Of a stretch of 64,000 nt of DNA, positions 1 through 64,000 are shown one piece after another. A model generated the notes under the pieces. It made no database searches, was not told the DNA's origin, and was given only the letters and a program-made list of their open reading frames with translations. A program made the position numbers and the translations under genes. Where the stretch lies: the NCBI RefSeq assembly GCF_907163105.1, contig NZ_OU015321.1:1674001-1738000 (forward strand). Reading direction: 5' to 3'. Within the stretch, counting starts at the first letter, position 1, and the number at the start of each line of letters is the position of its first letter. This DNA is from Cloacibacterium caeni (GTDB taxonomy: Bacteria; Bacteroidota; Bacteroidia; Flavobacteriales; Weeksellaceae).

Positions 1-228
1 AATTTTTTATCAATTGAGTCGAGTTCCATAGATTATTTTTTGGAAAAAGTTTACAAAAATCAAATATAATCATAAATTTTTCTATTAATTTTAAATTTAA
101 CAGATTTATTTTCTATAATTAAAAATATTCATTGTAAAAAAGTTGGAATTTTTAGAATTTTATTACCAGAAATTTTATTTTCCTCAATCCTAAAGGACGG
201 AAAATTTCTTACATTAAAATTCAATATT

Positions 229-1434
229 ATGGAAAATTTCGATGCAGCAAATGCAATTCAAGACTTACAATATTTTGGGGAATTCGGCGGTGTAAATCCT
301 TCAATTTCTGACAGTTCAACTTATACTTTTTTATCTGCAAAAACCATGTTCGATACTTTCGAAGGCAATGCAGAAGGTTGTTATTTGTACTCCAGACATT
401 CATCTCCGATGAATTTATATTTAGCTCAAGCGTTAGCAAAAATGGAAGGAACAGAAGCAGCGAATGTTACCGCATCTGGAATGGGCGCGATTACTTCTAC
501 CTTACTTCAAATCTGTAAAAGTGGCGACCACATTGTTTCAGCCAGAACAATTTATGGTGGAACTTACGCATTCTTAAAAAACTTTCTGCCTCCTTTTAAC
601 ATTGATACAAGCTTTGTAGACATTAATAATTTTGAAGCAATAGAAAACGCCATCAAACCTAATACGAAGGTGATTTATTGCGAAAGCGTGAGCAATCCTT
701 TATTGGAAGTAGCAGACCTAAGAAAACTATCTGAAATTTGTAAAAAACATAATTTAAAACTGATTGTTGACAATACGTTTTCTCCACTTCAGATTTCGCC
801 TATTCAATTAGGTGCAGATATTGTGATTCACAGTTTAACGAAATTCATCAACGGAAGCAGCGATACAGTTGGCGGCGTTTATTGCGCATCTCAACAATTT
901 ATAGACGACACCAAAAATGTAAATAACGGAAGTTGTATGCTTCTCGGTCCAACTATGGATAGTTTTCGTTCCGCAAGTATTTTGAAAAACCTAAGAACTT
1001 TACACATCAGAATGAAAAAACACAGCGAAAACGCAATGTATCTCGCTGAAAAATTCGAAAAAGATGGTCTGAAAATAAATTATCCTGGTTTAAAATCTCA
1101 CAGAAATCATGAACTCATGAAATCTATGATGCATCAAGAATATGGTTTTGGTGGTTTATTAACTTTAGATGCTGGAACCGTAGACAAAGCCAATGAATTA
1201 ATGGAAATGATGCAACAGGAAAACTTAGGTTACCTTGCCGTAAGTTTAGGTTTCTACAAAACATTATTCTCTTGCAGCGGAAGTTCTACCTCATCTGAAA
1301 TTCCTGAAGAAGAAAGAATTTCCATGGGACTTTCTGACGGTTTAATTAGATTTTCAATTGGTTTAGACCATGACATTGAAAGAACTTATCAAAAGATGAA
1401 AGCTTGTATGGTGAAAGTGGGGATTTTGATGTGA
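229..1434 (+). CDS. Cys/Met-metabolism PLP-dependent enzyme (cystathionine gamma-synthase / methionine gamma-lyase family)
   Basis: A 401-residue fold-type I PLP enzyme acting on sulfur amino acids in the cytoplasm. Visible family marks are the YSRHSSPMN segment near residue 55 (Tyr/Arg phosphate binders), YGGTYAF near residue 110 (the active-site Tyr), a D-N-T-F motif (PLP-contacting Asp) and SLTKFINGSSD with the Schiff-base Lys near residue 205. The classical methionine gamma-lyase Cys after YG is Gly here, so a lyase of that exact type is less likely. Exact specificity (gamma-synthase, gamma-lyase or O-acylhomoserine sulfhydrylase) cannot be read from sequence. The length is normal for the family and the gene stands alone, followed by a terminator. 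Confidence 0.88.
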   Translation: MENFDAANAIQDLQYFGEFGGVNPSISDSSTYTFLSAKTMFDTFEGNAEGCYLYSRHSSPMNLYLAQALAKMEGTEAANVTASGMGAITSTLLQICKSGDHIVSARTIYGGTYAFLKNFLPPFNIDTSFVDINNFEAIENAIKPNTKVIYCESVSNPLLEVADLRKLSEICKKHNLKLIVDNTFSPLQISPIQLGADIVIHSLTKFINGSSDTVGGVYCASQQFIDDTKNVNNGSCMLLGPTMDSFRSASILKNLRTLHIRMKKHSENAMYLAEKFEKDGLKINYPGLKSHRNHELMKSMMHQEYGFGGLLTLDAGTVDKANELMEMMQQENLGYLAVSLGFYKTLFSCSGSSTSSEIPEEERISMGLSDGLIRFSIGLDHDIERTYQKMKACMVKVGILM

Positions 1435-1506
1435 TAATTTGATGATGCGATAATTTGGTGATTTGATAATGTGATAATGTGATAATTTGATGATGTGGTG
1501 ATTTTT
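1435..1506. repeat. Degenerate short tandem repeat (TGATAATTTGATGATG type)
   Basis: Directly after the stop codon of the PLP enzyme the sequence is made of imperfect units built from TGATAAT, TTGATGATG and TGTGATAAT. It has no coding potential. It forms the first part of a 391-base gene-free stretch (1435-1825), which also holds a hairpin doublet, a terminator, a palindromic element and the promoter of the next gene. Confidence 0.7.
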
Positions 1507-1579
1507 CGTTCCGTAGGAACGCAATGTGTGTAGAAATTAATAATAACGCTATCAAAGGCGTTCCGTAGGAACGCAATGT
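1507..1579. repeat. REP-like hairpin doublet (GCGTTCC-GTA-GGAACGC)
   Basis: The string CGTTCCGTAGGAACGCAATG occurs twice, at 1507-1526 and 1559-1578. Each copy is a short perfect hairpin with a GTA triloop; the second has 7-bp arms (1558-1574). The two copies lie in the same orientation about 51 bases apart. This layout resembles REP elements mobilised by RAYT transposases, but no RAYT gene is present in the window. Confidence 0.75.
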
Positions 1580-1626
1580 CAATCTTCATTCATTTTTCAA
1601 AAAAAAAAATAATTTTGATAATTTAT

Positions 1627-1653
1627 AAAACTGACCATGTGTCAGTTTTTTTT
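1627..1653 (+). terminator. Rho-independent terminator
   Basis: Arms AAAACTGAC (1627-1635) and GTCAGTTTT (1641-1649) surround a 5-base loop, followed by a T run. It should end transcription of the upstream PLP-enzyme gene. Confidence 0.75.
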
Positions 1654-1700
1654 ATTTGGCAAAATATTGGTAAAGTGAAAAGAAACGGAAGCCAATTTAT

Positions 1701-1760
1701 AGCCCAGATTGCAGCGGAAATCCTTTTTTTTTGAAAAAAGATTGCAGCGGAAAGCTGGTC
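1701..1760. repeat. Palindromic repeat family, copy 1
   Basis: The element runs AGCCCAGATTGCAGCGG, a T-rich arm, an A-rich arm, then GATTGCAGCGGAAAGCTGG. The flanking words 'ATTG(C)AGCGG' and 'AGCG.AAGC.GG' around a T(n)/A(n) stem recur at 15551, 58590 and 63624. In this copy the apical stem is minimal: CTTTTTT against AAAAAAG. Confidence 0.65.
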
Positions 1761-1787
1761 TGCGGTTGAAAGAATTTACAAAACGTC

Positions 1788-1821
1788 TTGCTCCTTATCA
1801 AATTTTAAAAAATTATCTTTG
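1788..1821 (+). promoter_or_regulatory. Bacteroidetes-type promoter
   Basis: TTG at 1788-1790 and a -7 box TATCTTTG at 1814-1821, 23 bp apart. The -7 box ends 4 bases before the ATG at 1826, so the mRNA may be leaderless. The box lies inside any longer reading of the downstream gene, which supports the ATG start. Confidence 0.6.
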
Positions 1822-1825
1822 CAAT

Positions 1826-2458
1826 ATGGATTTACAATTTATCGTAAGAGAACCCGAAAATATTACCCCACATACTCAACTTTTGGTGATGATTCATGGT
1901 TATGGAAGTAATGAAGAAGATTTATTTTCTTTTCGTCATGATTTGCCAGAAGATTGGATTATCGTGAGTTATAGAGCTCCAAAAATGACCGACTACAATG
2001 GTTTTTCTTGGTACGACATTGATTTTAACGATGCTGAAAAATTTATAGATGTAGAACAGGCGGTAGATTCTATGAAAGCGATTATGAAATCTATTGACAA
2101 CCTAAAACATCATTATCAGTTAGAAGGGAAAACCAATATGATGGGATTTTCGCAAGGTGGAATTCTTACGTTTGCTATGACGCTTACTTACCCGGAATAT
2201 TTTCAGAAAATCGCTTGTTTAAGTGCTTATCCAGAACCTAAAATCCTTAAAAATATTAAAGGCAAAAAAGAAATTCAGCATCTTAGATTTTTTATTTCTC
2301 ATGGAACTGAAGATGCCGTAATTCCATTAGAATGGGGAAGAAAAGCAGCAGACTTTTTGTATGAATTGGGCGCATTTTTCACTTTCAGAGAATACATGAA
2401 CGGACATGGCGTGAATCAAAAAAATTACATGGATTTAATTAACTTCTTTAAATCATAA
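1826..2458 (+). CDS. Alpha/beta hydrolase (carboxylesterase/phospholipase-like)
   Basis: A 210-residue cytoplasmic serine hydrolase of the small carboxylesterase / YpfH-like group. It has an oxyanion segment MIHGYGSNEEDL near residue 32, the nucleophile elbow GFSQGG near residue 108, and a C-terminal Asp (HGTEDAVIP) and His (GHGVNQ) that complete the triad. The frame is open 39 codons further upstream, but that part overlaps a palindromic repeat and the promoter, so the ATG at 1826 is preferred. The substrate is unknown; esters or lysophospholipids are usual for the family. Confidence 0.85.
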   Translation: MDLQFIVREPENITPHTQLLVMIHGYGSNEEDLFSFRHDLPEDWIIVSYRAPKMTDYNGFSWYDIDFNDAEKFIDVEQAVDSMKAIMKSIDNLKHHYQLEGKTNMMGFSQGGILTFAMTLTYPEYFQKIACLSAYPEPKILKNIKGKKEIQHLRFFISHGTEDAVIPLEWGRKAADFLYELGAFFTFREYMNGHGVNQKNYMDLINFFKS

Positions 2459-2460
2459 AA

Positions 2461-2488
2461 AAGGTGTTTCTGATTCAGAAACACCTTT
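2461..2488. terminator. Bidirectional terminator
   Basis: AAGGTGTTTCTGA pairs perfectly with TTCAGAAACACCTT, with A and T runs on the two sides. It lies between the convergent hydrolase and aminopeptidase genes and can serve both. Confidence 0.85.
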
Positions 2489-2495
2489 TTATTAT

Positions 2496-3794
2496 TTAAG
2501 AATTCATCAATTCTTCTATTTCTTCTACTTCAATCGGAATGTTTTTCATCAGATTAAAAGCAGGCCCAGAATTCTGAATCACCATATCATCTTCTATTCT
2601 CACCCCGAAACCTTCTGCAGGAAGATAAATTCCCGGTTCTACAGTAAACACCATATTTTCCACAAATTTATCTTTTAGAATTCCGTAATCATGGGTATCA
2701 AGACCTAAATGGTGAGACGTTCCGTGCATCATGTATTTTTTGTAAGCTGGCCAATTTTTATCTTGGTTCTGAACATCTGCTTTATCTAGAAGTCCTAATT
2801 CTAAGAATTTAGACGTGTAGAATTCTCCGCATTCTTTATGATAATCATACCAATTATTTCCAGGAACTAAAAGGGAAGTCGCAAAGTTTTTCATGTCTAA
2901 AACCGCATTATAAATCTCTTTTTGTCTCGCTGTAAATTTACCATTCACAGGAATCATTCTGGTAAGGTCAGATGAATAATTAGCATATTCTGCGCCTACA
3001 TCTAGTAAAATCACATCTCCATCTTTACATTGCATATTATTGGCAATATAGTGCAGTACATTTGCGTTTTCGCCACTTGCAATAATTGGTGTATACGCAA
3101 AACCTTTACTTCTATTTCTCAAAAATTCGTGCATCAATTCTGCTTCAATTTCGTACTCCCAAACTCCAGGTTTCACGAAAGAAAGCAATCTTCTCACGCC
3201 TTTTTCGGTGATGTTACATGCTTTTTGTAATAATTCTAGTTCTTCTGGTTCTTTGATACTTCTCAAATGCTGAAGAATAGGATTACTTCTTAAAATTTCA
3301 TGAAGCGGAAACTCTCTTTTTACTCTTTCGATGAATCTATCTTCACGAGTTTGCACTTCTAAAACCGCTCTATAATGCTCATTTCTATTGAGATAAATAT
3401 TTTCGGCTTCGTTCATCAAATTGTAGAAAATTCTATCAAAATCTGATAACCAAAGTACTGTTTTCACTCCAGAAACTTCAGTTGCTTTTTCTTTGGTCAA
3501 TTTTTCGCCTTCCCAAACAGCGATATGTTCATTGGTTTCTCTTAAAAAAAGAATTTCACGGTGTTCTTCATTATAAGCATCAGGAAAAATCAACAAAATG
3601 CTCTCCTCTTGGTCTACTCCGCTCAGATAAAAAATATCTCTATGCTGCGCAAAAGGCATTGTAGAGTCTGAACTTACTGGATAAATATCATTAGAATTAA
3701 AAATAGCCAAAGAATTAGGCTGCATTTTTTCTACAAACTTTTTACGATTTTTGATAAAAAGTGAACTAGAAATTTGTTCGTATTTAGTTGTCAT
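2496..3794 (-). CDS. pepP: Xaa-Pro aminopeptidase (M24 family, PepP-like)
   Basis: A 432-residue metalloaminopeptidase that removes N-terminal residues preceding proline. The N-terminal creatinase-like domain is followed by the pita-bread catalytic domain. The five metal ligands are visible: two Asp in LLDVGAEYANYSSDLTR, His in HGTSHHLGLD (near residue 357), Glu in VEPGIYL and Glu in RIEDD. The length matches bacterial PepP (about 430-440). It is monocistronic and convergent with the hydrolase to its left. Confidence 0.92.
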   Translation of the reverse strand: MTTKYEQISSSLFIKNRKKFVEKMQPNSLAIFNSNDIYPVSSDSTMPFAQHRDIFYLSGVDQEESILLIFPDAYNEEHREILFLRETNEHIAVWEGEKLTKEKATEVSGVKTVLWLSDFDRIFYNLMNEAENIYLNRNEHYRAVLEVQTREDRFIERVKREFPLHEILRSNPILQHLRSIKEPEELELLQKACNITEKGVRRLLSFVKPGVWEYEIEAELMHEFLRNRSKGFAYTPIIASGENANVLHYIANNMQCKDGDVILLDVGAEYANYSSDLTRMIPVNGKFTARQKEIYNAVLDMKNFATSLLVPGNNWYDYHKECGEFYTSKFLELGLLDKADVQNQDKNWPAYKKYMMHGTSHHLGLDTHDYGILKDKFVENMVFTVEPGIYLPAEGFGVRIEDDMVIQNSGPAFNLMKNIPIEVEEIEELMNS

Positions 3795-3878
3795 TGTATG
3801 AAAATTAGAAAGTTTGGTAAAGTTAATGAATTTTGAAAAAAGCGATAAGGCTTTAGCATCATTAATTTCCGTTAATTT

Positions 3879-4889
3879 TTATGTTAATTTTTCCGTTAAT
3901 TTTTTAAATTGTTTTTCGGCATCTTTTCCTTCGTATAAAATACTGAAAACTGTGTTGATGATTGGCGTTTTCAATTTCTTTTCGTAAGCAATTTCATAAA
4001 TTCCACGAGTTGCGTAATATCCTTCTGCAACCATGCTCATAGATTGCACCGCAGATTTCACGGTATAACCTTTACCGATAAGATTTCCTAAATTTCTATT
4101 TCTAGAAAAAAGTGAATAAGCAGTTACCAATAAATCTCCTAAATATGCACTATCATTCACTTCTCTGTGCTCTGGATAGATTGCATCTAAAAACAATTCC
4201 ATTTCTCTAATTGCATTAGAAACCAAAACCGCATTAAAGTTATCACCATAACCTAATCCACTTGCAATTCCTGCTGCAATAGCATAAATATTTTTAAGAA
4301 TAGCACTGTATTCATTGCCTAAAATATCTTTGGAACAGCTTACTTTGATATAATCCGAAGTAAAAAGTTCTCTAAGTGAATCAATATGTTCTTTTTCTGC
4401 TGCTGCAATGGTAAGATAAGACAATCTTTCCATCGCCACTTCTTCTGCGTGACAAGGCCCTGCAATTACCGCCTGACTTCTGAAACCAATTTTAAAAACA
4501 TCTCTTAAATAATGCGCTACCACATCATTATGTTTAGGAACAATCCCTTTGATTGCAGAAACGAATAATTTTCCTTCGTAATCGCAAGTCATTTTTTCTA
4601 TTGCATCTACAAGATAGATAGAAGGAGTTGCTAAAACTACGATATCACAAGCAGAAACCAACTCATTAATATCTGTAGTGATTTTTAGTTTTTTTACATC
4701 AAAAGTAACCGAAGTAAGGTAGTTAGGATTATGACCGCGCAATTCTAGAGCTCCTTTTACAAACTCATTTCTTACGCACCAATGCACCAATTTCGCATTT
4801 TCTAATAGCATTTTTACAATTGCCGTAGCGAAACTGCCGCTTCCTACAACCCCAATAGTTGGCAATGTTTTGCCTTTCTTTTTAGCCAT
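3879..4889 (-). CDS. gpsA: Glycerol-3-phosphate dehydrogenase [NAD(P)+]
   Basis: A 336-residue cytoplasmic enzyme that reduces dihydroxyacetone phosphate to sn-glycerol-3-phosphate for phospholipid synthesis. The N-terminal Rossmann motif GVVGSGSFATA is followed by family motifs VVLATPS, SAIKGIVP, VIAGPCHAEEV and the catalytic-domain segment ILKNIYAIAAGIASGLGYGDNFNA, in which a Lys of the family is conserved. The start is set at MAKKKGK because a TATCTTTG -7 box (4912-4919, minus strand) lies inside the longer 347-residue reading. Confidence 0.93.
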   Translation of the reverse strand: MAKKKGKTLPTIGVVGSGSFATAIVKMLLENAKLVHWCVRNEFVKGALELRGHNPNYLTSVTFDVKKLKITTDINELVSACDIVVLATPSIYLVDAIEKMTCDYEGKLFVSAIKGIVPKHNDVVAHYLRDVFKIGFRSQAVIAGPCHAEEVAMERLSYLTIAAAEKEHIDSLRELFTSDYIKVSCSKDILGNEYSAILKNIYAIAAGIASGLGYGDNFNAVLVSNAIREMELFLDAIYPEHREVNDSAYLGDLLVTAYSLFSRNRNLGNLIGKGYTVKSAVQSMSMVAEGYYATRGIYEIAYEKKLKTPIINTVFSILYEGKDAEKQFKKLTEKLT

Positions 4890-4911
4890 TTTAAAAAATT
4901 TGGTAGAAAAA

Positions 4912-4919
4912 CAAAGATA
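4912..4919 (-). promoter_or_regulatory. -7 box of gpsA
   Basis: TATCTTTG on the minus strand, 22 bases before the chosen ATG. It would fall inside the coding region if the upstream ATG at 4922 were used, so it decides the start. No clear -33 TTG is seen at the usual distance. Confidence 0.6.
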
Positions 4920-5115
4920 CAAATTATAGTGAGAAGCTAAACCTTAAAAAAATCATATTAACAAAAATAGATTTCACAGATTGACTTTATCTGCTGAGTT
5001 TCAAGTATAATAAAAGCAATAATAATCCATTATTTTTTAACAAATTTATACTTTTATTAACAATACTTTGGCATAATTTTTATCATAATTCATCGTTTTT
5101 GGATGAGCAAAAACA

Positions 5116-5143
5116 TTGATTTAAAATATTTTAATTAATTTTG
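5116..5143 (+). promoter_or_regulatory. Promoter TTG-N17-TAATTTTG
   Basis: TTG at 5116-5118 and TAATTTTG at 5136-5143 with the standard 17-bp spacing. This is one of the best matches to the Bacteroidetes consensus in the window. A leader of about 30 bases precedes the peptidase ATG at 5179. Confidence 0.7.
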
Positions 5144-5178
5144 GCGTCGCTAAAAATTGAAAAACTGAGAAAAAAGTA

Positions 5179-6069
5179 ATGAAGAAATTTTTTATAAAAA
5201 AGAAGAATGTTCAGCTATTCATGGGCGCTCTTCTTTTCGTAATCCTTCTGCAAAGTTTTGTTATTGCAAAATTATATTCAGAAAAAGATGACAAAAACTA
5301 TCAAGTCAATTTAGTAAAAATTAACACCCAAAAAGACAGCTTAGATTTCTTTAAATTAAAAAATGATTTAGCTGCTGTAGACAATACAGTAAGAACAATC
5401 AACAATTATTTAAAGGCAAAAAACGCTTCTAATCTAAGTATAGAAGCTCTATCTAGAGACAGCTTATCTAGTTCGGTTTATCTGTCTAATCAGAGTTCTA
5501 GATATTCTGAATATCTCGTAGAATTAGAAAAACGTTTACAACAAGTTCCAGTAGGGCATCCTATAAACAATGGCTTTCTATCTTCTAATTTCGGAATGAG
5601 AAAAAATCCTATTCCGTCTAAGAAAATCCTACTCGCTTCTGCAAGACCTCTTGCTATTTCATCTGAAAAAATAGAAAAAGACAGCGCTGGAAATGTAATC
5701 AACAAAAGCAACGTTAACGTAGCATCAAAAAACGCTGCTCCTGCTGAAAAAGACCAAATGCAATTCCACAAAGGAATAGATTATGGCGTAAGTTATGGTA
5801 GCGATGTAATGTGTACCGCTACTGGAAAAGTGATTTTTGCAGGTCAAAAAAGTGGTTACGGAAACTGTGTAATCATCAGTCATGGCAATGGTTTAGCAAC
5901 ACTTTATGCTCACCTTTCTAAAATTAATGTAAAAGCAAACCAAAGTGTAAAAGCGGGAGAAGTAATCGCACAATCTGGCAATTCAGGAAGAAGTACTGGT
6001 CCACATTTACATTACGAAGTTCATAAGAACAACACGCCTGTAAACCCTAAATTATTTCTGAATTTATAA
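5179..6069 (+). CDS. M23 family peptidoglycan metallopeptidase
   Basis: A 296-residue protein with an N-terminal membrane anchor (about residues 13-33), a charged middle part and a C-terminal LytM/M23 domain. The zinc ligands are visible: His and Asp in FHKGIDYG (near residue 200) and HLHYE (near 278), plus the LYAHL His. It should cleave peptide bonds of peptidoglycan in the periplasm, or regulate an amidase if its activity is low. It has its own promoter and terminator, so it is probably monocistronic. Confidence 0.88.
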   Translation: MKKFFIKKKNVQLFMGALLFVILLQSFVIAKLYSEKDDKNYQVNLVKINTQKDSLDFFKLKNDLAAVDNTVRTINNYLKAKNASNLSIEALSRDSLSSSVYLSNQSSRYSEYLVELEKRLQQVPVGHPINNGFLSSNFGMRKNPIPSKKILLASARPLAISSEKIEKDSAGNVINKSNVNVASKNAAPAEKDQMQFHKGIDYGVSYGSDVMCTATGKVIFAGQKSGYGNCVIISHGNGLATLYAHLSKINVKANQSVKAGEVIAQSGNSGRSTGPHLHYEVHKNNTPVNPKLFLNL

Positions 6070-6091
6070 AATTGAAATATAAAATTTGAAG

Positions 6092-6122
6092 AAAGCATCC
6101 ACTTGATTGGATGCTTTTTTTA
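6092..6122 (+). terminator. Rho-independent terminator
   Basis: AAAGCATCC (6092-6100) and GGATGCTTT (6109-6117) followed by Ts. It ends the M23 peptidase transcript. The insertion sequence lies a few bases downstream. Confidence 0.85.
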
Positions 6123-6129
6123 TTTAACT

Positions 6130-6154
6130 TGACCCGTCCTAAAATAAGTTTACA
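6130..6154 (+). repeat. Left terminal inverted repeat of the IS
   Basis: This 25-base end matches the reverse complement of 7411-7435 except for the block CCG (TAA at the other end) and one further base. The shared core is TCCTAAAATA followed by GTTTACA. Confidence 0.9.
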
Positions 6155-6169
6155 CCCAATAGACTTATT

Positions 6170-6559
6170 ATGGAAAATCGAGAGAAGACAGTAGAAAAGC
6201 GTACACAACAAGATTACACAATGGCTTTTAAATTAGGTATTGTAAGCCGTGTAGAAAAGGGCGAATTCACTTACAAACAGGCACAACAACATTACGGTAT
6301 CCAAGGTAGAAGCACCGTTTTGGTTTGGCTCAGAAAATATGGTAATTTAGATTGGAGCAAACCCACCATTCATACCATGTTACAATCCAAAGAAACACCC
6401 GCCGAAAAGATTAAAAGATTAGAGAAAGAATTAGCTGATGAGAAACTGAAAACCAAAGTTCTCAATATGATGATTGATATCTCCGACAAGCAATACGGCA
6501 CACAGATCCGAAAAAAGTTTACGCCCAAACAGTCAGACAACTCCAAGAAAAAGGATTGA
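6170..6559 (+). CDS. IS3-family transposase OrfA (DNA-binding subunit)
   Basis: A 129-residue protein. An N-terminal helix-turn-helix (about residues 12-55, with TYKQAQQHYGIQGRSTVLVW) binds the IS ends. A leucine-zipper-like helix follows (about 85-105, with KIKRLEKELADEKLKTKVL), as in other IS3 OrfA proteins. The stop TGA at 6557 overlaps the putative orfB TTG start. Residues 1-116 are shared with the OrfAB fusion made by -1 frameshifting. Confidence 0.92.
   Translation: MENREKTVEKRTQQDYTMAFKLGIVSRVEKGEFTYKQAQQHYGIQGRSTVLVWLRKYGNLDWSKPTIHTMLQSKETPAEKIKRLEKELADEKLKTKVLNMMIDISDKQYGTQIRKKFTPKQSDNSKKKD
6511..6517 (+). other. Programmed -1 frameshift site A AAA AAG
   Basis: The heptamer lies in the correct zero-frame phase (codons AAA 6512-6514, AAG 6515-6517). 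Shifting -1 here turns RKKFTPKQ of OrfA into RKKVYAQTVRQLQEKG, which joins smoothly to OrfB. The fused transposase would be about 410 residues. This is the usual way IS3 elements make active transposase. Confidence 0.8.
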
Positions 6560-7401
6560 GTTTATCCAAAATCTGCAGATTGTTTGGGATAAGCAGACAA
6601 GCCATTTACCAGCAGCGCCAAAGATTATGTGTTCGGGAAAAAGAATTGGAGAAAGTTAAACAATTCGTTGAGGAGATTCGTTTAGAACAGCCCAGAATAG
6701 GAACAAGAAAACTTTATTATTTGCTTAAAAATAAGTTCAAGCTTGAAAAGATAAAAATAGGCAGAGATGCGCTGTTCAATTATTTACGAAGAGAAAACCT
6801 GCTTATTTATCCTAAGAAAAGATATACAAGAACAACTTTCTCCAAACACTGGCTCAGAAAACACCCCAACCTTTTGAAAACGACTTGCCTAAAAAGAAAA
6901 GAACAGGTATTTGTAAGCGATATCACTTATATAAAAACCAAAACGAATGTCTGTTATTTATCTTTGGTTACGGATGCTTACAGCAGAAAAATAATGGGTT
7001 ACGAATTAAGTGAAAATATGAATGCTGAAAATGTAGTCAAAGCTCTGAAAATGGCCGTTAAAAACAGAACAACACATCTTCCGCTTATTCATCACTCAGA
7101 CAGGGGATTGCAATATTGCTCAGAAGTGTATCAGAAAGTACTTGTTGAAAACAAAATAAAACCCTCAATGACAGATGGCTATGATTGTTATCAAAATGCT
7201 TTGGCAGAAAGAATAAACGGAATATTGAAGCAGGAATTTTTAATTTATAAATGCAAAAACATTCAGGATTTAAAACAAATGGTTAAAGAAAGTATTTATA
7301 TTTACAACAACAAAAGACCACATCTTAGTCTGAAGATGAAAACCCCGGAAACAATCCACAAAAAATCCGGAAAATCAATATCTTCCGGATTGGTATTTTA
7401 A
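6556..7401 (+). CDS. IS3-family transposase OrfB (DDE catalytic part)
   Basis: A 281-residue reading from a TTG codon; the frame is open back to 6478, and in vivo it is probably made as the OrfAB fusion from the frameshift at 6511-6517. After an HTH_21-like region (ICRLFGISRQAIYQQ) comes the rve integrase core. The DDE triad is visible: Asp in FVSDITYI, Asp in HHSDRGLQY and Glu in NALAERINGILKQE. No internal stop or missing residue is seen, so catalytic competence is likely. Confidence 0.92.
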   Translation: MSLSKICRLFGISRQAIYQQRQRLCVREKELEKVKQFVEEIRLEQPRIGTRKLYYLLKNKFKLEKIKIGRDALFNYLRRENLLIYPKKRYTRTTFSKHWLRKHPNLLKTTCLKRKEQVFVSDITYIKTKTNVCYLSLVTDAYSRKIMGYELSENMNAENVVKALKMAVKNRTTHLPLIHHSDRGLQYCSEVYQKVLVENKIKPSMTDGYDCYQNALAERINGILKQEFLIYKCKNIQDLKQMVKESIYIYNNKRPHLSLKMKTPETIHKKSGKSISSGLVF

Positions 7402-7410
7402 TGTAAAACT

Positions 7411-7435
7411 TGTAAACCTATTTTAGGATTAGTCA
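7411..7435 (-). repeat. Right terminal inverted repeat of the IS
   Basis: Read from the outside inward it gives TGACTAATCCTAAAATAGG then TTTACA, matching the left end. It is flanked by the second ACT target copy. Confidence 0.9.
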
Positions 7436-7457
7436 ACTTTAGTGAAAATTTTGGGTC

Positions 7458-7601
7458 ATGAAAAAAGACAAAGTTCCTAAAAAAGACAAACAGAAGTCTA
7501 CAAAAAAGAATTCCAAGGAAAAGAAGGAAATCATTATCAATGAAAATTCTTCGCCAGTTTGCTTTGCAAAAAGTAAAGAAATAAGAGACGAATACCAATA
7601 A
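7458..7601 (+). CDS. Small lysine-rich hypothetical protein (47 aa)
   Basis: A short ORF starting at an ATG 20 bases past the IS target duplication and ending just before a terminator. The first half is almost entirely Lys, Asp, Ser and Pro, as in disordered nucleic-acid-binding tails. The second half (NENSSPVCFAKSKEIRDEYQ) is ordinary and reads like a conserved motif with one Cys. I do not recognise the family. The clean start, stop and terminator make it plausible as a real gene whose native upstream region was separated by the IS. Confidence 0.5.
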   Translation: MKKDKVPKKDKQKSTKKNSKEKKEIIINENSSPVCFAKSKEIRDEYQ

Positions 7602-7604
7602 AAA

Positions 7605-7628
7605 AAACTGACTCTAATGAGTCAGTTT
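7605..7628. terminator. Bidirectional terminator
   Basis: Perfect arms AAACTGACTC and GAGTCAGTTT with a TAAT loop, with A and T runs on the sides. It lies between the small plus-strand gene and the minus-strand oxidoreductase. Confidence 0.85.
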
Positions 7629-7644
7629 CAAAATATTTAATGGA

Positions 7645-8298
7645 TTAATAAGCCGCTGTAAATCTTTGTTTCACAAACTGATTATTTTCTAATTCGTCTA
7701 CCAAAGCTACCGCTACATCTTCTACAGAAAGTACACTTCTTCCCTCTTCATCAAAAACAGGATTTTCTAGCGCCGTTCTGTAAGTTCCTTTTCTTACACC
7801 CGCTGTTCCTTGGTGCATTTCTATGGCTGGAGAAAAGAAAGTCCAATCTAGATTCTCATTCTTTTTAATAATTTCTAAATATTGTCTGGCTGCTTCTGCG
7901 CCTGGTTTAATCTCCGCTGGAAATTCTGGAGTATCTATTAATTGAAGGTTTTCAGCAATATATAAACTTCCTGCTCCACCAACGGTAATAAATCTTTTTA
8001 CACCAGATTCTTCTACCGCTTTTTCGATGCTAGTAGCACCTTTCAAGAAATCTTCAAAAATATTAGGATTCGTCCAACCTGGATTAAATGCACTAATCAC
8101 CGCATCATTTCCCTTTAATATTTCTGATAATTCAGTTGTATTGTAAATATCTGCAGTTACTGCTTTTACATTTTCTGATTCTTCGATTTTAGAAGTATTT
8201 CTAGCCAAAGCATTTACAAAATATCCTCTATTTGCTAATTCTTTTACTACTTGAGTGCCTACAAAACCTGTAGCGCCTATTACTGCTATTTTTTTCAT
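7645..8298 (-). CDS. NAD(P)H-binding oxidoreductase (atypical SDR, NmrA/YwnB-like)
   Basis: A 217-residue atypical short-chain dehydrogenase. The N-terminal nucleotide-binding motif VIGATGFVGTQV is clear, and the segment VGGAGSLYI near residue 105 replaces the classical active site, as in NmrA/BVR-B-like proteins. These proteins often sense or use NAD(P)H during redox or electrophile stress. The gene lies directly downstream of an Rrf2 regulator, and both share a 19-bp palindromic operator, so it is almost certainly the regulator's target. B. subtilis ywnA/ywnB is a similar pair. Confidence 0.82.
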   Translation of the reverse strand: MKKIAVIGATGFVGTQVVKELANRGYFVNALARNTSKIEESENVKAVTADIYNTTELSEILKGNDAVISAFNPGWTNPNIFEDFLKGATSIEKAVEESGVKRFITVGGAGSLYIAENLQLIDTPEFPAEIKPGAEAARQYLEIIKKNENLDWTFFSPAIEMHQGTAGVRKGTYRTALENPVFDEEGRSVLSVEDVAVALVDELENNQFVKQRFTAAY

Positions 8299-8315
8299 TT
8301 TTATATAATTTAAAT

Positions 8316-8334
8316 TGTAATAATTTTTGTTACA
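8316..8334. promoter_or_regulatory. Putative Rrf2 operator, site 2
   Basis: TGTAATAATTTTTGTTACA, an imperfect 19-bp palindrome located 18 bases upstream of the oxidoreductase ATG. It differs at only two central positions from the reverse complement of the site at 8793-8811. Confidence 0.72.
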
Positions 8335-8351
8335 TTTATGCTTAAAAAATT

Positions 8352-8762
8352 TTATTTGAACTGTTCTATAAAATTTTTCAATGATTTTTCTTTTAAGAAA
8401 TTCATCACTACCTCATCTGTTTCAGAAAAAAGAAGATCCAAATGCTGATTAATCACCTTCCCCACTTCACATTGAGGATTAGGATGTTGATTTTTTTTAC
8501 CTAAAACCTCTGAGTTTTTTACGGCATTGTAAATTTCGGCAATTGTAATTTGGTTGAGGTTTTTCCCTAATCTAGTGCCGCCTTCTTTACCCTTTTTGCT
8601 TTCTACCAAACCTACTTCTCTCAGTACAGAAATTTCTTTTCTAACGACTACTGGATTTACATTGATGCTCCCAGCTAACCAATCAGAAGTATGCCATTCT
8701 TCTGGTTTAGAACCAAGAATAGTCATAATATGAAGCGCTGTGGAAAATCGAGTATTGTTCAT
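8352..8762 (-). CDS. Rrf2-family transcriptional regulator
   Basis: A 136-residue winged-helix repressor. The DNA-binding region includes WLAGSINVNPVVVRKEISVL and the wing KKGKEGGTRLGK. Only one Cys (NPQCEVG, near residue 103) is present where IscR or NsrR carry three Fe-S ligands, so it is likely a thiol- or ligand-sensing member like YwnA/HypR rather than an Fe-S sensor. It precedes the oxidoreductase on the same strand with a 53-base gap. A palindrome over its own promoter implies autorepression. Confidence 0.85.
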   Translation of the reverse strand: MNNTRFSTALHIMTILGSKPEEWHTSDWLAGSINVNPVVVRKEISVLREVGLVESKKGKEGGTRLGKNLNQITIAEIYNAVKNSEVLGKKNQHPNPQCEVGKVINQHLDLLFSETDEVVMNFLKEKSLKNFIEQFK

Positions 8763-8770
8763 TTCTGATG

Positions 8771-8800
8771 CAAATATATAAAAATTTTTAATTGTAACAA
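8771..8800 (-). promoter_or_regulatory. Promoter of the Rrf2 regulator
   Basis: On the minus strand, -7 box TATATTTG at 8771-8778 and TTG at 8798-8800, spaced 19 bp. The leader is about 8 bases. The -33 element lies inside the operator 8793-8811, so bound repressor would block it. Confidence 0.7.
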
Positions 8801-8811
8801 ATTTTATTACA
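8793..8811. promoter_or_regulatory. Putative Rrf2 operator, site 1
   Basis: TGTAACAAATTTTATTACA, with inverted arms TGTAA..AA / TT..TTACA. It overlaps the -33 element of the regulator's own promoter and closely matches the site upstream of the oxidoreductase. Confidence 0.72.
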
Positions 8812-8879
8812 TTACATTAAAAACTTTAAAAAAAGACCTCAATTACTGAGGTCAAAACTATTTATATGAAAAGTTAAAA

Positions 8880-9242
8880 TCAGTTTTTAGATTTTAAATC
8901 TGAAAACTCTTTTTTTGCTTTAAAAACAGGTTGTACTTTTTTAACAATAATATCTTTGTTCAACTGAAATTCTGCACTTTGTTTTATATCCAAAGAAGAT
9001 GCTCCAATAGAAATTTTATACGTTCCAGCTTCGGCAATCCAAGAAGATTGCAATGTAACGAAAGAAGCCAAATCTTCTGGTTTTAATTCCATTGTAACAA
9101 TTTCGCTTTCGCCAGGTTTTAACTCTTTTGTTTTGGCAAAAGCCTTAAGTTCTGCATTCGGTTTATCTACCAATTTATGAGGTGCAAAAAGGTATAATTC
9201 TACAATTTCTTTTCCTGAAACTTTTTTTTTGGAATAATTATT
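8880..9242 (-). pseudogene. C-terminal remnant of a GH3 beta-glucosidase (BglX-like)
   Basis: About 121 codons without a credible start, open from a stop at 9243-9245. The protein matches the end of family 3 glycoside hydrolases: VSGKEIVELYLFAP, KPNAELKAF, LKPGESEIVTMEL, and a tail with YKISIGASSLDIKQ. This is only the fibronectin-III-like terminal domain; the two catalytic domains (about 600 residues) are absent. The upstream edge lies 18 bases from the end of an AraC gene. I infer a deletion, possibly at the acquisition of the AraC/AKR cassette. Confidence 0.8.
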
Positions 9243-9260
9243 TTATTAATATTTAACAAA

Positions 9261-10181
9261 TTAATTAAAAGATTGTTTATATTCCAAAGGCGTTAAATTA
9301 GTTTTTTTCTTAAATAATTTATTAAATGATTGTGGAAATTCAAAACCTAATTGATATGCAATTTCACTAACAGACAGATTTGAAGTTGATAATAATTCTT
9401 TTGCTTTTTCAATTAGTTTTTCGTGTATATGCTGTTGTGCAGTAAGTCCAGTTAAATTTTTTAATAAATCACTTAAATAAATTGGTGATAAATTAAGTTG
9501 GTCAGAAATATATTGTACTGTTGGTAATTGTGTTTGTTCTATTTCAAAATAATTGTTCAATATTTCCTCCATTTTAGACAAAGTATCGTTACTTATTTTT
9601 TTTCGCGTGAGGAATTGTCGGTTATAATATCTGTCAATATGTACTAATAGCAATTCAATATTTGCAATTAAAACATCTTGACTAAATTTATCTGTATTGT
9701 TAGCGCATTCTTGTTCAATTGATTTGAAAAGGTTTAAAACAATTTCTTCTTCTTTATCAGAAAGAAACAATGCTTTATTAGTTGAATAAGAAAAAAAACT
9801 GTAGTTATGGATAGTTTTAGCTAAAGGATAACCTTGAAGAAAATCTGGATGAAAAATCAATTTCCGTCCTATTAATTTTATGTTTTCAATTTTTTCAATA
9901 CTAATAATTTGTTTAGGAGCTGTTGTTACTAATACACCATCGTCAAAATCAAAATCAGTTTGCCCATATTTTAACTTAGATGTCATTCCTCTTTTTATAG
10001 AAATACCATACAAATTATTACTATAGTGTTTCCAGAAGTTTGCATTCAATAAAAAATCAGTTTCTTCTAGTCTTGTTACACTTATTAAAGGATGTGATGG
10101 CCTTTGTAATCCACACAACTGATGATATTGGGATACTGTTTTTATTTTATTAATATCTTTACTTTCACTCATATTTTTCAT
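9261..10181 (-). CDS. AraC-family transcriptional regulator
   Basis: A 306-residue activator with an N-terminal cupin-like sensing domain and two C-terminal helix-turn-helix motifs (about residues 225-300, with YISDQLNLSPIYLSDLLKN and VSEIAYQLGFEFPQSFNKLF). It is the last gene of a four-gene minus-strand operon with an NTF2-like protein and two aldo-keto reductases. Direct repeats GTATCCAAAAT upstream of the operon are the likely binding site. The inducer is unknown. An alternative start three codons in (MSESK) is possible. Confidence 0.88.
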   Translation of the reverse strand: MKNMSESKDINKIKTVSQYHQLCGLQRPSHPLISVTRLEETDFLLNANFWKHYSNNLYGISIKRGMTSKLKYGQTDFDFDDGVLVTTAPKQIISIEKIENIKLIGRKLIFHPDFLQGYPLAKTIHNYSFFSYSTNKALFLSDKEEEIVLNLFKSIEQECANNTDKFSQDVLIANIELLLVHIDRYYNRQFLTRKKISNDTLSKMEEILNNYFEIEQTQLPTVQYISDQLNLSPIYLSDLLKNLTGLTAQQHIHEKLIEKAKELLSTSNLSVSEIAYQLGFEFPQSFNKLFKKKTNLTPLEYKQSFN

Positions 10182-10191
10182 ATTTTTAAAG

Positions 10192-10671
10192 CTAATCAGT
10201 GATGTGATTGTTGTTATATTTAACAGGTCTTACAAGCCGTGAAAAAGTAAGTGAAGCCATTTTCCATTTTCCTTTGGTTTTTATATAAACTTCTGTCACC
10301 ATCAAAGGATTTATAACTTCATTCCCGCCAACAACAGCTATTAAATCTATATCATTTAGCAAGATAGCGGTATTTCCAAATATGTTTATAGTTACATTGT
10401 AAATTTCTACTTTTTTGTACCAAATATTTTCACTTTCTATGGTTGTTAACTCTTCAGATTTTCCCCAAGTTCCGCCCATATGAATAAACATTGATTTATC
10501 ATCAAACAATTTCTCCAATAAATCTACATTTTTTTCTGCCATCCACTGCCATTTTTGTTTTGATAGATTAATAATTTTTTCTTGTTTTAAAGAATATTTA
10601 ACATTCTGTTGTGCAAAAGTGACTATTGTACCTACAAATATTAAAAATAATCCTATTATAAACGCTTTCAT
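10192..10671 (-). CDS. Secreted SnoaL/DUF4440-like (NTF2 fold) protein
   Basis: A 159-residue protein with a cleavable signal peptide (hydrophobic residues 4-20, cleavage near TFAQQ). The mature part has the NTF2-like pattern: a helix with KWQWMAEKNVDLLEKLFDDKSMFIHMGG, then beta strands ending KTKGKWKMASLTFSRL. Such proteins are small cone-shaped binding or lyase domains. It sits 10 bases upstream of the AraC start within the cassette, between a Tat-exported AKR and the regulator. The substrate is unknown. Confidence 0.72.
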   Translation of the reverse strand: MKAFIIGLFLIFVGTIVTFAQQNVKYSLKQEKIINLSKQKWQWMAEKNVDLLEKLFDDKSMFIHMGGTWGKSEELTTIESENIWYKKVEIYNVTINIFGNTAILLNDIDLIAVVGGNEVINPLMVTEVYIKTKGKWKMASLTFSRLVRPVKYNNNHITD

Positions 10672-10702
10672 TTTGATTAATATTTGGTTTATTATTTGAA
10701 TT

Positions 10703-12685
<1,983 letters not shown>

Positions 12686-12742
12686 TTAATAATTTGTTTT
12701 AAAATTGATAATGCAAATGTCTAACAACTTTACTTTTAAAAG

Positions 12743-12774
12743 GTATCCAAAATTGAGAATATTGTATCCAAAAT
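12743..12774. promoter_or_regulatory. Direct repeat, likely AraC operator
   Basis: GTATCCAAAAT occurs exactly at 12743-12753 and 12764-12774, 21 bp apart (two helical turns), upstream of the AKR operon. AraC-type activators usually bind tandem half-sites at this spacing. No convincing TAnnTTTG box was found beside it. Confidence 0.6.
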
Positions 12775-12833
12775 ATACAACTATCTACTTTTGTAATTTA
12801 AATAGTCTATAATTTAGGTTTTTAGAAAGTAAT

Positions 12834-14018
<1,185 letters not shown>

Positions 14019-14030
14019 TTACATTTTCAT

Positions 14031-14047
14031 TGCTTCAATTAGAAGCA
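14031..14047. promoter_or_regulatory. Perfect palindrome in the divergent esterase/NrtR region
   Basis: TGCTTC-AATTA-GAAGCA, 17 bp, lies 25 bases upstream of the esterase start and 105 bases upstream of the Nudix regulator. It is a candidate operator for that regulator, based only on symmetry and position. Confidence 0.4.
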
Positions 14048-14103
14048 TTACGATATTACATTGATTTTCTGAACCTTCAAAGAAAAAATTGAAAAATTTT
14101 AAT

Positions 14104-14135
14104 TTGATTTATTTTATGATTTAATATTACATTTG
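14104..14135 (+). promoter_or_regulatory. Promoter of the Nudix regulator
   Basis: TTG at 14104-14106 and TACATTTG at 14128-14135, spaced 21 bp, 16 bases before the ATG at 14152. Confidence 0.6.
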
Positions 14136-14151
14136 TAAAGAGAAACGAACT

Positions 14152-14901
14152 ATGGATTTTAAAGAAATCATCATCAATAATTCTAAGAAAGCGTATGAAA
14201 TGTATGTTCCGCATATTTCTGTGGATACAGTAATATTTGGCTTTAACGGAGATCAACTGAAAGTTTTACTTCTGAAAATGAAGTTTAACCAACAATGGTT
14301 TTTACCAGGCGGTTATATGAAAAAGGAAGAAAATTTAGAATCTGCAGCTATTAGAATTTTGCGAGAAAGAACTCAATTGGATAAAATTTTTCTTCAAGAA
14401 TTTGCAGTTTTTAGTGAGTTGAATAGAAGCGAAGAAGCCTTCAAAGATTTTTCAGACGATTTGTGGCACAAAAAAAGATTTATTTCTGTAGGCTATTATG
14501 CACTGGTAAATCATAAAGATGTTTCGCCAATTGGTGATGAATTAAGTGAATCTTGTGATTGGATTTTTCTAGACCAATTAGCAACCACCAACATCACCAT
14601 GGATCATAAAAAAATTATAGAAAAAGCACTCAATACACTCAGAGAACAAATTTCTTATAAACCCATCGGATTGAATTTGTTACCCGAAAAATTCACACTT
14701 TCAGAACTTCAAAAATTGTATGAAGCCATTCTTGGAAGAACCTTGAATCGTGGAAATTTTTACAGAAAAATTAAAAATATAGGAATTCTAAAAAAACTAG
14801 ACGAAAAAAGAAAAGGTGGTGCCCATAAAGCTCCTGATTTGTATATTTTTGATCAAGAAAATTATTTCAAAATACTAGAAAACGGTATTAATAATTGGTA
14901 A
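14152..14901 (+). CDS. NrtR-like transcriptional regulator (Nudix domain plus winged helix)
   Basis: A 249-residue protein. An N-terminal Nudix-fold sensor (about 15-150) is followed by a C-terminal winged-helix domain (about 165-235, with FTLSELQKLYEAILGRTLNRGNFYRKI). The Nudix box begins normally (GGYMKKEENLESAA) but continues RILRERTQL in place of REUxEExGU, so catalytic Glu and Gly are lost. This is typical of NrtR-family sugar or NAD regulators that only sense ligand. In Bacteroidetes such proteins control arabinose or xylose genes, which fits the divergent esterase. Confidence 0.83.
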   Translation: MDFKEIIINNSKKAYEMYVPHISVDTVIFGFNGDQLKVLLLKMKFNQQWFLPGGYMKKEENLESAAIRILRERTQLDKIFLQEFAVFSELNRSEEAFKDFSDDLWHKKRFISVGYYALVNHKDVSPIGDELSESCDWIFLDQLATTNITMDHKKIIEKALNTLREQISYKPIGLNLLPEKFTLSELQKLYEAILGRTLNRGNFYRKIKNIGILKKLDEKRKGGAHKAPDLYIFDQENYFKILENGINNW

Positions 14902-14926
14902 AAAGACAACTCAATTGATAAAAAAA

Positions 14927-14955
14927 CAAAATCCTCAGAAATTCTGAGGATTTTG
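14927..14955. terminator. Bidirectional terminator
   Basis: Arms CAAAATCCTCAGAA (14927-14940) and TTCTGAGGATTTTG (14942-14955). It abuts the 3' end of the tRNA, and on the minus strand it is followed by a T run, so it ends both the tRNA and the regulator transcript. Confidence 0.85.
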
Positions 14956-15029
14956 TGGCCCAGCTTGGGCTCGAACCAAGGACTTGCTGATTATGAGTCA
15001 GCTACTCTAACCAACTGAGTTACAAGGCC
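14956..15029 (-). tRNA. tRNA-Met (anticodon CAT)
   Basis: A 74-base cloverleaf read on the minus strand. D stem ACTC/GAGT; anticodon stem GCTGA/TCAGC with loop CTCATAA; T stem CTTGG/CCAAG with loop TTCGAGC; acceptor GGCCTTG/CTGGGCC with a U-U mismatch and a U-G pair near its base; discriminator A. CCA is not encoded. An elongator Met tRNA is more likely than the lysidine-modified Ile tRNA, judging from its similarity to E. coli elongator tRNA-Met. Confidence 0.9.
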
Positions 15030-15105
15030 AAATATTTATAATAAAATATCTTTATTTCAATTGGGTGTGCAAATGTAAGATTTTTTCGGAAAATTCAAAA
15101 AAAAA

Positions 15106-15504
15106 TTAAGGTTTTTCTTGGCACAATTCCACCAAAACTCCATTTGTAGATTTAGGATGCAAGAAAACCACCAACTTATTGTCTGCGCCATCTTTTGGCT
15201 CTTCGGAAATAAAAACAAATCCTTCTGCTTTTAATCTTTCTATTTCTGCTCTTATATCTTCTACTCCGAAAGCAATATGGTGAATCCCTTCTCCTTTTTT
15301 GTCGATAAATTTAGCAATTGGACTTTCTGGATTGGTGGCTTCCAAAAGTTCTATTTTGCTTTCTCCTAATTGATAAAAAGAAGTAGTAACACCTTCCCTT
15401 TCTACCGATTCTTGTTTGTAGTTGCTCTTTCCCAATAATCTTGCAAAAAGATTGTCTGATGTTTCTAAACTTTTAATGGCGATTCCTAAGTGTTCTATTT
15501 TCAT
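15106..15504 (-). CDS. mce: Methylmalonyl-CoA epimerase
   Basis: A 132-residue vicinal-oxygen-chelate (glyoxalase-fold) enzyme that interconverts the R and S forms of methylmalonyl-CoA. Metal ligands are visible: His in MKIEHLGIAI, Gln in FYQLGES, His in GIHHIAF and Glu near the C-terminus in VLVELCQ. The length matches the family. The substrate feeds B12-dependent methylmalonyl-CoA mutase, and a cobalamin adenosyltransferase is encoded at 62076-62651 in the same window. Confidence 0.92.
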   Translation of the reverse strand: MKIEHLGIAIKSLETSDNLFARLLGKSNYKQESVEREGVTTSFYQLGESKIELLEATNPESPIAKFIDKKGEGIHHIAFGVEDIRAEIERLKAEGFVFISEEPKDGADNKLVVFLHPKSTNGVLVELCQEKP

Positions 15505-15550
15505 GATGATGTGGTAATTTTTTACTTAATTTCTATTAAAATCTTAGTTT

Positions 15551-15701
15551 GCGTGAGGGAGTAGGCGGAACTCTTTTTCTAAATTTTTATTGCAAAGGCA
15601 TAGGTTTTGATAAAAAATTTAGAAAAAAGTGGGAGCCGAATACCGACCTTTTCTTTTTATGGTCAAGACCTTGCGATTGGCAAAAAGAAAAGGACACGCC
15701 C
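15551..15701. repeat. Palindromic repeat family, copy 2 (two-stem form)
   Basis: A 151-base element between mce and rbfA. Outer arms are GCGTG (15551-15555) and CACGC (15695-15699). Inside are two stems: CTTTTTCTAAATTTTTAT (15573-15590) against a near-complement at 15610-15629, and CCTTTTCTTTTT (15647-15658) against AAAAAGAAAAGG (15682-15693). The words GGCGGAA and GAGCCGAA recall the other copies. No coding role is seen. Confidence 0.7.
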
Positions 15702-15721
15702 AAAATCTCAAACAAAAATAC

Positions 15722-15729
15722 TAAATTTG
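15722..15729 (+). promoter_or_regulatory. -7 box of rbfA
   Basis: TAAATTTG ends exactly 4 bases before the rbfA ATG, so the transcript probably begins at or next to the start codon. No clear -33 TTG is seen in the preceding repeat. Confidence 0.6.
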
Positions 15730-15733
15730 CAAC

Positions 15734-16096
15734 ATGAATGAAAGTAACAGACAAAGAAAAGTAGCACAGATTATTCAAGAAGATTTTGCTGAACTTTTTA
15801 GAAAACTCGCTTCAGAGAGCAAACAAAATTTTCTAATCACCGTTTCTGATGTAAAGGTAACGGCTGATTTAAGCATTGCTAAAATTTATTTGAGCATCTT
15901 TCCGCAAGAATTTAGAACGCCAATTATGAAGGAGATAGACGAAAACAAGTCTTTCTACAGAAATTTTATTGGTCAGAAAATGGCAAAACAAGTGCGAATT
16001 ATTCCTGAACTTAATTTCTATTTAGACACTACATTAGATGATGTAGAACGTATAGAAAAAGAACTAAAAGGTCTGGGAGACAATCCTATTTTATAA
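15734..16096 (+). CDS. rbfA: 30S ribosome-binding factor A
   Basis: A 120-residue ribosome maturation factor that acts on 16S rRNA processing in late 30S assembly. The family start MNESNRQRKVAQIIQEDF matches RbfA, and the KH-like core follows (FLITVSDVKVTADLSIAKIYLSI), ending with the typical ELNFYLDTTLDDVERIEKEL. It is followed after 3 bases by a LolC/E-like permease, forming a two-gene unit. Confidence 0.93.
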   Translation: MNESNRQRKVAQIIQEDFAELFRKLASESKQNFLITVSDVKVTADLSIAKIYLSIFPQEFRTPIMKEIDENKSFYRNFIGQKMAKQVRIIPELNFYLDTTLDDVERIEKELKGLGDNPIL

Positions 16097-16099
16097 AAA

Positions 16100-17314
16100 A
16101 TGGCCAAAGGAAATACCGCTTTTTATATCGCGAGAAGATATCTCATTGCTAAAAAAGGAAGCCAGGCTGTAAGTTTTATTACAGGATTGGCTGCTTTTGC
16201 TATGATGGTAGCGGTAGCCGCTATGTTTATTATTATTTCGGTTTTCTCTGGATTAGAAGACCTCAACAAAGATTTTATTTCTAACCTTCATGCCGATCTT
16301 ACGCTGAAAAGCACTCAAGGAAAAGTTATACCTAATATTCAAAAAGTAACTTCTACCCTGAAATCTGAAAACGAAATCAGTCATTTTTCTAAAATGATTG
16401 AAGAAAAAGTGTACATAGACTATAACAATACGGGCGAAATAGCTTACATAAGAGGCGTAGACTCGGCTTATGTAAAAGTAAACCCGATAGACAAAAACAT
16501 TTTCTACGGAAGTTATCCTTCATTTAAATTTATGAATGAAGTGATTATGGAAGCTCAACTGAACAACAGATTGGCAATTCCCGTAGCTAATGATGTAAAT
16601 GTAGCAACTCTTTTCATGCCAAAACCTGGCAAAGGAATCATTAATAAAGAAGAAGATATTTTCAATAAAAGAGATATTTACATTACTGGAATTTTTCCTG
16701 GAAATGACCAGTTGAACAATTATATTATCGCTCCGCTGGAACTGACCTCGGAGTTACTGAACTTGCCTAAAAATTCTGCTTACGAGATTGCCATAAAACT
16801 AAAAAATCCTGAAAAAGCAGACGCTGTAAAAGAAAATTTACAAAATAAACTCGGCAATCAAGTTACCATAAAAACGAAAGCAGAAGAAAACGCTGCCTTC
16901 TGGAAAATGATTAACACCGAAAAACTGATGATTTACCTCATCTTTGCTTTGGTAATTTTTATTACTACGTTTAACCTTGCTGGTGCTATTATTATTCTTC
17001 AACTCGACAAAAAAGATCAAGCTAAATCTCTGATTTCTTTAGGCTTTACAATTAGCGATTTAAGGAAGACTTATTTCAACACCGGTTTACTTATTGTACT
17101 GTTTGGAGTGATCTCGGGCTTGATTTTGGGGACGATTATTTGTGTCGTGCAAATACAAACTGGCGTTTTCAAAGCTACTGAAACATTACCTTTCCCTGTA
17201 AAAATTTTCTGGCCTAATTATTTCTATGTTGCTTTAATTGGACTTTTCTTTGGAATTTCTGTTTCTTGGATTTTTTCTAAAATTAATAAAGAGAACATAA
17301 TTGAAAATAATTAA
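16100..17314 (+). CDS. ABC transporter permease of the LolC/LolE (FtsX-like) type
   Basis: A 404-residue inner-membrane protein with the LolC/E layout: one TM helix (about 22-48) after the arginine-rich start IARRYLIAKKGSQ, a large periplasmic domain (about 50-270) and three further TM helices (about 275-400). The motif SFITGLAAFAMMVAVAAMFIIISVF and the C-terminal FtsX domain fit lipoprotein-releasing permeases. Its ATPase (LolD) is not in the window. It likely extracts outer-membrane lipoproteins. Confidence 0.85.
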   Translation: MAKGNTAFYIARRYLIAKKGSQAVSFITGLAAFAMMVAVAAMFIIISVFSGLEDLNKDFISNLHADLTLKSTQGKVIPNIQKVTSTLKSENEISHFSKMIEEKVYIDYNNTGEIAYIRGVDSAYVKVNPIDKNIFYGSYPSFKFMNEVIMEAQLNNRLAIPVANDVNVATLFMPKPGKGIINKEEDIFNKRDIYITGIFPGNDQLNNYIIAPLELTSELLNLPKNSAYEIAIKLKNPEKADAVKENLQNKLGNQVTIKTKAEENAAFWKMINTEKLMIYLIFALVIFITTFNLAGAIIILQLDKKDQAKSLISLGFTISDLRKTYFNTGLLIVLFGVISGLILGTIICVVQIQTGVFKATETLPFPVKIFWPNYFYVALIGLFFGISVSWIFSKINKENIIENN

Positions 17315-17368
17315 TTATCTTATTGATAATTATGTTAACTTTGTGTCCCTTTTTATTACTTTAATATT

Positions 17369-19165
17369 ATGAAGATTAAAACTTTACTAATTGTAGGACT
17401 ACTATTTTCTGTAGCAAATATCTTTGCTCAAATTCCTACTGGTTACTATGATGGAACAGCTGGTCTATCAGGTTCAGCTCTTAAAACTAAATTAAGCTCT
17501 ATTATTTCTAGTGGTCACCAAACCAAATCATATGATGCTTTAGATGATGAATATCCAAATTCAGATAAAGATAGTTATTATGAAAAAGATGGTACTGTTT
17601 TAGATATTTATTCTGAAAACCCTACTGAAACTGACCCTTATGTTTACCAATTTGGTGTAAAAAAGTGTGGAAATTACAAAATAGAAGGAGATTGCTATAA
17701 TAAAGAACATATCTTTCCTCAAGGTTATTTTAACAAAGCATCACCTATGGTATCTGACATACACCATATTGTACCAACAGATGGAAAAGTAAACGGAATG
17801 AGAAGTAATTTTCCCTTCGGAAATGTAGGAAGTTCTGTTTCTTATACTTCTAAAAATGGTTCTAAATTAGGTACAAGCAATTCTGTAAACTATAGTGGAA
17901 AAGTTTTTGAACCAATAAATGAATTTAAAGGAGATGTTGCAAGAATGATATTTTATTTCGCTACAAGATATGAAGCAAAATTAAAAGATTTTGATGCAAA
18001 TGATATATTAACTAATACTTCATTTCCTGGAATACAGTCTTGGGAATTAGAAGTTCTTAAACAATGGCACACACAAGATCCTGTATCTCAAAGAGAAATT
18101 GATAGAAATAATGCTGCATACACATACCAAGGAAACAGAAACCCTTTTATTGACCATCAAGAATATGTAGCACAAATTTGGGGAACAACAACTCCAGATA
18201 CAGAAAATCCTTCTACACCAACTAACCTAATAGTTACAGGAAGCACCTCTAGTACAATATCTTTATCTTGGACCGCTTCTACAGATAACATTATGGTAGC
18301 TACTTATGACATATATTTAGACGGAACGCTTAAAACTTCATCAGCCACTAATAGTGCAACCGTGACTGGTCTTAATCCGTCTACAACATATACATTTTAT
18401 ATAAAAGCCAAAGACGCTGCAGGAAACATATCTAGTCAAAGCAATACTGTTACAGGAACCACCACAGAAAATACTGGCGGCGGCGGAAATAACAATAATA
18501 CCACTTGTGGCACAGAAAATTTCGAGGGAATTAGCGGAACTCCTAATACTTATGAAACCATAAATTGGACCAGCACTGGAATCACATGGACAGCAACGGA
18601 TTCTATATCCGACCAAACAATTAATAATAAAGCAATTACGGTAAGAAATGGCAAATTAAGTTCTTCACCTATTTCAGGAGGAATCGGAAATTTAACTGTA
18701 ACGACACAACTTAAATTCTCTGGAACAAATGGAAGTTTTAAATTATTTATTAATGGTGTTGAAAAAGGAACAATCCCATACTCAGACACTGTAACTACCA
18801 CTACCATTTCAAACATCAATGTTTCGGGGAATGTAACGATTAGCATACAAAATAATAGCACAACCTCTAACAGAGTGGCTTTTGATGATTTAAGTTGGAC
18901 TTGCTATAACGATTTAGCTACCTCAGAAATAAAATCTAACAAATTCAGCATTTATCCGAATCCTGTTAAGAATAACACACTTTTCGTTAACGGAAAAAAC
19001 ATTGAAAAAATTAATAGACTAGAAATTTATAATATGAATGGAATTTTAGTTCAAGTGGCAGAAAAACCCTTTTTGAATAAAAATTACTTAGTTCTTAAAA
19101 ATTTACCTAAAGGAATGTATTTACTAAAATTTGACAATAACTCTTTCAAATTTTTAGTAGAATAA
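17369..19165 (+). CDS. Secreted endonuclease I with fibronectin III domain and T9SS sorting domain
   Basis: A 598-residue extracellular nuclease. Signal peptide 1-20 (cleavage after NIFAQ); endonuclease I/NucM domain about 25-270, with the His-metal motif NKEHIFPQGYF, DIHHIVPTDGKVN and RSNFPFG; a fibronectin type III domain (about 282-366); a beta-rich domain with the ENFEGI start (about 385-510); and a C-terminal T9SS type A sorting domain (FSIYPNPVKN to FKFLVE). It should degrade DNA outside the cell, for nutrients or biofilm turnover. Confidence 0.9.
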   Translation: MKIKTLLIVGLLFSVANIFAQIPTGYYDGTAGLSGSALKTKLSSIISSGHQTKSYDALDDEYPNSDKDSYYEKDGTVLDIYSENPTETDPYVYQFGVKKCGNYKIEGDCYNKEHIFPQGYFNKASPMVSDIHHIVPTDGKVNGMRSNFPFGNVGSSVSYTSKNGSKLGTSNSVNYSGKVFEPINEFKGDVARMIFYFATRYEAKLKDFDANDILTNTSFPGIQSWELEVLKQWHTQDPVSQREIDRNNAAYTYQGNRNPFIDHQEYVAQIWGTTTPDTENPSTPTNLIVTGSTSSTISLSWTASTDNIMVATYDIYLDGTLKTSSATNSATVTGLNPSTTYTFYIKAKDAAGNISSQSNTVTGTTTENTGGGGNNNNTTCGTENFEGISGTPNTYETINWTSTGITWTATDSISDQTINNKAITVRNGKLSSSPISGGIGNLTVTTQLKFSGTNGSFKLFINGVEKGTIPYSDTVTTTTISNINVSGNVTISIQNNSTTSNRVAFDDLSWTCYNDLATSEIKSNKFSIYPNPVKNNTLFVNGKNIEKINRLEIYNMNGILVQVAEKPFLNKNYLVLKNLPKGMYLLKFDNNSFKFLVE

Positions 19166-19184
19166 ACTTGATACAAATCATTGC

Positions 19185-19212
19185 AAGGCTGGAAAAATTT
19201 CCAGCCTTTTTT
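19185..19212 (+). terminator. Rho-independent terminator
   Basis: Arms AAGGCTGGAAA and TTTCCAGCCTT followed by Ts. It separates the nuclease gene from aroE, whose promoter starts right after. Confidence 0.88.
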
Positions 19213-19214
19213 AT

Positions 19215-19222
19215 TACCTTTG
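19215..19222 (+). promoter_or_regulatory. -7 box of aroE
   Basis: TACCTTTG ends 4 bases before the aroE ATG and directly follows the terminator, implying a leaderless or nearly leaderless mRNA. Confidence 0.6.
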
Positions 19223-19226
19223 AATT

Positions 19227-19961
19227 ATGGAAAAATCAGTAAAATTAGGTTTGGTAGGAAGAAATATTTCCTACTCGTTTTCAAAAAAATATTTCGAACA
19301 GAAATTTCAAAAACTTTTCTTGAAAAACCATTCCTATGAAGTATTTGACATCGAAAATCTTCAGAATATTCCTGAAATTTTTCAGACCGAAAATCTTGTA
19401 GGACTTAATGTGACTATTCCATACAAAGAACAAATCATTCCTTATCTAGACGAACTGAGCGAAGAAGCCCAAGAAATAGGCGCCATCAACTGTATTTCCA
19501 TCAAAAACGGGAAAACAAAAGGGTTTAATACTGATGCATTTGGCTTTGAAAAAACACTTCTTCTGCACAAAAAACCACACCAAAAATCTGCCATTGTTTT
19601 AGGAAATGGCGGTGCTGCAAAAGCCATTCAATTTGTGTTAAAAAAGAATAATATTCCGTTTATTACCGTTTCTAGAACTACAGAAATCAATTATCAGAAT
19701 CTCACTGAAAATCAAGTTTTAGAAAACCTCATCATCATACAATGCACACCTGTAGGAACTTTTCCTAATGTAGAAGAAACGCTTCATTTCCCATTTGAAA
19801 ATATTACAGAAAATCATCTCGTTATCGATTTAATTTACAACCCTACTCTTTCTAAATTTCTAAAAAACGCTGCCGAAAAAGGTGCAAAAACCATTAACGG
19901 TTATTTCATGCTAGAACAACAAGCCGAAAAAGCTTGGGAAATTTGGAATGAAGAACTGTAA
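19227..19961 (+). CDS. aroE: Shikimate dehydrogenase
   Basis: A 244-residue enzyme reducing 3-dehydroshikimate with NADPH in aromatic amino acid synthesis. Shikimate-binding SYSFSKKYF and the catalytic Lys in NVTIPYKEQIIPYLDEL are present, with the Asp in NTDAFGF. The nucleotide-binding loop is VLGNGGAAKAIQF. The C-terminal motif is INGYFMLEQQAEKAWEIW. It is shorter than E. coli AroE (272), as usual for Flavobacteria. Confidence 0.93.
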   Translation: MEKSVKLGLVGRNISYSFSKKYFEQKFQKLFLKNHSYEVFDIENLQNIPEIFQTENLVGLNVTIPYKEQIIPYLDELSEEAQEIGAINCISIKNGKTKGFNTDAFGFEKTLLLHKKPHQKSAIVLGNGGAAKAIQFVLKKNNIPFITVSRTTEINYQNLTENQVLENLIIIQCTPVGTFPNVEETLHFPFENITENHLVIDLIYNPTLSKFLKNAAEKGAKTINGYFMLEQQAEKAWEIWNEEL

Positions 19962-20136
19962 ACACTTCTGAGCCATCAAAGATTTAGACTGATGTATTTT
20001 TTTAAAAGTGAGCACAATTATCGCTTTCAAAAAAATTGCATATTTCATAAAAAACCCTTAATTTAGTGCCGAAATGCGTTCAAACATTCAAAAAAAAGTG
20101 TTTGAAAAAGCATATTACTTTTAAAATTAATTTGCT

Positions 20137-21921
20137 ATGATTACAGATAACCCTAATTCTGAAGCTCAAGAGAACATTGTAAATCCAAACGAAGAAACTG
20201 CTAATCAATCTGTTGCTCCTCAAGAAAGCCATGATTCAGAAGTTCATGAAGAAGAAACTCATGATATGGTAGAACACCACGAACATGAAAAAATGACTTC
20301 GGGAGAATTAATGACTAAGTTAGAAGCACTGATTAATGCAGAAGATGCAGGAGCTAATCATAAAAAATTTAATGCAGTAAAAGAAATGCTTCTTCACAAA
20401 ATAAACCTAGAAAGTGAAGACCAAAAAGAAGCAGATGCACATTATGAACACCCTCTTCAATCAAAAGTTTCTGCACTGAGCAATATTTTCAAAGAAAAAT
20501 ATGATGTTTTCCACAGAAAACAAGAATCTGAGCAAAAAGACAATCTCGAAAAGAGAATCTCAATCATAGAAAAATTAAAAAATCTTTACACGCATTCTGA
20601 ACCAAACACCAATCTTTTCCGCGCCATCAGAGAAATTAAAGAAGAATGGAGCAACGCTGGACAAGTAGCAAAATCAGAATTCAAAAATCTTAACAATAAT
20701 TATTTCTACCATTTGAATAATTTCTATCAAATGTTAGACTTAAATAAAGAATACAGAGAGCAAGAATACGCTCATAATCTAGAAAAAAGACAGCATATTA
20801 TTGCCAGAGCCAAAGAATTACAAAACGAACCTGTAGTACAAAAAGCATTAAACGAATTACAGTTTTTGCACAAACTTTGGAAAGAAGAAGCAGAACCAGT
20901 TGCTGAAGAATTCCGTGATAAAACTTGGGAAGAATTCAAAGAAATTTCTAACAAAATCCACGAAAGAAAATCAGAATTATTAGCCGTAATAGAAGGTGAA
21001 CAACAAGCAAATCTTGAGAAGAAAAATCAAATCATCGAAACAATTAAAAAACTGACTTCTCCAGATAAAGCTCCGAATCATAATTATTGGCAAAACGCCA
21101 TCAACACAGTAGAAAGTCTAAGAGCAGACTTCTTAAAATTAGGAAGCGTTCCTAGAAAAATTTCTAACCAGAACTGGAACGAATTTAAACTAGCACTTAG
21201 AGCTTTCAATGCGAAGAAAAATGAATTCTACAAAGGCCTTAAAAACTCTCAGCATACCAATTTAGAGGAAAAACTGAAGCTTATACAAACCGCTCAGGAT
21301 AATATGAATTCTGAAGATTGGGAAATTGCAGTTCCATTGTTCAAAAAATTACAAGAAGACTGGAAAAAAATAGGTCACGTTCCTAGAAGTATGACCAATA
21401 AAGTTTGGGATGATTTCCGTGAAGCTTGCAACACGTTTTTCAACAATTACAGAACTAAAAACAATGCTGTAACAGACGACTGGAAAGAAAATTACAGACA
21501 AAAACGTGCGCTTTTAGATGAATTAAAAGAAATTGGCGACGAAGAAGGAAGCGTAGAAAAAATTGAAAACATTAAAACTGCTTGGAACAACATCGGAAAA
21601 GTACCAAGAGATAAAATGGCTATCAATACAGAGTTTAATAAAACGATGAGAGAGAAATTAAGACTGAACAAAATCAATGAATTTGATTTGAAAGAAGAAG
21701 GTCTTACTGAATCTCAATTAACTGATAAAGCTAGAAAAATCAAGAATCAAGTAGCTGATTTAGAAGCAGAAATTGTAAAATTAGAAAACAACTTAGGCTT
21801 CTTTGGCAAAGTATCTCGTGATAATCCTTTATTGAAAGATACTTTTGATAAAATTGATGACAAGAAAGCTCAGTTAGAAATGTTAAAACAAAGCCTTCAC
21901 CACATTATTTCTGGAGAATAA
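20137..21921 (+). CDS. DUF349 repeat protein
   Basis: A 594-residue, highly charged, almost all-helical cytoplasmic protein. After an acidic N-terminus rich in Glu and His (1-60) come about five DUF349 units of roughly 75-85 residues, each with a conserved Trp and the late 'VPR' motif in three of them (GSVPRK, GHVPRS, GKVPRD). The C-terminus is a coiled coil. The function is unknown. It overlaps closely with the next gene (1 base apart), so the two are probably co-transcribed. Confidence 0.82.
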   Translation: MITDNPNSEAQENIVNPNEETANQSVAPQESHDSEVHEEETHDMVEHHEHEKMTSGELMTKLEALINAEDAGANHKKFNAVKEMLLHKINLESEDQKEADAHYEHPLQSKVSALSNIFKEKYDVFHRKQESEQKDNLEKRISIIEKLKNLYTHSEPNTNLFRAIREIKEEWSNAGQVAKSEFKNLNNNYFYHLNNFYQMLDLNKEYREQEYAHNLEKRQHIIARAKELQNEPVVQKALNELQFLHKLWKEEAEPVAEEFRDKTWEEFKEISNKIHERKSELLAVIEGEQQANLEKKNQIIETIKKLTSPDKAPNHNYWQNAINTVESLRADFLKLGSVPRKISNQNWNEFKLALRAFNAKKNEFYKGLKNSQHTNLEEKLKLIQTAQDNMNSEDWEIAVPLFKKLQEDWKKIGHVPRSMTNKVWDDFREACNTFFNNYRTKNNAVTDDWKENYRQKRALLDELKEIGDEEGSVEKIENIKTAWNNIGKVPRDKMAINTEFNKTMREKLRLNKINEFDLKEEGLTESQLTDKARKIKNQVADLEAEIVKLENNLGFFGKVSRDNPLLKDTFDKIDDKKAQLEMLKQSLHHIISGE

Positions 21922-21922
21922 G

Positions 21923-22525
21923 ATGATGCGTAAACTGTTTTCGATAGTTGTACTTTTACTATTTTCGGGGATTTTTTATTCACAAAACACCGAAGACTTA
22001 ATTGGTGTGCCAGAACTTACCTTTAACGAAAGTAAATATGTATTGGCTTCTGCTCAGCAAAAATCTAAAGTCCAATTTGTACAAGAATACATTTTAGAAG
22101 ACGAAAGGATTGAAGATGCTTCAGCGGTAATTACCATTTATTTTTTCAATAAAAATATAGACGCTAAAGAAGCTACTTATCAAAAAACAGAAGAACTCGA
22201 CCGAAGAGCCGAAACTGACAAGTATTGCACTTACAATGTTACCGAAAACCCTAATGGAACCGAATTCGTAGTAGATTTTATCACCACCAATGTTCCAAAA
22301 GATAAAAAAGCGGAAGCACCAGAACAAGAATTTGCGGATTATAACATCTATAGATTTAGAAACACTCTATTAGGCGAAGAAAGCACTTTTATGATTATTG
22401 CCTACAAAGAAAAATCTACTGGCGATGCTAAAGGTTTTGAAAAATCAATCGGCAAAAAAAGAAATAAACTTTTAGAAGGAATCATCACCATGACCATTCC
22501 TTCTGTAACTCTAAAAACAAACTAA
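21923..22525 (+). CDS. Secreted hypothetical protein
   Basis: A 200-residue protein with a clear signal peptide (hydrophobic 5-17, cleavage after FYSQ). The mature part has alternating charged beta strands and helices with no catalytic motif I recognise. One Cys is present, in DKYCTYNV. It begins one base after the DUF349 stop, implying translational coupling. It is probably periplasmic; no lipobox or T9SS tail is seen. Confidence 0.65.
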   Translation: MMRKLFSIVVLLLFSGIFYSQNTEDLIGVPELTFNESKYVLASAQQKSKVQFVQEYILEDERIEDASAVITIYFFNKNIDAKEATYQKTEELDRRAETDKYCTYNVTENPNGTEFVVDFITTNVPKDKKAEAPEQEFADYNIYRFRNTLLGEESTFMIIAYKEKSTGDAKGFEKSIGKKRNKLLEGIITMTIPSVTLKTN

Positions 22526-22552
22526 TTCCGGAATTTCTTTCGGAATTTTTTT
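22524..22552 (+). terminator. Rho-independent terminator
   Basis: AATTCCG (22524-22530) pairs with CGGAATT (22541-22547), followed by a T run. It overlaps the stop codon of the secreted protein and ends about 10 bases before ribD. Confidence 0.7.
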
Positions 22553-22561
22553 TCAAATAAA

Positions 22562-23578
22562 ATGAATCACGAAATTTACATAAAACGCTGCATAGAACTT
22601 GCCAAAAAAGCTACTGGAAAAACATACCCAAATCCTTTAGTCGGCGCAGTAATTGTTCATAACGATGTCATCATTGGCGAAGGTTTTCACCAAAAAGCGG
22701 GTGAACCTCATGCAGAAATAAACGCCATCAATTCTGTACAAAATCCAGAACTTTTACCCGAGTCTACCATTTATGTTTCTCTAGAACCTTGTGCGCATTT
22801 CGGGAAAACACCGCCTTGTTCATTGAAATTAAAAGAAATTGGTTTTAAGAAAGTGGTGATTGGCGCAATGGACAGCCATGATAAAGTAAACGGAAAAGGC
22901 AAAAAAATCCTTATGGATGCAGGAATAGAAACCGTCTCGGGAATTTTGGAAGATGAATGTAGAGATTTAAACAAAAGATTTTTCACTTTCCATGAGAAAA
23001 AGCGTCCTTATTTGATTTTGAAATGGGCAGAAAGTAAAGACGGTTTTATCGACCAAGATTTCAAACCTACAAAAATATCTAATGAATTAGCTTCTCAATT
23101 TGTACATCAAATCAGAAGTGAGGAACATGCTATTTTGGTGGGAACTCAAACTGCATTGAATGACAATCCTAGTTTAACTACTCGATTAGTGGAAGGTAGA
23201 AATCCTGTGAGAATTTTGATTGATTTTGATTTAAAAGTTCCTAGAAATTTTAAAATTTATAATGATGAAGCGCCTACTTTGGTTTTCAATCAAGAAAAAG
23301 AGACAGAAGAAGAAAATGTAAAATTCATTAAAATTTCTAAAGAAAATTTCATGGAAGAATTGATGCAAAAACTTTACGAAAATCAGATTCAATCGGTTTT
23401 AGTAGAAGGAGGAAGCAGAACTTTACAAACTTTTATTGACCAAAATCTTTGGGATGAAATCATTATCATTAAAAACGAAAATCTCCTATTAGAAAATGGC
23501 ACAAAAGCTCCTAAATTTAATGGAAAATCGACTGAAGAAAAGACAATGAGAGATAATGTAGTTTCTTTTTTTTCATAA
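22562..23578 (+). CDS. ribD: Bifunctional riboflavin deaminase/reductase
   Basis: A 338-residue enzyme performing the deaminase and reductase steps of riboflavin synthesis. The N-terminal cytidine-deaminase-like domain (1-145) has the zinc motif GEPHAEINAI and EPCAHFGKTPPC. The C-terminal reductase domain (about 148-338) has LKWAESKDGFID, the cofactor segment AILVGTQTALNDNPSLTTR and LVEGGSRTLQTF. No FMN riboswitch is visible upstream. Confidence 0.93.
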   Translation: MNHEIYIKRCIELAKKATGKTYPNPLVGAVIVHNDVIIGEGFHQKAGEPHAEINAINSVQNPELLPESTIYVSLEPCAHFGKTPPCSLKLKEIGFKKVVIGAMDSHDKVNGKGKKILMDAGIETVSGILEDECRDLNKRFFTFHEKKRPYLILKWAESKDGFIDQDFKPTKISNELASQFVHQIRSEEHAILVGTQTALNDNPSLTTRLVEGRNPVRILIDFDLKVPRNFKIYNDEAPTLVFNQEKETEEENVKFIKISKENFMEELMQKLYENQIQSVLVEGGSRTLQTFIDQNLWDEIIIIKNENLLLENGTKAPKFNGKSTEEKTMRDNVVSFFS

Positions 23579-23729
23579 TTTAATATTGAGAAAAAACTAT
23601 TAATTACCTATTTCAACAACTGTATTGTTAATCTCTTTACAAGCTCTAATAGAAACGGAATCTACACTAATATTTCAAAATTAATAATAGAATTAACATT
23701 ATTTTTAAAAAACTTTAATAAAAATGAGT

Positions 23730-23737
23730 TATTTTTG
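23730..23737 (+). promoter_or_regulatory. -7 box of the tail-collar gene
   Basis: TATTTTTG lies 26 bases before the ATG at 23764, at the end of a 185-base AT-rich gap in which nothing else is recognised. Confidence 0.5.
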
Positions 23738-23763
23738 TTGAGTAACCAAAAACTTTTTTACAC

Positions 23764-24348
23764 ATGAAAAAAATTCTATTATTTTTTGTATTTGTATTTT
23801 TCAGCAGTACAACTACCGCAAAAGCACAAATGGAGCCCTATATCGGGCAAATTACCATTTTCCCTTACAACTTTGAACCTAGAGGTTGGGCTTTATGCGA
23901 TGGAAGACTATTACCCATCGCTCAGAACACTGCATTATTTTCACTTTTAGGTACAACCTATGGTGGTGATGGAAGAACTACTTTTGCTTTACCAGATTTA
24001 AGAGGAAGAATAGTAGTAGGAATTGGTAATGGACCTGGTTTAACCCCTAAAACTTTAGGAGAAATGGGTGGTACAGAAACAAATACGTTATTAATTTCTA
24101 ATCTACCTCCTCACAATCATGCCATTAAAGCTGTTACTTCTGAAGGAAATCAAAGTTCGCCAACCAACAATCTTCCTGCAGATACTAAAACATTAGACAA
24201 AGAATATTCTAGTGCTACCGCAAACACTACAATGAACCCAACAATGGTAGGTAACACAGGAAACGGCACTCCTGTAAATAATATGCAACCTTATCTATCA
24301 ATAGGCTATTACATTGCTTTAGAAGGCATTTATCCATCAAGAAATTAA
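23764..24348 (+). CDS. Secreted phage tail-collar domain protein (microcystin-dependent-protein-like)
   Basis: A 194-residue protein with a signal peptide (1-22, cleavage near AKAQ). The tail-collar fold follows: PYIGQITIFPYNFEPRGWALCDG, LFSLLGTTYGGDGRTTFALPDLRGR, LPPHNHAIKA and the C-terminal MQPYLSIGYYIALEG. Members without phage genes are common in Bacteroidetes, often in tandem with cell-surface proteins. The function is unknown. It sits 6 bases before a T9SS-exported protein, so both may be extracellular and act together. Confidence 0.82.
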   Translation: MKKILLFFVFVFFSSTTTAKAQMEPYIGQITIFPYNFEPRGWALCDGRLLPIAQNTALFSLLGTTYGGDGRTTFALPDLRGRIVVGIGNGPGLTPKTLGEMGGTETNTLLISNLPPHNHAIKAVTSEGNQSSPTNNLPADTKTLDKEYSSATANTTMNPTMVGNTGNGTPVNNMQPYLSIGYYIALEGIYPSRN

Positions 24349-24354
24349 TTGAGT

Positions 24355-25023
24355 ATGAAAAAGTTATTATTTTTACTTTTTTTTACATCGTTAGCTTATT
24401 CACAAACGATAACATTTTCGGGTTGTACTAACTTATTTGAAACCCAAACTTATGTTTTCAATAAAATAAGCACTGATGTTTACGGGCGAAACGTTTACCA
24501 AACCACTCCAATAGATGGTGCACAGGAATGTGGCGGGTTAGGAACTTGCGAATTCCAAATTTCTTGGAACAACAATGATAACAGATGGGAATTTTTAGCG
24601 GATACTGGAAATGGAGATTTTATTAATCCATATCTCATTTATCATAATACTTCTGCTTCTATACCCAATCCACCAAATTTAACATTAGGAGTTTGGACAG
24701 AAAACACCGCTGTTACAGAAGGAAATTGTGGAGGGAATCTCACTTCAGGAAACGGAACACTTACCGGAGCAGTACAAAGCACCAATCTGAGCATAGAAGA
24801 ATTATCAAAAAATAAACTTTTACTGACTTCTAATCCGGTAAAAAATTCTCTTGATATTCTTTCTCCTCTTAATCAAGATGCTGAGTTATTTGATTCTCAA
24901 GGAAAATTAGTTAAAAAGTTTAACCTTAAAAAAGGACAAAACAACTTTGATGTTTCTAATCTTAACACCGGAATTTATTTACTAAAAACCAACTCAGAAA
25001 CATTAAAATTGATTAAAAACTAA
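24355..25023 (+). CDS. Hypothetical T9SS-exported protein
   Basis: A 222-residue protein with a signal peptide (1-16, cleavage after AYSQ), a unique Cys-containing N-terminal domain (about 18-145, with FSGCTNLF, AQECGGLGTCEF and EGNCGGNL) and a C-terminal T9SS sorting domain (TSNPVKNSLDIL to SETLKLIKN). I do not recognise the N-terminal domain. The ATG at 24355 is preferred over a TTG at 24349 because it begins the signal peptide directly. It is co-transcribed with the tail-collar gene. Confidence 0.75.
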   Translation: MKKLLFLLFFTSLAYSQTITFSGCTNLFETQTYVFNKISTDVYGRNVYQTTPIDGAQECGGLGTCEFQISWNNNDNRWEFLADTGNGDFINPYLIYHNTSASIPNPPNLTLGVWTENTAVTEGNCGGNLTSGNGTLTGAVQSTNLSIEELSKNKLLLTSNPVKNSLDILSPLNQDAELFDSQGKLVKKFNLKKGQNNFDVSNLNTGIYLLKTNSETLKLIKN

Positions 25024-25044
25024 AATTAAATTTTATAAAACAAA

Positions 25045-25073
25045 AAACATCTCATACTTTTGAGGTGTTTTTT
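25045..25073 (+). terminator. Terminator overlapping a promoter
   Basis: AAACATCTCA (25045-25054) and TGAGGTGTTT (25061-25070) with one G-U pair, followed by Ts. The loop holds the -7 box of the next gene. Confidence 0.7.
25055..25062 (+). promoter_or_regulatory. -7 box of the YigZ-family gene
   Basis: TACTTTTG lies in the loop of the terminator hairpin, 12 bases before the ATG at 25075. It excludes the TTG at 25060 as the start. Confidence 0.55.
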
Positions 25074-25074
25074 T

Positions 25075-25680
25075 ATGCAATACAATTACACCACCATAAA
25101 ATCTGAAGTTCGAGATATTTTGCTCAAAGAAAAAGGGAGCAAATTTATCGGCTTTGCATTTCCTGTCAATAACGAAAAGGAACTCAAAACTGCTCTGGAT
25201 AATTTGAAAGAAGAACATCCAAAAGCTACACATCATTGTTATGCTTTCAGAATAGGAATTAATGGTGAAAATTACCGCGCAAATGATGACGGAGAACCTT
25301 CAGGAAGTGCTGGTTTACCTATTTACAATCAACTTCTCGCTCACAATCTCACCAATGTTTTAGTGGTAATCATTCGTTATTATGGTGGAACCAAATTAGG
25401 CGTTTCTGGTTTAGTAAAAACATATAAAGAAAGCACCAAATATACTTTGGAACACGCAGAAATTATCACCAAAGAATTAGAAACCGAACTAGAAATTCAA
25501 TTCAAATTTTCTCAACAAAACATCATTTTTTCTCTTCTCAATAAATTTGATGCAAAAGTCATGAATTTCGATGCACAAGAAGATTGTATGATAACAGCAA
25601 GGCTCAATTTGTCCGAAAAAGAAAAAATCTCGGAACTTTTGTCCGAGATTCAATATGTAAATTTTAAATTTTTAGAATAA
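25075..25680 (+). CDS. YigZ family protein (IMPACT / UPF0029)
   Basis: A 201-residue protein of the YigZ/IMPACT family. The conserved core is KGSKFIGFAFPV, HHCYAFRIG, NDDGEPSGSAGLPIYNQL and VVIIRYYGGTKLGVSGLVKTY, followed by a small C-terminal ferredoxin-like domain. The family is linked to translation or RNA binding, but the biochemical role is unclear. It converges with the zinc peptidase gene two bases away. Confidence 0.87.
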   Translation: MQYNYTTIKSEVRDILLKEKGSKFIGFAFPVNNEKELKTALDNLKEEHPKATHHCYAFRIGINGENYRANDDGEPSGSAGLPIYNQLLAHNLTNVLVVIIRYYGGTKLGVSGLVKTYKESTKYTLEHAEIITKELETELEIQFKFSQQNIIFSLLNKFDAKVMNFDAQEDCMITARLNLSEKEKISELLSEIQYVNFKFLE

Positions 25681-25682
25681 GA

Positions 25683-26393
25683 TTACTCTCTTCTTCCTCC
25701 GAAAAGCATTGACGCCCAATAAAGCAATTGTGCTAATGAACCTAGCGCTGCTACTACATAAGTTCTCGCCGCCCATTTTAGAGAATCTTCAGCCGCAGCA
25801 TGCTCTTCTCTACCTAAAGTTCCAGAATTTTCTAACCAAGCTAGCGCTCTTTTACTCGCATCGTACTCTACTGGTAAAGTGATGAACGCAAAAAGTGTAG
25901 TTACTGCAAAAAGTAAAACACCAATCGCCAAAACTGTAGTATTTCCTTGTGGATTCTGAATACTTCTAGAAGCAATCATTACAGAAATCCCTGCAAAAAT
26001 CACAAACTGAGAAAGCGTAGAACTAATATTTACCAACGGAACCAATTTAGACCGAAGTTGTAACATAGAGTAACCAACTGCATGTTGTACAGCGTGACCA
26101 CATTCATGAGCGGCAACCGCTGCTGCAGCTGCATTTCTCTGCATGTAAACTCCTTCAGAAAGATTTACTGTTTTATTTACTGGATTATAATGATCCGTTA
26201 ATTGACCAGGAACCGAAATCACTTGAACATCATGAATTCCATTATCTCGAAGCATTTTTTCGGCAATTTCTTTCCCAGACATTCCATTTCTGAGATGGAC
26301 TTTGGAATAATGTTGAAATTTCGACTTCAATCTAGCCGAAACCAACCAACTCACGAGCATTAGCGCTCCTAAAATTAAATAATAACCTGTCAT
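25683..26393 (-). CDS. Neutral zinc metallopeptidase, membrane-bound (YugP-like)
   Basis: A 236-residue inner-membrane protein of the Zn_peptidase_2 family. It has an N-terminal TM segment (MTGYYLILGALMLVSWLVSA), the zinc motif AAHECGHAVQHA near residue 105-116, and three further TM segments in the second half. The start at MTGYYL is preferred because the 24 codons upstream lack family similarity and overlap the divergent gene's promoter. The substrate is unknown. Confidence 0.85.
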   Translation of the reverse strand: MTGYYLILGALMLVSWLVSARLKSKFQHYSKVHLRNGMSGKEIAEKMLRDNGIHDVQVISVPGQLTDHYNPVNKTVNLSEGVYMQRNAAAAAVAAHECGHAVQHAVGYSMLQLRSKLVPLVNISSTLSQFVIFAGISVMIASRSIQNPQGNTTVLAIGVLLFAVTTLFAFITLPVEYDASKRALAWLENSGTLGREEHAAAEDSLKWAARTYVVAALGSLAQLLYWASMLFGGRRE

Positions 26394-26451
26394 ATTTTTA
26401 TTTTCTTTTTTATATTTATTTACCCTTTTTGAAGTAAAAACTGTGCCAAAC

Positions 26452-26482
26452 TTGGGCATTGTCATCTTTTACGCTATCTTTG
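26452..26482 (+). promoter_or_regulatory. Promoter TTG-N20-TATCTTTG
   Basis: TTG at 26452-26454 and TATCTTTG at 26475-26482, 20 bases before the ATG at 26503. It shows that the longer reading from 26443 is not the real start. Confidence 0.7.
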
Positions 26483-26502
26483 TTTTTCTAATTTTTATCA
26501 AC

Positions 26503-27627
26503 ATGTCTGAAGTAAAAATCATTCAAGTTACTACCGAAAAACAATTATCAGATTTTATCAAATTTCCGATGAATCTGTACAAAAATAATCAAAATTATGT
26601 ACCATCTTTAATCAAAGATGAGAAAAGCATTTGGAATAAAGAAGAAAACCCCGCTCTTGCCTATTCCGAAGCTAAGCAATTTTTGGCTTATAAAGATGAT
26701 GAAATCGTAGGAAGAATTGCCGTGATGATTAATCACAAAGAAGCCCAAGAACTCGGCATAGAAAAAGTAAGATTCGGGTGGTTAGATTTTATAGATGATG
26801 AAGCCGTTTCTAAAGCTCTCATTGACACTGCTATTACTTACGCCAAAGAAAAAAATATCAAAAAAATAGAAGGACCGATGGGTTTTACCAATCTAGACAA
26901 GGCAGGAATGCTCACTTTCGGGTTTGACAGATTGGCAACGATGATTGGAATTTACAATTTCAGTTATTATCCAAAACATTTAGAAAAATTGGGATTGGTG
27001 AAAGAAAAAGAATGGGTAGAATTTGAAATTATGTTTCCTGATGTTTTACCAGATAAAGTTGAAAAATTCAGCCAACTCATCGCAGAAAAATATCAACTAA
27101 AAACCATAAAATTCAATTCTAAAGAAGAAATTCTTCCTTTAGTAGAACCGATGTTTAAGTTACTAGACGAAACATACAAAAATCTTTCTACTTACACTCC
27201 AATTACTGATGAGCAAATCCTGCATTACAAAGAAAAATACTTCGGTTTTATAGATAAAGACTACATTATCTGCATAACTGATAAGGATGACAAGTTAATT
27301 TCTTTTGCGATTACCATGCCTTCATATTCCAGAGCTTTGCAAAAAGCCAATGGTAGTTTATTACCATTCGGATGGTATCATTTACTAAACGCTGGCAGAA
27401 AAAACGAAAGAGCTAACTTTTATTTGATAGGAATTCATCCAGAATACCAAAGAAGAGGAGTTACCGCTATTATTTTTAAAGAAATCTGGAAAACTTTTAA
27501 GAAAAAAGGGGTGAAATTTTTAGAGACCAATCCAGAGCTTGAAGAGAACAAAAACATACAGTTACTTTGGCAAGACTATAATCCGGTAAACCACAAGAGA
27601 CGAAGAACTTACTCTTTAGAATTTTAA
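26503..27627 (+). CDS. GNAT-superfamily N-acetyltransferase-like protein (YghO-like)
   Basis: A 374-residue protein whose C-terminal half has the GNAT fold, with the acetyl-CoA loop FYLIGIHPEYQRRGVTAIIF near residue 325. The N-terminal half (SDFIKFPMNLYKNNQNYVPSL, EGPMGFTNLDKAGML) is typical of a widespread Bacteroidetes family without a proven substrate. It precedes a small membrane protein and complex I. The chemistry is inferred from fold only. Confidence 0.75.
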   Translation: MSEVKIIQVTTEKQLSDFIKFPMNLYKNNQNYVPSLIKDEKSIWNKEENPALAYSEAKQFLAYKDDEIVGRIAVMINHKEAQELGIEKVRFGWLDFIDDEAVSKALIDTAITYAKEKNIKKIEGPMGFTNLDKAGMLTFGFDRLATMIGIYNFSYYPKHLEKLGLVKEKEWVEFEIMFPDVLPDKVEKFSQLIAEKYQLKTIKFNSKEEILPLVEPMFKLLDETYKNLSTYTPITDEQILHYKEKYFGFIDKDYIICITDKDDKLISFAITMPSYSRALQKANGSLLPFGWYHLLNAGRKNERANFYLIGIHPEYQRRGVTAIIFKEIWKTFKKKGVKFLETNPELEENKNIQLLWQDYNPVNHKRRRTYSLEF

Positions 27628-27637
27628 AAATTTAGAA

Positions 27638-27817
27638 ATGAAAACTCAACTTTATTATTACATTGGCATTATCATCATGTATGTGATGTACAATCAGTTT
27701 TTCCAAGTAAAAGATGAGAAAACTAACGCTATTATTAATATTTTGTTTGCGAGTTTTCTTTTTGGGTACATTGCATTCATTGCTTTTAAGGTTTTAAAAA
27801 ACCTCAAGAACAAGTAG
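27638..27817 (+). CDS. Small two-helix membrane protein (59 aa)
   Basis: An ATG ORF 10 bases downstream of the GNAT gene. The protein has two strongly hydrophobic segments (about residues 5-22 and 31-51) joined by QVKDEKTN, and a basic C-terminal tail KVLKNLKNK. It is not similar to a named family that I recognise. The location between the GNAT gene and nuoA suggests co-transcription with GNAT; a link with complex I is not shown. Confidence 0.6.
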   Translation: MKTQLYYYIGIIIMYVMYNQFFQVKDEKTNAIINILFASFLFGYIAFIAFKVLKNLKNK

Positions 27818-27903
27818 TTATTTTTATTAATTCTAAATTAGAGAAAACCCTTTTTTAGAAAGAAAAGTGTTTAAAAATACTTCTCGTTTCTATTTATATT
27901 TCG

Positions 27904-27911
27904 TAAATTTG
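27904..27911 (+). promoter_or_regulatory. -7 box of the nuo operon
   Basis: TAAATTTG, 23 bases before nuoA, in a 117-base gap. No clear TTG is seen at -33. Confidence 0.55.
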
Positions 27912-27934
27912 CCAGTTAGAAATACTTAATAGAG

Positions 27935-28306
27935 ATGAATTTACCTGATAATTATATCCCTGTTCTTATTCAGGCGGCAGTAGGCTTAGGTTTTGTGTTA
28001 TTTACTTTATACGCATCACACAATTGGGGTCCTAAAAGACACACTTCTGGAGCTACTAAAGATGACACTTTCGAGTGTGGAATTGAAGTAGAAGGAAATG
28101 CAAGAACTCCGTTTTCTGTAAAATATTTTCTTACCGCTATTTTATTCGTTTTATTCGACATAGAAATTGTTTTTTTCTATCCTTACGCTGTAAATTTTAA
28201 AGAATTAGGATTTGAAGGATTCCTTGCTGTAACTACGTTTATAGCAATCTTCTTCATAGGATTTTTCTATGTACTAAAACGTGGAGCTTTAGATTGGAAT
28301 AAGTAA
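27935..28306 (+). CDS. nuoA: NADH-quinone oxidoreductase subunit A
   Basis: A 123-residue membrane subunit with three TM helices (about 8-26, 68-88, 95-115). The conserved loop DDTFECGIEVEGNARTPF and the FDIEIVFFYPYAV motif of NuoA are present. It is the first gene of the 14-gene complex I operon in canonical A-N order. Confidence 0.95.
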   Translation: MNLPDNYIPVLIQAAVGLGFVLFTLYASHNWGPKRHTSGATKDDTFECGIEVEGNARTPFSVKYFLTAILFVLFDIEIVFFYPYAVNFKELGFEGFLAVTTFIAIFFIGFFYVLKRGALDWNK

Positions 28307-28374
28307 ATTTATACCGCTAAAGTGTTTTACACATTAGAGTAAGATTTTTCAAAAAAACTTTAAAAAAATTAAAA

Positions 28375-28932
28375 ATGTCAGATAATAAACCTGTAATCAA
28401 TACTAATGCACCTGCGCCTCCAGGAATAGAAGGTGAAGGTTTTTTCGCAGGAAAATTAAGCGATATTATCGGTATGGCTCGTAAGTTTTCGCTTTGGCCA
28501 TTACCATTTGCTACTTCTTGTTGTGGTATCGAATTTATGGCAACTATGGCTCCTAACTATGATTTATCTAGATTCGGGGCAGAGAGAATGAGTTTCTCGC
28601 CAAGACAAGCAGATATCCTACTGGTTTGTGGTACTATTTCTAAAAAATTAGCTCCAGTTCTTAAACAAGTTTATACACAGATGGCAGAACCAAGATGGGT
28701 AGTTGCTGTAGGTGCTTGTGCAAGTAGTGGTGGTATTTTTGATACTTATTCTGTTTTACAAGGAATTGATAAAATTATTCCTGTAGATGTATATGTTCCA
28801 GGATGCCCACCAAGACCAGAACAAATTCTTGAAGGTTACATGCAAGTACAAGCTTTGGCAGAAAACGAAAGCTTAAGAAGAAGAGATTTACCAGAATACA
28901 AAGCTTTATTAGAAAGCTACGGAATTAAGTAA
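28375..28932 (+). CDS. nuoB: NADH-quinone oxidoreductase subunit B
   Basis: A 185-residue peripheral subunit carrying the terminal 4Fe-4S cluster N2. Cluster ligands are visible: the tandem Cys in TSCCGIEF, Cys in VGACASSGG and Cys in VPGCPPRPE. It sits at the junction with the membrane arm and passes electrons to quinone. The length is typical. Confidence 0.96.
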   Translation: MSDNKPVINTNAPAPPGIEGEGFFAGKLSDIIGMARKFSLWPLPFATSCCGIEFMATMAPNYDLSRFGAERMSFSPRQADILLVCGTISKKLAPVLKQVYTQMAEPRWVVAVGACASSGGIFDTYSVLQGIDKIIPVDVYVPGCPPRPEQILEGYMQVQALAENESLRRRDLPEYKALLESYGIK

Positions 28933-29057
28933 TTTGAAAATGTAAAGATTTGAATTTCAAGTCTTACGTTTATCAAAAATAAATTTGAAACAATAATAGA
29001 AACAAATTTTTGAAGGCGATGTAATTTACCTCGATTTCAAATTTTCAAATTAATAAT

Positions 29058-29552
29058 ATGACAAGCGAATTTGTTTTAGAAGCCATCAATAGAGAATTTC
29101 CAGAAGCAGTGATTTCTTCGTCTGAACCTTATGGATTTCTTACTGTAGAAGTAAAAAAAGAAGAGCTTAAAAAAGTGATTCATCACCTTAAAGAGTCTTC
29201 TCTTAATTTTATGTTCCTTACAGATATTTGTGGTATTCATTATCCAGACCATAAGGAGAAGGAACTTGGAGTAATCTATCACCTTCATAATTTACAAGAA
29301 AATTTTAGAATAAGAATCAAAAGCTTTTTCCCAAAAGATAATGCCGAGGTAGATTCTATCACAGACTTGTATTCAGGAGCCAATTGGATGGAAAGAGAAA
29401 CATATGATTTCTACGGAATTACGTTTAAAGGTCACCCAGATTTAAGAGTTATTCTAAATATGGAAGAACTAGGGTATCACCCTCTTCTAAAAGAATATGC
29501 ACTAGAAGATGGAACCAGAACTGACAAAGACGACTCTATGTTCGGTAGATAA
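29058..29552 (+). CDS. nuoC: NADH-quinone oxidoreductase subunit C
   Basis: A 164-residue peripheral-arm subunit. The signature YSGANWMERETYDFYGI and the C-terminal LRVILNMEELGYHPLLKEY are present. It is separate from NuoD here, unlike the NuoCD fusion of E. coli. It is preceded by a 125-base AT-rich gap made of TTTCAAAT-like words. Confidence 0.95.
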   Translation: MTSEFVLEAINREFPEAVISSSEPYGFLTVEVKKEELKKVIHHLKESSLNFMFLTDICGIHYPDHKEKELGVIYHLHNLQENFRIRIKSFFPKDNAEVDSITDLYSGANWMERETYDFYGITFKGHPDLRVILNMEELGYHPLLKEYALEDGTRTDKDDSMFGR

Positions 29553-29574
29553 AAATTCTGAAATCTAAATTATT

Positions 29575-30798
29575 ATGAAAGACAATCAATTATCAAATAT
29601 ACTTAGCCAATACGATGCTCAAGAGCAAGTAGACGGTCAATTATATACACTGAACCTCGGTCCTACTCACCCTGCTACACACGGAATTTTCCAAAATGTG
29701 TTAACCATGGATGGTGAGAGAATTCTTCATTCTGAACAAACCGTAGGTTATATTCACAGAGCTTTTGAAAAAATTGCTGAACGTAGAAATTTCACACAAA
29801 TTACCACTCTTACAGACCGTTTAAATTATTGCTCTGCACCTATCAATAACATTGGTTGGCACATGACAGTAGAAAAACTTCTAGGGATTGAAATGCCAAA
29901 AAGAGTAGATTACATGCGTGTTATCATGATGGAATTGGCTCGTATTGCAGACCACTTGGTTTGTAACTCCGTAATTGCTGTAGATACAGGAGCTTTAACT
30001 GGTTTCACCTACGTTTTCCAAGACAGAGAAAAAATTTACGATATCTACGAACAAGTTTGTGGCGCTAGAATGACTACAAACATGGGTAGAATTGGTGGCT
30101 TCGAGAGAGATTTCACTCCTAAATTCCACGAATTATTAAAAGATTTCTTAAAAACTTTCCCTGCAAGATTCCAAGAATTTTCAAATTTAGTAGAAAGAAA
30201 CAGAATCTTCATGGACAGAACCATCGGTGCTGGTCCTATTAGTGCAGAACGTGCATTAAATTACAGTTTTGTAGGTCCTAACTTAAGAGCTGCTGGTGTA
30301 GATTATGACGTGAGAGTAGCAAGTCCTTATTCATCATATCAAGATTTTGATTTCAATATTCCTATTGGTACTGGTGGAGATACTTATGATAGATTCATGG
30401 TTCGTCAACAGGAAATTTGGGAAAGTTTGAAAATCATTAACCAAGCTTATAACAATTTACCGGAAGGAGATTTCCATGCAGATGTACCAGAATTTTTCTT
30501 ACCAGAAAAAGCAGAAGTATACAATAACATGGAAGCATTAATCTATCACTTCAAAATCGTGATGGGTGAAACTGATATTCCTGCCGGCGAAGTTTATCAT
30601 TCTGTAGAAGGTGGAAACGGTGAACTTGGTTTCTATTTAGTAAGTGATGGCGGTAGAACTCCATACAGATTGCACTTTAGAAGACCTTGTTTTATCTATT
30701 ATCAAGCGTATCCAGAAATGATTAAAGGTGCCGTAATTTCTGATGCAATCGTTACGATGAGTAGCATGAACGTGATTGCTGGAGAATTAGACGGATAA
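29575..30798 (+). CDS. nuoD: NADH-quinone oxidoreductase subunit D
   Basis: A 407-residue quinone-site subunit related to the large subunit of NiFe hydrogenases. LNLGPTHPATHG contains the quinone-binding His, and YIHRAFEK, NYCSAPINNIGWHM and the C-terminal DAIVTMSSMNVIAGELDG match the family. It forms the quinone chamber with NuoB and NuoH. Confidence 0.96.
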   Translation: MKDNQLSNILSQYDAQEQVDGQLYTLNLGPTHPATHGIFQNVLTMDGERILHSEQTVGYIHRAFEKIAERRNFTQITTLTDRLNYCSAPINNIGWHMTVEKLLGIEMPKRVDYMRVIMMELARIADHLVCNSVIAVDTGALTGFTYVFQDREKIYDIYEQVCGARMTTNMGRIGGFERDFTPKFHELLKDFLKTFPARFQEFSNLVERNRIFMDRTIGAGPISAERALNYSFVGPNLRAAGVDYDVRVASPYSSYQDFDFNIPIGTGGDTYDRFMVRQQEIWESLKIINQAYNNLPEGDFHADVPEFFLPEKAEVYNNMEALIYHFKIVMGETDIPAGEVYHSVEGGNGELGFYLVSDGGRTPYRLHFRRPCFIYYQAYPEMIKGAVISDAIVTMSSMNVIAGELDG

Positions 30799-30920
30799 AA
30801 AGATATAAATTTTAGATTATAAATTTTAAATTACTAATCTAAAAAATCCATAGTTAATTATTTGAATTAAAGATATTTAAAATCTAAAATTCAGAATTTA
30901 AAATTTAAAATTTTAAAGAA

Positions 30921-31430
30921 GTGAGCGAAACAATTGCTTTTAAACCAGAAACTTTAGAAAAAGTAAAACAAATCATTGCAAGATATCCAGAAGGAAAACA
31001 AAAATCTGCATTAATTCCTGTGCTTCACTTAGCGCAGAAGGAATTTGGCGGTTGGTTAGACGTTCCTGTGATGGATTATGTAGCAAGTGTTTTAGAAATT
31101 ACTCCAATAGAAGTGTATGAAGTAGCTACTTTCTACACCATGTTTAATATGCAACCTGTAGGAAAATACGTATTAGAAGTTTGCGTTACAGGACCTTGTA
31201 TGTTAAGAGGAAGTGATGATATCGTAAATTATATCAAAGAAAAATTAGGCATCAAAGCTGGCGAAACTACTGCAGATGGTTTATTTACTCTAAAACCTGC
31301 AGAATGTCTTGGAGCTTGCGGTTATGCACCAATGATGCAACTTGGAAAATTCTATCACGAAAATTTAACTAAAGAAAAAGTAGACGAAATCCTTGAGCTT
31401 TGCAGACAAGGACAAATCGCTCTTGATTAA
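30921..31430 (+). CDS. nuoE: NADH-quinone oxidoreductase subunit E
   Basis: A 169-residue thioredoxin-like subunit with the 2Fe-2S cluster N1a. The four ligands are in CVTGPCMLRG and CLGACGYAP. The start is GTG. The 122-base gap upstream is filled with AAAATTTA-like words. Its presence with NuoF and NuoG shows this complex oxidises NADH, unlike the 11-subunit forms of many Bacteroidales. Confidence 0.94.
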   Translation: MSETIAFKPETLEKVKQIIARYPEGKQKSALIPVLHLAQKEFGGWLDVPVMDYVASVLEITPIEVYEVATFYTMFNMQPVGKYVLEVCVTGPCMLRGSDDIVNYIKEKLGIKAGETTADGLFTLKPAECLGACGYAPMMQLGKFYHENLTKEKVDEILELCRQGQIALD

Positions 31431-31442
31431 TAAATAACAGTT

Positions 31443-32795
31443 ATGAGTAAAAAACTTTTACTTAAAAACGCACACATAGAAGGTATCAGACATTTTGATA
31501 CTTACAGAGAACATGGAGGTTACCAGTCTGTAGAAAAAGCATTAAAAATGACTCCAGACCAAATTGTAGAAGAAGTAAAAACTTCAGGTCTTAGAGGTCG
31601 TGGTGGTGCTGGTTTCCCTACAGGAATGAAATGGAGCTTCCTAGCAAAACCAGAAGGTGTGCCTAGATATTTGGTTGTAAATGCAGACGAATCTGAACCT
31701 GGAACTTTCAAAGACAGATATTTGATGGAGTTTCTTCCTCATCTTTTGATTGAAGGAATGATTATCGCATCTTATGCATTAGGTTCTAACACTTCTTACA
31801 TCTACATCAGAGGAGAATATGCATGGATTCCAGATATTTTAGAACAAGCAATTGACGAAGCTAAAAAAGCAGGTTTCCTAGGTAAAAATATTTTAGGCAG
31901 TGGTTTCGATTTAGAAATTTATGTTCAAAGAGGAGCTGGTGCTTACATCTGTGGAGAAGAAACTGCACTTTTAGAATCACTAGAAGGAAAACGCGGAAAT
32001 CCTAGATTAAAACCACCTTTCCCTGCGGTAAAAGGTCTTTGGCAATGTCCAACTGTGGTAAATAACGTAGAAACCATCGCTGCAGTAGTTCCAATTATAG
32101 ATATTACAGGAGCAGAATACGCTAAAATTGGTGTAGGACGTTCTACAGGTACTAAATTAATTTCCGCTTGCGGAAACATCAATAAACCAGGAGTTTACGA
32201 AATAGATATGACCATCACTGTAGAAGAATTTATCTACTCTGATGAATATTGTGGAGGAATTCCGAATGGTAAAAAATTAAAAGCATGTATTCCTGGAGGT
32301 TCTTCAGTTCCAATTGTTCCAGCAAATTTATTGCTTAAAACAGCTTCTGGCGAACCAAGATACATGAACTACGAATCTCTTTCTGATGGCGGTTTCGCTA
32401 CAGGAACTATGATGGGTTCTGGTGGTTTCATTGTTTTAGATGAAGACCAATGTGTGGTAAAACACACCATGACCTTAGCACATTTCTACAACCACGAAAG
32501 TTGCGGACAATGTACACCTTGTCGTGAAGGAACTGGATGGATGTATAAAATTCTAAAAAAAATAGAATCAGGACAAGGCGAAATGAAAGACATCGACTTG
32601 CTATGGGATATTCAGAGAAAAATTGAAGGAAACACCATTTGTCCATTAGGAGATGCAGCAGCTTGGCCTGTAGCAGCAGCAATTCGTCATTTTAGAGATG
32701 AATTCGAATGGCATATCAATAATCCAGAATGCTTAACCAGAAATTATGGAATTGCACATTATGCAGATCCACTTCCGGTAGTTGAAAAACAATAA
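31443..32795 (+). CDS. nuoF: NADH-quinone oxidoreductase subunit F
   Basis: A 450-residue NADH-oxidising subunit with FMN and cluster N3. The nucleotide/flavin motif GLRGRGGAGFPTGMKWSF is near residue 50, GAGAYICGEETALLESLEG near 165, and the 4Fe-4S ligands CGQCTPCREG and CPLGDAAAW near the C-terminus. It starts 12 bases after nuoE. Confidence 0.96.
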   Translation: MSKKLLLKNAHIEGIRHFDTYREHGGYQSVEKALKMTPDQIVEEVKTSGLRGRGGAGFPTGMKWSFLAKPEGVPRYLVVNADESEPGTFKDRYLMEFLPHLLIEGMIIASYALGSNTSYIYIRGEYAWIPDILEQAIDEAKKAGFLGKNILGSGFDLEIYVQRGAGAYICGEETALLESLEGKRGNPRLKPPFPAVKGLWQCPTVVNNVETIAAVVPIIDITGAEYAKIGVGRSTGTKLISACGNINKPGVYEIDMTITVEEFIYSDEYCGGIPNGKKLKACIPGGSSVPIVPANLLLKTASGEPRYMNYESLSDGGFATGTMMGSGGFIVLDEDQCVVKHTMTLAHFYNHESCGQCTPCREGTGWMYKILKKIESGQGEMKDIDLLWDIQRKIEGNTICPLGDAAAWPVAAAIRHFRDEFEWHINNPECLTRNYGIAHYADPLPVVEKQ

Positions 32796-32840
32796 TATTA
32801 GACATTAATAAAGCTAAAGCTTAATTCATAATACTTAGAA

Positions 32841-33845
32841 ATGAGCGAAGAAATTAAAAAATTTAAAGTAACCATTGATGGGCAAACTACGGAAGTAGAA
32901 CCAGGTACTACCATTCTAAACGCAGCGCGCCAGATTGGTGGAAAATCTGTTCCTCCAGCAATGTGTTATTACAGCAAATTAGAAAACAGTGGCGGTAGAT
33001 GCAGAACTTGCTTAGTAGAAGTTTCTAAAGGCTCTGAAGCAGATCCTCGTCCTATGCCAAAATTGGTAGCAAGCTGTAGAACTACAGTAATGGACGGTAT
33101 GGAAGTGAAAAACCTTACTTCTGAAAAAACGCAAGAAGCAAGAAAAGCCGTTACCGAATTCCTTTTACTCAATCACCCACTAGATTGCCCTATTTGTGAC
33201 CAAGCTGGTGAATGTCACCTTCAAGATTTAGGTTACGAACATGGTCTTCAGCAAACCAGAAATGATTTTGAAAAAAATACGTATGACGCTGATGATTTAG
33301 GACCAAACATTAAGCTAAACATGAACAGATGTATCTTGTGTGCAAGATGCGTTTTGGTAGCTAACCAATTGACGAATACTCGTGAGCACGGAATTCTTTT
33401 CAGAGGTGAGCACGCAGAAATCTCTACTTATCTTAACAAAGCTTTAGATAATGACTTTATTGGAAACGTAATAGACGTTTGTCCAGTTGGAGCATTAACA
33501 GATAGAACAGCAAGATTTGCAAGCAGAGTTTGGTTTACAAAACCGGTTGATGCTACTTGTACTTGTTCTAAATGTTCTGGTAAAGCAGTTCTTTGGATGA
33601 AAGGAGACGAAATCGTAAGAGTAACTGCCAGAAAAGATCAATACGGAGAAGTAGAAGAATTTATCTGCAACGAATGTAGATTCGAGAAAAAAGATGTAAA
33701 ACACTGGAACATAGAAGGACCAAGACACATCAGCAGACATTCTGTAATTTCTCTTAACCACTATCAGAAACCAGAAGATGCTGAAGTGGAAAAATTAGAA
33801 TATGAAAACGCTAAAGAAATTAGCAAAAAAGATAATTTAGAATAA
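32841..33845 (+). CDS. nuoG: NADH-quinone oxidoreductase subunit G, short form
   Basis: A 334-residue Fe-S subunit. The ligand sets in order are: 2Fe-2S (CYYSKLENSGGRCRTC), the His-coordinated cluster (HPLDCPICDQAGECHLQD), 4Fe-4S (CILCARC, CPVGALTD) and a further Cys set (CTCSKC, FICNEC). The molybdopterin-like domain that makes E. coli NuoG about 900 residues is missing. This is the usual form in Flavobacteriia rather than a truncation, since the reading ends cleanly before nuoH. Confidence 0.93.
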   Translation: MSEEIKKFKVTIDGQTTEVEPGTTILNAARQIGGKSVPPAMCYYSKLENSGGRCRTCLVEVSKGSEADPRPMPKLVASCRTTVMDGMEVKNLTSEKTQEARKAVTEFLLLNHPLDCPICDQAGECHLQDLGYEHGLQQTRNDFEKNTYDADDLGPNIKLNMNRCILCARCVLVANQLTNTREHGILFRGEHAEISTYLNKALDNDFIGNVIDVCPVGALTDRTARFASRVWFTKPVDATCTCSKCSGKAVLWMKGDEIVRVTARKDQYGEVEEFICNECRFEKKDVKHWNIEGPRHISRHSVISLNHYQKPEDAEVEKLEYENAKEISKKDNLE

Positions 33846-33876
33846 TTTGGAGAAAGATGAATGGTTAAAGATTCTC

Positions 33877-33911
33877 AAAATCTAAAATCTAAAATCTAAA
33901 ATCTAAAATCT
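33877..33911. repeat. Exact heptanucleotide array (AAAATCT)x5
   Basis: Five perfect copies of AAAATCT end 9 bases before the nuoH ATG. Copy number could change by slippage and alter the translation-initiation region of nuoH. Confidence 0.9.
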
Positions 33912-33920
33912 CATAAAGAA

Positions 33921-34970
33921 ATGGATTTAATACTTTTCAAAACAATACTTGTAGTATCACTTTTCGCCCTATCTATGGCTGTAGCAGCCTACTCTACTTG
34001 GGCCGAGAGAAAAGTGGCTGCCATTATGCAAGACAGAATTGGTCCCAACAGAAGCTGGAAATTCGGTTTACTTCAACCATTAGCTGACGGTGGAAAATTC
34101 TTCTTCAAGGAAGACTTTATCCCAGAAAAAGCAGAAAAATTCTTATTTTTCTTCGGGCCTGGTTTAGTAATGTTTATTTCACTAATTACAGGAGCCGTAA
34201 TTCCTTGGGGAAAATCTCTGAATATTGGCGGACAATCTTTTGATTTACAAGTAGCCAATCTAGATGTAGGCGTTCTCTACTTAATGGGAATGGTTTCTAT
34301 CGGTGTTTACGGAATTATGATTGGAGGCTGGGCTTCTAACAATAAATATTCATTAATCGGAGCAATTAGAGCTTCATCTCAAATGATTTCTTACGAATTA
34401 GCAATGGGGCTATCTCTATTGGCTATTATCATGATGAACAGTTCTCTAGACCTTAAGGTAATTGCAGAATCTCAAAGTGGATGGTATGGTATGAAATGGA
34501 ATATCTTCTTCCAACCATTAGCATTTATCATCTTCTTTGTAGCAGCATTAGCAGAAACCAATAGAGCTCCATTTGATTTACCAGAATGTGAAACAGAATT
34601 AGTAGGAGGTTTCCACACAGAATATTCTGCGATGAAACTAGGACTTTTCTTATTCGGTGAATATGTAAACTTATTTATTTCTTCAGCATTAATCACTACC
34701 CTTTTCTTAGGAAGTTACAATTTCCCAGGATTAGCTTGGATTGGTGAAAACTGGGGAGAAAACGCAGCTGGAATTGCAAGTATTTTAGCATTCTTGGCTA
34801 AAACCATTGCCGTAATCCTTACCTTTATGTGGATTAGATGGACTTTACCAAGATTTAGATATGACCAATTAATGCACCTTGGCTGGAAATCATTAATTCC
34901 GCTTGCATTAGTAAACTTGTTGGTAACTGGAGCTTTAGTTCTTTTGAACCAACATTATCAATGGATTTAA
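33921..34970 (+). CDS. nuoH: NADH-quinone oxidoreductase subunit H
   Basis: A 349-residue membrane subunit with about eight TM helices, linking quinone reduction to proton pumping. Signature loops TWAERKVAAIMQDRIGPNR and AALAETNRAPFDLPE with ELVGGFHTEYSAMK are intact, including the acidic residues near the quinone tunnel. Confidence 0.96.
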   Translation: MDLILFKTILVVSLFALSMAVAAYSTWAERKVAAIMQDRIGPNRSWKFGLLQPLADGGKFFFKEDFIPEKAEKFLFFFGPGLVMFISLITGAVIPWGKSLNIGGQSFDLQVANLDVGVLYLMGMVSIGVYGIMIGGWASNNKYSLIGAIRASSQMISYELAMGLSLLAIIMMNSSLDLKVIAESQSGWYGMKWNIFFQPLAFIIFFVAALAETNRAPFDLPECETELVGGFHTEYSAMKLGLFLFGEYVNLFISSALITTLFLGSYNFPGLAWIGENWGENAAGIASILAFLAKTIAVILTFMWIRWTLPRFRYDQLMHLGWKSLIPLALVNLLVTGALVLLNQHYQWI

Positions 34971-35048
34971 TCATTTGAAATTGATTATTTGAAATTTGAA
35001 ATTATAAAAAAATTAAAAATTTAAGATAAAGTTTGAGTAGAGAAAAAC

Positions 35049-35076
35049 CTCACATCTCAAATCTCACATCTCAAAT
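35049..35076. repeat. Heptanucleotide array (CTCACAT/CTCAAAT)x4
   Basis: Two alternating heptamers, CTCACAT and CTCAAAT, are repeated twice each. The array ends 9 bases before the nuoI ATG, the same distance as the array before nuoH. Confidence 0.88.
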
Positions 35077-35085
35077 CTAATTTAT

Positions 35086-35640
35086 ATGAAACTAACCAAT
35101 AGATCAAAGGTAGCTTCTAACAAAAAGATGACTTTTGCAGAGAAAATTTATCTCCCTGCAATCATCAAAGGAATGGGAATTACCGGAAAACATGCGATAA
35201 TGACTCTTACTGGGAAACTACCTACGGTAAGCTACCCTGAAGAGCAAAGAGAATTTTCTAAAATTTATCGTGGATTACACGTTCTGAAGCGTGATGATGA
35301 AGGCAGAGAAAGATGTACTGCTTGTGGATTATGTGCGGTAGCTTGTCCAGCTGAAGCCATTACCATGACTGCGGGAGAACGTACCAAAGAGCAAAAACAT
35401 CTTTACAGAGAAGAAAAATATGCCGAAGTATATGAAATCAATATGCTAAGATGTATCTTCTGTGGATTATGCGAAGAAGCTTGTCCTAAATCTGCAATTT
35501 ATCTTACCGATAGAATTGTAAAACCAGAACAAAACAGAGGCTCATTTATCTACGGCAAAGATCTTTTGGTAGAAAGCATGGAAAACAGAATAGATATTTC
35601 TGAAAGACAAACAGAATCACAAAAAAAAGCTCTTAAATAA
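35086..35640 (+). CDS. nuoI: NADH-quinone oxidoreductase subunit I
   Basis: A 184-residue ferredoxin-like subunit carrying two 4Fe-4S clusters (N6a, N6b). The ligand motifs CTACGLCAVACPAEAI and CIFCGLCEEACPKSAI are complete. It hands electrons to NuoB. Its stop is immediately followed by the nuoJ ATG. Confidence 0.96.
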   Translation: MKLTNRSKVASNKKMTFAEKIYLPAIIKGMGITGKHAIMTLTGKLPTVSYPEEQREFSKIYRGLHVLKRDDEGRERCTACGLCAVACPAEAITMTAGERTKEQKHLYREEKYAEVYEINMLRCIFCGLCEEACPKSAIYLTDRIVKPEQNRGSFIYGKDLLVESMENRIDISERQTESQKKALK

Positions 35641-36135
35641 ATGGAACAGTTCTTATTCTTTTTTATCGCTTTAGTAGCGGTTGCAAGTGCTGTTTACTTT
35701 GTATTTGCAAGAAATCCTTTGTATGCAATTTTATCATTAATTGTTACTTTCTTTAGCATTGCTGCATTATATGTTTTATTAAATGCGCAGTTCTTAGGAA
35801 TTGTACAAATTATCGTGTACACAGGAGCCATCATGGTGTTATTCCTTTATGTATTAATGATGCTTAATCTTAATGCTAAAGACGAAAGCAAAAAACAAAA
35901 TCTCACGAAATTTATCGGTATTTTTTCTGCCGGAATCCTTTTCGTGGGAATGTTAGGAGCTTATAAAGGTCTTTCTCAATCGAATGTTGTTCAAAATATT
36001 GATAGCAGCATCGGTTTGACTAAAAACCTTGGAAAATTATTGTTTAACGAATATGTATTACCATTCGAACTCGCTTCTATCCTGATTTTAGCAGGTATTG
36101 TAAGCGCAGTATTAATTGGTAAAAAAGATTTATAG
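35641..36135 (+). CDS. nuoJ: NADH-quinone oxidoreductase subunit J
   Basis: A 164-residue membrane subunit with five predicted TM helices. The conserved helix with ILSLIVTFFSIAALYVLL and QIIVYTGAIMVLFLYVLMML (TM3, with the pi-bulge region in other organisms) fits NuoJ. Zero gap to nuoI suggests coupling. Confidence 0.94.
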   Translation: MEQFLFFFIALVAVASAVYFVFARNPLYAILSLIVTFFSIAALYVLLNAQFLGIVQIIVYTGAIMVLFLYVLMMLNLNAKDESKKQNLTKFIGIFSAGILFVGMLGAYKGLSQSNVVQNIDSSIGLTKNLGKLLFNEYVLPFELASILILAGIVSAVLIGKKDL

Positions 36136-36139
36136 AATT

Positions 36140-36466
36140 ATGGAAGTCAATTCATTTTTACAAAACATACCGCTCAATTGGTACATCATTTTAAGTACTA
36201 CATTGTTTTGTTTAGGAGTTTTAGGAGTTCTCGTTCGTAAAAATGCCATCATCATTTTAGGATGTGTAGAATTAATGCTTAATTCTGTAAATCTACTTTT
36301 GGCTGCATTTTCTGCTTATAAAGGAGATGGACACGGACAAATTTTGGTATTCTTTATCATGGTAGTGGCTGCTGCAGAAGTTGCAGTAGGTCTAGCGATT
36401 ATCACTATGATGTATAGAAATACCAGAAATGTAGATGTAAGTATTTTTAACAAATTAAAAGGATAA
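36140..36466 (+). CDS. nuoK: NADH-quinone oxidoreductase subunit K
   Basis: A 108-residue membrane subunit with three TM helices. The buried Glu residues of the proton channel are present in GCVELMLNSVNLLL and AAAEVAVGLAI. The start is taken at MEVNSFL, 4 bases after nuoJ, rather than a codon inside nuoJ. Its stop TAA shares one base with the nuoL ATG. Confidence 0.94.
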   Translation: MEVNSFLQNIPLNWYIILSTTLFCLGVLGVLVRKNAIIILGCVELMLNSVNLLLAAFSAYKGDGHGQILVFFIMVVAAAEVAVGLAIITMMYRNTRNVDVSIFNKLKG

Positions 36467-38364
36467 TGCAGATGGAAAATTTAGTATACGCAATCGTTTT
36501 ACTTCCTTTGATTGGATTTGTAATCAACGGATTATTTGGAAAGCGCTTACCAAAAGCTTTGGTTGGCGGATTAGCTACATTAGTAGTATTCGCGGCTTTT
36601 CTAATTTCTGTAAGTATTTTTATAGGATTTCCTGCAGACGGAACACCAGTTATTGTAAAAGCATTTGAATGGTTCACCATCGGCGGAATTCAAGTGAATT
36701 TCGGGTTCCAAATAGACCAATTATCATTAATGATGATGATGATTGTTACAGGAATTGGTTCTTTGATTCACTTGTACTCTATTGGTTACATGAGCCATGA
36801 CAAAGGTTTCTACAAGTTTTTTACTTATCTGAATTTATTTATTTTCTCCATGCTTCTTTTGGTAATGGGAAGCAATTACCTTATTCTTTTCATCGGTTGG
36901 GAAGGTGTAGGTCTTTGTTCTTACTTACTGATTGGTTTCTGGTACGAAAATACAGAATATGGGAAAGCTGCTAGAAAAGCTTTCATAATGAACAGAATTG
37001 GTGACCTTGGTTTATTGATTGGTATTTTCCTAATCGCTTCACAAACCAATGCACTAGATTATCTTTCTGTAGCACAAAACGCTTCAAAATTTGAATTTGA
37101 CGGAGTGGTGATTATGTTTATCACGCTTAGTTTATTCATTGGAGCTATGGGTAAATCTGCACAGATTCCTTTATTTACATGGCTACCAGATGCGATGGCT
37201 GGTCCTACTCCGGTTTCAGCGTTAATTCACGCGGCAACCATGGTTACAGCTGGTATTTATTTAGTAGTACGTTCTAATTTCTTATATCATCTTTCACCGA
37301 GTACTTTAGACTTTATTCTTGTAATTGGTCTTGCTACTTCATTAATTGCAGCATTCATCGGTTTAAGACAAAATGATATCAAAAAAGTGTTAGCATATTC
37401 TACTGTTTCTCAGTTAGGACTTATGTTTATAGCACTAGGTGTAGAAGCTTATACTTCTGCTATGTTCCACTTAATGACGCACGCTTTTTTCAAAGCATTG
37501 TTATTCTTAGGAGCTGGTTCGGTAATTCACGCCATGAGTGGAGAACAAGATATGAGATTTATGGGAGGCTTAAAATCTAAAATTCCTGTAACGTATTGGA
37601 CTTTCTTAATCGGAACATTAGCCATTGCTGGAATTCCGCCATTGTCTGGTATGATTTCTAAAGACGAAATTTTAGTTGCACTTTGGGCTAAATCTCCAGT
37701 AATTTGGGGCTTAACATTGTTCAGTGCTGCTTTAACTGGAATTTACATGTTTAGATTGTTATTCTTAACTTTCTTTGGAAATTTCAGAGGAACAGAAGAA
37801 CAAAAACATCACTTACACGAAAGCCCAATTTCTATGACACTTCCTTTAGTTGTTTTAGCAATTCTTTCTGTAGTTGGTGGTTTCATTAATTTACCTCATT
37901 TCATAGGTCATGGTGAATATCAAAATTTAGCACATTGGTTAGAACCACTTTACGTATATGGAGCGAAACATGCAGAAGTTCCATTTAATATTGAAATGAT
38001 TCTTTTGGCGATTACATTAGTAATGGTAGCAACGGTATTCTTCATCGTAAGAAATATCTATGTTACTAAAAATAAAATGGCTCAACCAGAAGAAAATTAT
38101 AAAGGCTGGGAAAGACTATCAGCTAAAAAATTATTAATAGACGAACTTTATAATGCTACGGTAGTGAAACCTGTAGAAGGTCTTGGAAAAGGCACCAGAA
38201 TGTTTGATAAACTGATGGATAGATTCTTCAATTTTGTAGGTTTCGGAGCAGTAGATTCTGGAAGAGCGTTTAAAAAATTCCAAAATGGTAATGTAGAAAA
38301 TTATGTTCTCATTATGTCTTTGGCAATCGGTTTAATTTTAATTGTTAACTTTTTATTACAATAG
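36466..38364 (+). CDS. nuoL: NADH-quinone oxidoreductase subunit L
   Basis: A 632-residue antiporter-like pump subunit with about 16 TM helices and a long C-terminal lateral helix. The motif GWEGVGLCSYLLIGFWY carries the key Glu, and the Lys and His residues of the channel lie in MGKSAQIPLFTWLPDAMAG and LIHAATMVTAGIYL. It is the distal proton pump. Confidence 0.96.
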   Translation: MQMENLVYAIVLLPLIGFVINGLFGKRLPKALVGGLATLVVFAAFLISVSIFIGFPADGTPVIVKAFEWFTIGGIQVNFGFQIDQLSLMMMMIVTGIGSLIHLYSIGYMSHDKGFYKFFTYLNLFIFSMLLLVMGSNYLILFIGWEGVGLCSYLLIGFWYENTEYGKAARKAFIMNRIGDLGLLIGIFLIASQTNALDYLSVAQNASKFEFDGVVIMFITLSLFIGAMGKSAQIPLFTWLPDAMAGPTPVSALIHAATMVTAGIYLVVRSNFLYHLSPSTLDFILVIGLATSLIAAFIGLRQNDIKKVLAYSTVSQLGLMFIALGVEAYTSAMFHLMTHAFFKALLFLGAGSVIHAMSGEQDMRFMGGLKSKIPVTYWTFLIGTLAIAGIPPLSGMISKDEILVALWAKSPVIWGLTLFSAALTGIYMFRLLFLTFFGNFRGTEEQKHHLHESPISMTLPLVVLAILSVVGGFINLPHFIGHGEYQNLAHWLEPLYVYGAKHAEVPFNIEMILLAITLVMVATVFFIVRNIYVTKNKMAQPEENYKGWERLSAKKLLIDELYNATVVKPVEGLGKGTRMFDKLMDRFFNFVGFGAVDSGRAFKKFQNGNVENYVLIMSLAIGLILIVNFLLQ

Positions 38365-38367
38365 CAA

Positions 38368-39852
38368 ATGTTAGAAGCACTGTTACTTTTACCTTTAATT
38401 GGTTCAGGATTAGTTTTTGCGTTTAGAAACTCTAATAGCAAATATTTAGCAGTAGGAATTGCTTTCGTGCAGATGTTTTTAACATTCTACATGCTATCAC
38501 TATTTAATAATGTACCTACGGTAGACTCTCCATTACAATTTGAGATTGTCAAGCCGTGGTCATCCTATATTAAAAGCACATTACACTTCGGTGTAGACGG
38601 AATGAGCATGCTTTTGTTATTATTAACAAACATTTTAGTTCCATTAATTATTCTTTCTTCTTTCAATGAAAACAAGAAATACAATAATAATTTCTACGCG
38701 TTAATTCTATTAATGCAGTTTGGTTTAGTAGGTGTTTTCACTGCTCTAGACGGATTATTATTCTACGTTTTCTGGGAAGTAACGCTTATCCCAATTTGGT
38801 TCATCGCTGGACTTTGGGGAGACGAAGAAAAAAGAATTAAAGTTACTACTAAGTTTTTCGTATATACTTTTGTAGGTTCATTATTTATGTTCATTGGTTT
38901 AATTTATGTTTACAACCATGCTGCATCTTTTGAACTGACAGATTTGTATAACGCTAACTTAAACGAAGTACAACAAGTAGTGGTTTTCTGGTTAATTTTC
39001 TTAGCTTTTGCTGTAAAATTACCGATTTTCCCACTTCACAATTGGCAACCAGATACGTATACCTTCTCTCCTACTCAAGGAACAATGTTGCTTTCTGGTA
39101 TCATGCTTAAAATGGCTATTTATGGTGTTTTAAGATATTTATTACCTATTGCACCAACTGCTTTACTCGGAACTTCTGGACAAGTAGTGATGATTCTTTC
39201 TATTCTAGGAGTGGTTTACGGAGCGCTTATTGCGATTGTACACCATGATATTAAGAAAATTATCGCTTACTCATCGCTTTCACACGTAGGATTAATGGTG
39301 GCAGGTATTTTTGCTTCTGCTATTCTTACCGCTCAAGGAAATTTTACTTTCGAAGGAGCGCAAGGAGCTTTAGTTCAAACTTTTGCACACGGTATTAACG
39401 TAGTAGGTTTGTTCTACTGTGCTGATATTTTAATCAAACAATTTAAAACAAGAGACATCAGACAAATGGGAGGTTACGCTAAAGCGGCTCCTAAATTTGC
39501 TACACTTTTCATGATTTTATTACTTGGTTCTATGGGAGTTCCATTAACGAATGGATTCATCGGCGAATTTATTTTATTAAAATCTATTTTTGATTATGAT
39601 AAAGTGGTAGTCGTTTTTGCAGGTCTTACTATTATTCTAGCCGCAGTTTATCTGCTAAGAATGTATGGAAAAGCCATGTTTGGAACCGGTGATGAAAGAG
39701 TGGTAAGTACCTTAAAAGACATTTCTAATGTAGAATTTGTAGTATTGGCAAGTTTGGCTGTAGTGGTAATCGTATTAGGAGTTTTCCCAAGCGGTGTATT
39801 AGAAATGGTGAATAGTTCGTTGAAGTTTATCTACTCTTCTATTAAGGGTTAA
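38368..39852 (+). CDS. nuoM: NADH-quinone oxidoreductase subunit M
   Basis: A 494-residue antiporter-like pump subunit with about 14 TM helices. The Glu of FYVFWEVTLIPIWFIAG, the Lys of FAVKLPIFPLHNWQPDTY and IAYSSLSHVGLMVAG match NuoM. It starts 3 bases after nuoL. Confidence 0.95.
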   Translation: MLEALLLLPLIGSGLVFAFRNSNSKYLAVGIAFVQMFLTFYMLSLFNNVPTVDSPLQFEIVKPWSSYIKSTLHFGVDGMSMLLLLLTNILVPLIILSSFNENKKYNNNFYALILLMQFGLVGVFTALDGLLFYVFWEVTLIPIWFIAGLWGDEEKRIKVTTKFFVYTFVGSLFMFIGLIYVYNHAASFELTDLYNANLNEVQQVVVFWLIFLAFAVKLPIFPLHNWQPDTYTFSPTQGTMLLSGIMLKMAIYGVLRYLLPIAPTALLGTSGQVVMILSILGVVYGALIAIVHHDIKKIIAYSSLSHVGLMVAGIFASAILTAQGNFTFEGAQGALVQTFAHGINVVGLFYCADILIKQFKTRDIRQMGGYAKAAPKFATLFMILLLGSMGVPLTNGFIGEFILLKSIFDYDKVVVVFAGLTIILAAVYLLRMYGKAMFGTGDERVVSTLKDISNVEFVVLASLAVVVIVLGVFPSGVLEMVNSSLKFIYSSIKG

Positions 39853-39890
39853 AAAAATAATAAATTTTAGAATTTGTTTTTTGAGAATCT

Positions 39891-39918
39891 CAAATCTCAA
39901 ATCTTAAATCTCAAATCT
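39891..39918. repeat. Heptanucleotide array (CAAATCT/TAAATCT)x4
   Basis: Four heptamers CAAATCT, CAAATCT, TAAATCT, CAAATCT end 7 bases before the nuoN ATG. The unit is nearly the same as in the arrays before nuoH and nuoI. Confidence 0.88.
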
Positions 39919-39925
39919 ATAAATA

Positions 39926-41305
39926 ATGAGTGTTTTAGTAGTTTTATTCCTTACGGCAGTATTAGCATTATTTTCTGGAGTTTATAATCAAGGAAAATTT
40001 GCAAGATATATCGGAATTTTGGGACTTTTGGTTGCACTTTGTGTAAGCTTCTCTCCTGAGTTAGCATTTTTTAATCAATACAAATCTATGTTTGATTTTA
40101 ATGAAAATGCTGCTTTATTTACCAAAATTTCTTTAGTGGTTACATTGTTAATTTTCTTCTTAGGAGGTTTTGCATTTAACAATCACCGTAGTCACCAATC
40201 AGAATTATATTCGTTAATGTTATTTTCATTAATTGGGGCTGTAATTCTTTTCAGTTTTACAAATTTAGTAACACTATTTTTAGGAATCGAAATCTTATCT
40301 ATTCCGCTATATGTAATGGCTGGAAGTAACAAGACTGATTTACGCTCAAACGAAGCTTCAATTAAGTATTTCTTAATGGGAGCATTTGCTACAGGATTCC
40401 TTCTTTTCGGAATTGCATTAATTTATGGAAGCACAGGTAGTTTTGATGTTCATGTAATCAATACTTTCAGCGTAGCAAATCCTAAAGACTTAATGTTTGT
40501 AATGGGAATCATGTTAATGTTGGTAGCAATGGCATTTAAGGTTTCTCTAGCTCCTTTTCACATGTGGAGTCCAGATGTTTACCAAGGTGCTCCATCATTG
40601 ATTACTTCATTCATGGCTTCTGTAGTAAAAATTGCTGCATTCTTTGCCTTCTTCAAGGTTATGAATCTTGCTTTTGCAGGAAGCATCAAAGAATGGATTA
40701 ACATTCTAGGCGTTTTAGTCATCATCACGCTTTTATTAGCCAATGCAATGGGATTAGCACAAACCAATGCTAAGAGAATGTTGGCTTATTCATCTGTTTC
40801 TCATGCAGGTTATTTAGGCTTAATTTTCTTTGGAGCAAACAGCTTATCTGTATATAATTTAGCATTTTACTTATTCGCTTATTCACTCGCTACAGTTGGA
40901 GTATTTATGACTTTAATTTGGGTAGAAAAACTAAAAAGAGAAACTTCATTTGAAGCCTTCAAAGGTTTGGCAAAATCTGAACCTTTATTAGCGGTTGTAA
41001 CAGCAGTTTCATTATTATCAATGGCAGGTATTCCATTAACTGCTGGATTTGTAGCGAAATTTAACATTTTTGCTCAAGCGATGAACGGAGCTGCTTTCCT
41101 AGTTTTGATTGCTGTAATTGGTTCTGCACTAAGTATCGCTTATTATTTAAAACTGATTATTTCAATGTTTTTCCATACAGAAACTACATTTAAAAGTTCA
41201 GAAAAAGTAAGCATTACGTATAATATTATTGCAGTTTTCATCATTGTAGCAATTCTTGCAATAGGTATTTATCCAGACCTTTTCAAAGTACAATTCGGAC
41301 TTTAA
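39926..41305 (+). CDS. nuoN: NADH-quinone oxidoreductase subunit N
   Basis: A 459-residue antiporter-like pump subunit with about 14 TM helices. The Glu in FLGIEILSIPLYVMAG, the Lys in AFKVSLAPFHMWSPDVYQGAP and MLAYSSVSHAGYLGL identify NuoN. It is the last gene of the operon and is followed by a terminator. Confidence 0.95.
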   Translation: MSVLVVLFLTAVLALFSGVYNQGKFARYIGILGLLVALCVSFSPELAFFNQYKSMFDFNENAALFTKISLVVTLLIFFLGGFAFNNHRSHQSELYSLMLFSLIGAVILFSFTNLVTLFLGIEILSIPLYVMAGSNKTDLRSNEASIKYFLMGAFATGFLLFGIALIYGSTGSFDVHVINTFSVANPKDLMFVMGIMLMLVAMAFKVSLAPFHMWSPDVYQGAPSLITSFMASVVKIAAFFAFFKVMNLAFAGSIKEWINILGVLVIITLLLANAMGLAQTNAKRMLAYSSVSHAGYLGLIFFGANSLSVYNLAFYLFAYSLATVGVFMTLIWVEKLKRETSFEAFKGLAKSEPLLAVVTAVSLLSMAGIPLTAGFVAKFNIFAQAMNGAAFLVLIAVIGSALSIAYYLKLIISMFFHTETTFKSSEKVSITYNIIAVFIIVAILAIGIYPDLFKVQFGL

Positions 41306-41328
41306 TTAGAAATTCTTAATCAAAAAAT

Positions 41329-41366
41329 AAACACAATTCAGAAATGGGTTGTGTTTTTGTTTTTTA
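41329..41366 (+). terminator. Terminator of the nuo operon
   Basis: AAACACAA (41329-41336) pairs with TTGTGTTT (41349-41356), followed by a long T-rich run. Confidence 0.75.
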
Positions 41367-41377
41367 TAATTTTAATC

Positions 41378-41407
41378 ATTTGATTAAATAATTTGTTTAA
41401 ATCAAAT
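41378..41407. promoter_or_regulatory. Palindromic operator of the TetR regulator
   Basis: A 30-bp inverted repeat with outer arms ATTTGATT (41378-41385) and AATCAAAT (41400-41407) and partly symmetrical inner A/T blocks. It covers the -33 TTG of the tetR promoter, as expected for an autorepressor. Confidence 0.65.
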
Positions 41408-41424
41408 TTTTAATTGTACATTTG
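41393..41424 (+). promoter_or_regulatory. Promoter of the efflux operon
   Basis: TTG at 41393-41395 and TACATTTG at 41417-41424, spaced 21 bp. The box ends 4 bases before the ATG at 41429 and excludes the TTG at 41414 as start. Confidence 0.65.
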
Positions 41425-41428
41425 TTTT

Positions 41429-42058
41429 ATGAAAAGTGAAAAACAGATGAATGAACAAGAACAATCTACTGAAGAAAAAATTTTAGAAGCAGCTTCAGAA
41501 GTCTTTACTGAAAAAGGATTTGCAGGAACTAGAACCAGAGATATTGCCGAAAAAGCAGGAATAAATCTGGCATTACTCAATTACTATTTCCGAAGTAAAG
41601 AAAAACTTTTTGAACAAGTGATGAAGATAAAAGTGGTGTTACTCTTCGGGAAGATTTTACCTATTCTAATCAACGAGAAAACATCTTTAGAAGAAAAAAT
41701 AGACTTAGCTTCAGAAAAATATTTCGAAATTTTATCTAAAAATCCTAATCTTCCTCTTTTTGTAATCAGTGAAATTCAGAAAAAAAATTCTAACATCACG
41801 AAAATTATTCCTGTAAATAAAATTTTTGAAAATTCTGTCATCATCAAACAAATCAAAGAAAAAAGACCAGAAATAAATCCATTGCATTATTTAGTCAATT
41901 TCTTAGCGATGACTATTTTTCCTTTTGTAGCTAAACCCGTTTTTAACGCTTTTGAACTGACTAATGAAGCAGAATACCACCAATTCATTAGCGAAAGAAG
42001 AAAACTCGTTCCAATCTGGATGAAACAACTTTTAGAAATAAAAACTGAAAATCTTTAA
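41429..42058 (+). CDS. TetR-family transcriptional regulator
   Basis: A 209-residue repressor. The N-terminal helix-turn-helix is typical (ILEAASEVFTEKGFAGTRTRDIAEKAGINLALLNYYFRSKEKLF split over residues 18-60), followed by a variable helical ligand domain. It is the first gene of an operon with TolC, HlyD, two ABC ATPases and two permeases. E. coli CecR (YbiH) with ybhGFSR is an analogous set. The inducer is unknown, probably an exported substrate. Confidence 0.9.
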   Translation: MKSEKQMNEQEQSTEEKILEAASEVFTEKGFAGTRTRDIAEKAGINLALLNYYFRSKEKLFEQVMKIKVVLLFGKILPILINEKTSLEEKIDLASEKYFEILSKNPNLPLFVISEIQKKNSNITKIIPVNKIFENSVIIKQIKEKRPEINPLHYLVNFLAMTIFPFVAKPVFNAFELTNEAEYHQFISERRKLVPIWMKQLLEIKTENL

Positions 42059-42062
42059 AACG

Positions 42063-43313
42063 ATGGAAAAACTTAAATACATTTTCCTCTTTTTCATAGG
42101 GCTCATCAATGCCCAAGAAACCATTACCCTTGAACAATGTTACCAATGGTCACGAGAAAATTATCCTTTAATCAAAAAGCAAGAATTGATTAAAAAAGCA
42201 GAGCAATACACTACAGAAAATGCACTGAAAGGCTGGCTTCCTCAAGTAAACATTACAGCACAAGCTACTTACCAAAATGATGTGACTCAATTTCCCGTGA
42301 AATTGCCAAACATGAATGTAGAACCTCTCAGCAAAGACCAATACAAGGTTTATGCAGACATTTCACAAACGATTTACGATGGCGGAAACATCAAAAATCA
42401 GAAAAAATTGGCTTTGGCTCAATCTGAAATTAAAAACCAACAATTGGCGGTAGATTTAGATAAATTGAAAGAAAGAATCAACCAAATTTATTTCGGAATT
42501 TTATTAACAGACAAGCAATTGTTACAATTAAAGCTTACAAAATCAGACATTAATGAAGGCATCAAAAAAGCAGAAGCTCAATTGAAAAATGGGGTTATTT
42601 TCAGAAGTAATTTAGATGTTTTAAAAGCAGAATTGGTAAAAATTGAACAAAAAGAAATTGAACTTCAAGCAATAAAGCAAAATTTCGTGCAAATGCTTTC
42701 TTACTTCATCAAGAAAAATATCGACGAAAATACTCAACTCGAAACTCCTGAAAAAACATTAGTTACTGAAACCAACAACCGTTCTGAACTTAAATTATTT
42801 GATGCTCAAAAATCTTTAATTGAAACACAAAAGAAACTTATCAACACCAAAAATACTCCAAAATTGGGCGCTTTTTTCCAAGGTGGTTACGGAAAACCAG
42901 GTTTCAATATGCTCAAAAATGAATTTGACACTTTTTACATTGCAGGAGTTCGTCTCAATATTCCGATTACTGGATTTTATACCAAGAAAAATGATTTACA
43001 ATTATTAGACAATCAAAGTCAAGATATTGAAATTCAAAGAGAAAACTTTCTTTTCAATCAAAATTTTACAGAAATTCAACAAAAAAATGATTTAGATAAA
43101 ATTCAAAATCTTATTGATAAAGATGACGAACTCATCACGTTGAGAAAAAGTATTAAAAAGGCGAGTTTGGCACAATTAGAAAACGGTGTAATCACCACCA
43201 ACGATTATCTGCGAGAAGTAACCGCCGAAGAACAAGCAATTCTCACAAAAATTACCCACGAAATTCAATATTTATTGACACAATATAACTTGAAAGCTCA
43301 ACTAAATAATTGA
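42063..43313 (+). CDS. TolC-family outer membrane efflux protein
   Basis: A 416-residue outer-membrane channel protein. It starts with a short signal peptide (cleavage near INAQ) and then TLEQCYQWSRENYPLIKKQELI, typical of the TolC repeat. Two long coiled-coil regions flank short beta segments (VYADISQTIYDGGNIKNQ, VRLNIPITGFYTKKND). It forms the exit duct for the ABC transporter encoded downstream. Confidence 0.9.
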   Translation: MEKLKYIFLFFIGLINAQETITLEQCYQWSRENYPLIKKQELIKKAEQYTTENALKGWLPQVNITAQATYQNDVTQFPVKLPNMNVEPLSKDQYKVYADISQTIYDGGNIKNQKKLALAQSEIKNQQLAVDLDKLKERINQIYFGILLTDKQLLQLKLTKSDINEGIKKAEAQLKNGVIFRSNLDVLKAELVKIEQKEIELQAIKQNFVQMLSYFIKKNIDENTQLETPEKTLVTETNNRSELKLFDAQKSLIETQKKLINTKNTPKLGAFFQGGYGKPGFNMLKNEFDTFYIAGVRLNIPITGFYTKKNDLQLLDNQSQDIEIQRENFLFNQNFTEIQQKNDLDKIQNLIDKDDELITLRKSIKKASLAQLENGVITTNDYLREVTAEEQAILTKITHEIQYLLTQYNLKAQLNN

Positions 43314-43379
43314 AAATGGAAAGGGGAAATTAAACTTCTTAACAACTTCACGATTGTACAACTTTACAAAAAATAAAAA

Positions 43380-44351
43380 ATGAAAAAATATATTCTTCCT
43401 CTCCTAGTTTTGACCATTTTCTCTTGCAAAAGAGCAGACCAAGATTATGATGCTTCCGGAACTTTCGAAGCAGATGAAATCATCGTTACAGCGGAAGCTT
43501 CAGGTAAAATCCTTGAACTCAATCTCAATGAAGGAGATGCATTAACAGCCAATCAAAACATAGGTCTTATTGACGGAAAAGGCGTAGAATTACAAAAAGA
43601 ACAGGTTTTGGCTTCTATCAATGCCATCGAACAAAAAACCAATGATGCAGCACCTCAAATTGCAGTTCTGCAATCTCAGTTGGCTACACAAAATGCTCAA
43701 ATTGCTGTGCTTCAAGAGCAATTAAACAATGCAGTAAGAGAAAGAAACAGAACCGCCAATCTTGTAAAATCAGATGCTGCAACGCGCAAGCAATTAGATG
43801 ATTTAAACGGAAATGTTGTGGTAATTCAAAAACAAATTGCAACAGCAAAATCACAATCCGAAATTTTAAAACAACAGATTTCTTCTACTTTAGAACAAGT
43901 AAAAATTCAAAACAGAGCTATTTTAAGTGAAAAAAATCCTACCGAGAAGAAAGTTCTACAAATAGATGAACAATTGAAACATAATGTTATTTCTTCGCCC
44001 ATTAAAGGAATTGTACTTACCAAATACATGAATAAAGGCGAGTTTGCCACCATCGGAAAACCAATTTATAAAATGGCGAATTTAGATGAAATGACTCTAA
44101 GAGCTTACTTTACAGGAGACCAATTGGCAAAAGTAAAAGTTGGTCAAAATGTTAAAGTGCTCATAGATGCAGGTGACGAAAACACCAAAGAACTTACTGG
44201 AAAAATCTACTGGATTTCACAAAAATCTGAATTCACTCCCAAAACCATTCAAACCAAAGATGAAAGAGCCAATCTAGTATACGCTACCAAAATACATGTT
44301 AAAAATGATGGCTTTCTAAAAATTGGAATGTACGGAGAAGTGAAACTTTAA
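43380..44351 (+). CDS. HlyD-family membrane fusion protein (lipoprotein)
   Basis: A 323-residue periplasmic adaptor. The signal ends in IFSCKRAD, so Cys16 is probably lipidated. The lipoyl half-motifs (TAEASGKILELNLNEGDAL and VISSPIKGIVLTKYMNKGE) flank a coiled-coil hairpin (about 75-195). It joins the inner-membrane ABC permeases to the TolC channel and resembles YbhG. Confidence 0.9.
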   Translation: MKKYILPLLVLTIFSCKRADQDYDASGTFEADEIIVTAEASGKILELNLNEGDALTANQNIGLIDGKGVELQKEQVLASINAIEQKTNDAAPQIAVLQSQLATQNAQIAVLQEQLNNAVRERNRTANLVKSDAATRKQLDDLNGNVVVIQKQIATAKSQSEILKQQISSTLEQVKIQNRAILSEKNPTEKKVLQIDEQLKHNVISSPIKGIVLTKYMNKGEFATIGKPIYKMANLDEMTLRAYFTGDQLAKVKVGQNVKVLIDAGDENTKELTGKIYWISQKSEFTPKTIQTKDERANLVYATKIHVKNDGFLKIGMYGEVKL

Positions 44352-44373
44352 GTCTGATGTTTTTTAACACCCC

Positions 44374-44412
44374 GTCAAAATCTTTGATTTTGACACCCCT
44401 CTGAAAGAGGGG
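44374..44412. repeat. Two adjacent hairpins downstream of the HlyD gene
   Basis: Arms GTCAAAATC / GATTTTGAC (44374-44394) and CCCCTCT / AGAGGGG (44396-44412), both with triloops. They are not followed by a T run, so they are more likely repeat elements than a terminator. Confidence 0.7.
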
Positions 44413-44465
44413 AATCTACTCTAACATAATTAAACAGAAATAGAAAATATTTTCAAAATTAACGA

Positions 44466-44540
44466 GCCACGAAGTGGCGATTTATATTAGCATCGGGTAA
44501 AACCCGATGAAAAAAAAGAAATAATGAGACCACGAAGTGG
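44466..44540. repeat. REP-like hairpin cluster before the ABC ATPase
   Basis: GCCACGAAGTGGC (44466-44478) and a second copy of its core, CCACGAAGTGG (44530-44540), flank another hairpin CATCGGGT / ACCCGATG (44491-44509). All have GAA or AAA triloops. The ABC ATPase ATG follows 9 bases after the last one. Confidence 0.8.
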
Positions 44541-44549
44541 CGAAATCAA

Positions 44550-45473
44550 ATGATAGAAGTTAAAAATATATCAAAATCTTACGGCGAAAAAAAACAAAAA
44601 ATTCTGGCGGTAGATAACATTTCCTTTTCGGTAGAAAATGGAGAAATTTTCGGGTTGATTGGTCCCGATGGAAGTGGCAAAACCTCTATTTTCCGAATGC
44701 TGACTACCCTTCTTCATCCAGATTCTGGTTCTGCTGAAATTGAAGGACTTGATGTAGTTAAAGATTACAAAAAAATCCGAAAGATTCTTGGTTATATGCC
44801 AGGAAAATTTTCTCTGTATCAAGATTTAACTGTAGAAGAAAATCTAGAATTTTTCGCAAGTGTTTTCAATACAAGCATACAAGAAAATTATGATTTAATC
44901 AAAGATATTTATCAGCAGATTGAACCATTTAAAGACCGAAAAGCAGGGAAACTTTCTGGCGGAATGAAACAGAAATTAGCCCTTTCTTGCGCTCTGATTC
45001 ACAAACCAAAAGTACTATTCTTAGATGAACCTACAACAGGAGTTGACCCAGTTTCGAGAAAAGAATTTTGGGAGATGCTGAAACGCTTAAAACAACAAGG
45101 CATCACCATCGTGGTAGCAACTCCTTACATGGATGAAGCCACACTCTGTGACAGAGTCGCGCTCATGCAAAACGGGAAAATTTTAAAAATTGACACCCCA
45201 CAAAACATTTGCAATAGCTTCCCTGAAGATTTATACGAAGTAAAAACCGAAAATATTCCTGCTCTTATCAAAATACTTAAAGAATACGAAAACACTAAAA
45301 ACACTTATGCCTTTGGCGAATTTGTACACATGGTGATTAAAAAGGAAAAAGATTTTAAAAAGGAAACTTTGGAGAAATTTTTACAAGAAAAAAGATTTAA
45401 CAAAATTGAAATCAACAGAATAGAAGCAACCATAGAAGATAGTTTTATTCTTTTACTCTCAAATCATGAATAA
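44550..45473 (+). CDS. ABC transporter ATP-binding protein, subunit 1
   Basis: A 307-residue ATPase. Walker A GPDGSGKT, signature LSGGMKQKLAL and Walker B VLFLDEP are intact. The switch (H-loop) position reads VVATPYMDEA, so the usual His is Pro. This corresponds to the N-terminal half of E. coli YbhF. It overlaps the next ATPase gene by 8 bases, and the two probably form a heterodimer. Confidence 0.9.
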   Translation: MIEVKNISKSYGEKKQKILAVDNISFSVENGEIFGLIGPDGSGKTSIFRMLTTLLHPDSGSAEIEGLDVVKDYKKIRKILGYMPGKFSLYQDLTVEENLEFFASVFNTSIQENYDLIKDIYQQIEPFKDRKAGKLSGGMKQKLALSCALIHKPKVLFLDEPTTGVDPVSRKEFWEMLKRLKQQGITIVVATPYMDEATLCDRVALMQNGKILKIDTPQNICNSFPEDLYEVKTENIPALIKILKEYENTKNTYAFGEFVHMVIKKEKDFKKETLEKFLQEKRFNKIEINRIEATIEDSFILLLSNHE

Positions 45474-46212
45474 AGAAATCGCCATACAAGCCGAACAAAT
45501 CACCAAGACATTTGGAGATTTCACTGCGGTAGACCATATTTCCTTTGAAGTAAAAAAAGGAGAGATTTTCGGGTTTTTAGGAGCAAATGGAGCTGGAAAA
45601 ACCACCGCAATGCGCATGTTTTGCGGACTTTCCACACCCACTTCTGGCAAAGCGATGGTTGCTGGATTTGATGTCTACAAAAACGCTGAAGAAATCAAAA
45701 AAAATATTGGTTACATGAGTCAAAAGTTTTCTTTATATGAAAACTTATCCATTTTAGAAAATTTAGAATTTTTTGGCGGAATCTATGGATTAAGCATGAA
45801 GGAAATCAAACAAAAAAGTAAAGAACTCATTGAGAAATTAGGTTTAGAACAAGAAAAAAACAAAATGGTTTCCGAACTTCCATTGGGATGGAAACAGAAA
45901 CTGGCATTTTCGGTCGCCATTTTTCATCAGCCAGAAATCGTTTTTCTAGACGAACCAACTGGTGGTGTAGACCCTATTACCAGAAGACAATTTTGGGACT
46001 TAATTTATGATGCTTCCGAACAAGAAATTACCATTTTTGTCACTACACATTATATGGACGAAGCCGAATATTGCAACCGAGTTTCCATCATGGTTGACGG
46101 AAAAATTGCAGCAATTGATTCTCCTGAAAATTTGAAAAAAAATTTTCAAGCCAGAACCATGGACGAAGTATTTTATCAATTAGCCAGAGGCGCAAAAAGA
46201 AGTGCTGATTAA
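45466..46212 (+). CDS. ABC transporter ATP-binding protein, subunit 2
   Basis: A 248-residue ATPase. Walker A GANGAGKT, Walker B IVFLDEP and H-loop FVTTHYMDEAEY are intact, but the signature is degenerate: LPLGWKQKLAF instead of LSGGQ. This corresponds to the C-terminal half of YbhF. With subunit 1 it would make one canonical and one degenerate ATP site. Confidence 0.9.
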   Translation: MNKEIAIQAEQITKTFGDFTAVDHISFEVKKGEIFGFLGANGAGKTTAMRMFCGLSTPTSGKAMVAGFDVYKNAEEIKKNIGYMSQKFSLYENLSILENLEFFGGIYGLSMKEIKQKSKELIEKLGLEQEKNKMVSELPLGWKQKLAFSVAIFHQPEIVFLDEPTGGVDPITRRQFWDLIYDASEQEITIFVTTHYMDEAEYCNRVSIMVDGKIAAIDSPENLKKNFQARTMDEVFYQLARGAKRSAD

Positions 46213-46246
46213 TGAAGAATTAAAAATTAATAAATAAAATAAACAC

Positions 46247-46333
46247 TTGTCATTCTGAACTTAATGTAATGAAGTGAAGAATCTGTTTAAATAAGAGATT
46301 CTTCATTACGCTTCGCTTCATTCAGAATGACAA
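46247..46333. repeat. Inverted-repeat element (TTGTCATTCTGAA type)
   Basis: An 87-base element between the ABC ATPase and permease genes. Outer arms are TTGTCATTCTGAA (46247-46259) and TTCAGAATGACAA (46321-46333). Inner segments GAAGAATCT and AGATTCTTC also pair. It has no coding capacity and looks like a MITE-type repeat. Confidence 0.8.
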
Positions 46334-46341
46334 AATAAAAA

Positions 46342-47448
46342 ATGAAACAGTTATTTCCTTTTATCCAAAAAGAATTTTATCACCTTCTGCGTGATAGAAG
46401 AACTTTACTCATACTTCTCGCAATGCCAATTATACAAGTATTGCTGTTCGGTTTTGCGCTTTCTACGGAGATTAAAAACACCAAAGTAGCTGTTTTTGAC
46501 CAAGATAAAAGTAACATTTCAGCACAATTGGTTTCTAAAATTCATGAAAATCAATATTTTGACATTGAAAAAAATCTGACTTCTAACAAAGACTTTGAAA
46601 ACGCTTATAAAGACGGAAAAACAAAGCTACTTCTAGTTATTCCTTCTGATTTCTCAGAAAATTTAACGCAAGGAAAAAAAGCAAAATTGCAGATTTTAGT
46701 TGACGGAACAGATGTAAACCTAGGAAACCAAATCGCGAATTATTTTCAAAATATCGTCCTAGATTTTTATCAAAGTCAACAAAAAGAAACGCTGCAAACG
46801 TTCTCGGTTTCTCCAGAAATTAGAATGCTCTATAATCCTCAATTGAAAGGAGCGCCTAATTTCGTTCCCGGAGTTATAGCACTCGTTTTATTGATTGTTT
46901 GCGTGATGATGACTGCAATTGCCATCGTAAAAGAAAAAGAAACAGGAACGATGGAAATTCTATTGGTTTCGCCTATGAAACCTCAATTTATCATTATTTC
47001 TAAAGCAATTCCTTACTTTATTTTAGCGATGGGAATTCTTGGAATAATTCTACTTTTAAGTTATTTTTTACTGGATTTACCCATAAAAGGAAGCATCATT
47101 TTGCTGTTTTTTGTGAGCACTATTTTCATCATCACCAATTTACTTATCGGGATTTTAATTTCTATTTTTTCAAAAACTCAACAACAAGCTATGCTTTTTT
47201 CGTTGATGGGAACTATGCTTCCCACACTCATGTTGAGCGGATTTATGTTTCCTATCGAAAATATGCCCATTCCATTACAAGTGATGTCTAATATTATCCC
47301 TGCAAAATGGTATTATATCATGATTAAAAATATTATGATCAAAGGAACAGGACTCGCCGTAATCTGGAAATCCCTTTTAATTTTAACAGGAATGATGATG
47401 GTTCTTTTCACGATTGCTGTGAAAAAATTTAAAATAAGGTTAGAATGA
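46342..47448 (+). CDS. ABC-2 type permease, subunit 1 (YbhS/YbhR-like)
   Basis: A 368-residue inner-membrane protein. One N-terminal TM helix (about 20-40) follows the amphipathic start FIQKEFYHLLRDRRTL, then a large periplasmic domain (about 45-170) and five C-terminal TM helices. The loop KEKETGTMEILLVSPMKP is the family signature. It pairs with the permease encoded next. Confidence 0.9.
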   Translation: MKQLFPFIQKEFYHLLRDRRTLLILLAMPIIQVLLFGFALSTEIKNTKVAVFDQDKSNISAQLVSKIHENQYFDIEKNLTSNKDFENAYKDGKTKLLLVIPSDFSENLTQGKKAKLQILVDGTDVNLGNQIANYFQNIVLDFYQSQQKETLQTFSVSPEIRMLYNPQLKGAPNFVPGVIALVLLIVCVMMTAIAIVKEKETGTMEILLVSPMKPQFIIISKAIPYFILAMGILGIILLLSYFLLDLPIKGSIILLFFVSTIFIITNLLIGILISIFSKTQQQAMLFSLMGTMLPTLMLSGFMFPIENMPIPLQVMSNIIPAKWYYIMIKNIMIKGTGLAVIWKSLLILTGMMMVLFTIAVKKFKIRLE

Positions 47449-47479
47449 TGATTCACATGCATCGCAAAATTGAAAAATT

Positions 47480-48601
47480 ATGAAACAGCTACTCTTCTTA
47501 CTTCGTAAAGAATTCCGACAAATCTTTCGGAATAAATCTATATTGGCCATTATTTTCGTTGCACCCATGATGCAGCTCATCATCTTGCCTTTAGCTGCAA
47601 GTTATGAGATTAAAAACATCAATCTATCTGTGGTAGACCATGACCACTCAAGTTTTTCAAGGGAATTAATTCAAAAAATTACCGCAAGTAACTATTTCAA
47701 ATTGCAATATTACGGTGAAGACTACCAAAAGGCTTTTGAAACCATAGAAAGCGAAAAATCAGATATTATTCTAGAAATTCCACCAAAATTTGAACAAAAT
47801 TTGGTGAGGGAAAATCAACAAAAAGTATTGGTTGCAATAAATGCAATAAACGGTACTAAAGCAGGATTGGGAGGAAGCTATCTAGCACAAATTATACAAG
47901 ACTACAACCAAAATATCCAAACAAAACTCTCACCACAGTTGGTAGAATTTCAAAAAAATGCAGGTCTAGAAGTAAATGCTACCCTTTGGTTCAATAGATT
48001 TTACAACTACAGATTGGCTCTTGTTCCCGGTATTTTGGCATTTCTTGTGACGCTAGTTGGCGGAATGCTTTCTGCGCTAAACATTGTCTCTGAGAAAGAA
48101 ATTGGCACCATTGAACAAATTAATGTTTCACCCATCAAAAAATCTACTTTCATCCTCGGGAAACTTATTCCGTTTTGGATTTTGGCAAATGTAGCTTTTA
48201 CCATGGGACTTTTGGTTTCTAGATTTGTCTATGGAATAGAAATTTATGGGAGTTTACCACTGCTTTATTTCTTTGTAGGAGTTTATCTTTTAGCCATTTT
48301 AGGATTCGGCTTATTGATTTCCACCTATAGTGAAACGCAACAACAGGCGATGTTTACCATATTTTTCTTCATGATGATTTTTATAATGATGAGCGGTTTA
48401 TACACCCCCATTGAAAGCATGCCAGAATGGTCTCAAAAACTGACGCTTCTTAATCCGCTTACGTATTTAATAGAAGTGATACGATTAATTATGCTCAAAA
48501 ATTCTGGATTCAAAGATTTAATTCCTCAGTTTATCTCCATTTTAGGAATGGCAGTTTTCTTTAACTCTTGGGCAGTTTGGAATTACAGAAAGACTTCTTA
48601 A
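47480..48601 (+). CDS. ABC-2 type permease, subunit 2 (YbhS/YbhR-like)
   Basis: A 373-residue paralogue of the preceding permease with the same layout. The signature is SEKEIGTIEQINVSPIKKSTFILGK, broken here into its start EKEIGTIEQINVSP. It starts 31 bases after subunit 1 and is the last gene of the operon. Together the operon encodes a complete tripartite exporter. Confidence 0.9.
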   Translation: MKQLLFLLRKEFRQIFRNKSILAIIFVAPMMQLIILPLAASYEIKNINLSVVDHDHSSFSRELIQKITASNYFKLQYYGEDYQKAFETIESEKSDIILEIPPKFEQNLVRENQQKVLVAINAINGTKAGLGGSYLAQIIQDYNQNIQTKLSPQLVEFQKNAGLEVNATLWFNRFYNYRLALVPGILAFLVTLVGGMLSALNIVSEKEIGTIEQINVSPIKKSTFILGKLIPFWILANVAFTMGLLVSRFVYGIEIYGSLPLLYFFVGVYLLAILGFGLLISTYSETQQQAMFTIFFFMMIFIMMSGLYTPIESMPEWSQKLTLLNPLTYLIEVIRLIMLKNSGFKDLIPQFISILGMAVFFNSWAVWNYRKTS

Positions 48602-48708
48602 TTTGAGAAAACGTCTAGATTTTCTTACTATTTATCATTTTGGGGGTTAAAGAATTCATCTTTTTAAAATAAAATTCAGTTTTAGCAATCATAATAACGA
48701 TTAATTAT

Positions 48709-48716
48709 TATTTTTG
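48709..48716 (+). promoter_or_regulatory. -7 box of the CocE-type hydrolase gene
   Basis: TATTTTTG, 18 bases before the ATG at 48735. No clear -33 TTG is seen. Confidence 0.5.
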
Positions 48717-48734
48717 TTAAAATTTATTTGACTT

Positions 48735-50594
48735 ATGAAGAAAATACTTGCGCTTTTAGCAATTTTTTGTATTGTTTGGCTTTCTGCTCAAAACACTTTT
48801 GTAAAAGACTATTACACCAAAAAAGAAGTGTATATCACCATGAGAGATGGTGTAAAATTATTCACCTCCATCTACATTCCGAAAGATATTTCTGCTAAAA
48901 ACAAATATCCTTTTTTAATGCAGAGAACATGCTATTCTGTAGCACCTTATGGTGAAGATCAGTATAAAAGAAGCCTTGGTCCGAATAAATTTTTACAAAA
49001 CGATAAATATATTTTCGTCTATCAAGATGTACGTGGAAGATATATGAGCGAAGGTACTTTTACGAATATGACGCCTCAAGTAGATCATAAAACCAAGAAA
49101 GACGTAGACGAAAGTACCGATACTTATGACACGATTGATTGGCTCATCAAAAATATTGAAAACAATAACGGAAATGTAGGTCAATACGGAACTTCTTATC
49201 CAGGTTTTTACGCTGCAGTTGGCGCTTTAGCAAATCATCCCGCTTTGAAAGCTTCTTCTCCTCAAGCTCCAATTTCTGATTTTTGGTTTGACGATTTTCA
49301 TCACAATGGTGCTTTTATGATGGGATATTTTAGAACTTTTCCTGTTTTTGGAGTACAAAAAACTAAGCCAGAAAATTCCGCTTGGTATACAGAACAAAGC
49401 AAAAAATTAGGCGCAAAATCTGAAGACGGCTCACTTTTCTTCAATGAAATGGGAACGTTAAAAGAAGGCATTGACAAATATTATGGAAGAGATAATTTTT
49501 TCATCAATGAAATTGTAGACCATCCTAATTATGATGATTTTTGGAAAAAAAGAGACCTTTTACCTCATCTCAAAAACATAAAACATGCGGTAATGACAGT
49601 TGGCGGTTGGTTTGATGCAGAAGATTTAAGAGGTCCGCTTCACATTTATAAAACCATCGAAAAAAATAATCCTAAAGCTAAAAACTCTATTGTAATGGGA
49701 CCTTTTTCTCATGGTGGTTGGTCTTATGAAATGGGAAAACACTTTCATAATGAAGTATATTTCGGGGATAGTATTGCTACTTTTTACCAAAAAAATATAG
49801 AAACTCCATTCTTTAATCATCATTTAAAGAATACCAAATCTACAATAGATCTTCCTGAAGCCTATATGTTTGATACTGGGAAAAAAGAATGGAAACAATT
49901 TGCAGAATGGCCACCGAAAAATGCTCAAAAAACCGCTTTTTATTTAAGAGAAAACGGACAATTTAGCTCAGAATCTCCAAGTTCTGCTTCTTTCACAGAA
50001 TATTTTTCTGACCCAAACAAACCAGTTCCGAGCAGTACCAATTTGAAAGACTTCAATGGTTTCACGCCTAGAAATTACATGAGCGAAGACCAAAGATTTG
50101 CAGAAAATAGACCAGATGTAGCTTCTTTTACCACAGAAATCCTTGCAGAAGACCTTACTTTGGCTGGAGAAATTAAAGTAAAATTAAAAATAGCGACTAC
50201 AGGAACAGATGCAGATTTCTTTGTGAAACTGATTGATATTTATCCTGCAGACGAAAAAGGGATGAAAGAAAAACCTGGCGTTATCTACGGAAATTATCAC
50301 CAAATGGTAAGAAGCGAAATCATGCCTGCAAGATTTAGAAATTCTTTTGAAAAACCAGAAGCATTGGTTCCTAATCAAGAAACAGAAGTAATTTTTAACC
50401 TTCAAGATGTATTGCACACTTTCAAAAAAGGTCACAAAATCCAAATTCAAGTGCAGAGTACGGCTTATCCATTATTTGCCGTAAATCCTCAGAAATTTTT
50501 AGAAAATCCTTACAAAGCAGAAAAATCTGATTATACTAAAGCTTTCCAAAAAATCTTTAACAACTCAGTAATTGAAGTGGAGATTTTAAAATAA
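48735..50594 (+). CDS. Secreted CocE/NonD family hydrolase (S15 X-Pro dipeptidyl-peptidase superfamily)
   Basis: A 619-residue protein with a signal peptide (1-18, cleavage after WLSAQ). The alpha/beta-hydrolase domain has the nucleophile elbow GQYGTSYPGFY (near residue 158), an Asp in GGWFDAEDLRG (near 296) and a His in GPFSHGGW (near 327). A C-terminal jelly-roll domain (about 380-610) follows. Family members cleave acyl or peptide bonds such as glutaryl-7-ACA or X-Pro; the substrate here is unknown. Confidence 0.88.
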   Translation: MKKILALLAIFCIVWLSAQNTFVKDYYTKKEVYITMRDGVKLFTSIYIPKDISAKNKYPFLMQRTCYSVAPYGEDQYKRSLGPNKFLQNDKYIFVYQDVRGRYMSEGTFTNMTPQVDHKTKKDVDESTDTYDTIDWLIKNIENNNGNVGQYGTSYPGFYAAVGALANHPALKASSPQAPISDFWFDDFHHNGAFMMGYFRTFPVFGVQKTKPENSAWYTEQSKKLGAKSEDGSLFFNEMGTLKEGIDKYYGRDNFFINEIVDHPNYDDFWKKRDLLPHLKNIKHAVMTVGGWFDAEDLRGPLHIYKTIEKNNPKAKNSIVMGPFSHGGWSYEMGKHFHNEVYFGDSIATFYQKNIETPFFNHHLKNTKSTIDLPEAYMFDTGKKEWKQFAEWPPKNAQKTAFYLRENGQFSSESPSSASFTEYFSDPNKPVPSSTNLKDFNGFTPRNYMSEDQRFAENRPDVASFTTEILAEDLTLAGEIKVKLKIATTGTDADFFVKLIDIYPADEKGMKEKPGVIYGNYHQMVRSEIMPARFRNSFEKPEALVPNQETEVIFNLQDVLHTFKKGHKIQIQVQSTAYPLFAVNPQKFLENPYKAEKSDYTKAFQKIFNNSVIEVEILK

Positions 50595-50605
50595 GAAAAA
50601 TATAG

Positions 50606-50637
50606 AATTGGCAGAAGACTTCTTCTGCCAATTTATT
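50606..50637 (+). terminator. Rho-independent terminator
   Basis: Arms AATTGGCAGAAGA (50606-50618) and TCTTCTGCCAATT (50621-50633), then a T-rich tail. Confidence 0.82.
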
Positions 50638-50680
50638 TTCAATCAAAAAATAATCGCTAACTTGTAAAGAAAAATTGGTT

Positions 50681-51073
50681 ATGCAACCCGATAAACCTAA
50701 AAACCTTAATGACCATCTTGCTAACGAAAGAACTTTTTTAGCATGGTTAAGAACGGGAATTGGAGTAATGGCGTTCGGTTTTGTAGTGGTAAAATTCTCT
50801 CTTTTTTTGAAACAATTTTCACTGATATTTGGAAACCAAAACATCATTCATAGCAAAGGTTATTCAGCAGAAATTGGGATTTTACTGGTCGTTTTTGGAC
50901 TTATAATTTCAATTTTTGGATACTTCCGTTATAAAAAAACCGAAAAACAAATTAATGAAGATTCATTTAAAAACAATTCTTTTTTAATCGGGCTTTCAAC
51001 CATTATTTTGATTGTTTTCACCTTGATTCTCATTTGGTATTTGATTACCAGCGTAGAATCTTATGCGAAATAA
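50681..51073 (+). CDS. DUF202 membrane protein (YidH-like)
   Basis: A 130-residue membrane protein with three TM helices. The family start LNDHLANERTFLAWLRTGIG is present, followed by helices near 22-45, 65-85 and 105-125. The function is unknown. The ATG at 50681 is chosen over a TTG two codons upstream. It is convergent with mazG, with stop codons touching. Confidence 0.82.
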   Translation: MQPDKPKNLNDHLANERTFLAWLRTGIGVMAFGFVVVKFSLFLKQFSLIFGNQNIIHSKGYSAEIGILLVVFGLIISIFGYFRYKKTEKQINEDSFKNNSFLIGLSTIILIVFTLILIWYLITSVESYAK

Positions 51074-51841
51074 TTAAACCGTTTTCTTGGCTTCTTCCCA
51101 AAGAATATCCATTTCTTCTAAAGACATTTCTGAAAGGTTAAGATTCTTTTCTAAAGCTAATTTTTCTAGCATTTGGAAACGTTTGATAAACTTAATATTG
51201 GTGCGTTCTAGAGCAGAGTCTGCATTAAGCCCAGAAATTCTAGCATAATTAATCAGCGAAAAGAAAACATCTCCTAATTCTTGTTCCTTTTTTTCGGGAT
51301 TGGTTTCGGCATGAAATTCGGCTAGTTCTTCATCTACTTTTTTCCAAGCATCTTCGGCAGAAGCAAATTCAAAACCTATTCCTTTTACTTTTTCTTGAAT
51401 TCTGTATGCTTTAATAATCGGTGGCAAACTTTTCGGAACTCCTGCTAAAATAGACTTGTTTCCTTCTTTTAGCTTCAGTTTTTCCCAATTTTGCTTCACT
51501 TCTTCTTCATCTTTCACTTCTACGTTTCCATAAATGTGAGGATGACGGAAAATGAGTTTCTCGTTAAGTGAATTAATCACATCTGCAATATCAAAACTCT
51601 TCTTTTCTGAACCAATTTTAGCATAAAAAACCAAATGCAATAAAACATCGCCCAATTCTTTCTTAATTTCTGTAAGATTTTCTTCGAGCAAAGCATCAGA
51701 AAGTTCGTAGACTTCTTCTAGTGTCAAATGTCTCAAAGATTGCAAATCTTGCTTTTTATCCCAAGGACATTTTTCTCGCAAATCGTCCATGATATCGAGT
51801 AATTTAGAGAAAGCTTCTAGTTTTTGTTCTTTGGAATTCAT
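51074..51841 (-). CDS. mazG: Nucleoside triphosphate pyrophosphohydrolase MazG
   Basis: A 255-residue house-cleaning enzyme hydrolysing (d)NTPs to monophosphates. The motif CPWDKKQDLQSLRHLTLEE with EVYELSDAL and the metal-binding EExxE/ExxD pattern (ELGDVLLHLVF, later ELGDVFFSLINYAR) appear in two tandem MazG domains, as in E. coli (263 aa). Confidence 0.93.
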   Translation of the reverse strand: MNSKEQKLEAFSKLLDIMDDLREKCPWDKKQDLQSLRHLTLEEVYELSDALLEENLTEIKKELGDVLLHLVFYAKIGSEKKSFDIADVINSLNEKLIFRHPHIYGNVEVKDEEEVKQNWEKLKLKEGNKSILAGVPKSLPPIIKAYRIQEKVKGIGFEFASAEDAWKKVDEELAEFHAETNPEKKEQELGDVFFSLINYARISGLNADSALERTNIKFIKRFQMLEKLALEKNLNLSEMSLEEMDILWEEAKKTV

Positions 51842-51868
51842 GATGATGTGTAGATGAGATTATGTGAT

Positions 51869-51905
51869 AAAAAAAACTTTGTCAAAGTTCGGAACTTTGA
51901 CAAAG
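51869..51905 (-). terminator. Terminator of the DUF5606 gene
   Basis: Arms CTTTGTCAAAGTTC (51877-51890) and GAACTTTGACAAAG (51892-51905); on the minus strand it is followed by a T run (51869-51876). Confidence 0.82.
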
Positions 51906-51943
51906 CTATGCAAATTACTTATTGCTAAAAGCAAAAAGTGAGA

Positions 51944-52510
51944 TTATCCTTGTTTTCTTTGCGTAGATTTTACGGTAGTTTTAGCAGATGAAGATGCTTT
52001 CGCTTTTGGCGCAGCTGGTTTTTCTGCTTTTGGAGCCACTTTTTTAGTCGCTGCTTTCTTTTCTACAGATTTTTCTTCTACTATTTCAGCGTCTTCTACT
52101 GCTGGTTCTTCTGCTTTTACAAAAGCTTCTGGCTTAATATATCCTGCTTTTTGCAATAAGTTATACCATTGTACTAATTTCTTGATATCTGAACCATAAA
52201 CTCTATCTACGTCATAGTTTGGTAAAACTGAAGACATGAAAGATTTTAATTCATTATCAGAAGATTTGTGATTAATGGCTTCTTTATAGTCAAATTTTTC
52301 AGCAATGTTTTTCATTACTTCAAAAAGTGGAACTTCTTGGTCAAAAGTATAAATTGCAATATTGTCTAATAAACTTACTTGAGAAGTATTAGAAATGCTT
52401 GCTTTTTTTCCTGTAGAAATATCTTCTACGATAAAACCTGATCTTAATTGCGTTACTAGGGTAAACAAACCTGGTTTCCCAGAAATCGAAATTATTTTTT
52501 CTAACTGCAT
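51944..52510 (-). CDS. DUF5606 protein with Lys/Ala-rich tail
   Basis: A 188-residue protein. Residues 1-125 match the flavobacterial DUF5606 family (start MQLEKIISISGKPGLF, then FIVEDISTGKKASIS). The C-terminus (130-188) is a disordered Ala/Lys/Pro/Glu tail with KKAATKKVAPKAEKPAAP. The function is unknown. It lies next to def and ruvX on the same strand but is separated from them by 111 bases. Confidence 0.75.
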   Translation of the reverse strand: MQLEKIISISGKPGLFTLVTQLRSGFIVEDISTGKKASISNTSQVSLLDNIAIYTFDQEVPLFEVMKNIAEKFDYKEAINHKSSDNELKSFMSSVLPNYDVDRVYGSDIKKLVQWYNLLQKAGYIKPEAFVKAEEPAVEDAEIVEEKSVEKKAATKKVAPKAEKPAAPKAKASSSAKTTVKSTQRKQG

Positions 52511-52621
52511 AATGTATTATTTTTTTGCTTTTGGCAATCAGCTTTTAGCTTTCTGCCACTTTTATTATTGTTTAAATTTTTTCTAAAAATTGCTGATTGC
52601 TAATTGCTGACAGCAGATTGC

Positions 52622-53194
52622 TTATTTCGGAAATCTCATTTTATATCCTACATGAATATCTCCTGAAGTAATTTTAGTTAATTTTCCTTTGATGATTTTT
52701 TTCTTTAGAGGACTGAGTTTATCCGTAAAAAGTACGCCTTCAATATGGTCATACTCATGCTGAATTACTCTGGCTCTAATGTCTGAAAAAGTTTCGGTAT
52801 GTTTAACGAAATTTTCGTCAAAATATTCTATCAAAATCGTTTCTTTTCTGCTTACATCTTCTCTCACATCTGGAATCGAAAGACAACCTTCATTAAATTT
52901 CCATTCATTACCGCTTTCTTCTAGAATTCTAGCGTTGATGAATACTTTTTTGAAATCTTTCAATTCATCTGCAATATCTTCATAATCTTCATCATCTGCT
53001 AATGGGGTTACATCTACGATGAAAAGACGAATATCTAAGCCAATTTGAGGCGCAGCAAGACCTATTCCATGTGCTGCATTCATGGTTTCGAACATATTGT
53101 CTATAAGTTCTTTAAGCTCAGGATAATCTGGCGAAATATCATGGGCTTTTTTTCTTAAAACTGTGTCTCCGTATGCTCTGATTGGTAAAATCAT
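52622..53194 (-). CDS. def: Peptide deformylase
   Basis: A 190-residue metalloenzyme removing the formyl group from nascent proteins. The three motifs GIGLAAPQIG, EGCLSIPD and HEYDHIEG carry the Cys and two His metal ligands and the catalytic Glu. Its ATG overlaps the stop of ruvX by 4 bases, so the two are translationally coupled. Confidence 0.95.
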   Translation of the reverse strand: MILPIRAYGDTVLRKKAHDISPDYPELKELIDNMFETMNAAHGIGLAAPQIGLDIRLFIVDVTPLADDEDYEDIADELKDFKKVFINARILEESGNEWKFNEGCLSIPDVREDVSRKETILIEYFDENFVKHTETFSDIRARVIQHEYDHIEGVLFTDKLSPLKKKIIKGKLTKITSGDIHVGYKMRFPK

Positions 53195-53607
53195 CTTTGT
53201 TTTTGTTCTAAAAAATTCTGTAAAATTATGGTAGCACTCACTTTATCGATGAGCGCTTTTTCTTGTCTCTGTTTTTTATTTTTCCCACTTTGTGAGATAA
53301 AAAACGAAGCCATTTTTGAGGTAAAACGTTCATCAAACCGATGAATTTCTACTTCGGGAAAAAGTTCTTTCACTTTTTCTATAAATTTTAAAATATCCGT
53401 CTCTATTTCTGATAAATTTCCCTTCAAATCAGTAGGTAAACCTATTACCAGCGTTTCAACTTTATTTTCTGAAAAATATTTTTCTAAAAAAGAAAATATA
53501 TTTTTGGTTTCTACAGTAGTTAATGCGCTAGCAATCAACTGCATATCATCTGTAGCTGCAATTCCGCAACGCACTTTTCCGTAATCAATAGCAACTACTT
53601 GACTCAT
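53191..53607 (-). CDS. ruvX: Putative pre-16S rRNA nuclease / Holliday junction resolvase YqgF
   Basis: A 138-residue RNase-H-fold protein. The catalytic Asp lies in VVAIDYGKVRCGIA, with later acidic residues in VIGLPTDLKG and the C-terminal DKVSATIILQNFL. The ATG at 53607 is selected because the -7 box TAAATTTG (53614-53621) overlaps the TTG at 53616. It forms an operon with def. Confidence 0.92.
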   Translation of the reverse strand: MSQVVAIDYGKVRCGIAATDDMQLIASALTTVETKNIFSFLEKYFSENKVETLVIGLPTDLKGNLSEIETDILKFIEKVKELFPEVEIHRFDERFTSKMASFFISQSGKNKKQRQEKALIDKVSATIILQNFLEQKQR

Positions 53608-53613
53608 AGTTTG

Positions 53614-53621
53614 CAAATTTA
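53614..53621 (-). promoter_or_regulatory. -7 box of ruvX-def
   Basis: TAAATTTG on the minus strand, 6 bases before the ATG at 53607, implying a very short leader. Confidence 0.55.
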
Positions 53622-53688
53622 CTAAAATTTTTCAGCTTGTAGAAATTCAAATTTTTGCTAATTTTAAACTCAGAAACTTTTCTACCCT

Positions 53689-54171
53689 ATGAAAACACTT
53701 CTTTTAGTAAGACATGCCAAAAGTGATTGGCCAACGAACATAGATGATTTTGACCGACCACTGAATGAGCGCGGACACAAAGATGCCCCTAAAATGGCGA
53801 AATTCCTCAATGAAATTTCTGTAACCATAGATGCATTTGTGACCAGTCCTGCAAAAAGAGCATTGACTACTTGCAGATATTTCGCCGAAGTGTTCGAGAA
53901 TAAAAACATTCAAAAAATAGAAGAATTATACAATGCTTCGCCTACAGAATTTCTAGAAGTGATAGAACATCTTAACGATTCTTTAGATCATGTTGCCATT
54001 TTTTCTCACAATAACGGTATTACTTATTTTGCTAATTCTCTAACTAATGAAAATATAGAACACATGCCAACTTGTTCTGTGGTAGCTTTTAAAATTTCTG
54101 CCGAAAGTTGGAAAGATTTTAAAAACGCGGAGAAAAATTTCCTATTCTTCCACACACCAAAAGAAATATAA
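53689..54171 (+). CDS. SixA-like histidine phosphatase
   Basis: A 160-residue phosphoglycerate-mutase-fold protein. The catalytic motif LLVRHAKSDW (phospho-His) is at the N-terminus, with FDRPLNERGHKDA, the Arg of SPAKRALTT and the second His in IFSHNNG. Such proteins dephosphorylate phosphohistidine in E. coli; the target here is unknown. It starts an operon with a Ppx/GppA phosphatase 3 bases downstream. Confidence 0.88.
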   Translation: MKTLLLVRHAKSDWPTNIDDFDRPLNERGHKDAPKMAKFLNEISVTIDAFVTSPAKRALTTCRYFAEVFENKNIQKIEELYNASPTEFLEVIEHLNDSLDHVAIFSHNNGITYFANSLTNENIEHMPTCSVVAFKISAESWKDFKNAEKNFLFFHTPKEI

Positions 54172-54174
54172 AAC

Positions 54175-55056
54175 ATGAAAATTGCAGCAATAGACATCGG
54201 GAGTAATGCAGCAAGATTGCTCATCAATGAAGTAAAAGAACCTAAAAAAGGAAAGCCAGAATTCGTAAAACTCAATCTTTTGAGAATTCCTTTCAGATTG
54301 GGAATAGATGTTTTTACCACTGGCGAAATTGGCAAAGAAAGAAAGGAAATGGTCATTAAATCTATGAAAGTTTTCTCTCAATTGATGGAAATTTATGACG
54401 TAGAACATTACCGAGCTTGTGCTACCAGTGCAATGAGAGATGCTAAAAATGGTAAAGAAATTATAGATTTGGTCAAAAAGGAATCTGGTATAGAAATAGA
54501 AATTATTTCTGGTGATGAAGAAGCTACGCTTATCTACGAAAATCATGTAGCAGAAGGTCTTGATAGAAATTTTGGGTATTTATACATAGACGTAGGTGGT
54601 GGTTCTACTGAATTGACATACTACGAAAATGGTAAAATGAAATACGAACATTCTTTCAATATTGGTACGATTAGATTGCTCAATAATCTAGTCACCAAAG
54701 AAAATTGGGAAGAAATGAAAACCCAAATCAAAACCAAAATCGTGAGCAAAAAACCTATGGTTGCGATTGGTTCTGGCGGAAACATCAACAAAATTTTTAG
54801 CATGAGCAAAACCAAAGATGGAAAACCAATGTCTGCGAATATGCTCAAAACTTTTTATAAAGATTTAAAAGAACTTACCGTAGAAGAAAGAATGCTGAAA
54901 CATAATTTGAGAGAAGACAGAGCAGATGTAATTGTTCCAGCGCTAGAGATTTTCAACAAAGTACTGAATTGGGCAGAAATTTCACAAATTTTCGTTCCAA
55001 AAATTTCTGTTGCAGATGGATTAATTCACAGTATTTATGATAAAGTGAAGAAGTAA
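54175..55056 (+). CDS. Ppx/GppA family phosphatase
   Basis: A 293-residue actin-like ATPase-fold phosphatase acting on polyphosphate or pppGpp. The phosphate-binding loops IAAIDIGSNAARLLI and YLYIDVGGGSTEL, and the adenosine-type loop MVAIGSGGNINKI, are present. It is the short form lacking the C-terminal HD-like domain of E. coli Ppx. Coupling with the SixA-like gene suggests a shared phosphate-related role. Confidence 0.88.
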   Translation: MKIAAIDIGSNAARLLINEVKEPKKGKPEFVKLNLLRIPFRLGIDVFTTGEIGKERKEMVIKSMKVFSQLMEIYDVEHYRACATSAMRDAKNGKEIIDLVKKESGIEIEIISGDEEATLIYENHVAEGLDRNFGYLYIDVGGGSTELTYYENGKMKYEHSFNIGTIRLLNNLVTKENWEEMKTQIKTKIVSKKPMVAIGSGGNINKIFSMSKTKDGKPMSANMLKTFYKDLKELTVEERMLKHNLREDRADVIVPALEIFNKVLNWAEISQIFVPKISVADGLIHSIYDKVKK

Positions 55057-55093
55057 GGAATTTGAGAGATAAAAAAACAAATGATATAAATAC

Positions 55094-55561
55094 TTAATCT
55101 GCATCTTCTTCATCTAGAAAATTAAGTTCGTCATCTCGTTGTTCATAATCATGGGAAATTCCTGGAGGATTAAATAATCCCCAATGATCTGTAATGAAAT
55201 GTTTTGGATTGAAATTTGCAACCCAATCTACAAATAGTAATCTAAATTCTTCTATTTTTTCTCTTACCATCAAATAATATTTCGCTTCTTCAAAACCAAA
55301 CATTTCCAGACCATGATAAGCAACCATTAAGTCTCTTGCTGCTTTTCTAATAATTGCAGCGTTTTCCATTTTAAGGTCATACAACTTTACAGCTTCTGCT
55401 GAAGAAATTTTCACACAAATCATCATGGCATCTCCTAAAATTTGACCTTTATATGACTGCAAATGTTCATTATCTTCTGGAATCAAATCTGTGATGGTTC
55501 TTACTAATTCAAAAATTTCTTCTGCTTTTTCTAAAATAGCTAGATTACTAGGATTTCTCAT
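55094..55561 (-). CDS. Four-helix-bundle protein resembling Avd / 23S-rRNA-intervening-sequence proteins
   Basis: A 155-residue, mostly helical protein. The pattern ILEKAEEIFELVRTITDLI, then QILGDAMMICVKISSAEAV, then ENAAIIRKAARDLMVAYHGL and AKYYLMVREKIEEFRLLFVDWV fits a four-helix bundle of the Avd/S23 type. The acidic tail contains DYEQRDDELNFLDEEDAD. No reverse transcriptase or variable repeat is nearby, so it is not part of a DGR here. The ATG at 55561 is supported by a promoter overlapping the upstream TTG. The function is unknown. Confidence 0.55.
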   Translation of the reverse strand: MRNPSNLAILEKAEEIFELVRTITDLIPEDNEHLQSYKGQILGDAMMICVKISSAEAVKLYDLKMENAAIIRKAARDLMVAYHGLEMFGFEEAKYYLMVREKIEEFRLLFVDWVANFNPKHFITDHWGLFNPPGISHDYEQRDDELNFLDEEDAD

Positions 55562-55573
55562 GATTGTTTTTTT

Positions 55574-55602
55574 CAAAAATAGTAAGTTTTGACTAAAGTC
55601 AA
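55574..55602 (-). promoter_or_regulatory. Promoter TTG-N18-TATTTTTG with overlapping palindrome
   Basis: On the minus strand, -7 box TATTTTTG (55574-55581) and TTG (55600-55602) spaced 18 bp. The palindrome TTTTGACT-AA-AGTCAAAA (55587-55604) covers the spacer and -33 element and could be an operator. Confidence 0.62.
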
Positions 55603-55621
55603 AAGGATTTTACAATAAAAA

Positions 55622-55641
55622 AAGCGGACTAAAGTCCGCTT
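55622..55641 (-). terminator. Terminator of nfu
   Basis: AAGCGGACT and AGTCCGCTT with an AA loop; a T run follows on the minus strand. It shares the core GACTAAAGTC with the palindrome at 55587-55604. Confidence 0.78.
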
Positions 55642-55668
55642 GTATTGATAATGTTTTTCAGAAAAAAT

Positions 55669-55920
55669 TTAGTCTACACTCACCACTTCTTTGATGCTTG
55701 GTACAAATTGTTTGATGGTATTTTCTACACCTAGTTTCATGGTAGAAAAACTCATAGGACAACCAGAACAGTTTCCTTGCAGTTTTACCATTACTCTATT
55801 GTCAATAACATCTACCAATTCTATATCACCACCATCATTATTTAGAAACGGACGAATACTTTCCAAAGCTTCCATTACTTTGGTTACGATTTCTTCGTGA
55901 GTGAGTTTATCTTTATTCAT
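55669..55920 (-). CDS. NifU-like C-terminal domain protein (Nfu, Fe-S carrier)
   Basis: An 83-residue protein consisting only of the Nfu domain. The cluster-binding CxxC is in GNCSGCPMS near residue 54. It carries or delivers Fe-S clusters. The neighbouring Mrp ATPase on the same strand has a related role, with a 93-base gap between them. Confidence 0.92.
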   Translation of the reverse strand: MNKDKLTHEEIVTKVMEALESIRPFLNNDGGDIELVDVIDNRVMVKLQGNCSGCPMSFSTMKLGVENTIKQFVPSIKEVVSVD

Positions 55921-56013
55921 ATTTTAATTGCTTTAAGCTTTCAGCAATCTGCATTCAGCTCATAGTTTAAATTTTCTAAATTTTAAAATTACTTATTGCT
56001 TATTACTAATTAC

Positions 56014-57117
56014 TTATTTTTTGGTGGAGCAACCTGCCATTGTTGTAATTTTCACCGCTTCAGTTGGTGGTAGATTTTTATTTCTTTCCACTAAACTTTC
56101 TATCATTTTTTGTGCAGTTTCTTTATAGATTTCTGCAATTTTAGAACCTTCTTGTAATGCTACCGGCCTACCAACATCTCCCGCTTCTCTGATGCTTTGA
56201 ATCAAAGGAATTTCACCTAAAACTGGAATTCCTAAATCTTCCGCCATAAACTGAGCGCCTTGTTTTCCGAAGATGTAATATTTATTTTCTGGCAATTCTT
56301 CTGGTGTAAAATACGCCATATTTTCTATTAAACCTAAAACTGGAATATTAATGCTTTCCATCGTAAACATAGCGATTCCTTTTTTCACGTCTGCTAAAGC
56401 TACATGTTGCGGTGTAGAAACGATTACAGCGCCCGTTACAGGAACTTCTTGAATAATCGAAAGGTGAATATCTCCTGTTCCTGGAGGAAGGTCAATCAAT
56501 AAGAAATCTAGATTTCCCCAAGCTGCATCACGAATCATTTGGTTCAAAGCTTTACTTGCCATAGGTCCTCTCCACACTACTGCTTGATTCGCTCCAGAGA
56601 AATATCCGATTGAAAGCATTTTCACGCCATAATTTTCGATAGGTTTCATCATATTTTTACCATCTACTTCTACAGAAATTGGTTTTTCTGCTTCGGTATC
56701 AAACATAGTAGGAACAGATGGTCCGTAAATATCTGCATCAAGAACACCTACAGAGAATCCCATTTTTTGTAAAGTCACGGCTAAGTTTGCAGTAACCGTA
56801 GATTTTCCTACGCCACCTTTACCAGAAGCAATGGCGATAATATTTTGAATTCCTGGGATTTCTTTTCCTTTGATTTGGTTTTGTTGAACTTGCGAAGGTT
56901 CAGGCGAAGTAATTTTGAGTTTCAGCACTACTTGATCACCAAATTCCGTAGCAAAAGCCTGCTTCATCGCTGCTTCCAGCTTCTTCTTTTCGTGCATTGC
57001 TGGGGAATGTGCAATCATATCAATGTACACATCATCACCCATTACTTGGAAGTTTTGTACTAAATCATCAACTTCTATTTCTTTCAGAAACTCCTGAACT
57101 CTAGTTTTCGTCAACAT
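56014..57117 (-). CDS. Mrp/NBP35 family ATP-binding Fe-S carrier
   Basis: A 367-residue protein. An N-terminal MIP18/DUF59 domain (about 1-80) is followed by a P-loop ATPase domain. The deviant Walker A IASGKGGVGKSTVTAN, Walker B region VLDADIYGPSVP, WRGPMASKAL and LLIDLPPGTGD are intact. The C-terminus has a Cys (AGCSTKK). The start MLTKTRVQ is chosen because the -7 box at 57142-57149 would lie inside the longer reading. Confidence 0.92.
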   Translation of the reverse strand: MLTKTRVQEFLKEIEVDDLVQNFQVMGDDVYIDMIAHSPAMHEKKKLEAAMKQAFATEFGDQVVLKLKITSPEPSQVQQNQIKGKEIPGIQNIIAIASGKGGVGKSTVTANLAVTLQKMGFSVGVLDADIYGPSVPTMFDTEAEKPISVEVDGKNMMKPIENYGVKMLSIGYFSGANQAVVWRGPMASKALNQMIRDAAWGNLDFLLIDLPPGTGDIHLSIIQEVPVTGAVIVSTPQHVALADVKKGIAMFTMESINIPVLGLIENMAYFTPEELPENKYYIFGKQGAQFMAEDLGIPVLGEIPLIQSIREAGDVGRPVALQEGSKIAEIYKETAQKMIESLVERNKNLPPTEAVKITTMAGCSTKK

Positions 57118-57141
57118 AATTTTTTGAAATTTTTTGAGATA

Positions 57142-57149
57142 CAAATTTA
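57142..57149 (-). promoter_or_regulatory. -7 box of mrp
   Basis: TAAATTTG on the minus strand, 24 bases before the ATG at 57117. It decides the start. Confidence 0.58.
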
Positions 57150-57220
57150 CATAAAAATAATTAATTTGGAATGAATAAAAATAACAATAATGGTAATTGA
57201 TAGAATTGATTTACAAAAAA

Positions 57221-57246
57221 AAAACTTCAGATAGTTCCGAAGTTTT
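57221..57246 (-). terminator. Terminator of the symporter gene
   Basis: AAAACTTC (57221-57228) and GAAGTTTT (57239-57246), with a T run on the minus strand (A run at 57215-57224). Confidence 0.72.
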
Positions 57247-57268
57247 TAATTTTATATTTTTTAAATTT

Positions 57269-58519
57269 TTATAACTCACCTCCGTGATTATCCAATTGTC
57301 CTTCCCATTTAGAAACGGCTGAAGTAGCAAGTGCATTTCCTAAAACATTGGTCATGCTTCTTCCCATATCGCAGAAATGGTCAATCGGTAAAATTAAGGC
57401 AATTCCTTCTGGTGGAATTCCAAACATAGAACAAGTCGCTACAATAATCACCAAACTCGCTCTTGGAACGCCTGCAATTCCTTTTGAAGTCAGCATTAAC
57501 ACCAAAAGCATGGTGATTTGTTGACCAACCGTCATGTCGATTCCATAAATCTGAGCAATGAAAATAGAGGCAAAAGTCATGTACATCATGCTTCCATCTA
57601 AATTGAAAGAATATCCTAGTGGTAAAATAAATGATACAATTCTATTGTTACAACCAAAACGCTCTAATTCTGTTACCAATTTCGGAAAAACGGCTTCTGA
57701 ACTGGTTGTAGAAAATGCGATAAGTAAAGGTTCTTTGATTCTTCTTAATAATTCGAACAATCTATTTCCTAAAATGAGATAACCTACCACACATAAAATC
57801 AACCATAAAATAGCTAGTGCAAAGAAGAAATCTCGAAGATAAATTGCGTAAACTTTGAAAATTTCGAAACCATTGGTGGCAACAACTGCTGCAATAGCTC
57901 CCAAAACACCAAGTGGAGCAAACCACATGATATAACCTACCATTTTTAGAATAGCATGCGCGCAAACATCTAAAAATTTGATTACAGGTTTAGAATATTC
58001 ATCACCCAAATGAGAAAGGGCAATACCAAACATAATAGAAAACAATACAATTTGTAAAACTTCATTGGTAGCAAAAGCTTCGAAAACACTTTTTGGCACT
58101 ACGTGTTTCACAAAATCTTCCAGAGAAAATCCTTTAGAATTATCCAAGATTTCTTTAGCAGAATTGGCATCTTGAATAGGCAATTTGGTAACATGACCAG
58201 GCTCTAACCAGTTTACCAAAACTAAACCTAACATCAGCGAAACCAAAGAAGCAGTAATAAACCAAAGCATTGCTTTACCACCAACTCTACCAATCATTGC
58301 GGTATCTCCCATTTTCGCAATTCCCACAACCAATGTTGTAAAAACCAATGGTGCGATAATCATCTGTACTAATCTGATGAAAATCGTGCCGAGAAGTTTT
58401 ATATTTTTAGAAAAAGATTCTGTATTTTCTGGAAACTGAGTGTGAACTACTCCACCAATAATTACCCCTAAAACTAAAGCAATGATAATTGCAAAGAAAA
58501 GTTTGTTTTGTCCTTTCAT
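57269..58519 (-). CDS. Dicarboxylate/amino acid:cation symporter (DAACS family)
   Basis: A 416-residue inner-membrane transporter with eight TM helices and two re-entrant hairpins. The family motif AFSTTSSEAVFPKL (serine-rich HP1), the NLDGSMMYM segment (TM7 cation site) and GIAGVPRASLVIIV (HP2) are present, with the C-terminal DRSMTN-type region ICDMGRSMTNVLGNALA. Glutamate, aspartate or C4-dicarboxylates are likely substrates. The frame extends 71 codons upstream, but that stretch is a palindromic repeat and a promoter, so MKGQNKL is taken as the start. Confidence 0.9.
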   Translation of the reverse strand: MKGQNKLFFAIIIALVLGVIIGGVVHTQFPENTESFSKNIKLLGTIFIRLVQMIIAPLVFTTLVVGIAKMGDTAMIGRVGGKAMLWFITASLVSLMLGLVLVNWLEPGHVTKLPIQDANSAKEILDNSKGFSLEDFVKHVVPKSVFEAFATNEVLQIVLFSIMFGIALSHLGDEYSKPVIKFLDVCAHAILKMVGYIMWFAPLGVLGAIAAVVATNGFEIFKVYAIYLRDFFFALAILWLILCVVGYLILGNRLFELLRRIKEPLLIAFSTTSSEAVFPKLVTELERFGCNNRIVSFILPLGYSFNLDGSMMYMTFASIFIAQIYGIDMTVGQQITMLLVLMLTSKGIAGVPRASLVIIVATCSMFGIPPEGIALILPIDHFCDMGRSMTNVLGNALATSAVSKWEGQLDNHGGEL

Positions 58520-58540
58520 ATATTGATTTTCTATAGAATA

Positions 58541-58548
58541 CAAATATA
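58541..58548 (-). promoter_or_regulatory. -7 box of the symporter gene
   Basis: TATATTTG on the minus strand, 21 bases before the ATG at 58519. It shows that the longer reading through the repeat is not translated from this promoter. Confidence 0.6.
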
Positions 58549-58589
58549 GTTTTTTTAATGAAATATTGGTAATTGTTTTGAAGCGGTAT

Positions 58590-58730
58590 TTCTGGACAAG
58601 CGATAGCAGTGGAAATCCTTTTTCGGTGGCGGCAGCTTTGCTGCCGCCACCGAAAAAGATTGTAACGAATAGCGCGGTTCCGAAAATTTCTTGAATGGCA
58701 AAAGCTTTGGAGAAATTTTCGGAATGGCCC
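58590..58730. repeat. Palindromic repeat family, copy 3 (two-stem form)
   Basis: The first stem has perfect 18-bp arms, CTTTTTCGGTGGCGGCAG (58618-58635) and its complement (58641-58658). The second has 12-bp arms CCGAAAATTTCT (58680-58691) and AGAAATTTTCGG (58711-58722). The flanks GCGATAGCAGTGGAAATC and GATTGTAACGAATAGCGCGG match the family frame. The GC-rich apical stem contrasts with the AT-rich surroundings. Confidence 0.75.
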
Positions 58731-58739
58731 AAAATAAAA

Positions 58740-58762
58740 AATCCCGAAAAAAATTCGGGATT
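58740..58762 (-). terminator. Terminator of the SH3/BON gene pair
   Basis: AATCCCGAA and TTCGGGATT (58740-58762); on the minus strand it is followed by Ts. Confidence 0.75.
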
Positions 58763-58786
58763 ATAAATTTATATTCGAGACTTGAA

Positions 58787-59203
58787 TTAAGCTCTTAAAT
58801 ATCTAGCATATGCGTAACCTTCTTCTCCGTCTTTGGTTTTAATTTTCCACCACTCGTCTGAAGATTGTTCTACTAAAGTTACCACCTCACCTTTTGCCGC
58901 TTTTCCTAAAATTACGCCTTCTGTAGAAGGCTCCTGTCTAATGTTTAGGTTAGAACTTTCTGTATCTACAGTAAGTGAAGTGCCTGCAGCTAAACCAGCT
59001 ACTTGTACATCTATATTGATATCTGAAGCAGAATAAGTAGCATCTATAGCTCCTAAAGCATTCCAAACAGCATCTTTTCCAGCGTTAGAAGAAGTAGTTC
59101 CAGAGATGTAAAGAATTCCGTCTTGTTCTTGAACTTTTAAATCAGAAATTCCTGCAGTCTGAGCTGCTGAAACTACACTTGAATATTTTTCTTGTAATGA
59201 CAT
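58787..59203 (-). CDS. BON-like plus SH3b domain protein
   Basis: A 138-residue protein without a signal peptide. Residues 1-65 look like a BON-type alpha/beta domain (ISDLKVQEQDGILYISGTTS), and residues 75-138 form a bacterial SH3 domain (LNIRQEPSTEGVILGKAAKG, EWWKIKTKDGEEGYAYARYL). Such SH3b domains bind peptidoglycan or peptides. It is 5 bases downstream of a BON lipoprotein gene, and the two likely act together at the envelope, though export of this one is unclear. Confidence 0.8.
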   Translation of the reverse strand: MSLQEKYSSVVSAAQTAGISDLKVQEQDGILYISGTTSSNAGKDAVWNALGAIDATYSASDINIDVQVAGLAAGTSLTVDTESSNLNIRQEPSTEGVILGKAAKGEVVTLVEQSSDEWWKIKTKDGEEGYAYARYLRA

Positions 59204-59208
59204 GGTAA

Positions 59209-59694
59209 TTATTTTTTAACGTTATAATTATAGTTTACTTTACCCACTTTTAGAGCATCTACAGACATTTTAATTTTTCTAGCTTGCTCTGCCGTAACTT
59301 CTCCTGTTAAGGTAAGTTCTCCATTTACCACATCTACTTTTACAGCAGGAAAATCTTTAACGGCATCAGCAACTTTTTGTTGAACTTCTGGAGCAACTGC
59401 AGATACAGTTTCTACTACAGAAGCTGCTGCTTCTACATTAGCCATATCCATTACATCTTTTACTCCTTTCACATTTTTAAGAGCAGCAATAGCTGCGTCT
59501 TTCTCTTCTTGAGAAGCAAATGTTCCACTTAAATGAGCAACTCCTTCTTTTACCTCCACAGAAGTCCCAGGATATGCGGCAACTACCGTAGTAGATTGTG
59601 TAGTAAGTTCTGCATCAGAAACATTTTTTTTGCAAGAAAATACTGCCACAGAAAAGACAAGCGCTAAAGCGGCAATTTTGATAGTTTTTTTCAT
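59209..59694 (-). CDS. BON-domain lipoprotein
   Basis: A 161-residue predicted lipoprotein: signal 1-20 with lipobox VAVFSC. Two BON domains follow (about 40-90 with VEVKEGVAHLSGTF, and 105-160 with VKVDVVNGELTLTGEV). BON domains bind phospholipid membranes, and proteins of this kind often respond to osmotic stress. It is the first gene of a two-gene operon with the SH3b protein. Confidence 0.85.
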   Translation of the reverse strand: MKKTIKIAALALVFSVAVFSCKKNVSDAELTTQSTTVVAAYPGTSVEVKEGVAHLSGTFASQEEKDAAIAALKNVKGVKDVMDMANVEAAASVVETVSAVAPEVQQKVADAVKDFPAVKVDVVNGELTLTGEVTAEQARKIKMSVDALKVGKVNYNYNVKK

Positions 59695-59791
59695 AGTAAA
59701 AATGATTTAATTGTTTATATCCCAAATTTAACAATAAAAATCATGCCATTTTCTTAATTTTTATTAAAATTTTTATTGTTTTTTTAACAAA

Positions 59792-59817
59792 AAAAGCATC
59801 AGAATTCTGATGCTTTT
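59792..59817. terminator. Bidirectional terminator
   Basis: Perfect palindrome with arms AAAAGCATCAGAA and TTCTGATGCTTTT. On the minus strand it directly follows the agmatinase-like remnant, so it is probably the original terminator of the speA operon. Confidence 0.82.
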
Positions 59818-59844
59818 TAAATTTATTTTGAATAAATCAACTTT

Positions 59845-59964
59845 TTATTTTTGATTTAAATGATAGTAAGCTAACATTTTATAATACAACTTAGCTGCTA
59901 AAAACGCTGTAGGTTTCACGTAAGGAGAATGCATTAATTCTACAACATAAAACCTATTATACAA
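59845..59964 (-). pseudogene. C-terminal remnant of an agmatinase/arginase-family gene
   Basis: Directly after the speA stop codon the same frame continues for 39 codons to a TAA at 59845-59847. The encoded text FYVVELMHSPYVKPTAF then LAAKLYYKMLAYYH resembles the end of ureohydrolases, in which a VVEL motif and FLAAKL.YK close the protein. No start and no catalytic Asp/His motifs are present. I infer that a deletion joined the end of speA to the last codons of a downstream agmatinase. Similarity is judged by eye. Confidence 0.55.
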
Positions 59965-61359
59965 TTATTTATACCCTAAAAGATGCAATACATCTTCTGG
60001 TTTTTGCTCTTCGCTGAAAACTTCGTATTGTAATTTTCCGTTTTTAGCTTTTTGGATAAGAATATGTTTCGGCTGAGGCAATAAACAGTGATGAACTCCA
60101 CCAAAACCAGCAATACTCTCTTGATAAGCTCCTGTATTAAAGAAACCGATGTATAATGGTTTGGTATCGCTGAACACTGGCAAATAAATCGCATTTGCAT
60201 GTTGCTCAGAATTGTAATAATCATCTGAATCACAAGTTAATCCGCCCAAGAAAACTCTTTCGTAAGAATCTTCCCAACGATTCAGCGGAAACATGATAAA
60301 ACGCTTAGAAATCGCCCAAGAATCTGGAAGTGTAGTCATGAAAGAAGAGTCTATCATGTTCCATTTTTCTCTATCGTTTTGGCGTTTTTGAGAAATAATT
60401 TTGTATAAATTTCCAGCACTTTCACCTACAGTAAAACTACCAAATTCAGTATAAATGTTTGGTTCTTCTACTCCTTCTTCTTCACAGAATTTTTTAATTT
60501 GATACACGATTTCATTTGCCATGTATTCATAATCATAATCAAACTGAAGAGAATTTTTAATAGGGAAACCGCCACCAATATTAAGAGAATCTACTTCTGG
60601 AGCAATTTTTTTCAATCTTGCATATACTCTCAAACATTTGAAAAGTTCGTTCCAATAGTACGCAGTATCTTTAATTCCGGTATTGATGAAAAAGTGAAGC
60701 ATTTTCAACCTTGCATTCGGGTGTTCTGCTATTTTTTGGCTGTAATAAGGGATAATATCTTTGTACCCAATTCCTAATCTGCTGGTATAAAATTCGAATT
60801 TAGGTTCTTCTTCCGAAGCTATTCTAATCCCAATGTCAAAGGTAGTATCTATACTTTCGGTCAGTTTATCTAATTCTCTGTAATTATCTAAAACAGGAAT
60901 TACATTTTCAAAACCATTATTGATTAAATCTGAAATTTTAGCCAAATAATCATCGGTTTTGAAACCATTACAAACCACTTCTATCGTCTTGTCAATTTTC
61001 CCTGTTTCGAATAGATTTTTAACAATATTCATGTCAAAAGCAGAAGACGTTTCAATAGAAATATCATTCTTAAGTGCTTCTTCTAATACGAAAGAAAAGT
61101 GCGAAGATTTGGTACAGTAACAGTATCTGTAAGAATTTTTATATTCATTCTTTTTGATGGCATCTTTAAACCAAGTTTTTGCGCGCTGAATGTTTTGCGA
61201 AATCTTAGGTAAATAACTGAACTTCAAAGGAGTTCCGAATTTTTCTACCAAGTCCATCAAAGGAATATCATGAAAGTACAACTGTTGATCCTCATACTTA
61301 AATTCCTCTTGTGGAAAGTAAAGTGTTTGGTCAATAAGTTCAGCATATTTTATCTTCAT
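59965..61359 (-). CDS. speA: Arginine decarboxylase (biosynthetic, PLP-dependent)
   Basis: A 464-residue fold-type III decarboxylase making agmatine for polyamine synthesis. PLP-Lys is in YCYCTKSSHFSFV near residue 84. The glycine-rich phosphate loop is SLNIGGGFPI near 270, and the active-site Cys-Asp segment is GLTCDSDDYY near 375. It is shorter than E. coli SpeA (658), as in other Bacteroidetes. The next pathway gene, agmatinase, seems deleted downstream. Confidence 0.87.
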   Translation of the reverse strand: MKIKYAELIDQTLYFPQEEFKYEDQQLYFHDIPLMDLVEKFGTPLKFSYLPKISQNIQRAKTWFKDAIKKNEYKNSYRYCYCTKSSHFSFVLEEALKNDISIETSSAFDMNIVKNLFETGKIDKTIEVVCNGFKTDDYLAKISDLINNGFENVIPVLDNYRELDKLTESIDTTFDIGIRIASEEEPKFEFYTSRLGIGYKDIIPYYSQKIAEHPNARLKMLHFFINTGIKDTAYYWNELFKCLRVYARLKKIAPEVDSLNIGGGFPIKNSLQFDYDYEYMANEIVYQIKKFCEEEGVEEPNIYTEFGSFTVGESAGNLYKIISQKRQNDREKWNMIDSSFMTTLPDSWAISKRFIMFPLNRWEDSYERVFLGGLTCDSDDYYNSEQHANAIYLPVFSDTKPLYIGFFNTGAYQESIAGFGGVHHCLLPQPKHILIQKAKNGKLQYEVFSEEQKPEDVLHLLGYK

Positions 61360-61429
61360 TTATTGCAAAAATTTAAGACTACAAAAATGCGAAAAAAGAT
61401 TGAATTTTTTGAGTTAAAAATTCACAAAT

Positions 61430-62050
61430 TTAGATTCCGATAAAAATCAATACATCACCGTTTTCATACGTGATTTCCACAGTGTTTTCTCGGGCAGAAT
61501 TTCGGGTTCCTACTCTTTTGGTTAAGCTCAATTCTTCGTTAAAGAGCTCCCAATTAAGACCTTTAGTCGAAATTTTTTCTACAAAAGGAAATGGTAAAAG
61601 CGAAATCATCTTTCCTTCTACCCCGTGAATTTTAAAATTTTTAGAGATGAAAAAATATCTGGAAAACTCGTCAAAAAAAGTGATTTCCATTTCATTTTTA
61701 AAGAGAAAAGCTACGTGAAGATTTCCTAAAAAGTGGTCTTGTTCGCCACCACTTCCTCCGTAAATATCTACTTTTTTTACTCCATTCTTTTTGAGAATAT
61801 CTAAAGCTTTTTGAAAATCTGTAAAATCTTGGTCTGGAGTATGAATGAATTTTTCGTGGTAAATATTTTCGTCACTGCCTTCATGAGAATCAAAATCTCC
61901 TGAAATAAAATCAAGTTTATCCAGAGGGAAATTTTTATCCTTTAAATAATGAAAAGCCCCATCACTACAAGCAATCACATCATAACCTTCCGTTTCGGGA
62001 AGATTTTTCGGTGGAGTTCCGTTGATGAAAAGAAGTGCAGATTTTATCAC
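61430..62050 (-). CDS. thiN: Thiamine pyrophosphokinase
   Basis: A 206-residue kinase transferring pyrophosphate from ATP to thiamine. The conserved IACSDGAFHYL, FISGDFDS, HTPDQDFTDFQKAL and YGGSGGEQDHFLGN motifs carry the metal and ATP contacts. The C-terminal beta domain binds thiamine. It belongs to a minus-strand group with the adenosyltransferase and lptB. Confidence 0.92.
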   Translation of the reverse strand: MIKSALLFINGTPPKNLPETEGYDVIACSDGAFHYLKDKNFPLDKLDFISGDFDSHEGSDENIYHEKFIHTPDQDFTDFQKALDILKKNGVKKVDIYGGSGGEQDHFLGNLHVAFLFKNEMEITFFDEFSRYFFISKNFKIHGVEGKMISLLPFPFVEKISTKGLNWELFNEELSLTKRVGTRNSARENTVEITYENGDVLIFIGI

Positions 62051-62075
62051 AGATTTTATAATTGTTTAGAGCGTT

Positions 62076-62651
62076 TTATTTAGCTCTTTCTGAAGGATTC
62101 CAATAATCCTCTTTTTCCCCAGAAATTTTAGAAATATATCTTGCCAAAATAAACAGATAATCAGACAATCTATTGAGATATTTGATGAGTTCTGGTCTTA
62201 CTTCTTCGGTTTCATTGAGATAAACCATAGCGCGCTCTGCTCTTCTACAAACCGTTCTACAAACGTGAACAGATGCAGCAGCTTTTCCACCGCTTGGTAG
62301 AATAAAGAATTGCAAAGGTTCTAATTCTGCATCAAAATTGTCCATCCAACGTTCTAATTCCATAATTTCTTCTTCAGAAATTAACAAATCTAACCTGCTT
62401 TTACCATTTGCCAAAAACATTTTATCTGTTGGCGTTGCTGCTTCTGAACCTACGGTAAATAAATCAAATTGAATTTTTTGTAATTGACTTAAAACTTTTT
62501 CATCAGAAATTTCCGCTTTTGCCAAACCAATGAAAGCATTGAGTTCGTCTAAAGTTCCATAAGATTCTACTCTTGCAGCAGCTTTAGAAACTCTAGTTCC
62601 TCCGTATAAAGAAGTTTCGCCTTTATCGCCAGTTTTGGTGTAAATTTTCAT
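62076..62651 (-). CDS. Cob(I)alamin adenosyltransferase (PduO type)
   Basis: A 191-residue trimeric enzyme making adenosylcobalamin from cob(I)alamin and ATP. The ATP-binding start TKTGDKGETSLYGG, YGTLDELNAFIGLA, and FILPSGGKAAASVHVCRTVCRRAER are typical. It should support methylmalonyl-CoA mutase together with Mce (15106-15504). Confidence 0.93.
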   Translation of the reverse strand: MKIYTKTGDKGETSLYGGTRVSKAAARVESYGTLDELNAFIGLAKAEISDEKVLSQLQKIQFDLFTVGSEAATPTDKMFLANGKSRLDLLISEEEIMELERWMDNFDAELEPLQFFILPSGGKAAASVHVCRTVCRRAERAMVYLNETEEVRPELIKYLNRLSDYLFILARYISKISGEKEDYWNPSERAK

Positions 62652-62687
62652 AAAATTGATGGATGTTGGAAGTTAGATGATGGATGT

Positions 62688-63416
62688 TTAGAATTTTTCA
62701 AATCTAAAATTCTCACCCAAATAAGCTTGTCTTACTTGTGGATCATTGGCTAAATCTTCTGGTAAACCTTCTTTCAAAATGTTTCCTTCGAACATAATGT
62801 AGGTTTTATTGGTAATTGCCAAAGTTTGTTGAACATTGTGGTCGGTAATTAAAACACCGATGTCTTTTTTCACCAAACTTCTGATGATTTTCTGAATATC
62901 TTCTACCGCAATTGGGTCTACTCCTGCAAAAGGTTCATCCAAAAGAATGAAATCTGGGTCTGTAGCGAGGCAACGCGCAATTTCGGTTCTACGTCTTTCA
63001 CCACCAGAAAGTAAATCTCCACGGTTTTTACGAACGTGTTCTAAAGAAAATTCTTCAATCAGTTCATTGGTTCTGCGGATTTGCTCTTCTTTAGATTTAT
63101 TGGTGAGTTGTAAAACGCCTAAAATATTATCTTCTACAGACAATTTTCTAAATACAGAAGCTTCCTGAGCCAAATAACCAATTCCTTTTTGCGCACGTTT
63201 ATACATGGCATCATTGGTAATATCTTTTCCGTCAAGCGTAATTTTGCCAGAAGTAGGTTTTACCAATCCCACAATCATATAGAAAGTAGTGGTTTTTCCC
63301 GCACCATTTGGCCCGAGTAAACCTACAATTTCTCCTTTTTTTACTTCTACGGAAACACCTTTTACTACTTTTTTGGGTCCGTATTCTTTAATTAAATTTT
63401 CGCCACGTAAAATCAT
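62688..63416 (-). CDS. lptB: LPS export ABC transporter ATP-binding protein
   Basis: A 242-residue ATPase powering lipopolysaccharide extraction with LptF and LptG. Walker [11 protein letters not shown]-loop, signature [14 protein letters not shown], Walker [14 protein letters not shown] and H-loop LITDHNV are intact. The -7 box TATCTTTG (63422-63429, minus) ends 5 bases before the ATG, so the mRNA may be nearly leaderless. Confidence 0.95.
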
Positions 63417-63421
63417 AGAGA

Positions 63422-63429
63422 CAAAGATA
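63422..63429 (-). promoter_or_regulatory. -7 box of lptB
   Basis: TATCTTTG on the minus strand, 5 bases from the lptB ATG. It lies at the near end of a 303-base gene-free stretch (63417-63719), which also holds GGAAGT-type short repeats, a long hairpin and a palindromic element. Confidence 0.58.
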
Positions 63430-63517
63430 TGAAAAAAGTCAGAAGTATGAAGTTGGAAGTCGGAAGTCTTAAAATTGCAGATCTTAAGTTAAAAAAATGG
63501 AAGTTTTCAAATTACGA

Positions 63518-63563
63518 AACCCTTTCTGCGTTTTTTGTATGTGCATAAAACGCAGAAAGGGTT
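63518..63563. repeat. Long perfect hairpin between hemB and lptB
   Basis: 17-bp perfect arms AACCCTTTCTGCGTTTT (63518-63534) and its complement (63547-63563) with a 12-base loop. No T run follows on the minus strand, so a simple terminator is doubtful; on the plus strand no gene ends here. Confidence 0.75.
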
Positions 63564-63623
63564 GGTTATATTTTGAACTGATTGTAATTTTTAGAAAAAT
63601 AGGTTCTAAAAATTCCTGAACTT

Positions 63624-63718
63624 GCGCCCCAGATTGAGCGGCATGTTTGAGCTCTTTTTTCTGCGGCGGCTTCGCCGCCGCAGAAAAAAAGCGAGTAGCG
63701 AAAGCTGGAATTTGGCGC
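63624..63718. repeat. Palindromic repeat family, copy 4
   Basis: Outer arms GCGCC (63624-63628) and GGCGC (63714-63718). The inner perfect 16-bp stem is TTTTTTCTGCGGCGGC (63655-63670) and its complement (63674-63689) with a TTC loop. The frame words CCAGATTGAGCGG and TAGCGAAAGCTGG match copy 1. The hemB stop codon begins 2 bases after the element. Confidence 0.75.
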
Positions 63719-63719
63719 C

Positions 63720-64000
<281 letters not shown>

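What the first reader, a model, noticed from the sequence alone, without database searches (positions are those of the whole stretch)
8316..8811. Matched 19-bp operators for an Rrf2 regulator and its oxidoreductase target
TGTAACAAATTTTATTACA covers the -33 element of the Rrf2 gene. The near-identical TGTAATAATTTTTGTTACA lies 18 bases before the oxidoreductase ATG. Two sites of the same length differing at two central bases define a likely binding motif for a regulator with only one Cys.
Basis: partly seen in the sequence, partly recalled or inferred. Interest (0 to 1): 0.5.

Follow-up and report, generated by a model that had tools for sequence, protein, structure and literature searches.

The report
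Operators of a quinone-sensing repressor operon
Two near-identical 19-letter DNA sites flank a one-cysteine regulator gene and precede its partner enzyme gene; both are kept in related bacteria and match a switch, known from other bacteria, that turns on an enzyme against reactive quinones.

Summary
The sites at 8793-8811 and 8316-8334 are the only TGTAA-N9-TTACA sites in the window, and the only two in the 2.72 Mb genome that fit TGTAAYA-N5-TRTTACA. The first covers the -33 element of the Rrf2 gene's promoter; the second lies in the gap before the oxidoreductase gene. Among 64 distinct genomes examined (own included), the first site is exact in 62 and the second in 55. In two other families the upstream operator lies just behind the -7 element instead, which fits repression.

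The system is already described in Firmicutes: the regulator is closest to B. subtilis YwnA, the enzyme to YwnB. S. pneumoniae SifR binds TGTAA-N9-TTACA, leaves DNA when quinones alkylate one cysteine, and controls the quinone reductase YwnB (PMC9218516). Here Cys98 sits at the same helix cap. This is a Bacteroidota member of a known kind.

New details: the second operator has no recognisable promoter (0 of 55) yet sits 16-19 bp behind the rrf2 stop with near-fixed asymmetry; three genomes carry another oxidoreductase in ywnB's place; 23 of 23 examined genomes of one sister genus add a DsbA-like target.

The parts
8793..8811 (-). Operator 1, minus strand TGTAATAAAATTTGTTACA, over the -33 element of the rrf2 promoter
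   Evidence: exact core in 62 of 64 distinct genomes
8798..8801 (-). -33 element TTTG inside operator 1
   Evidence: sequence, 19 bp before the -7 element; that TTG/TTTG is the -33 consensus is recalled
8771..8778 (-). -7 element TATATTTG of the rrf2 promoter (consensus TAnnTTTG)
   Evidence: sequence; TAnnTTTG follows operator 1 in 58 of 62 genomes; consensus from PMC9723704 passages
8352..8762 (-). Rrf2-family repressor, YwnA/SifR-like, 136 aa, single Cys98 (codon 8469-8471)
   Evidence: PF02082 2.1e-28; best PDB relatives YwnA 1xd7 2.3e-21 and 1ylf 3.6e-21; profile 9.3e-33; model pLDDT 90.1 with helix 99-124 starting right after Cys98
8316..8334 (-). Operator 2, minus strand TGTAACAAAAATTATTACA, in the rrf2-ywnB gap, 17 bp after the rrf2 stop and 17 bp before the ywnB ATG
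   Evidence: exact core in 55 of 64 distinct genomes, in those 55 always 16-19 bp after the stop
7645..8298 (-). YwnB-like NAD(P)H-binding oxidoreductase (predicted quinone reductase), 217 aa
   Evidence: PF13460 9.8e-29; PDB 3dhn 1.2e-56, 4r01 2.1e-32; 4R01 is S. pneumoniae YwnB (PMC9218516)

Best explanation
An autoregulated two-gene operon, rrf2-ywnB. The reduced Rrf2 dimer binds operator 1, covers the -33 element and represses its own promoter, which also feeds ywnB by read-through. It also binds operator 2 in the intergenic gap and holds back ywnB a second time. Quinones or similar electrophiles alkylate Cys98 at the cap of the dimerisation helix, the repressor leaves the DNA, and YwnB reduces the quinone, closing the loop. 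Shown here: the sites, their conservation, the promoter overlap, the gene pair, the cysteine and its position. Inferred from SifR: DNA binding, quinone sensing, derepression and YwnB activity. How operator 2 acts (roadblock or a non-standard promoter) is open.
For: Operator 1 is exact in 62 of 64 genomes and followed by TAnnTTTG in 58 of 62; operator 2 is exact in 55 of 64. In 3 of 64 genomes (L064, L066, L067) and in 13 of 14 loci of two other families the -7 element instead lies directly before, or overlaps by a base or two, the upstream operator, so that the operator lies between -7 and the start codon: both placements suit a repressor. The extended motif occurs only at this locus in 6 of 7 genus members and 0 times in G010, where neither rrf2 (E up to 1e-12) nor ywnB (E up to 1e-15) was found. 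In a wider set it occurs at least once in 16 of 16 genomes with rrf2 and in 3 of 16 without; those 3 (L092, L104, L110) lie inside or at the edge of unrelated reading frames. Three ywnB-like genes in genomes without an rrf2 match have no exact core in the fetched locus (L081-L083; L083 is only 37% identical). The motif equals SifR's TGTAA-N9-TTACA, and SifR binds the ywnB operator with Ka 3.2e8 per M (PMC9218516). In L049, L074 and L075, where no ywnB was found, another NAD(P)H-binding-like protein stands in its place; the L075 copy is PF13460 and closest to E. coli YtfG (2zcu, 7.6e-91; its role as quinone oxidoreductase QOR2 is recalled). B. subtilis ywnA and ywnB rise 4.6-6 log2 under allicin (PMC6943732 passage).
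Against: No binding or expression data exist for this organism here. The signature HxxPNPxC quoted for the SifR/YwnA sub-cluster is met in 0 of 64; NPxC is kept in 60 of 64. Only 49 of 64 proteins have exactly one Cys, though the Cys98 position is kept in 27 of 27 aligned. Four plasmid-borne distant homologues lack an exact site upstream and none has ywnB annotated next to it. In two other families operator 2 is exact in only 5 of 14, and five genomes here (L063-L067) lack it though their gaps run from 16 to about 80 bp. Operator 2 lacks any TAnnTTTG (0 of 55), so its effect on ywnB is not explained by simple promoter blocking.
Confidence: 0.8

Rival explanations
1. HypR/SaiR-like two-cysteine disulfide sensor of HOCl or disulfide stress, with the same operator.
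For: NCBIfam's best hit is HypR (60.4 bits); the published HypR operator has the same core; a DsbA-like thiol protein joins the regulon in 23 of 23 examined g20 genomes.
Against: Score far below the HypR cut-off of 180. The window protein has one Cys, and 49 of 64 relatives have exactly one, so a disulfide within one chain is impossible there. A mixed disulfide or a Cys98-Cys98 link between subunits remains possible.
Confidence: 0.12
2. Fe-S cluster sensor (NsrR, IscR or RirA type) of NO, iron or redox state.
For: Same Pfam family; the fold matches IscR and NsrR at lower rank.
Against: One Cys cannot give a three-Cys ligand set; IscR, RirA and NsrR models score 26 to 36 bits against cut-offs of 182 to 275. 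The genome has two other Rrf2 proteins that do carry a Cys trio (L078, L079).
Confidence: 0.02
3. The two palindromes are chance AT-rich repeats.
For: The bare core is no commoner than its reversed control in the genome (11 against 11).
Against: Conserved at the same places in 62 and 55 of 64 genomes against about 0.1% in shuffled flanks.
Confidence: 0.01
4. Rrf2 activates rather than represses.
For: An operator over a -33 element could in principle host an activator.
Against: In other lineages the same operator lies between the -7 element and the start codon, where binding should block transcription.
Confidence: 0.05

Closest known systems
SifR of Streptococcus pneumoniae (PMC9218516: abstract, passages, sections 4 and 10 read)
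   Same: Single conserved Cys at the cap of helix 5; 19-bp TGTAA-N9-TTACA operator; YwnB quinone reductase as target.
   Different: SifR is not next to ywnB and also controls catE, yhdA, a ferric reductase gene and piuBCDA; here the regulator is linked to ywnB and has one operator at its own promoter and one in the gap. HxxPNPxC is not kept.
ywnA-ywnB operon of Bacillus subtilis (1XD7)
   Same: Same gene pair (PMC9218516); closest solved structure by sequence.
   Different: The operators of B. subtilis were not examined here; here the promoter is of the Bacteroidota -33/-7 type.
HypR of Staphylococcus aureus (Rrf2 type)
   Same: Same operator core; best NCBIfam model.
   Different: Two redox Cys and merA as target; score below cut-off.
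IscR / NsrR / RsrR / CymR
   Same: Rrf2 fold.
   Different: Fe-S ligands, or cysteine metabolism for CymR; much weaker sequence similarity.

Membership tests
Rrf2 family | Score above curated cut-offs | tested here: met
   Pfam PF02082 99.5 bits against 30. The NCBIfam superfamily model TIGR00738 was below its cut-off, 56.6 against 73.3.
Monothiol YwnA/SifR-type Rrf2 repressors | One conserved Cys at the N-cap of helix 5 | tested here: met
   Cys98 invariant in 27 of 27; model helix starts at residue 99.
Monothiol YwnA/SifR-type Rrf2 repressors | Closest solved relatives are YwnA-type proteins | tested here: met
   Profile: 1xd7 9.3e-33, 1ylf 5.2e-29, then 3k69 3.8e-14, the rest 1.5e-5 or weaker.
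SifR/YwnA sub-cluster (SSN cluster 6) | HxxPNPxC motif | tested here: not met
   0 of 64; NPxC in 60 of 64. The network analysis itself was not run.
SifR/HypR-type operators | 19-bp TGTAA-N9-TTACA upstream of targets | tested here: met
SifR-type regulators | DNA release on quinone adduction of the Cys | not testable with these tools
   Needs purified protein.
YwnB quinone reductases | Sequence relationship to SpYwnB | tested here: met
   4r01 2.1e-32 over residues 3-214; activity not tested.
HypR (NF041852) | Score above cut-off and two redox Cys | tested here: not met
   60.4 against 180; one Cys.
Fe-S Rrf2 regulators (IscR, NsrR, RirA) | Three conserved Cys ligands | tested here: not met
   One Cys.

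The most novel reading that the evidence does not exclude
Operator 2 is a promoterless operator: the repressor bound right behind its own gene acts as a removable roadblock to read-through, so regulator and enzyme on one transcript are switched at different thresholds. Its fixed 16-19 bp distance to the rrf2 stop, variable distance to ywnB, strict C6/A14 asymmetry (mirror image of operator 1) and lack of a -7 element would fit.
Probability: 0.3. Interest if true: 0.5.

Novelty: new member of a known kind. Interest (0 to 1): 0.3.

Why it matters
It carries the SifR/YwnA quinone-response switch into Bacteroidota with a motif specific enough to look for regulons by sequence, and points to a second, promoterless operator as a testable case of control between two genes of one operon. 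The searches made (listings judged by title and abstract start) showed no paper characterising this switch in Bacteroidota; most subscription journals are not held.

Tried and rejected
Other regulon members in this genome: the third-best site (2088431, L003) lies inside a 318-aa ORF that looks like a glycosyltransferase by eye. The genome has nine further bare-core sites; eight were looked at: seven lie inside ORFs and one (L186) 7 bp before a reading frame. By eye two of the nine (735210, 1106503) have the Y and R bases; both lie inside ORFs.

DNA looping between the operators: spacing runs from 467 to 487 bp in 53 genomes, with modes at 482 and 477, so no fixed helical phase; not supported.

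Promoter at operator 2 (58 rows): at 11-18 bp behind the site no perfect TAnnTTTG on either strand; one mismatch in 2 of 58 (sense) and 7 of 58 (antisense). Anywhere from -20 to +60 on the sense strand the best is one mismatch in 21 of 58.

Plasmid homologues (Lactiplantibacillus, Haloferax, Ewingella, Rhizobium; four of 320 records): no exact operator upstream in 4 of 4 (Ewingella 9 of 10 bases), no annotated ywnB neighbour; the Lactiplantibacillus one is followed by another NADP-dependent oxidoreductase.

DsbA-like gene: the window's own copy (L151) has at best 7 of 10 core bases upstream, so it is not a target here; g20 genomes G020 (9 of 10, no -7) and G043 (7 of 10) lack the site too.

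Extra matches of the extended motif outside this locus: G062 (L097) lies inside a reading frame; those in G009, G108 and G127 were not looked at.

L059 has a broken rrf2 and counts as lacking site 2 because its reading frame ends early; both operators are in place.

Full report
What is there. On the minus strand lies rrf2 (8762-8352, 136 aa) followed by an oxidoreductase gene (8298-7645, 217 aa), 53 bp apart. Operator 1 (8793-8811) contains a TTTG that fits a -33 element (recalled consensus); 19 bp further is TATATTTG, fitting the -7 consensus TAnnTTTG of flavobacteria (PMC9723704, passages), and the ATG follows 8 bp later. Operator 2 (8316-8334) lies in the gap, 17 bp from each gene. The quoted strings differ at three positions; operator 2 is close to the mirror image of operator 1, from which it then differs at two central bases.

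Which organism. The window is 1674001-1738000 of a 2.72 Mb single-contig genome. A genome of the same genus (G080) has a contig of the same length, 496009, as Cloacibacterium normanense IMET F, so the host is probably a Cloacibacterium.

Beyond chance. A consensus made from the sites gives 6 rows in the window against 1.02 expected, four of them the two sites on both strands. The bare core is at background in the whole genome, 11 against 11 for its reversed control; TGTAAYA-N5-TRTTACA fits twice, both here, control 0. In six of seven genus members the extended form occurs only at this locus (in two of them only one of the two sites fits it) and it is absent from G010, in which neither gene was found. 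In a mixed set of 32 genomes it occurs in 16 of 16 with rrf2 and 3 of 16 without.

Conservation. rrf2 homologues were found in 203 of 296 family genomes (E up to 1e-12) and in 18 of 247 sampled across the phylum (E up to 1e-20), so the gene is common in the family and patchy beyond. I examined 67 loci: the 30 best-scoring, 30 that I chose for diversity and seven of nine named loci. Removing three more duplicates leaves 64 distinct genomes, own included. Operator 1 is exact in 62; the two misses (L057, L062) have 9 of 10 core bases. Operator 2 is exact in 55. Of the nine without it, L059 has a broken rrf2 with the site in place; L058, L060 and L061 have only 4 bp between the genes; L063-L067 lack it despite gaps of 16 to about 80 bp. 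Dinucleotide shuffles of the flanks gave the core in 16 and 9 of 13400. Of 17 lineages that I picked as representatives, 17 have operator 1 and 15 operator 2 (the cores there are identical by selection). Flanking columns are mostly 40-80% conserved, but a T tract 9-12 bp before operator 2 and TAA just before it are mostly 87-100%. The genomes are related, so counts are not independent events.

Promoter geometry. TAnnTTTG follows operator 1 in 58 of 62 genomes; in three (L064, L066, L067) it precedes it; L049 has neither. In 14 loci of two further families operator 1 is exact in 11, has 9 of 10 core bases in 2, and is missing in L167, which also lacks ywnB; in the other 13 the -7 element lies directly before the operator or overlaps it by a base or two, with the operator about 20 bp before the start codon, and ywnB follows on the same strand. 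Operator 2 there is exact in 5 of 14, has 9 of 10 in 8 and 8 of 10 in one. So the site sits at -33 in some lineages and behind -7 in others while staying with the same genes, as expected of a repressor. After operator 2, TAnnTTTG is found in 0 of 55. Operator 2 stays 16-19 bp behind the rrf2 stop in all 55, while its distance to the second gene runs from 11 to 63 bp. Positions 6 and 14 are C/A in 53 of 55 at operator 2 and T/G in 47 of 62 at operator 1. At operator 1 the G completes the TTTG; at operator 2 the reason for the strict C/A is unknown.

The regulator. Pfam gives Rrf2 (99.5 bits). The nearest solved proteins are B. subtilis YwnA and B. cereus BC1842; Fe-S and CymR types are far weaker. 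An AlphaFold2 model from 27 sequences (pLDDT 90.1) starts its long helix at residue 99, right after Cys98; its best Foldseek matches are 1ylf, 3k69 and 1xd7. Cys98 is invariant in the 27 aligned sequences. Forty-nine of 64 proteins have exactly one Cys. HxxPNPxC, the signature of the SifR/YwnA sub-cluster, is found in none of the 64, NPxC in 60; so it is a monothiol YwnA-like protein, but by that motif not a member of that sub-cluster.

The target. The oxidoreductase belongs with YwnB: it matches pneumococcal YwnB (4r01) at 2.1e-32 and 3dhn at 1.2e-56. A YwnB homologue is in 61 of 64 loci. In the other three (L049, L074, L075) the next gene encodes another NAD(P)H-binding-like protein; the Sphingobacterium faecium copy is PF13460 and closest to E. 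coli YtfG, 2zcu, 7.6e-91. That YtfG is quinone oxidoreductase 2 is recalled. Both operators are kept there, so an enzyme that may do the same job stands under the same switch.

Wider regulon. In 23 of 23 examined genomes of the sister genus g20 (probably Chryseobacterium, inferred; picked because their Rrf2 is closest) a third exact core with TAnnTTTG 14-15 bp behind it lies upstream of a DsbA-family gene (PF01323). Two further g20 genomes (G020, G043) and the five own-genus genomes with a related gene lack it; other g20 genomes were not examined. In the window's genome only the two operators of this locus are credible.

Mechanism and comparison. SifR binds TGTAA-N9-TTACA, reacts with quinones at one Cys and leaves the DNA; YwnB reduces quinones; [quoted passage not shown] B. 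subtilis ywnA and ywnB are strongly induced by allicin (PMC6943732, passage), so thiol-reactive compounds beyond quinones may be sensed. The most likely reading is an autoregulated, electrophile-induced rrf2-ywnB operon. Binding, inducer and enzyme activity are inferred from relatives and not shown here.

Noticed in passing
window 6170-7401 (+): Two-frame insertion sequence (HTH protein plus rve integrase core; IS3-like by recall) just downstream of ywnB.
   Followed up: no
window 8880-9173 (-): Isolated Fn3-like domain (PF14310) from a TTG start; looks like the tail of a lost gene. In four of six genus loci a tRNA-Met gene lies about 110-480 bp upstream of rrf2, in L007 (own) and L012 none.
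   Followed up: partly
window 9261-12685 (-): AraC-type regulator, DUF4440 protein and two aldo/keto reductases in a row: a second reductase cluster beside the operon.
   Followed up: no
L096:1501-2446 and 22 other g20 genomes: Same operator core plus -7 element upstream of a DsbA-family gene in 23 of 23 examined g20 genomes.
   Followed up: yes
L049, L074, L075: Another NAD(P)H-binding-like oxidoreductase (YtfG-like for L075) stands in ywnB's place under the same two operators.
   Followed up: partly
L059: rrf2 interrupted by a stop in one g20 genome (G216) while both operators are in place.
   Followed up: no
window 8334-8335 and site 2 of relatives: Operator 2 is preceded by A, giving ATG TAA (start-stop) on the sense strand; the base is A in 80% of 15 lineages. 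Possibly chance.
   Followed up: no
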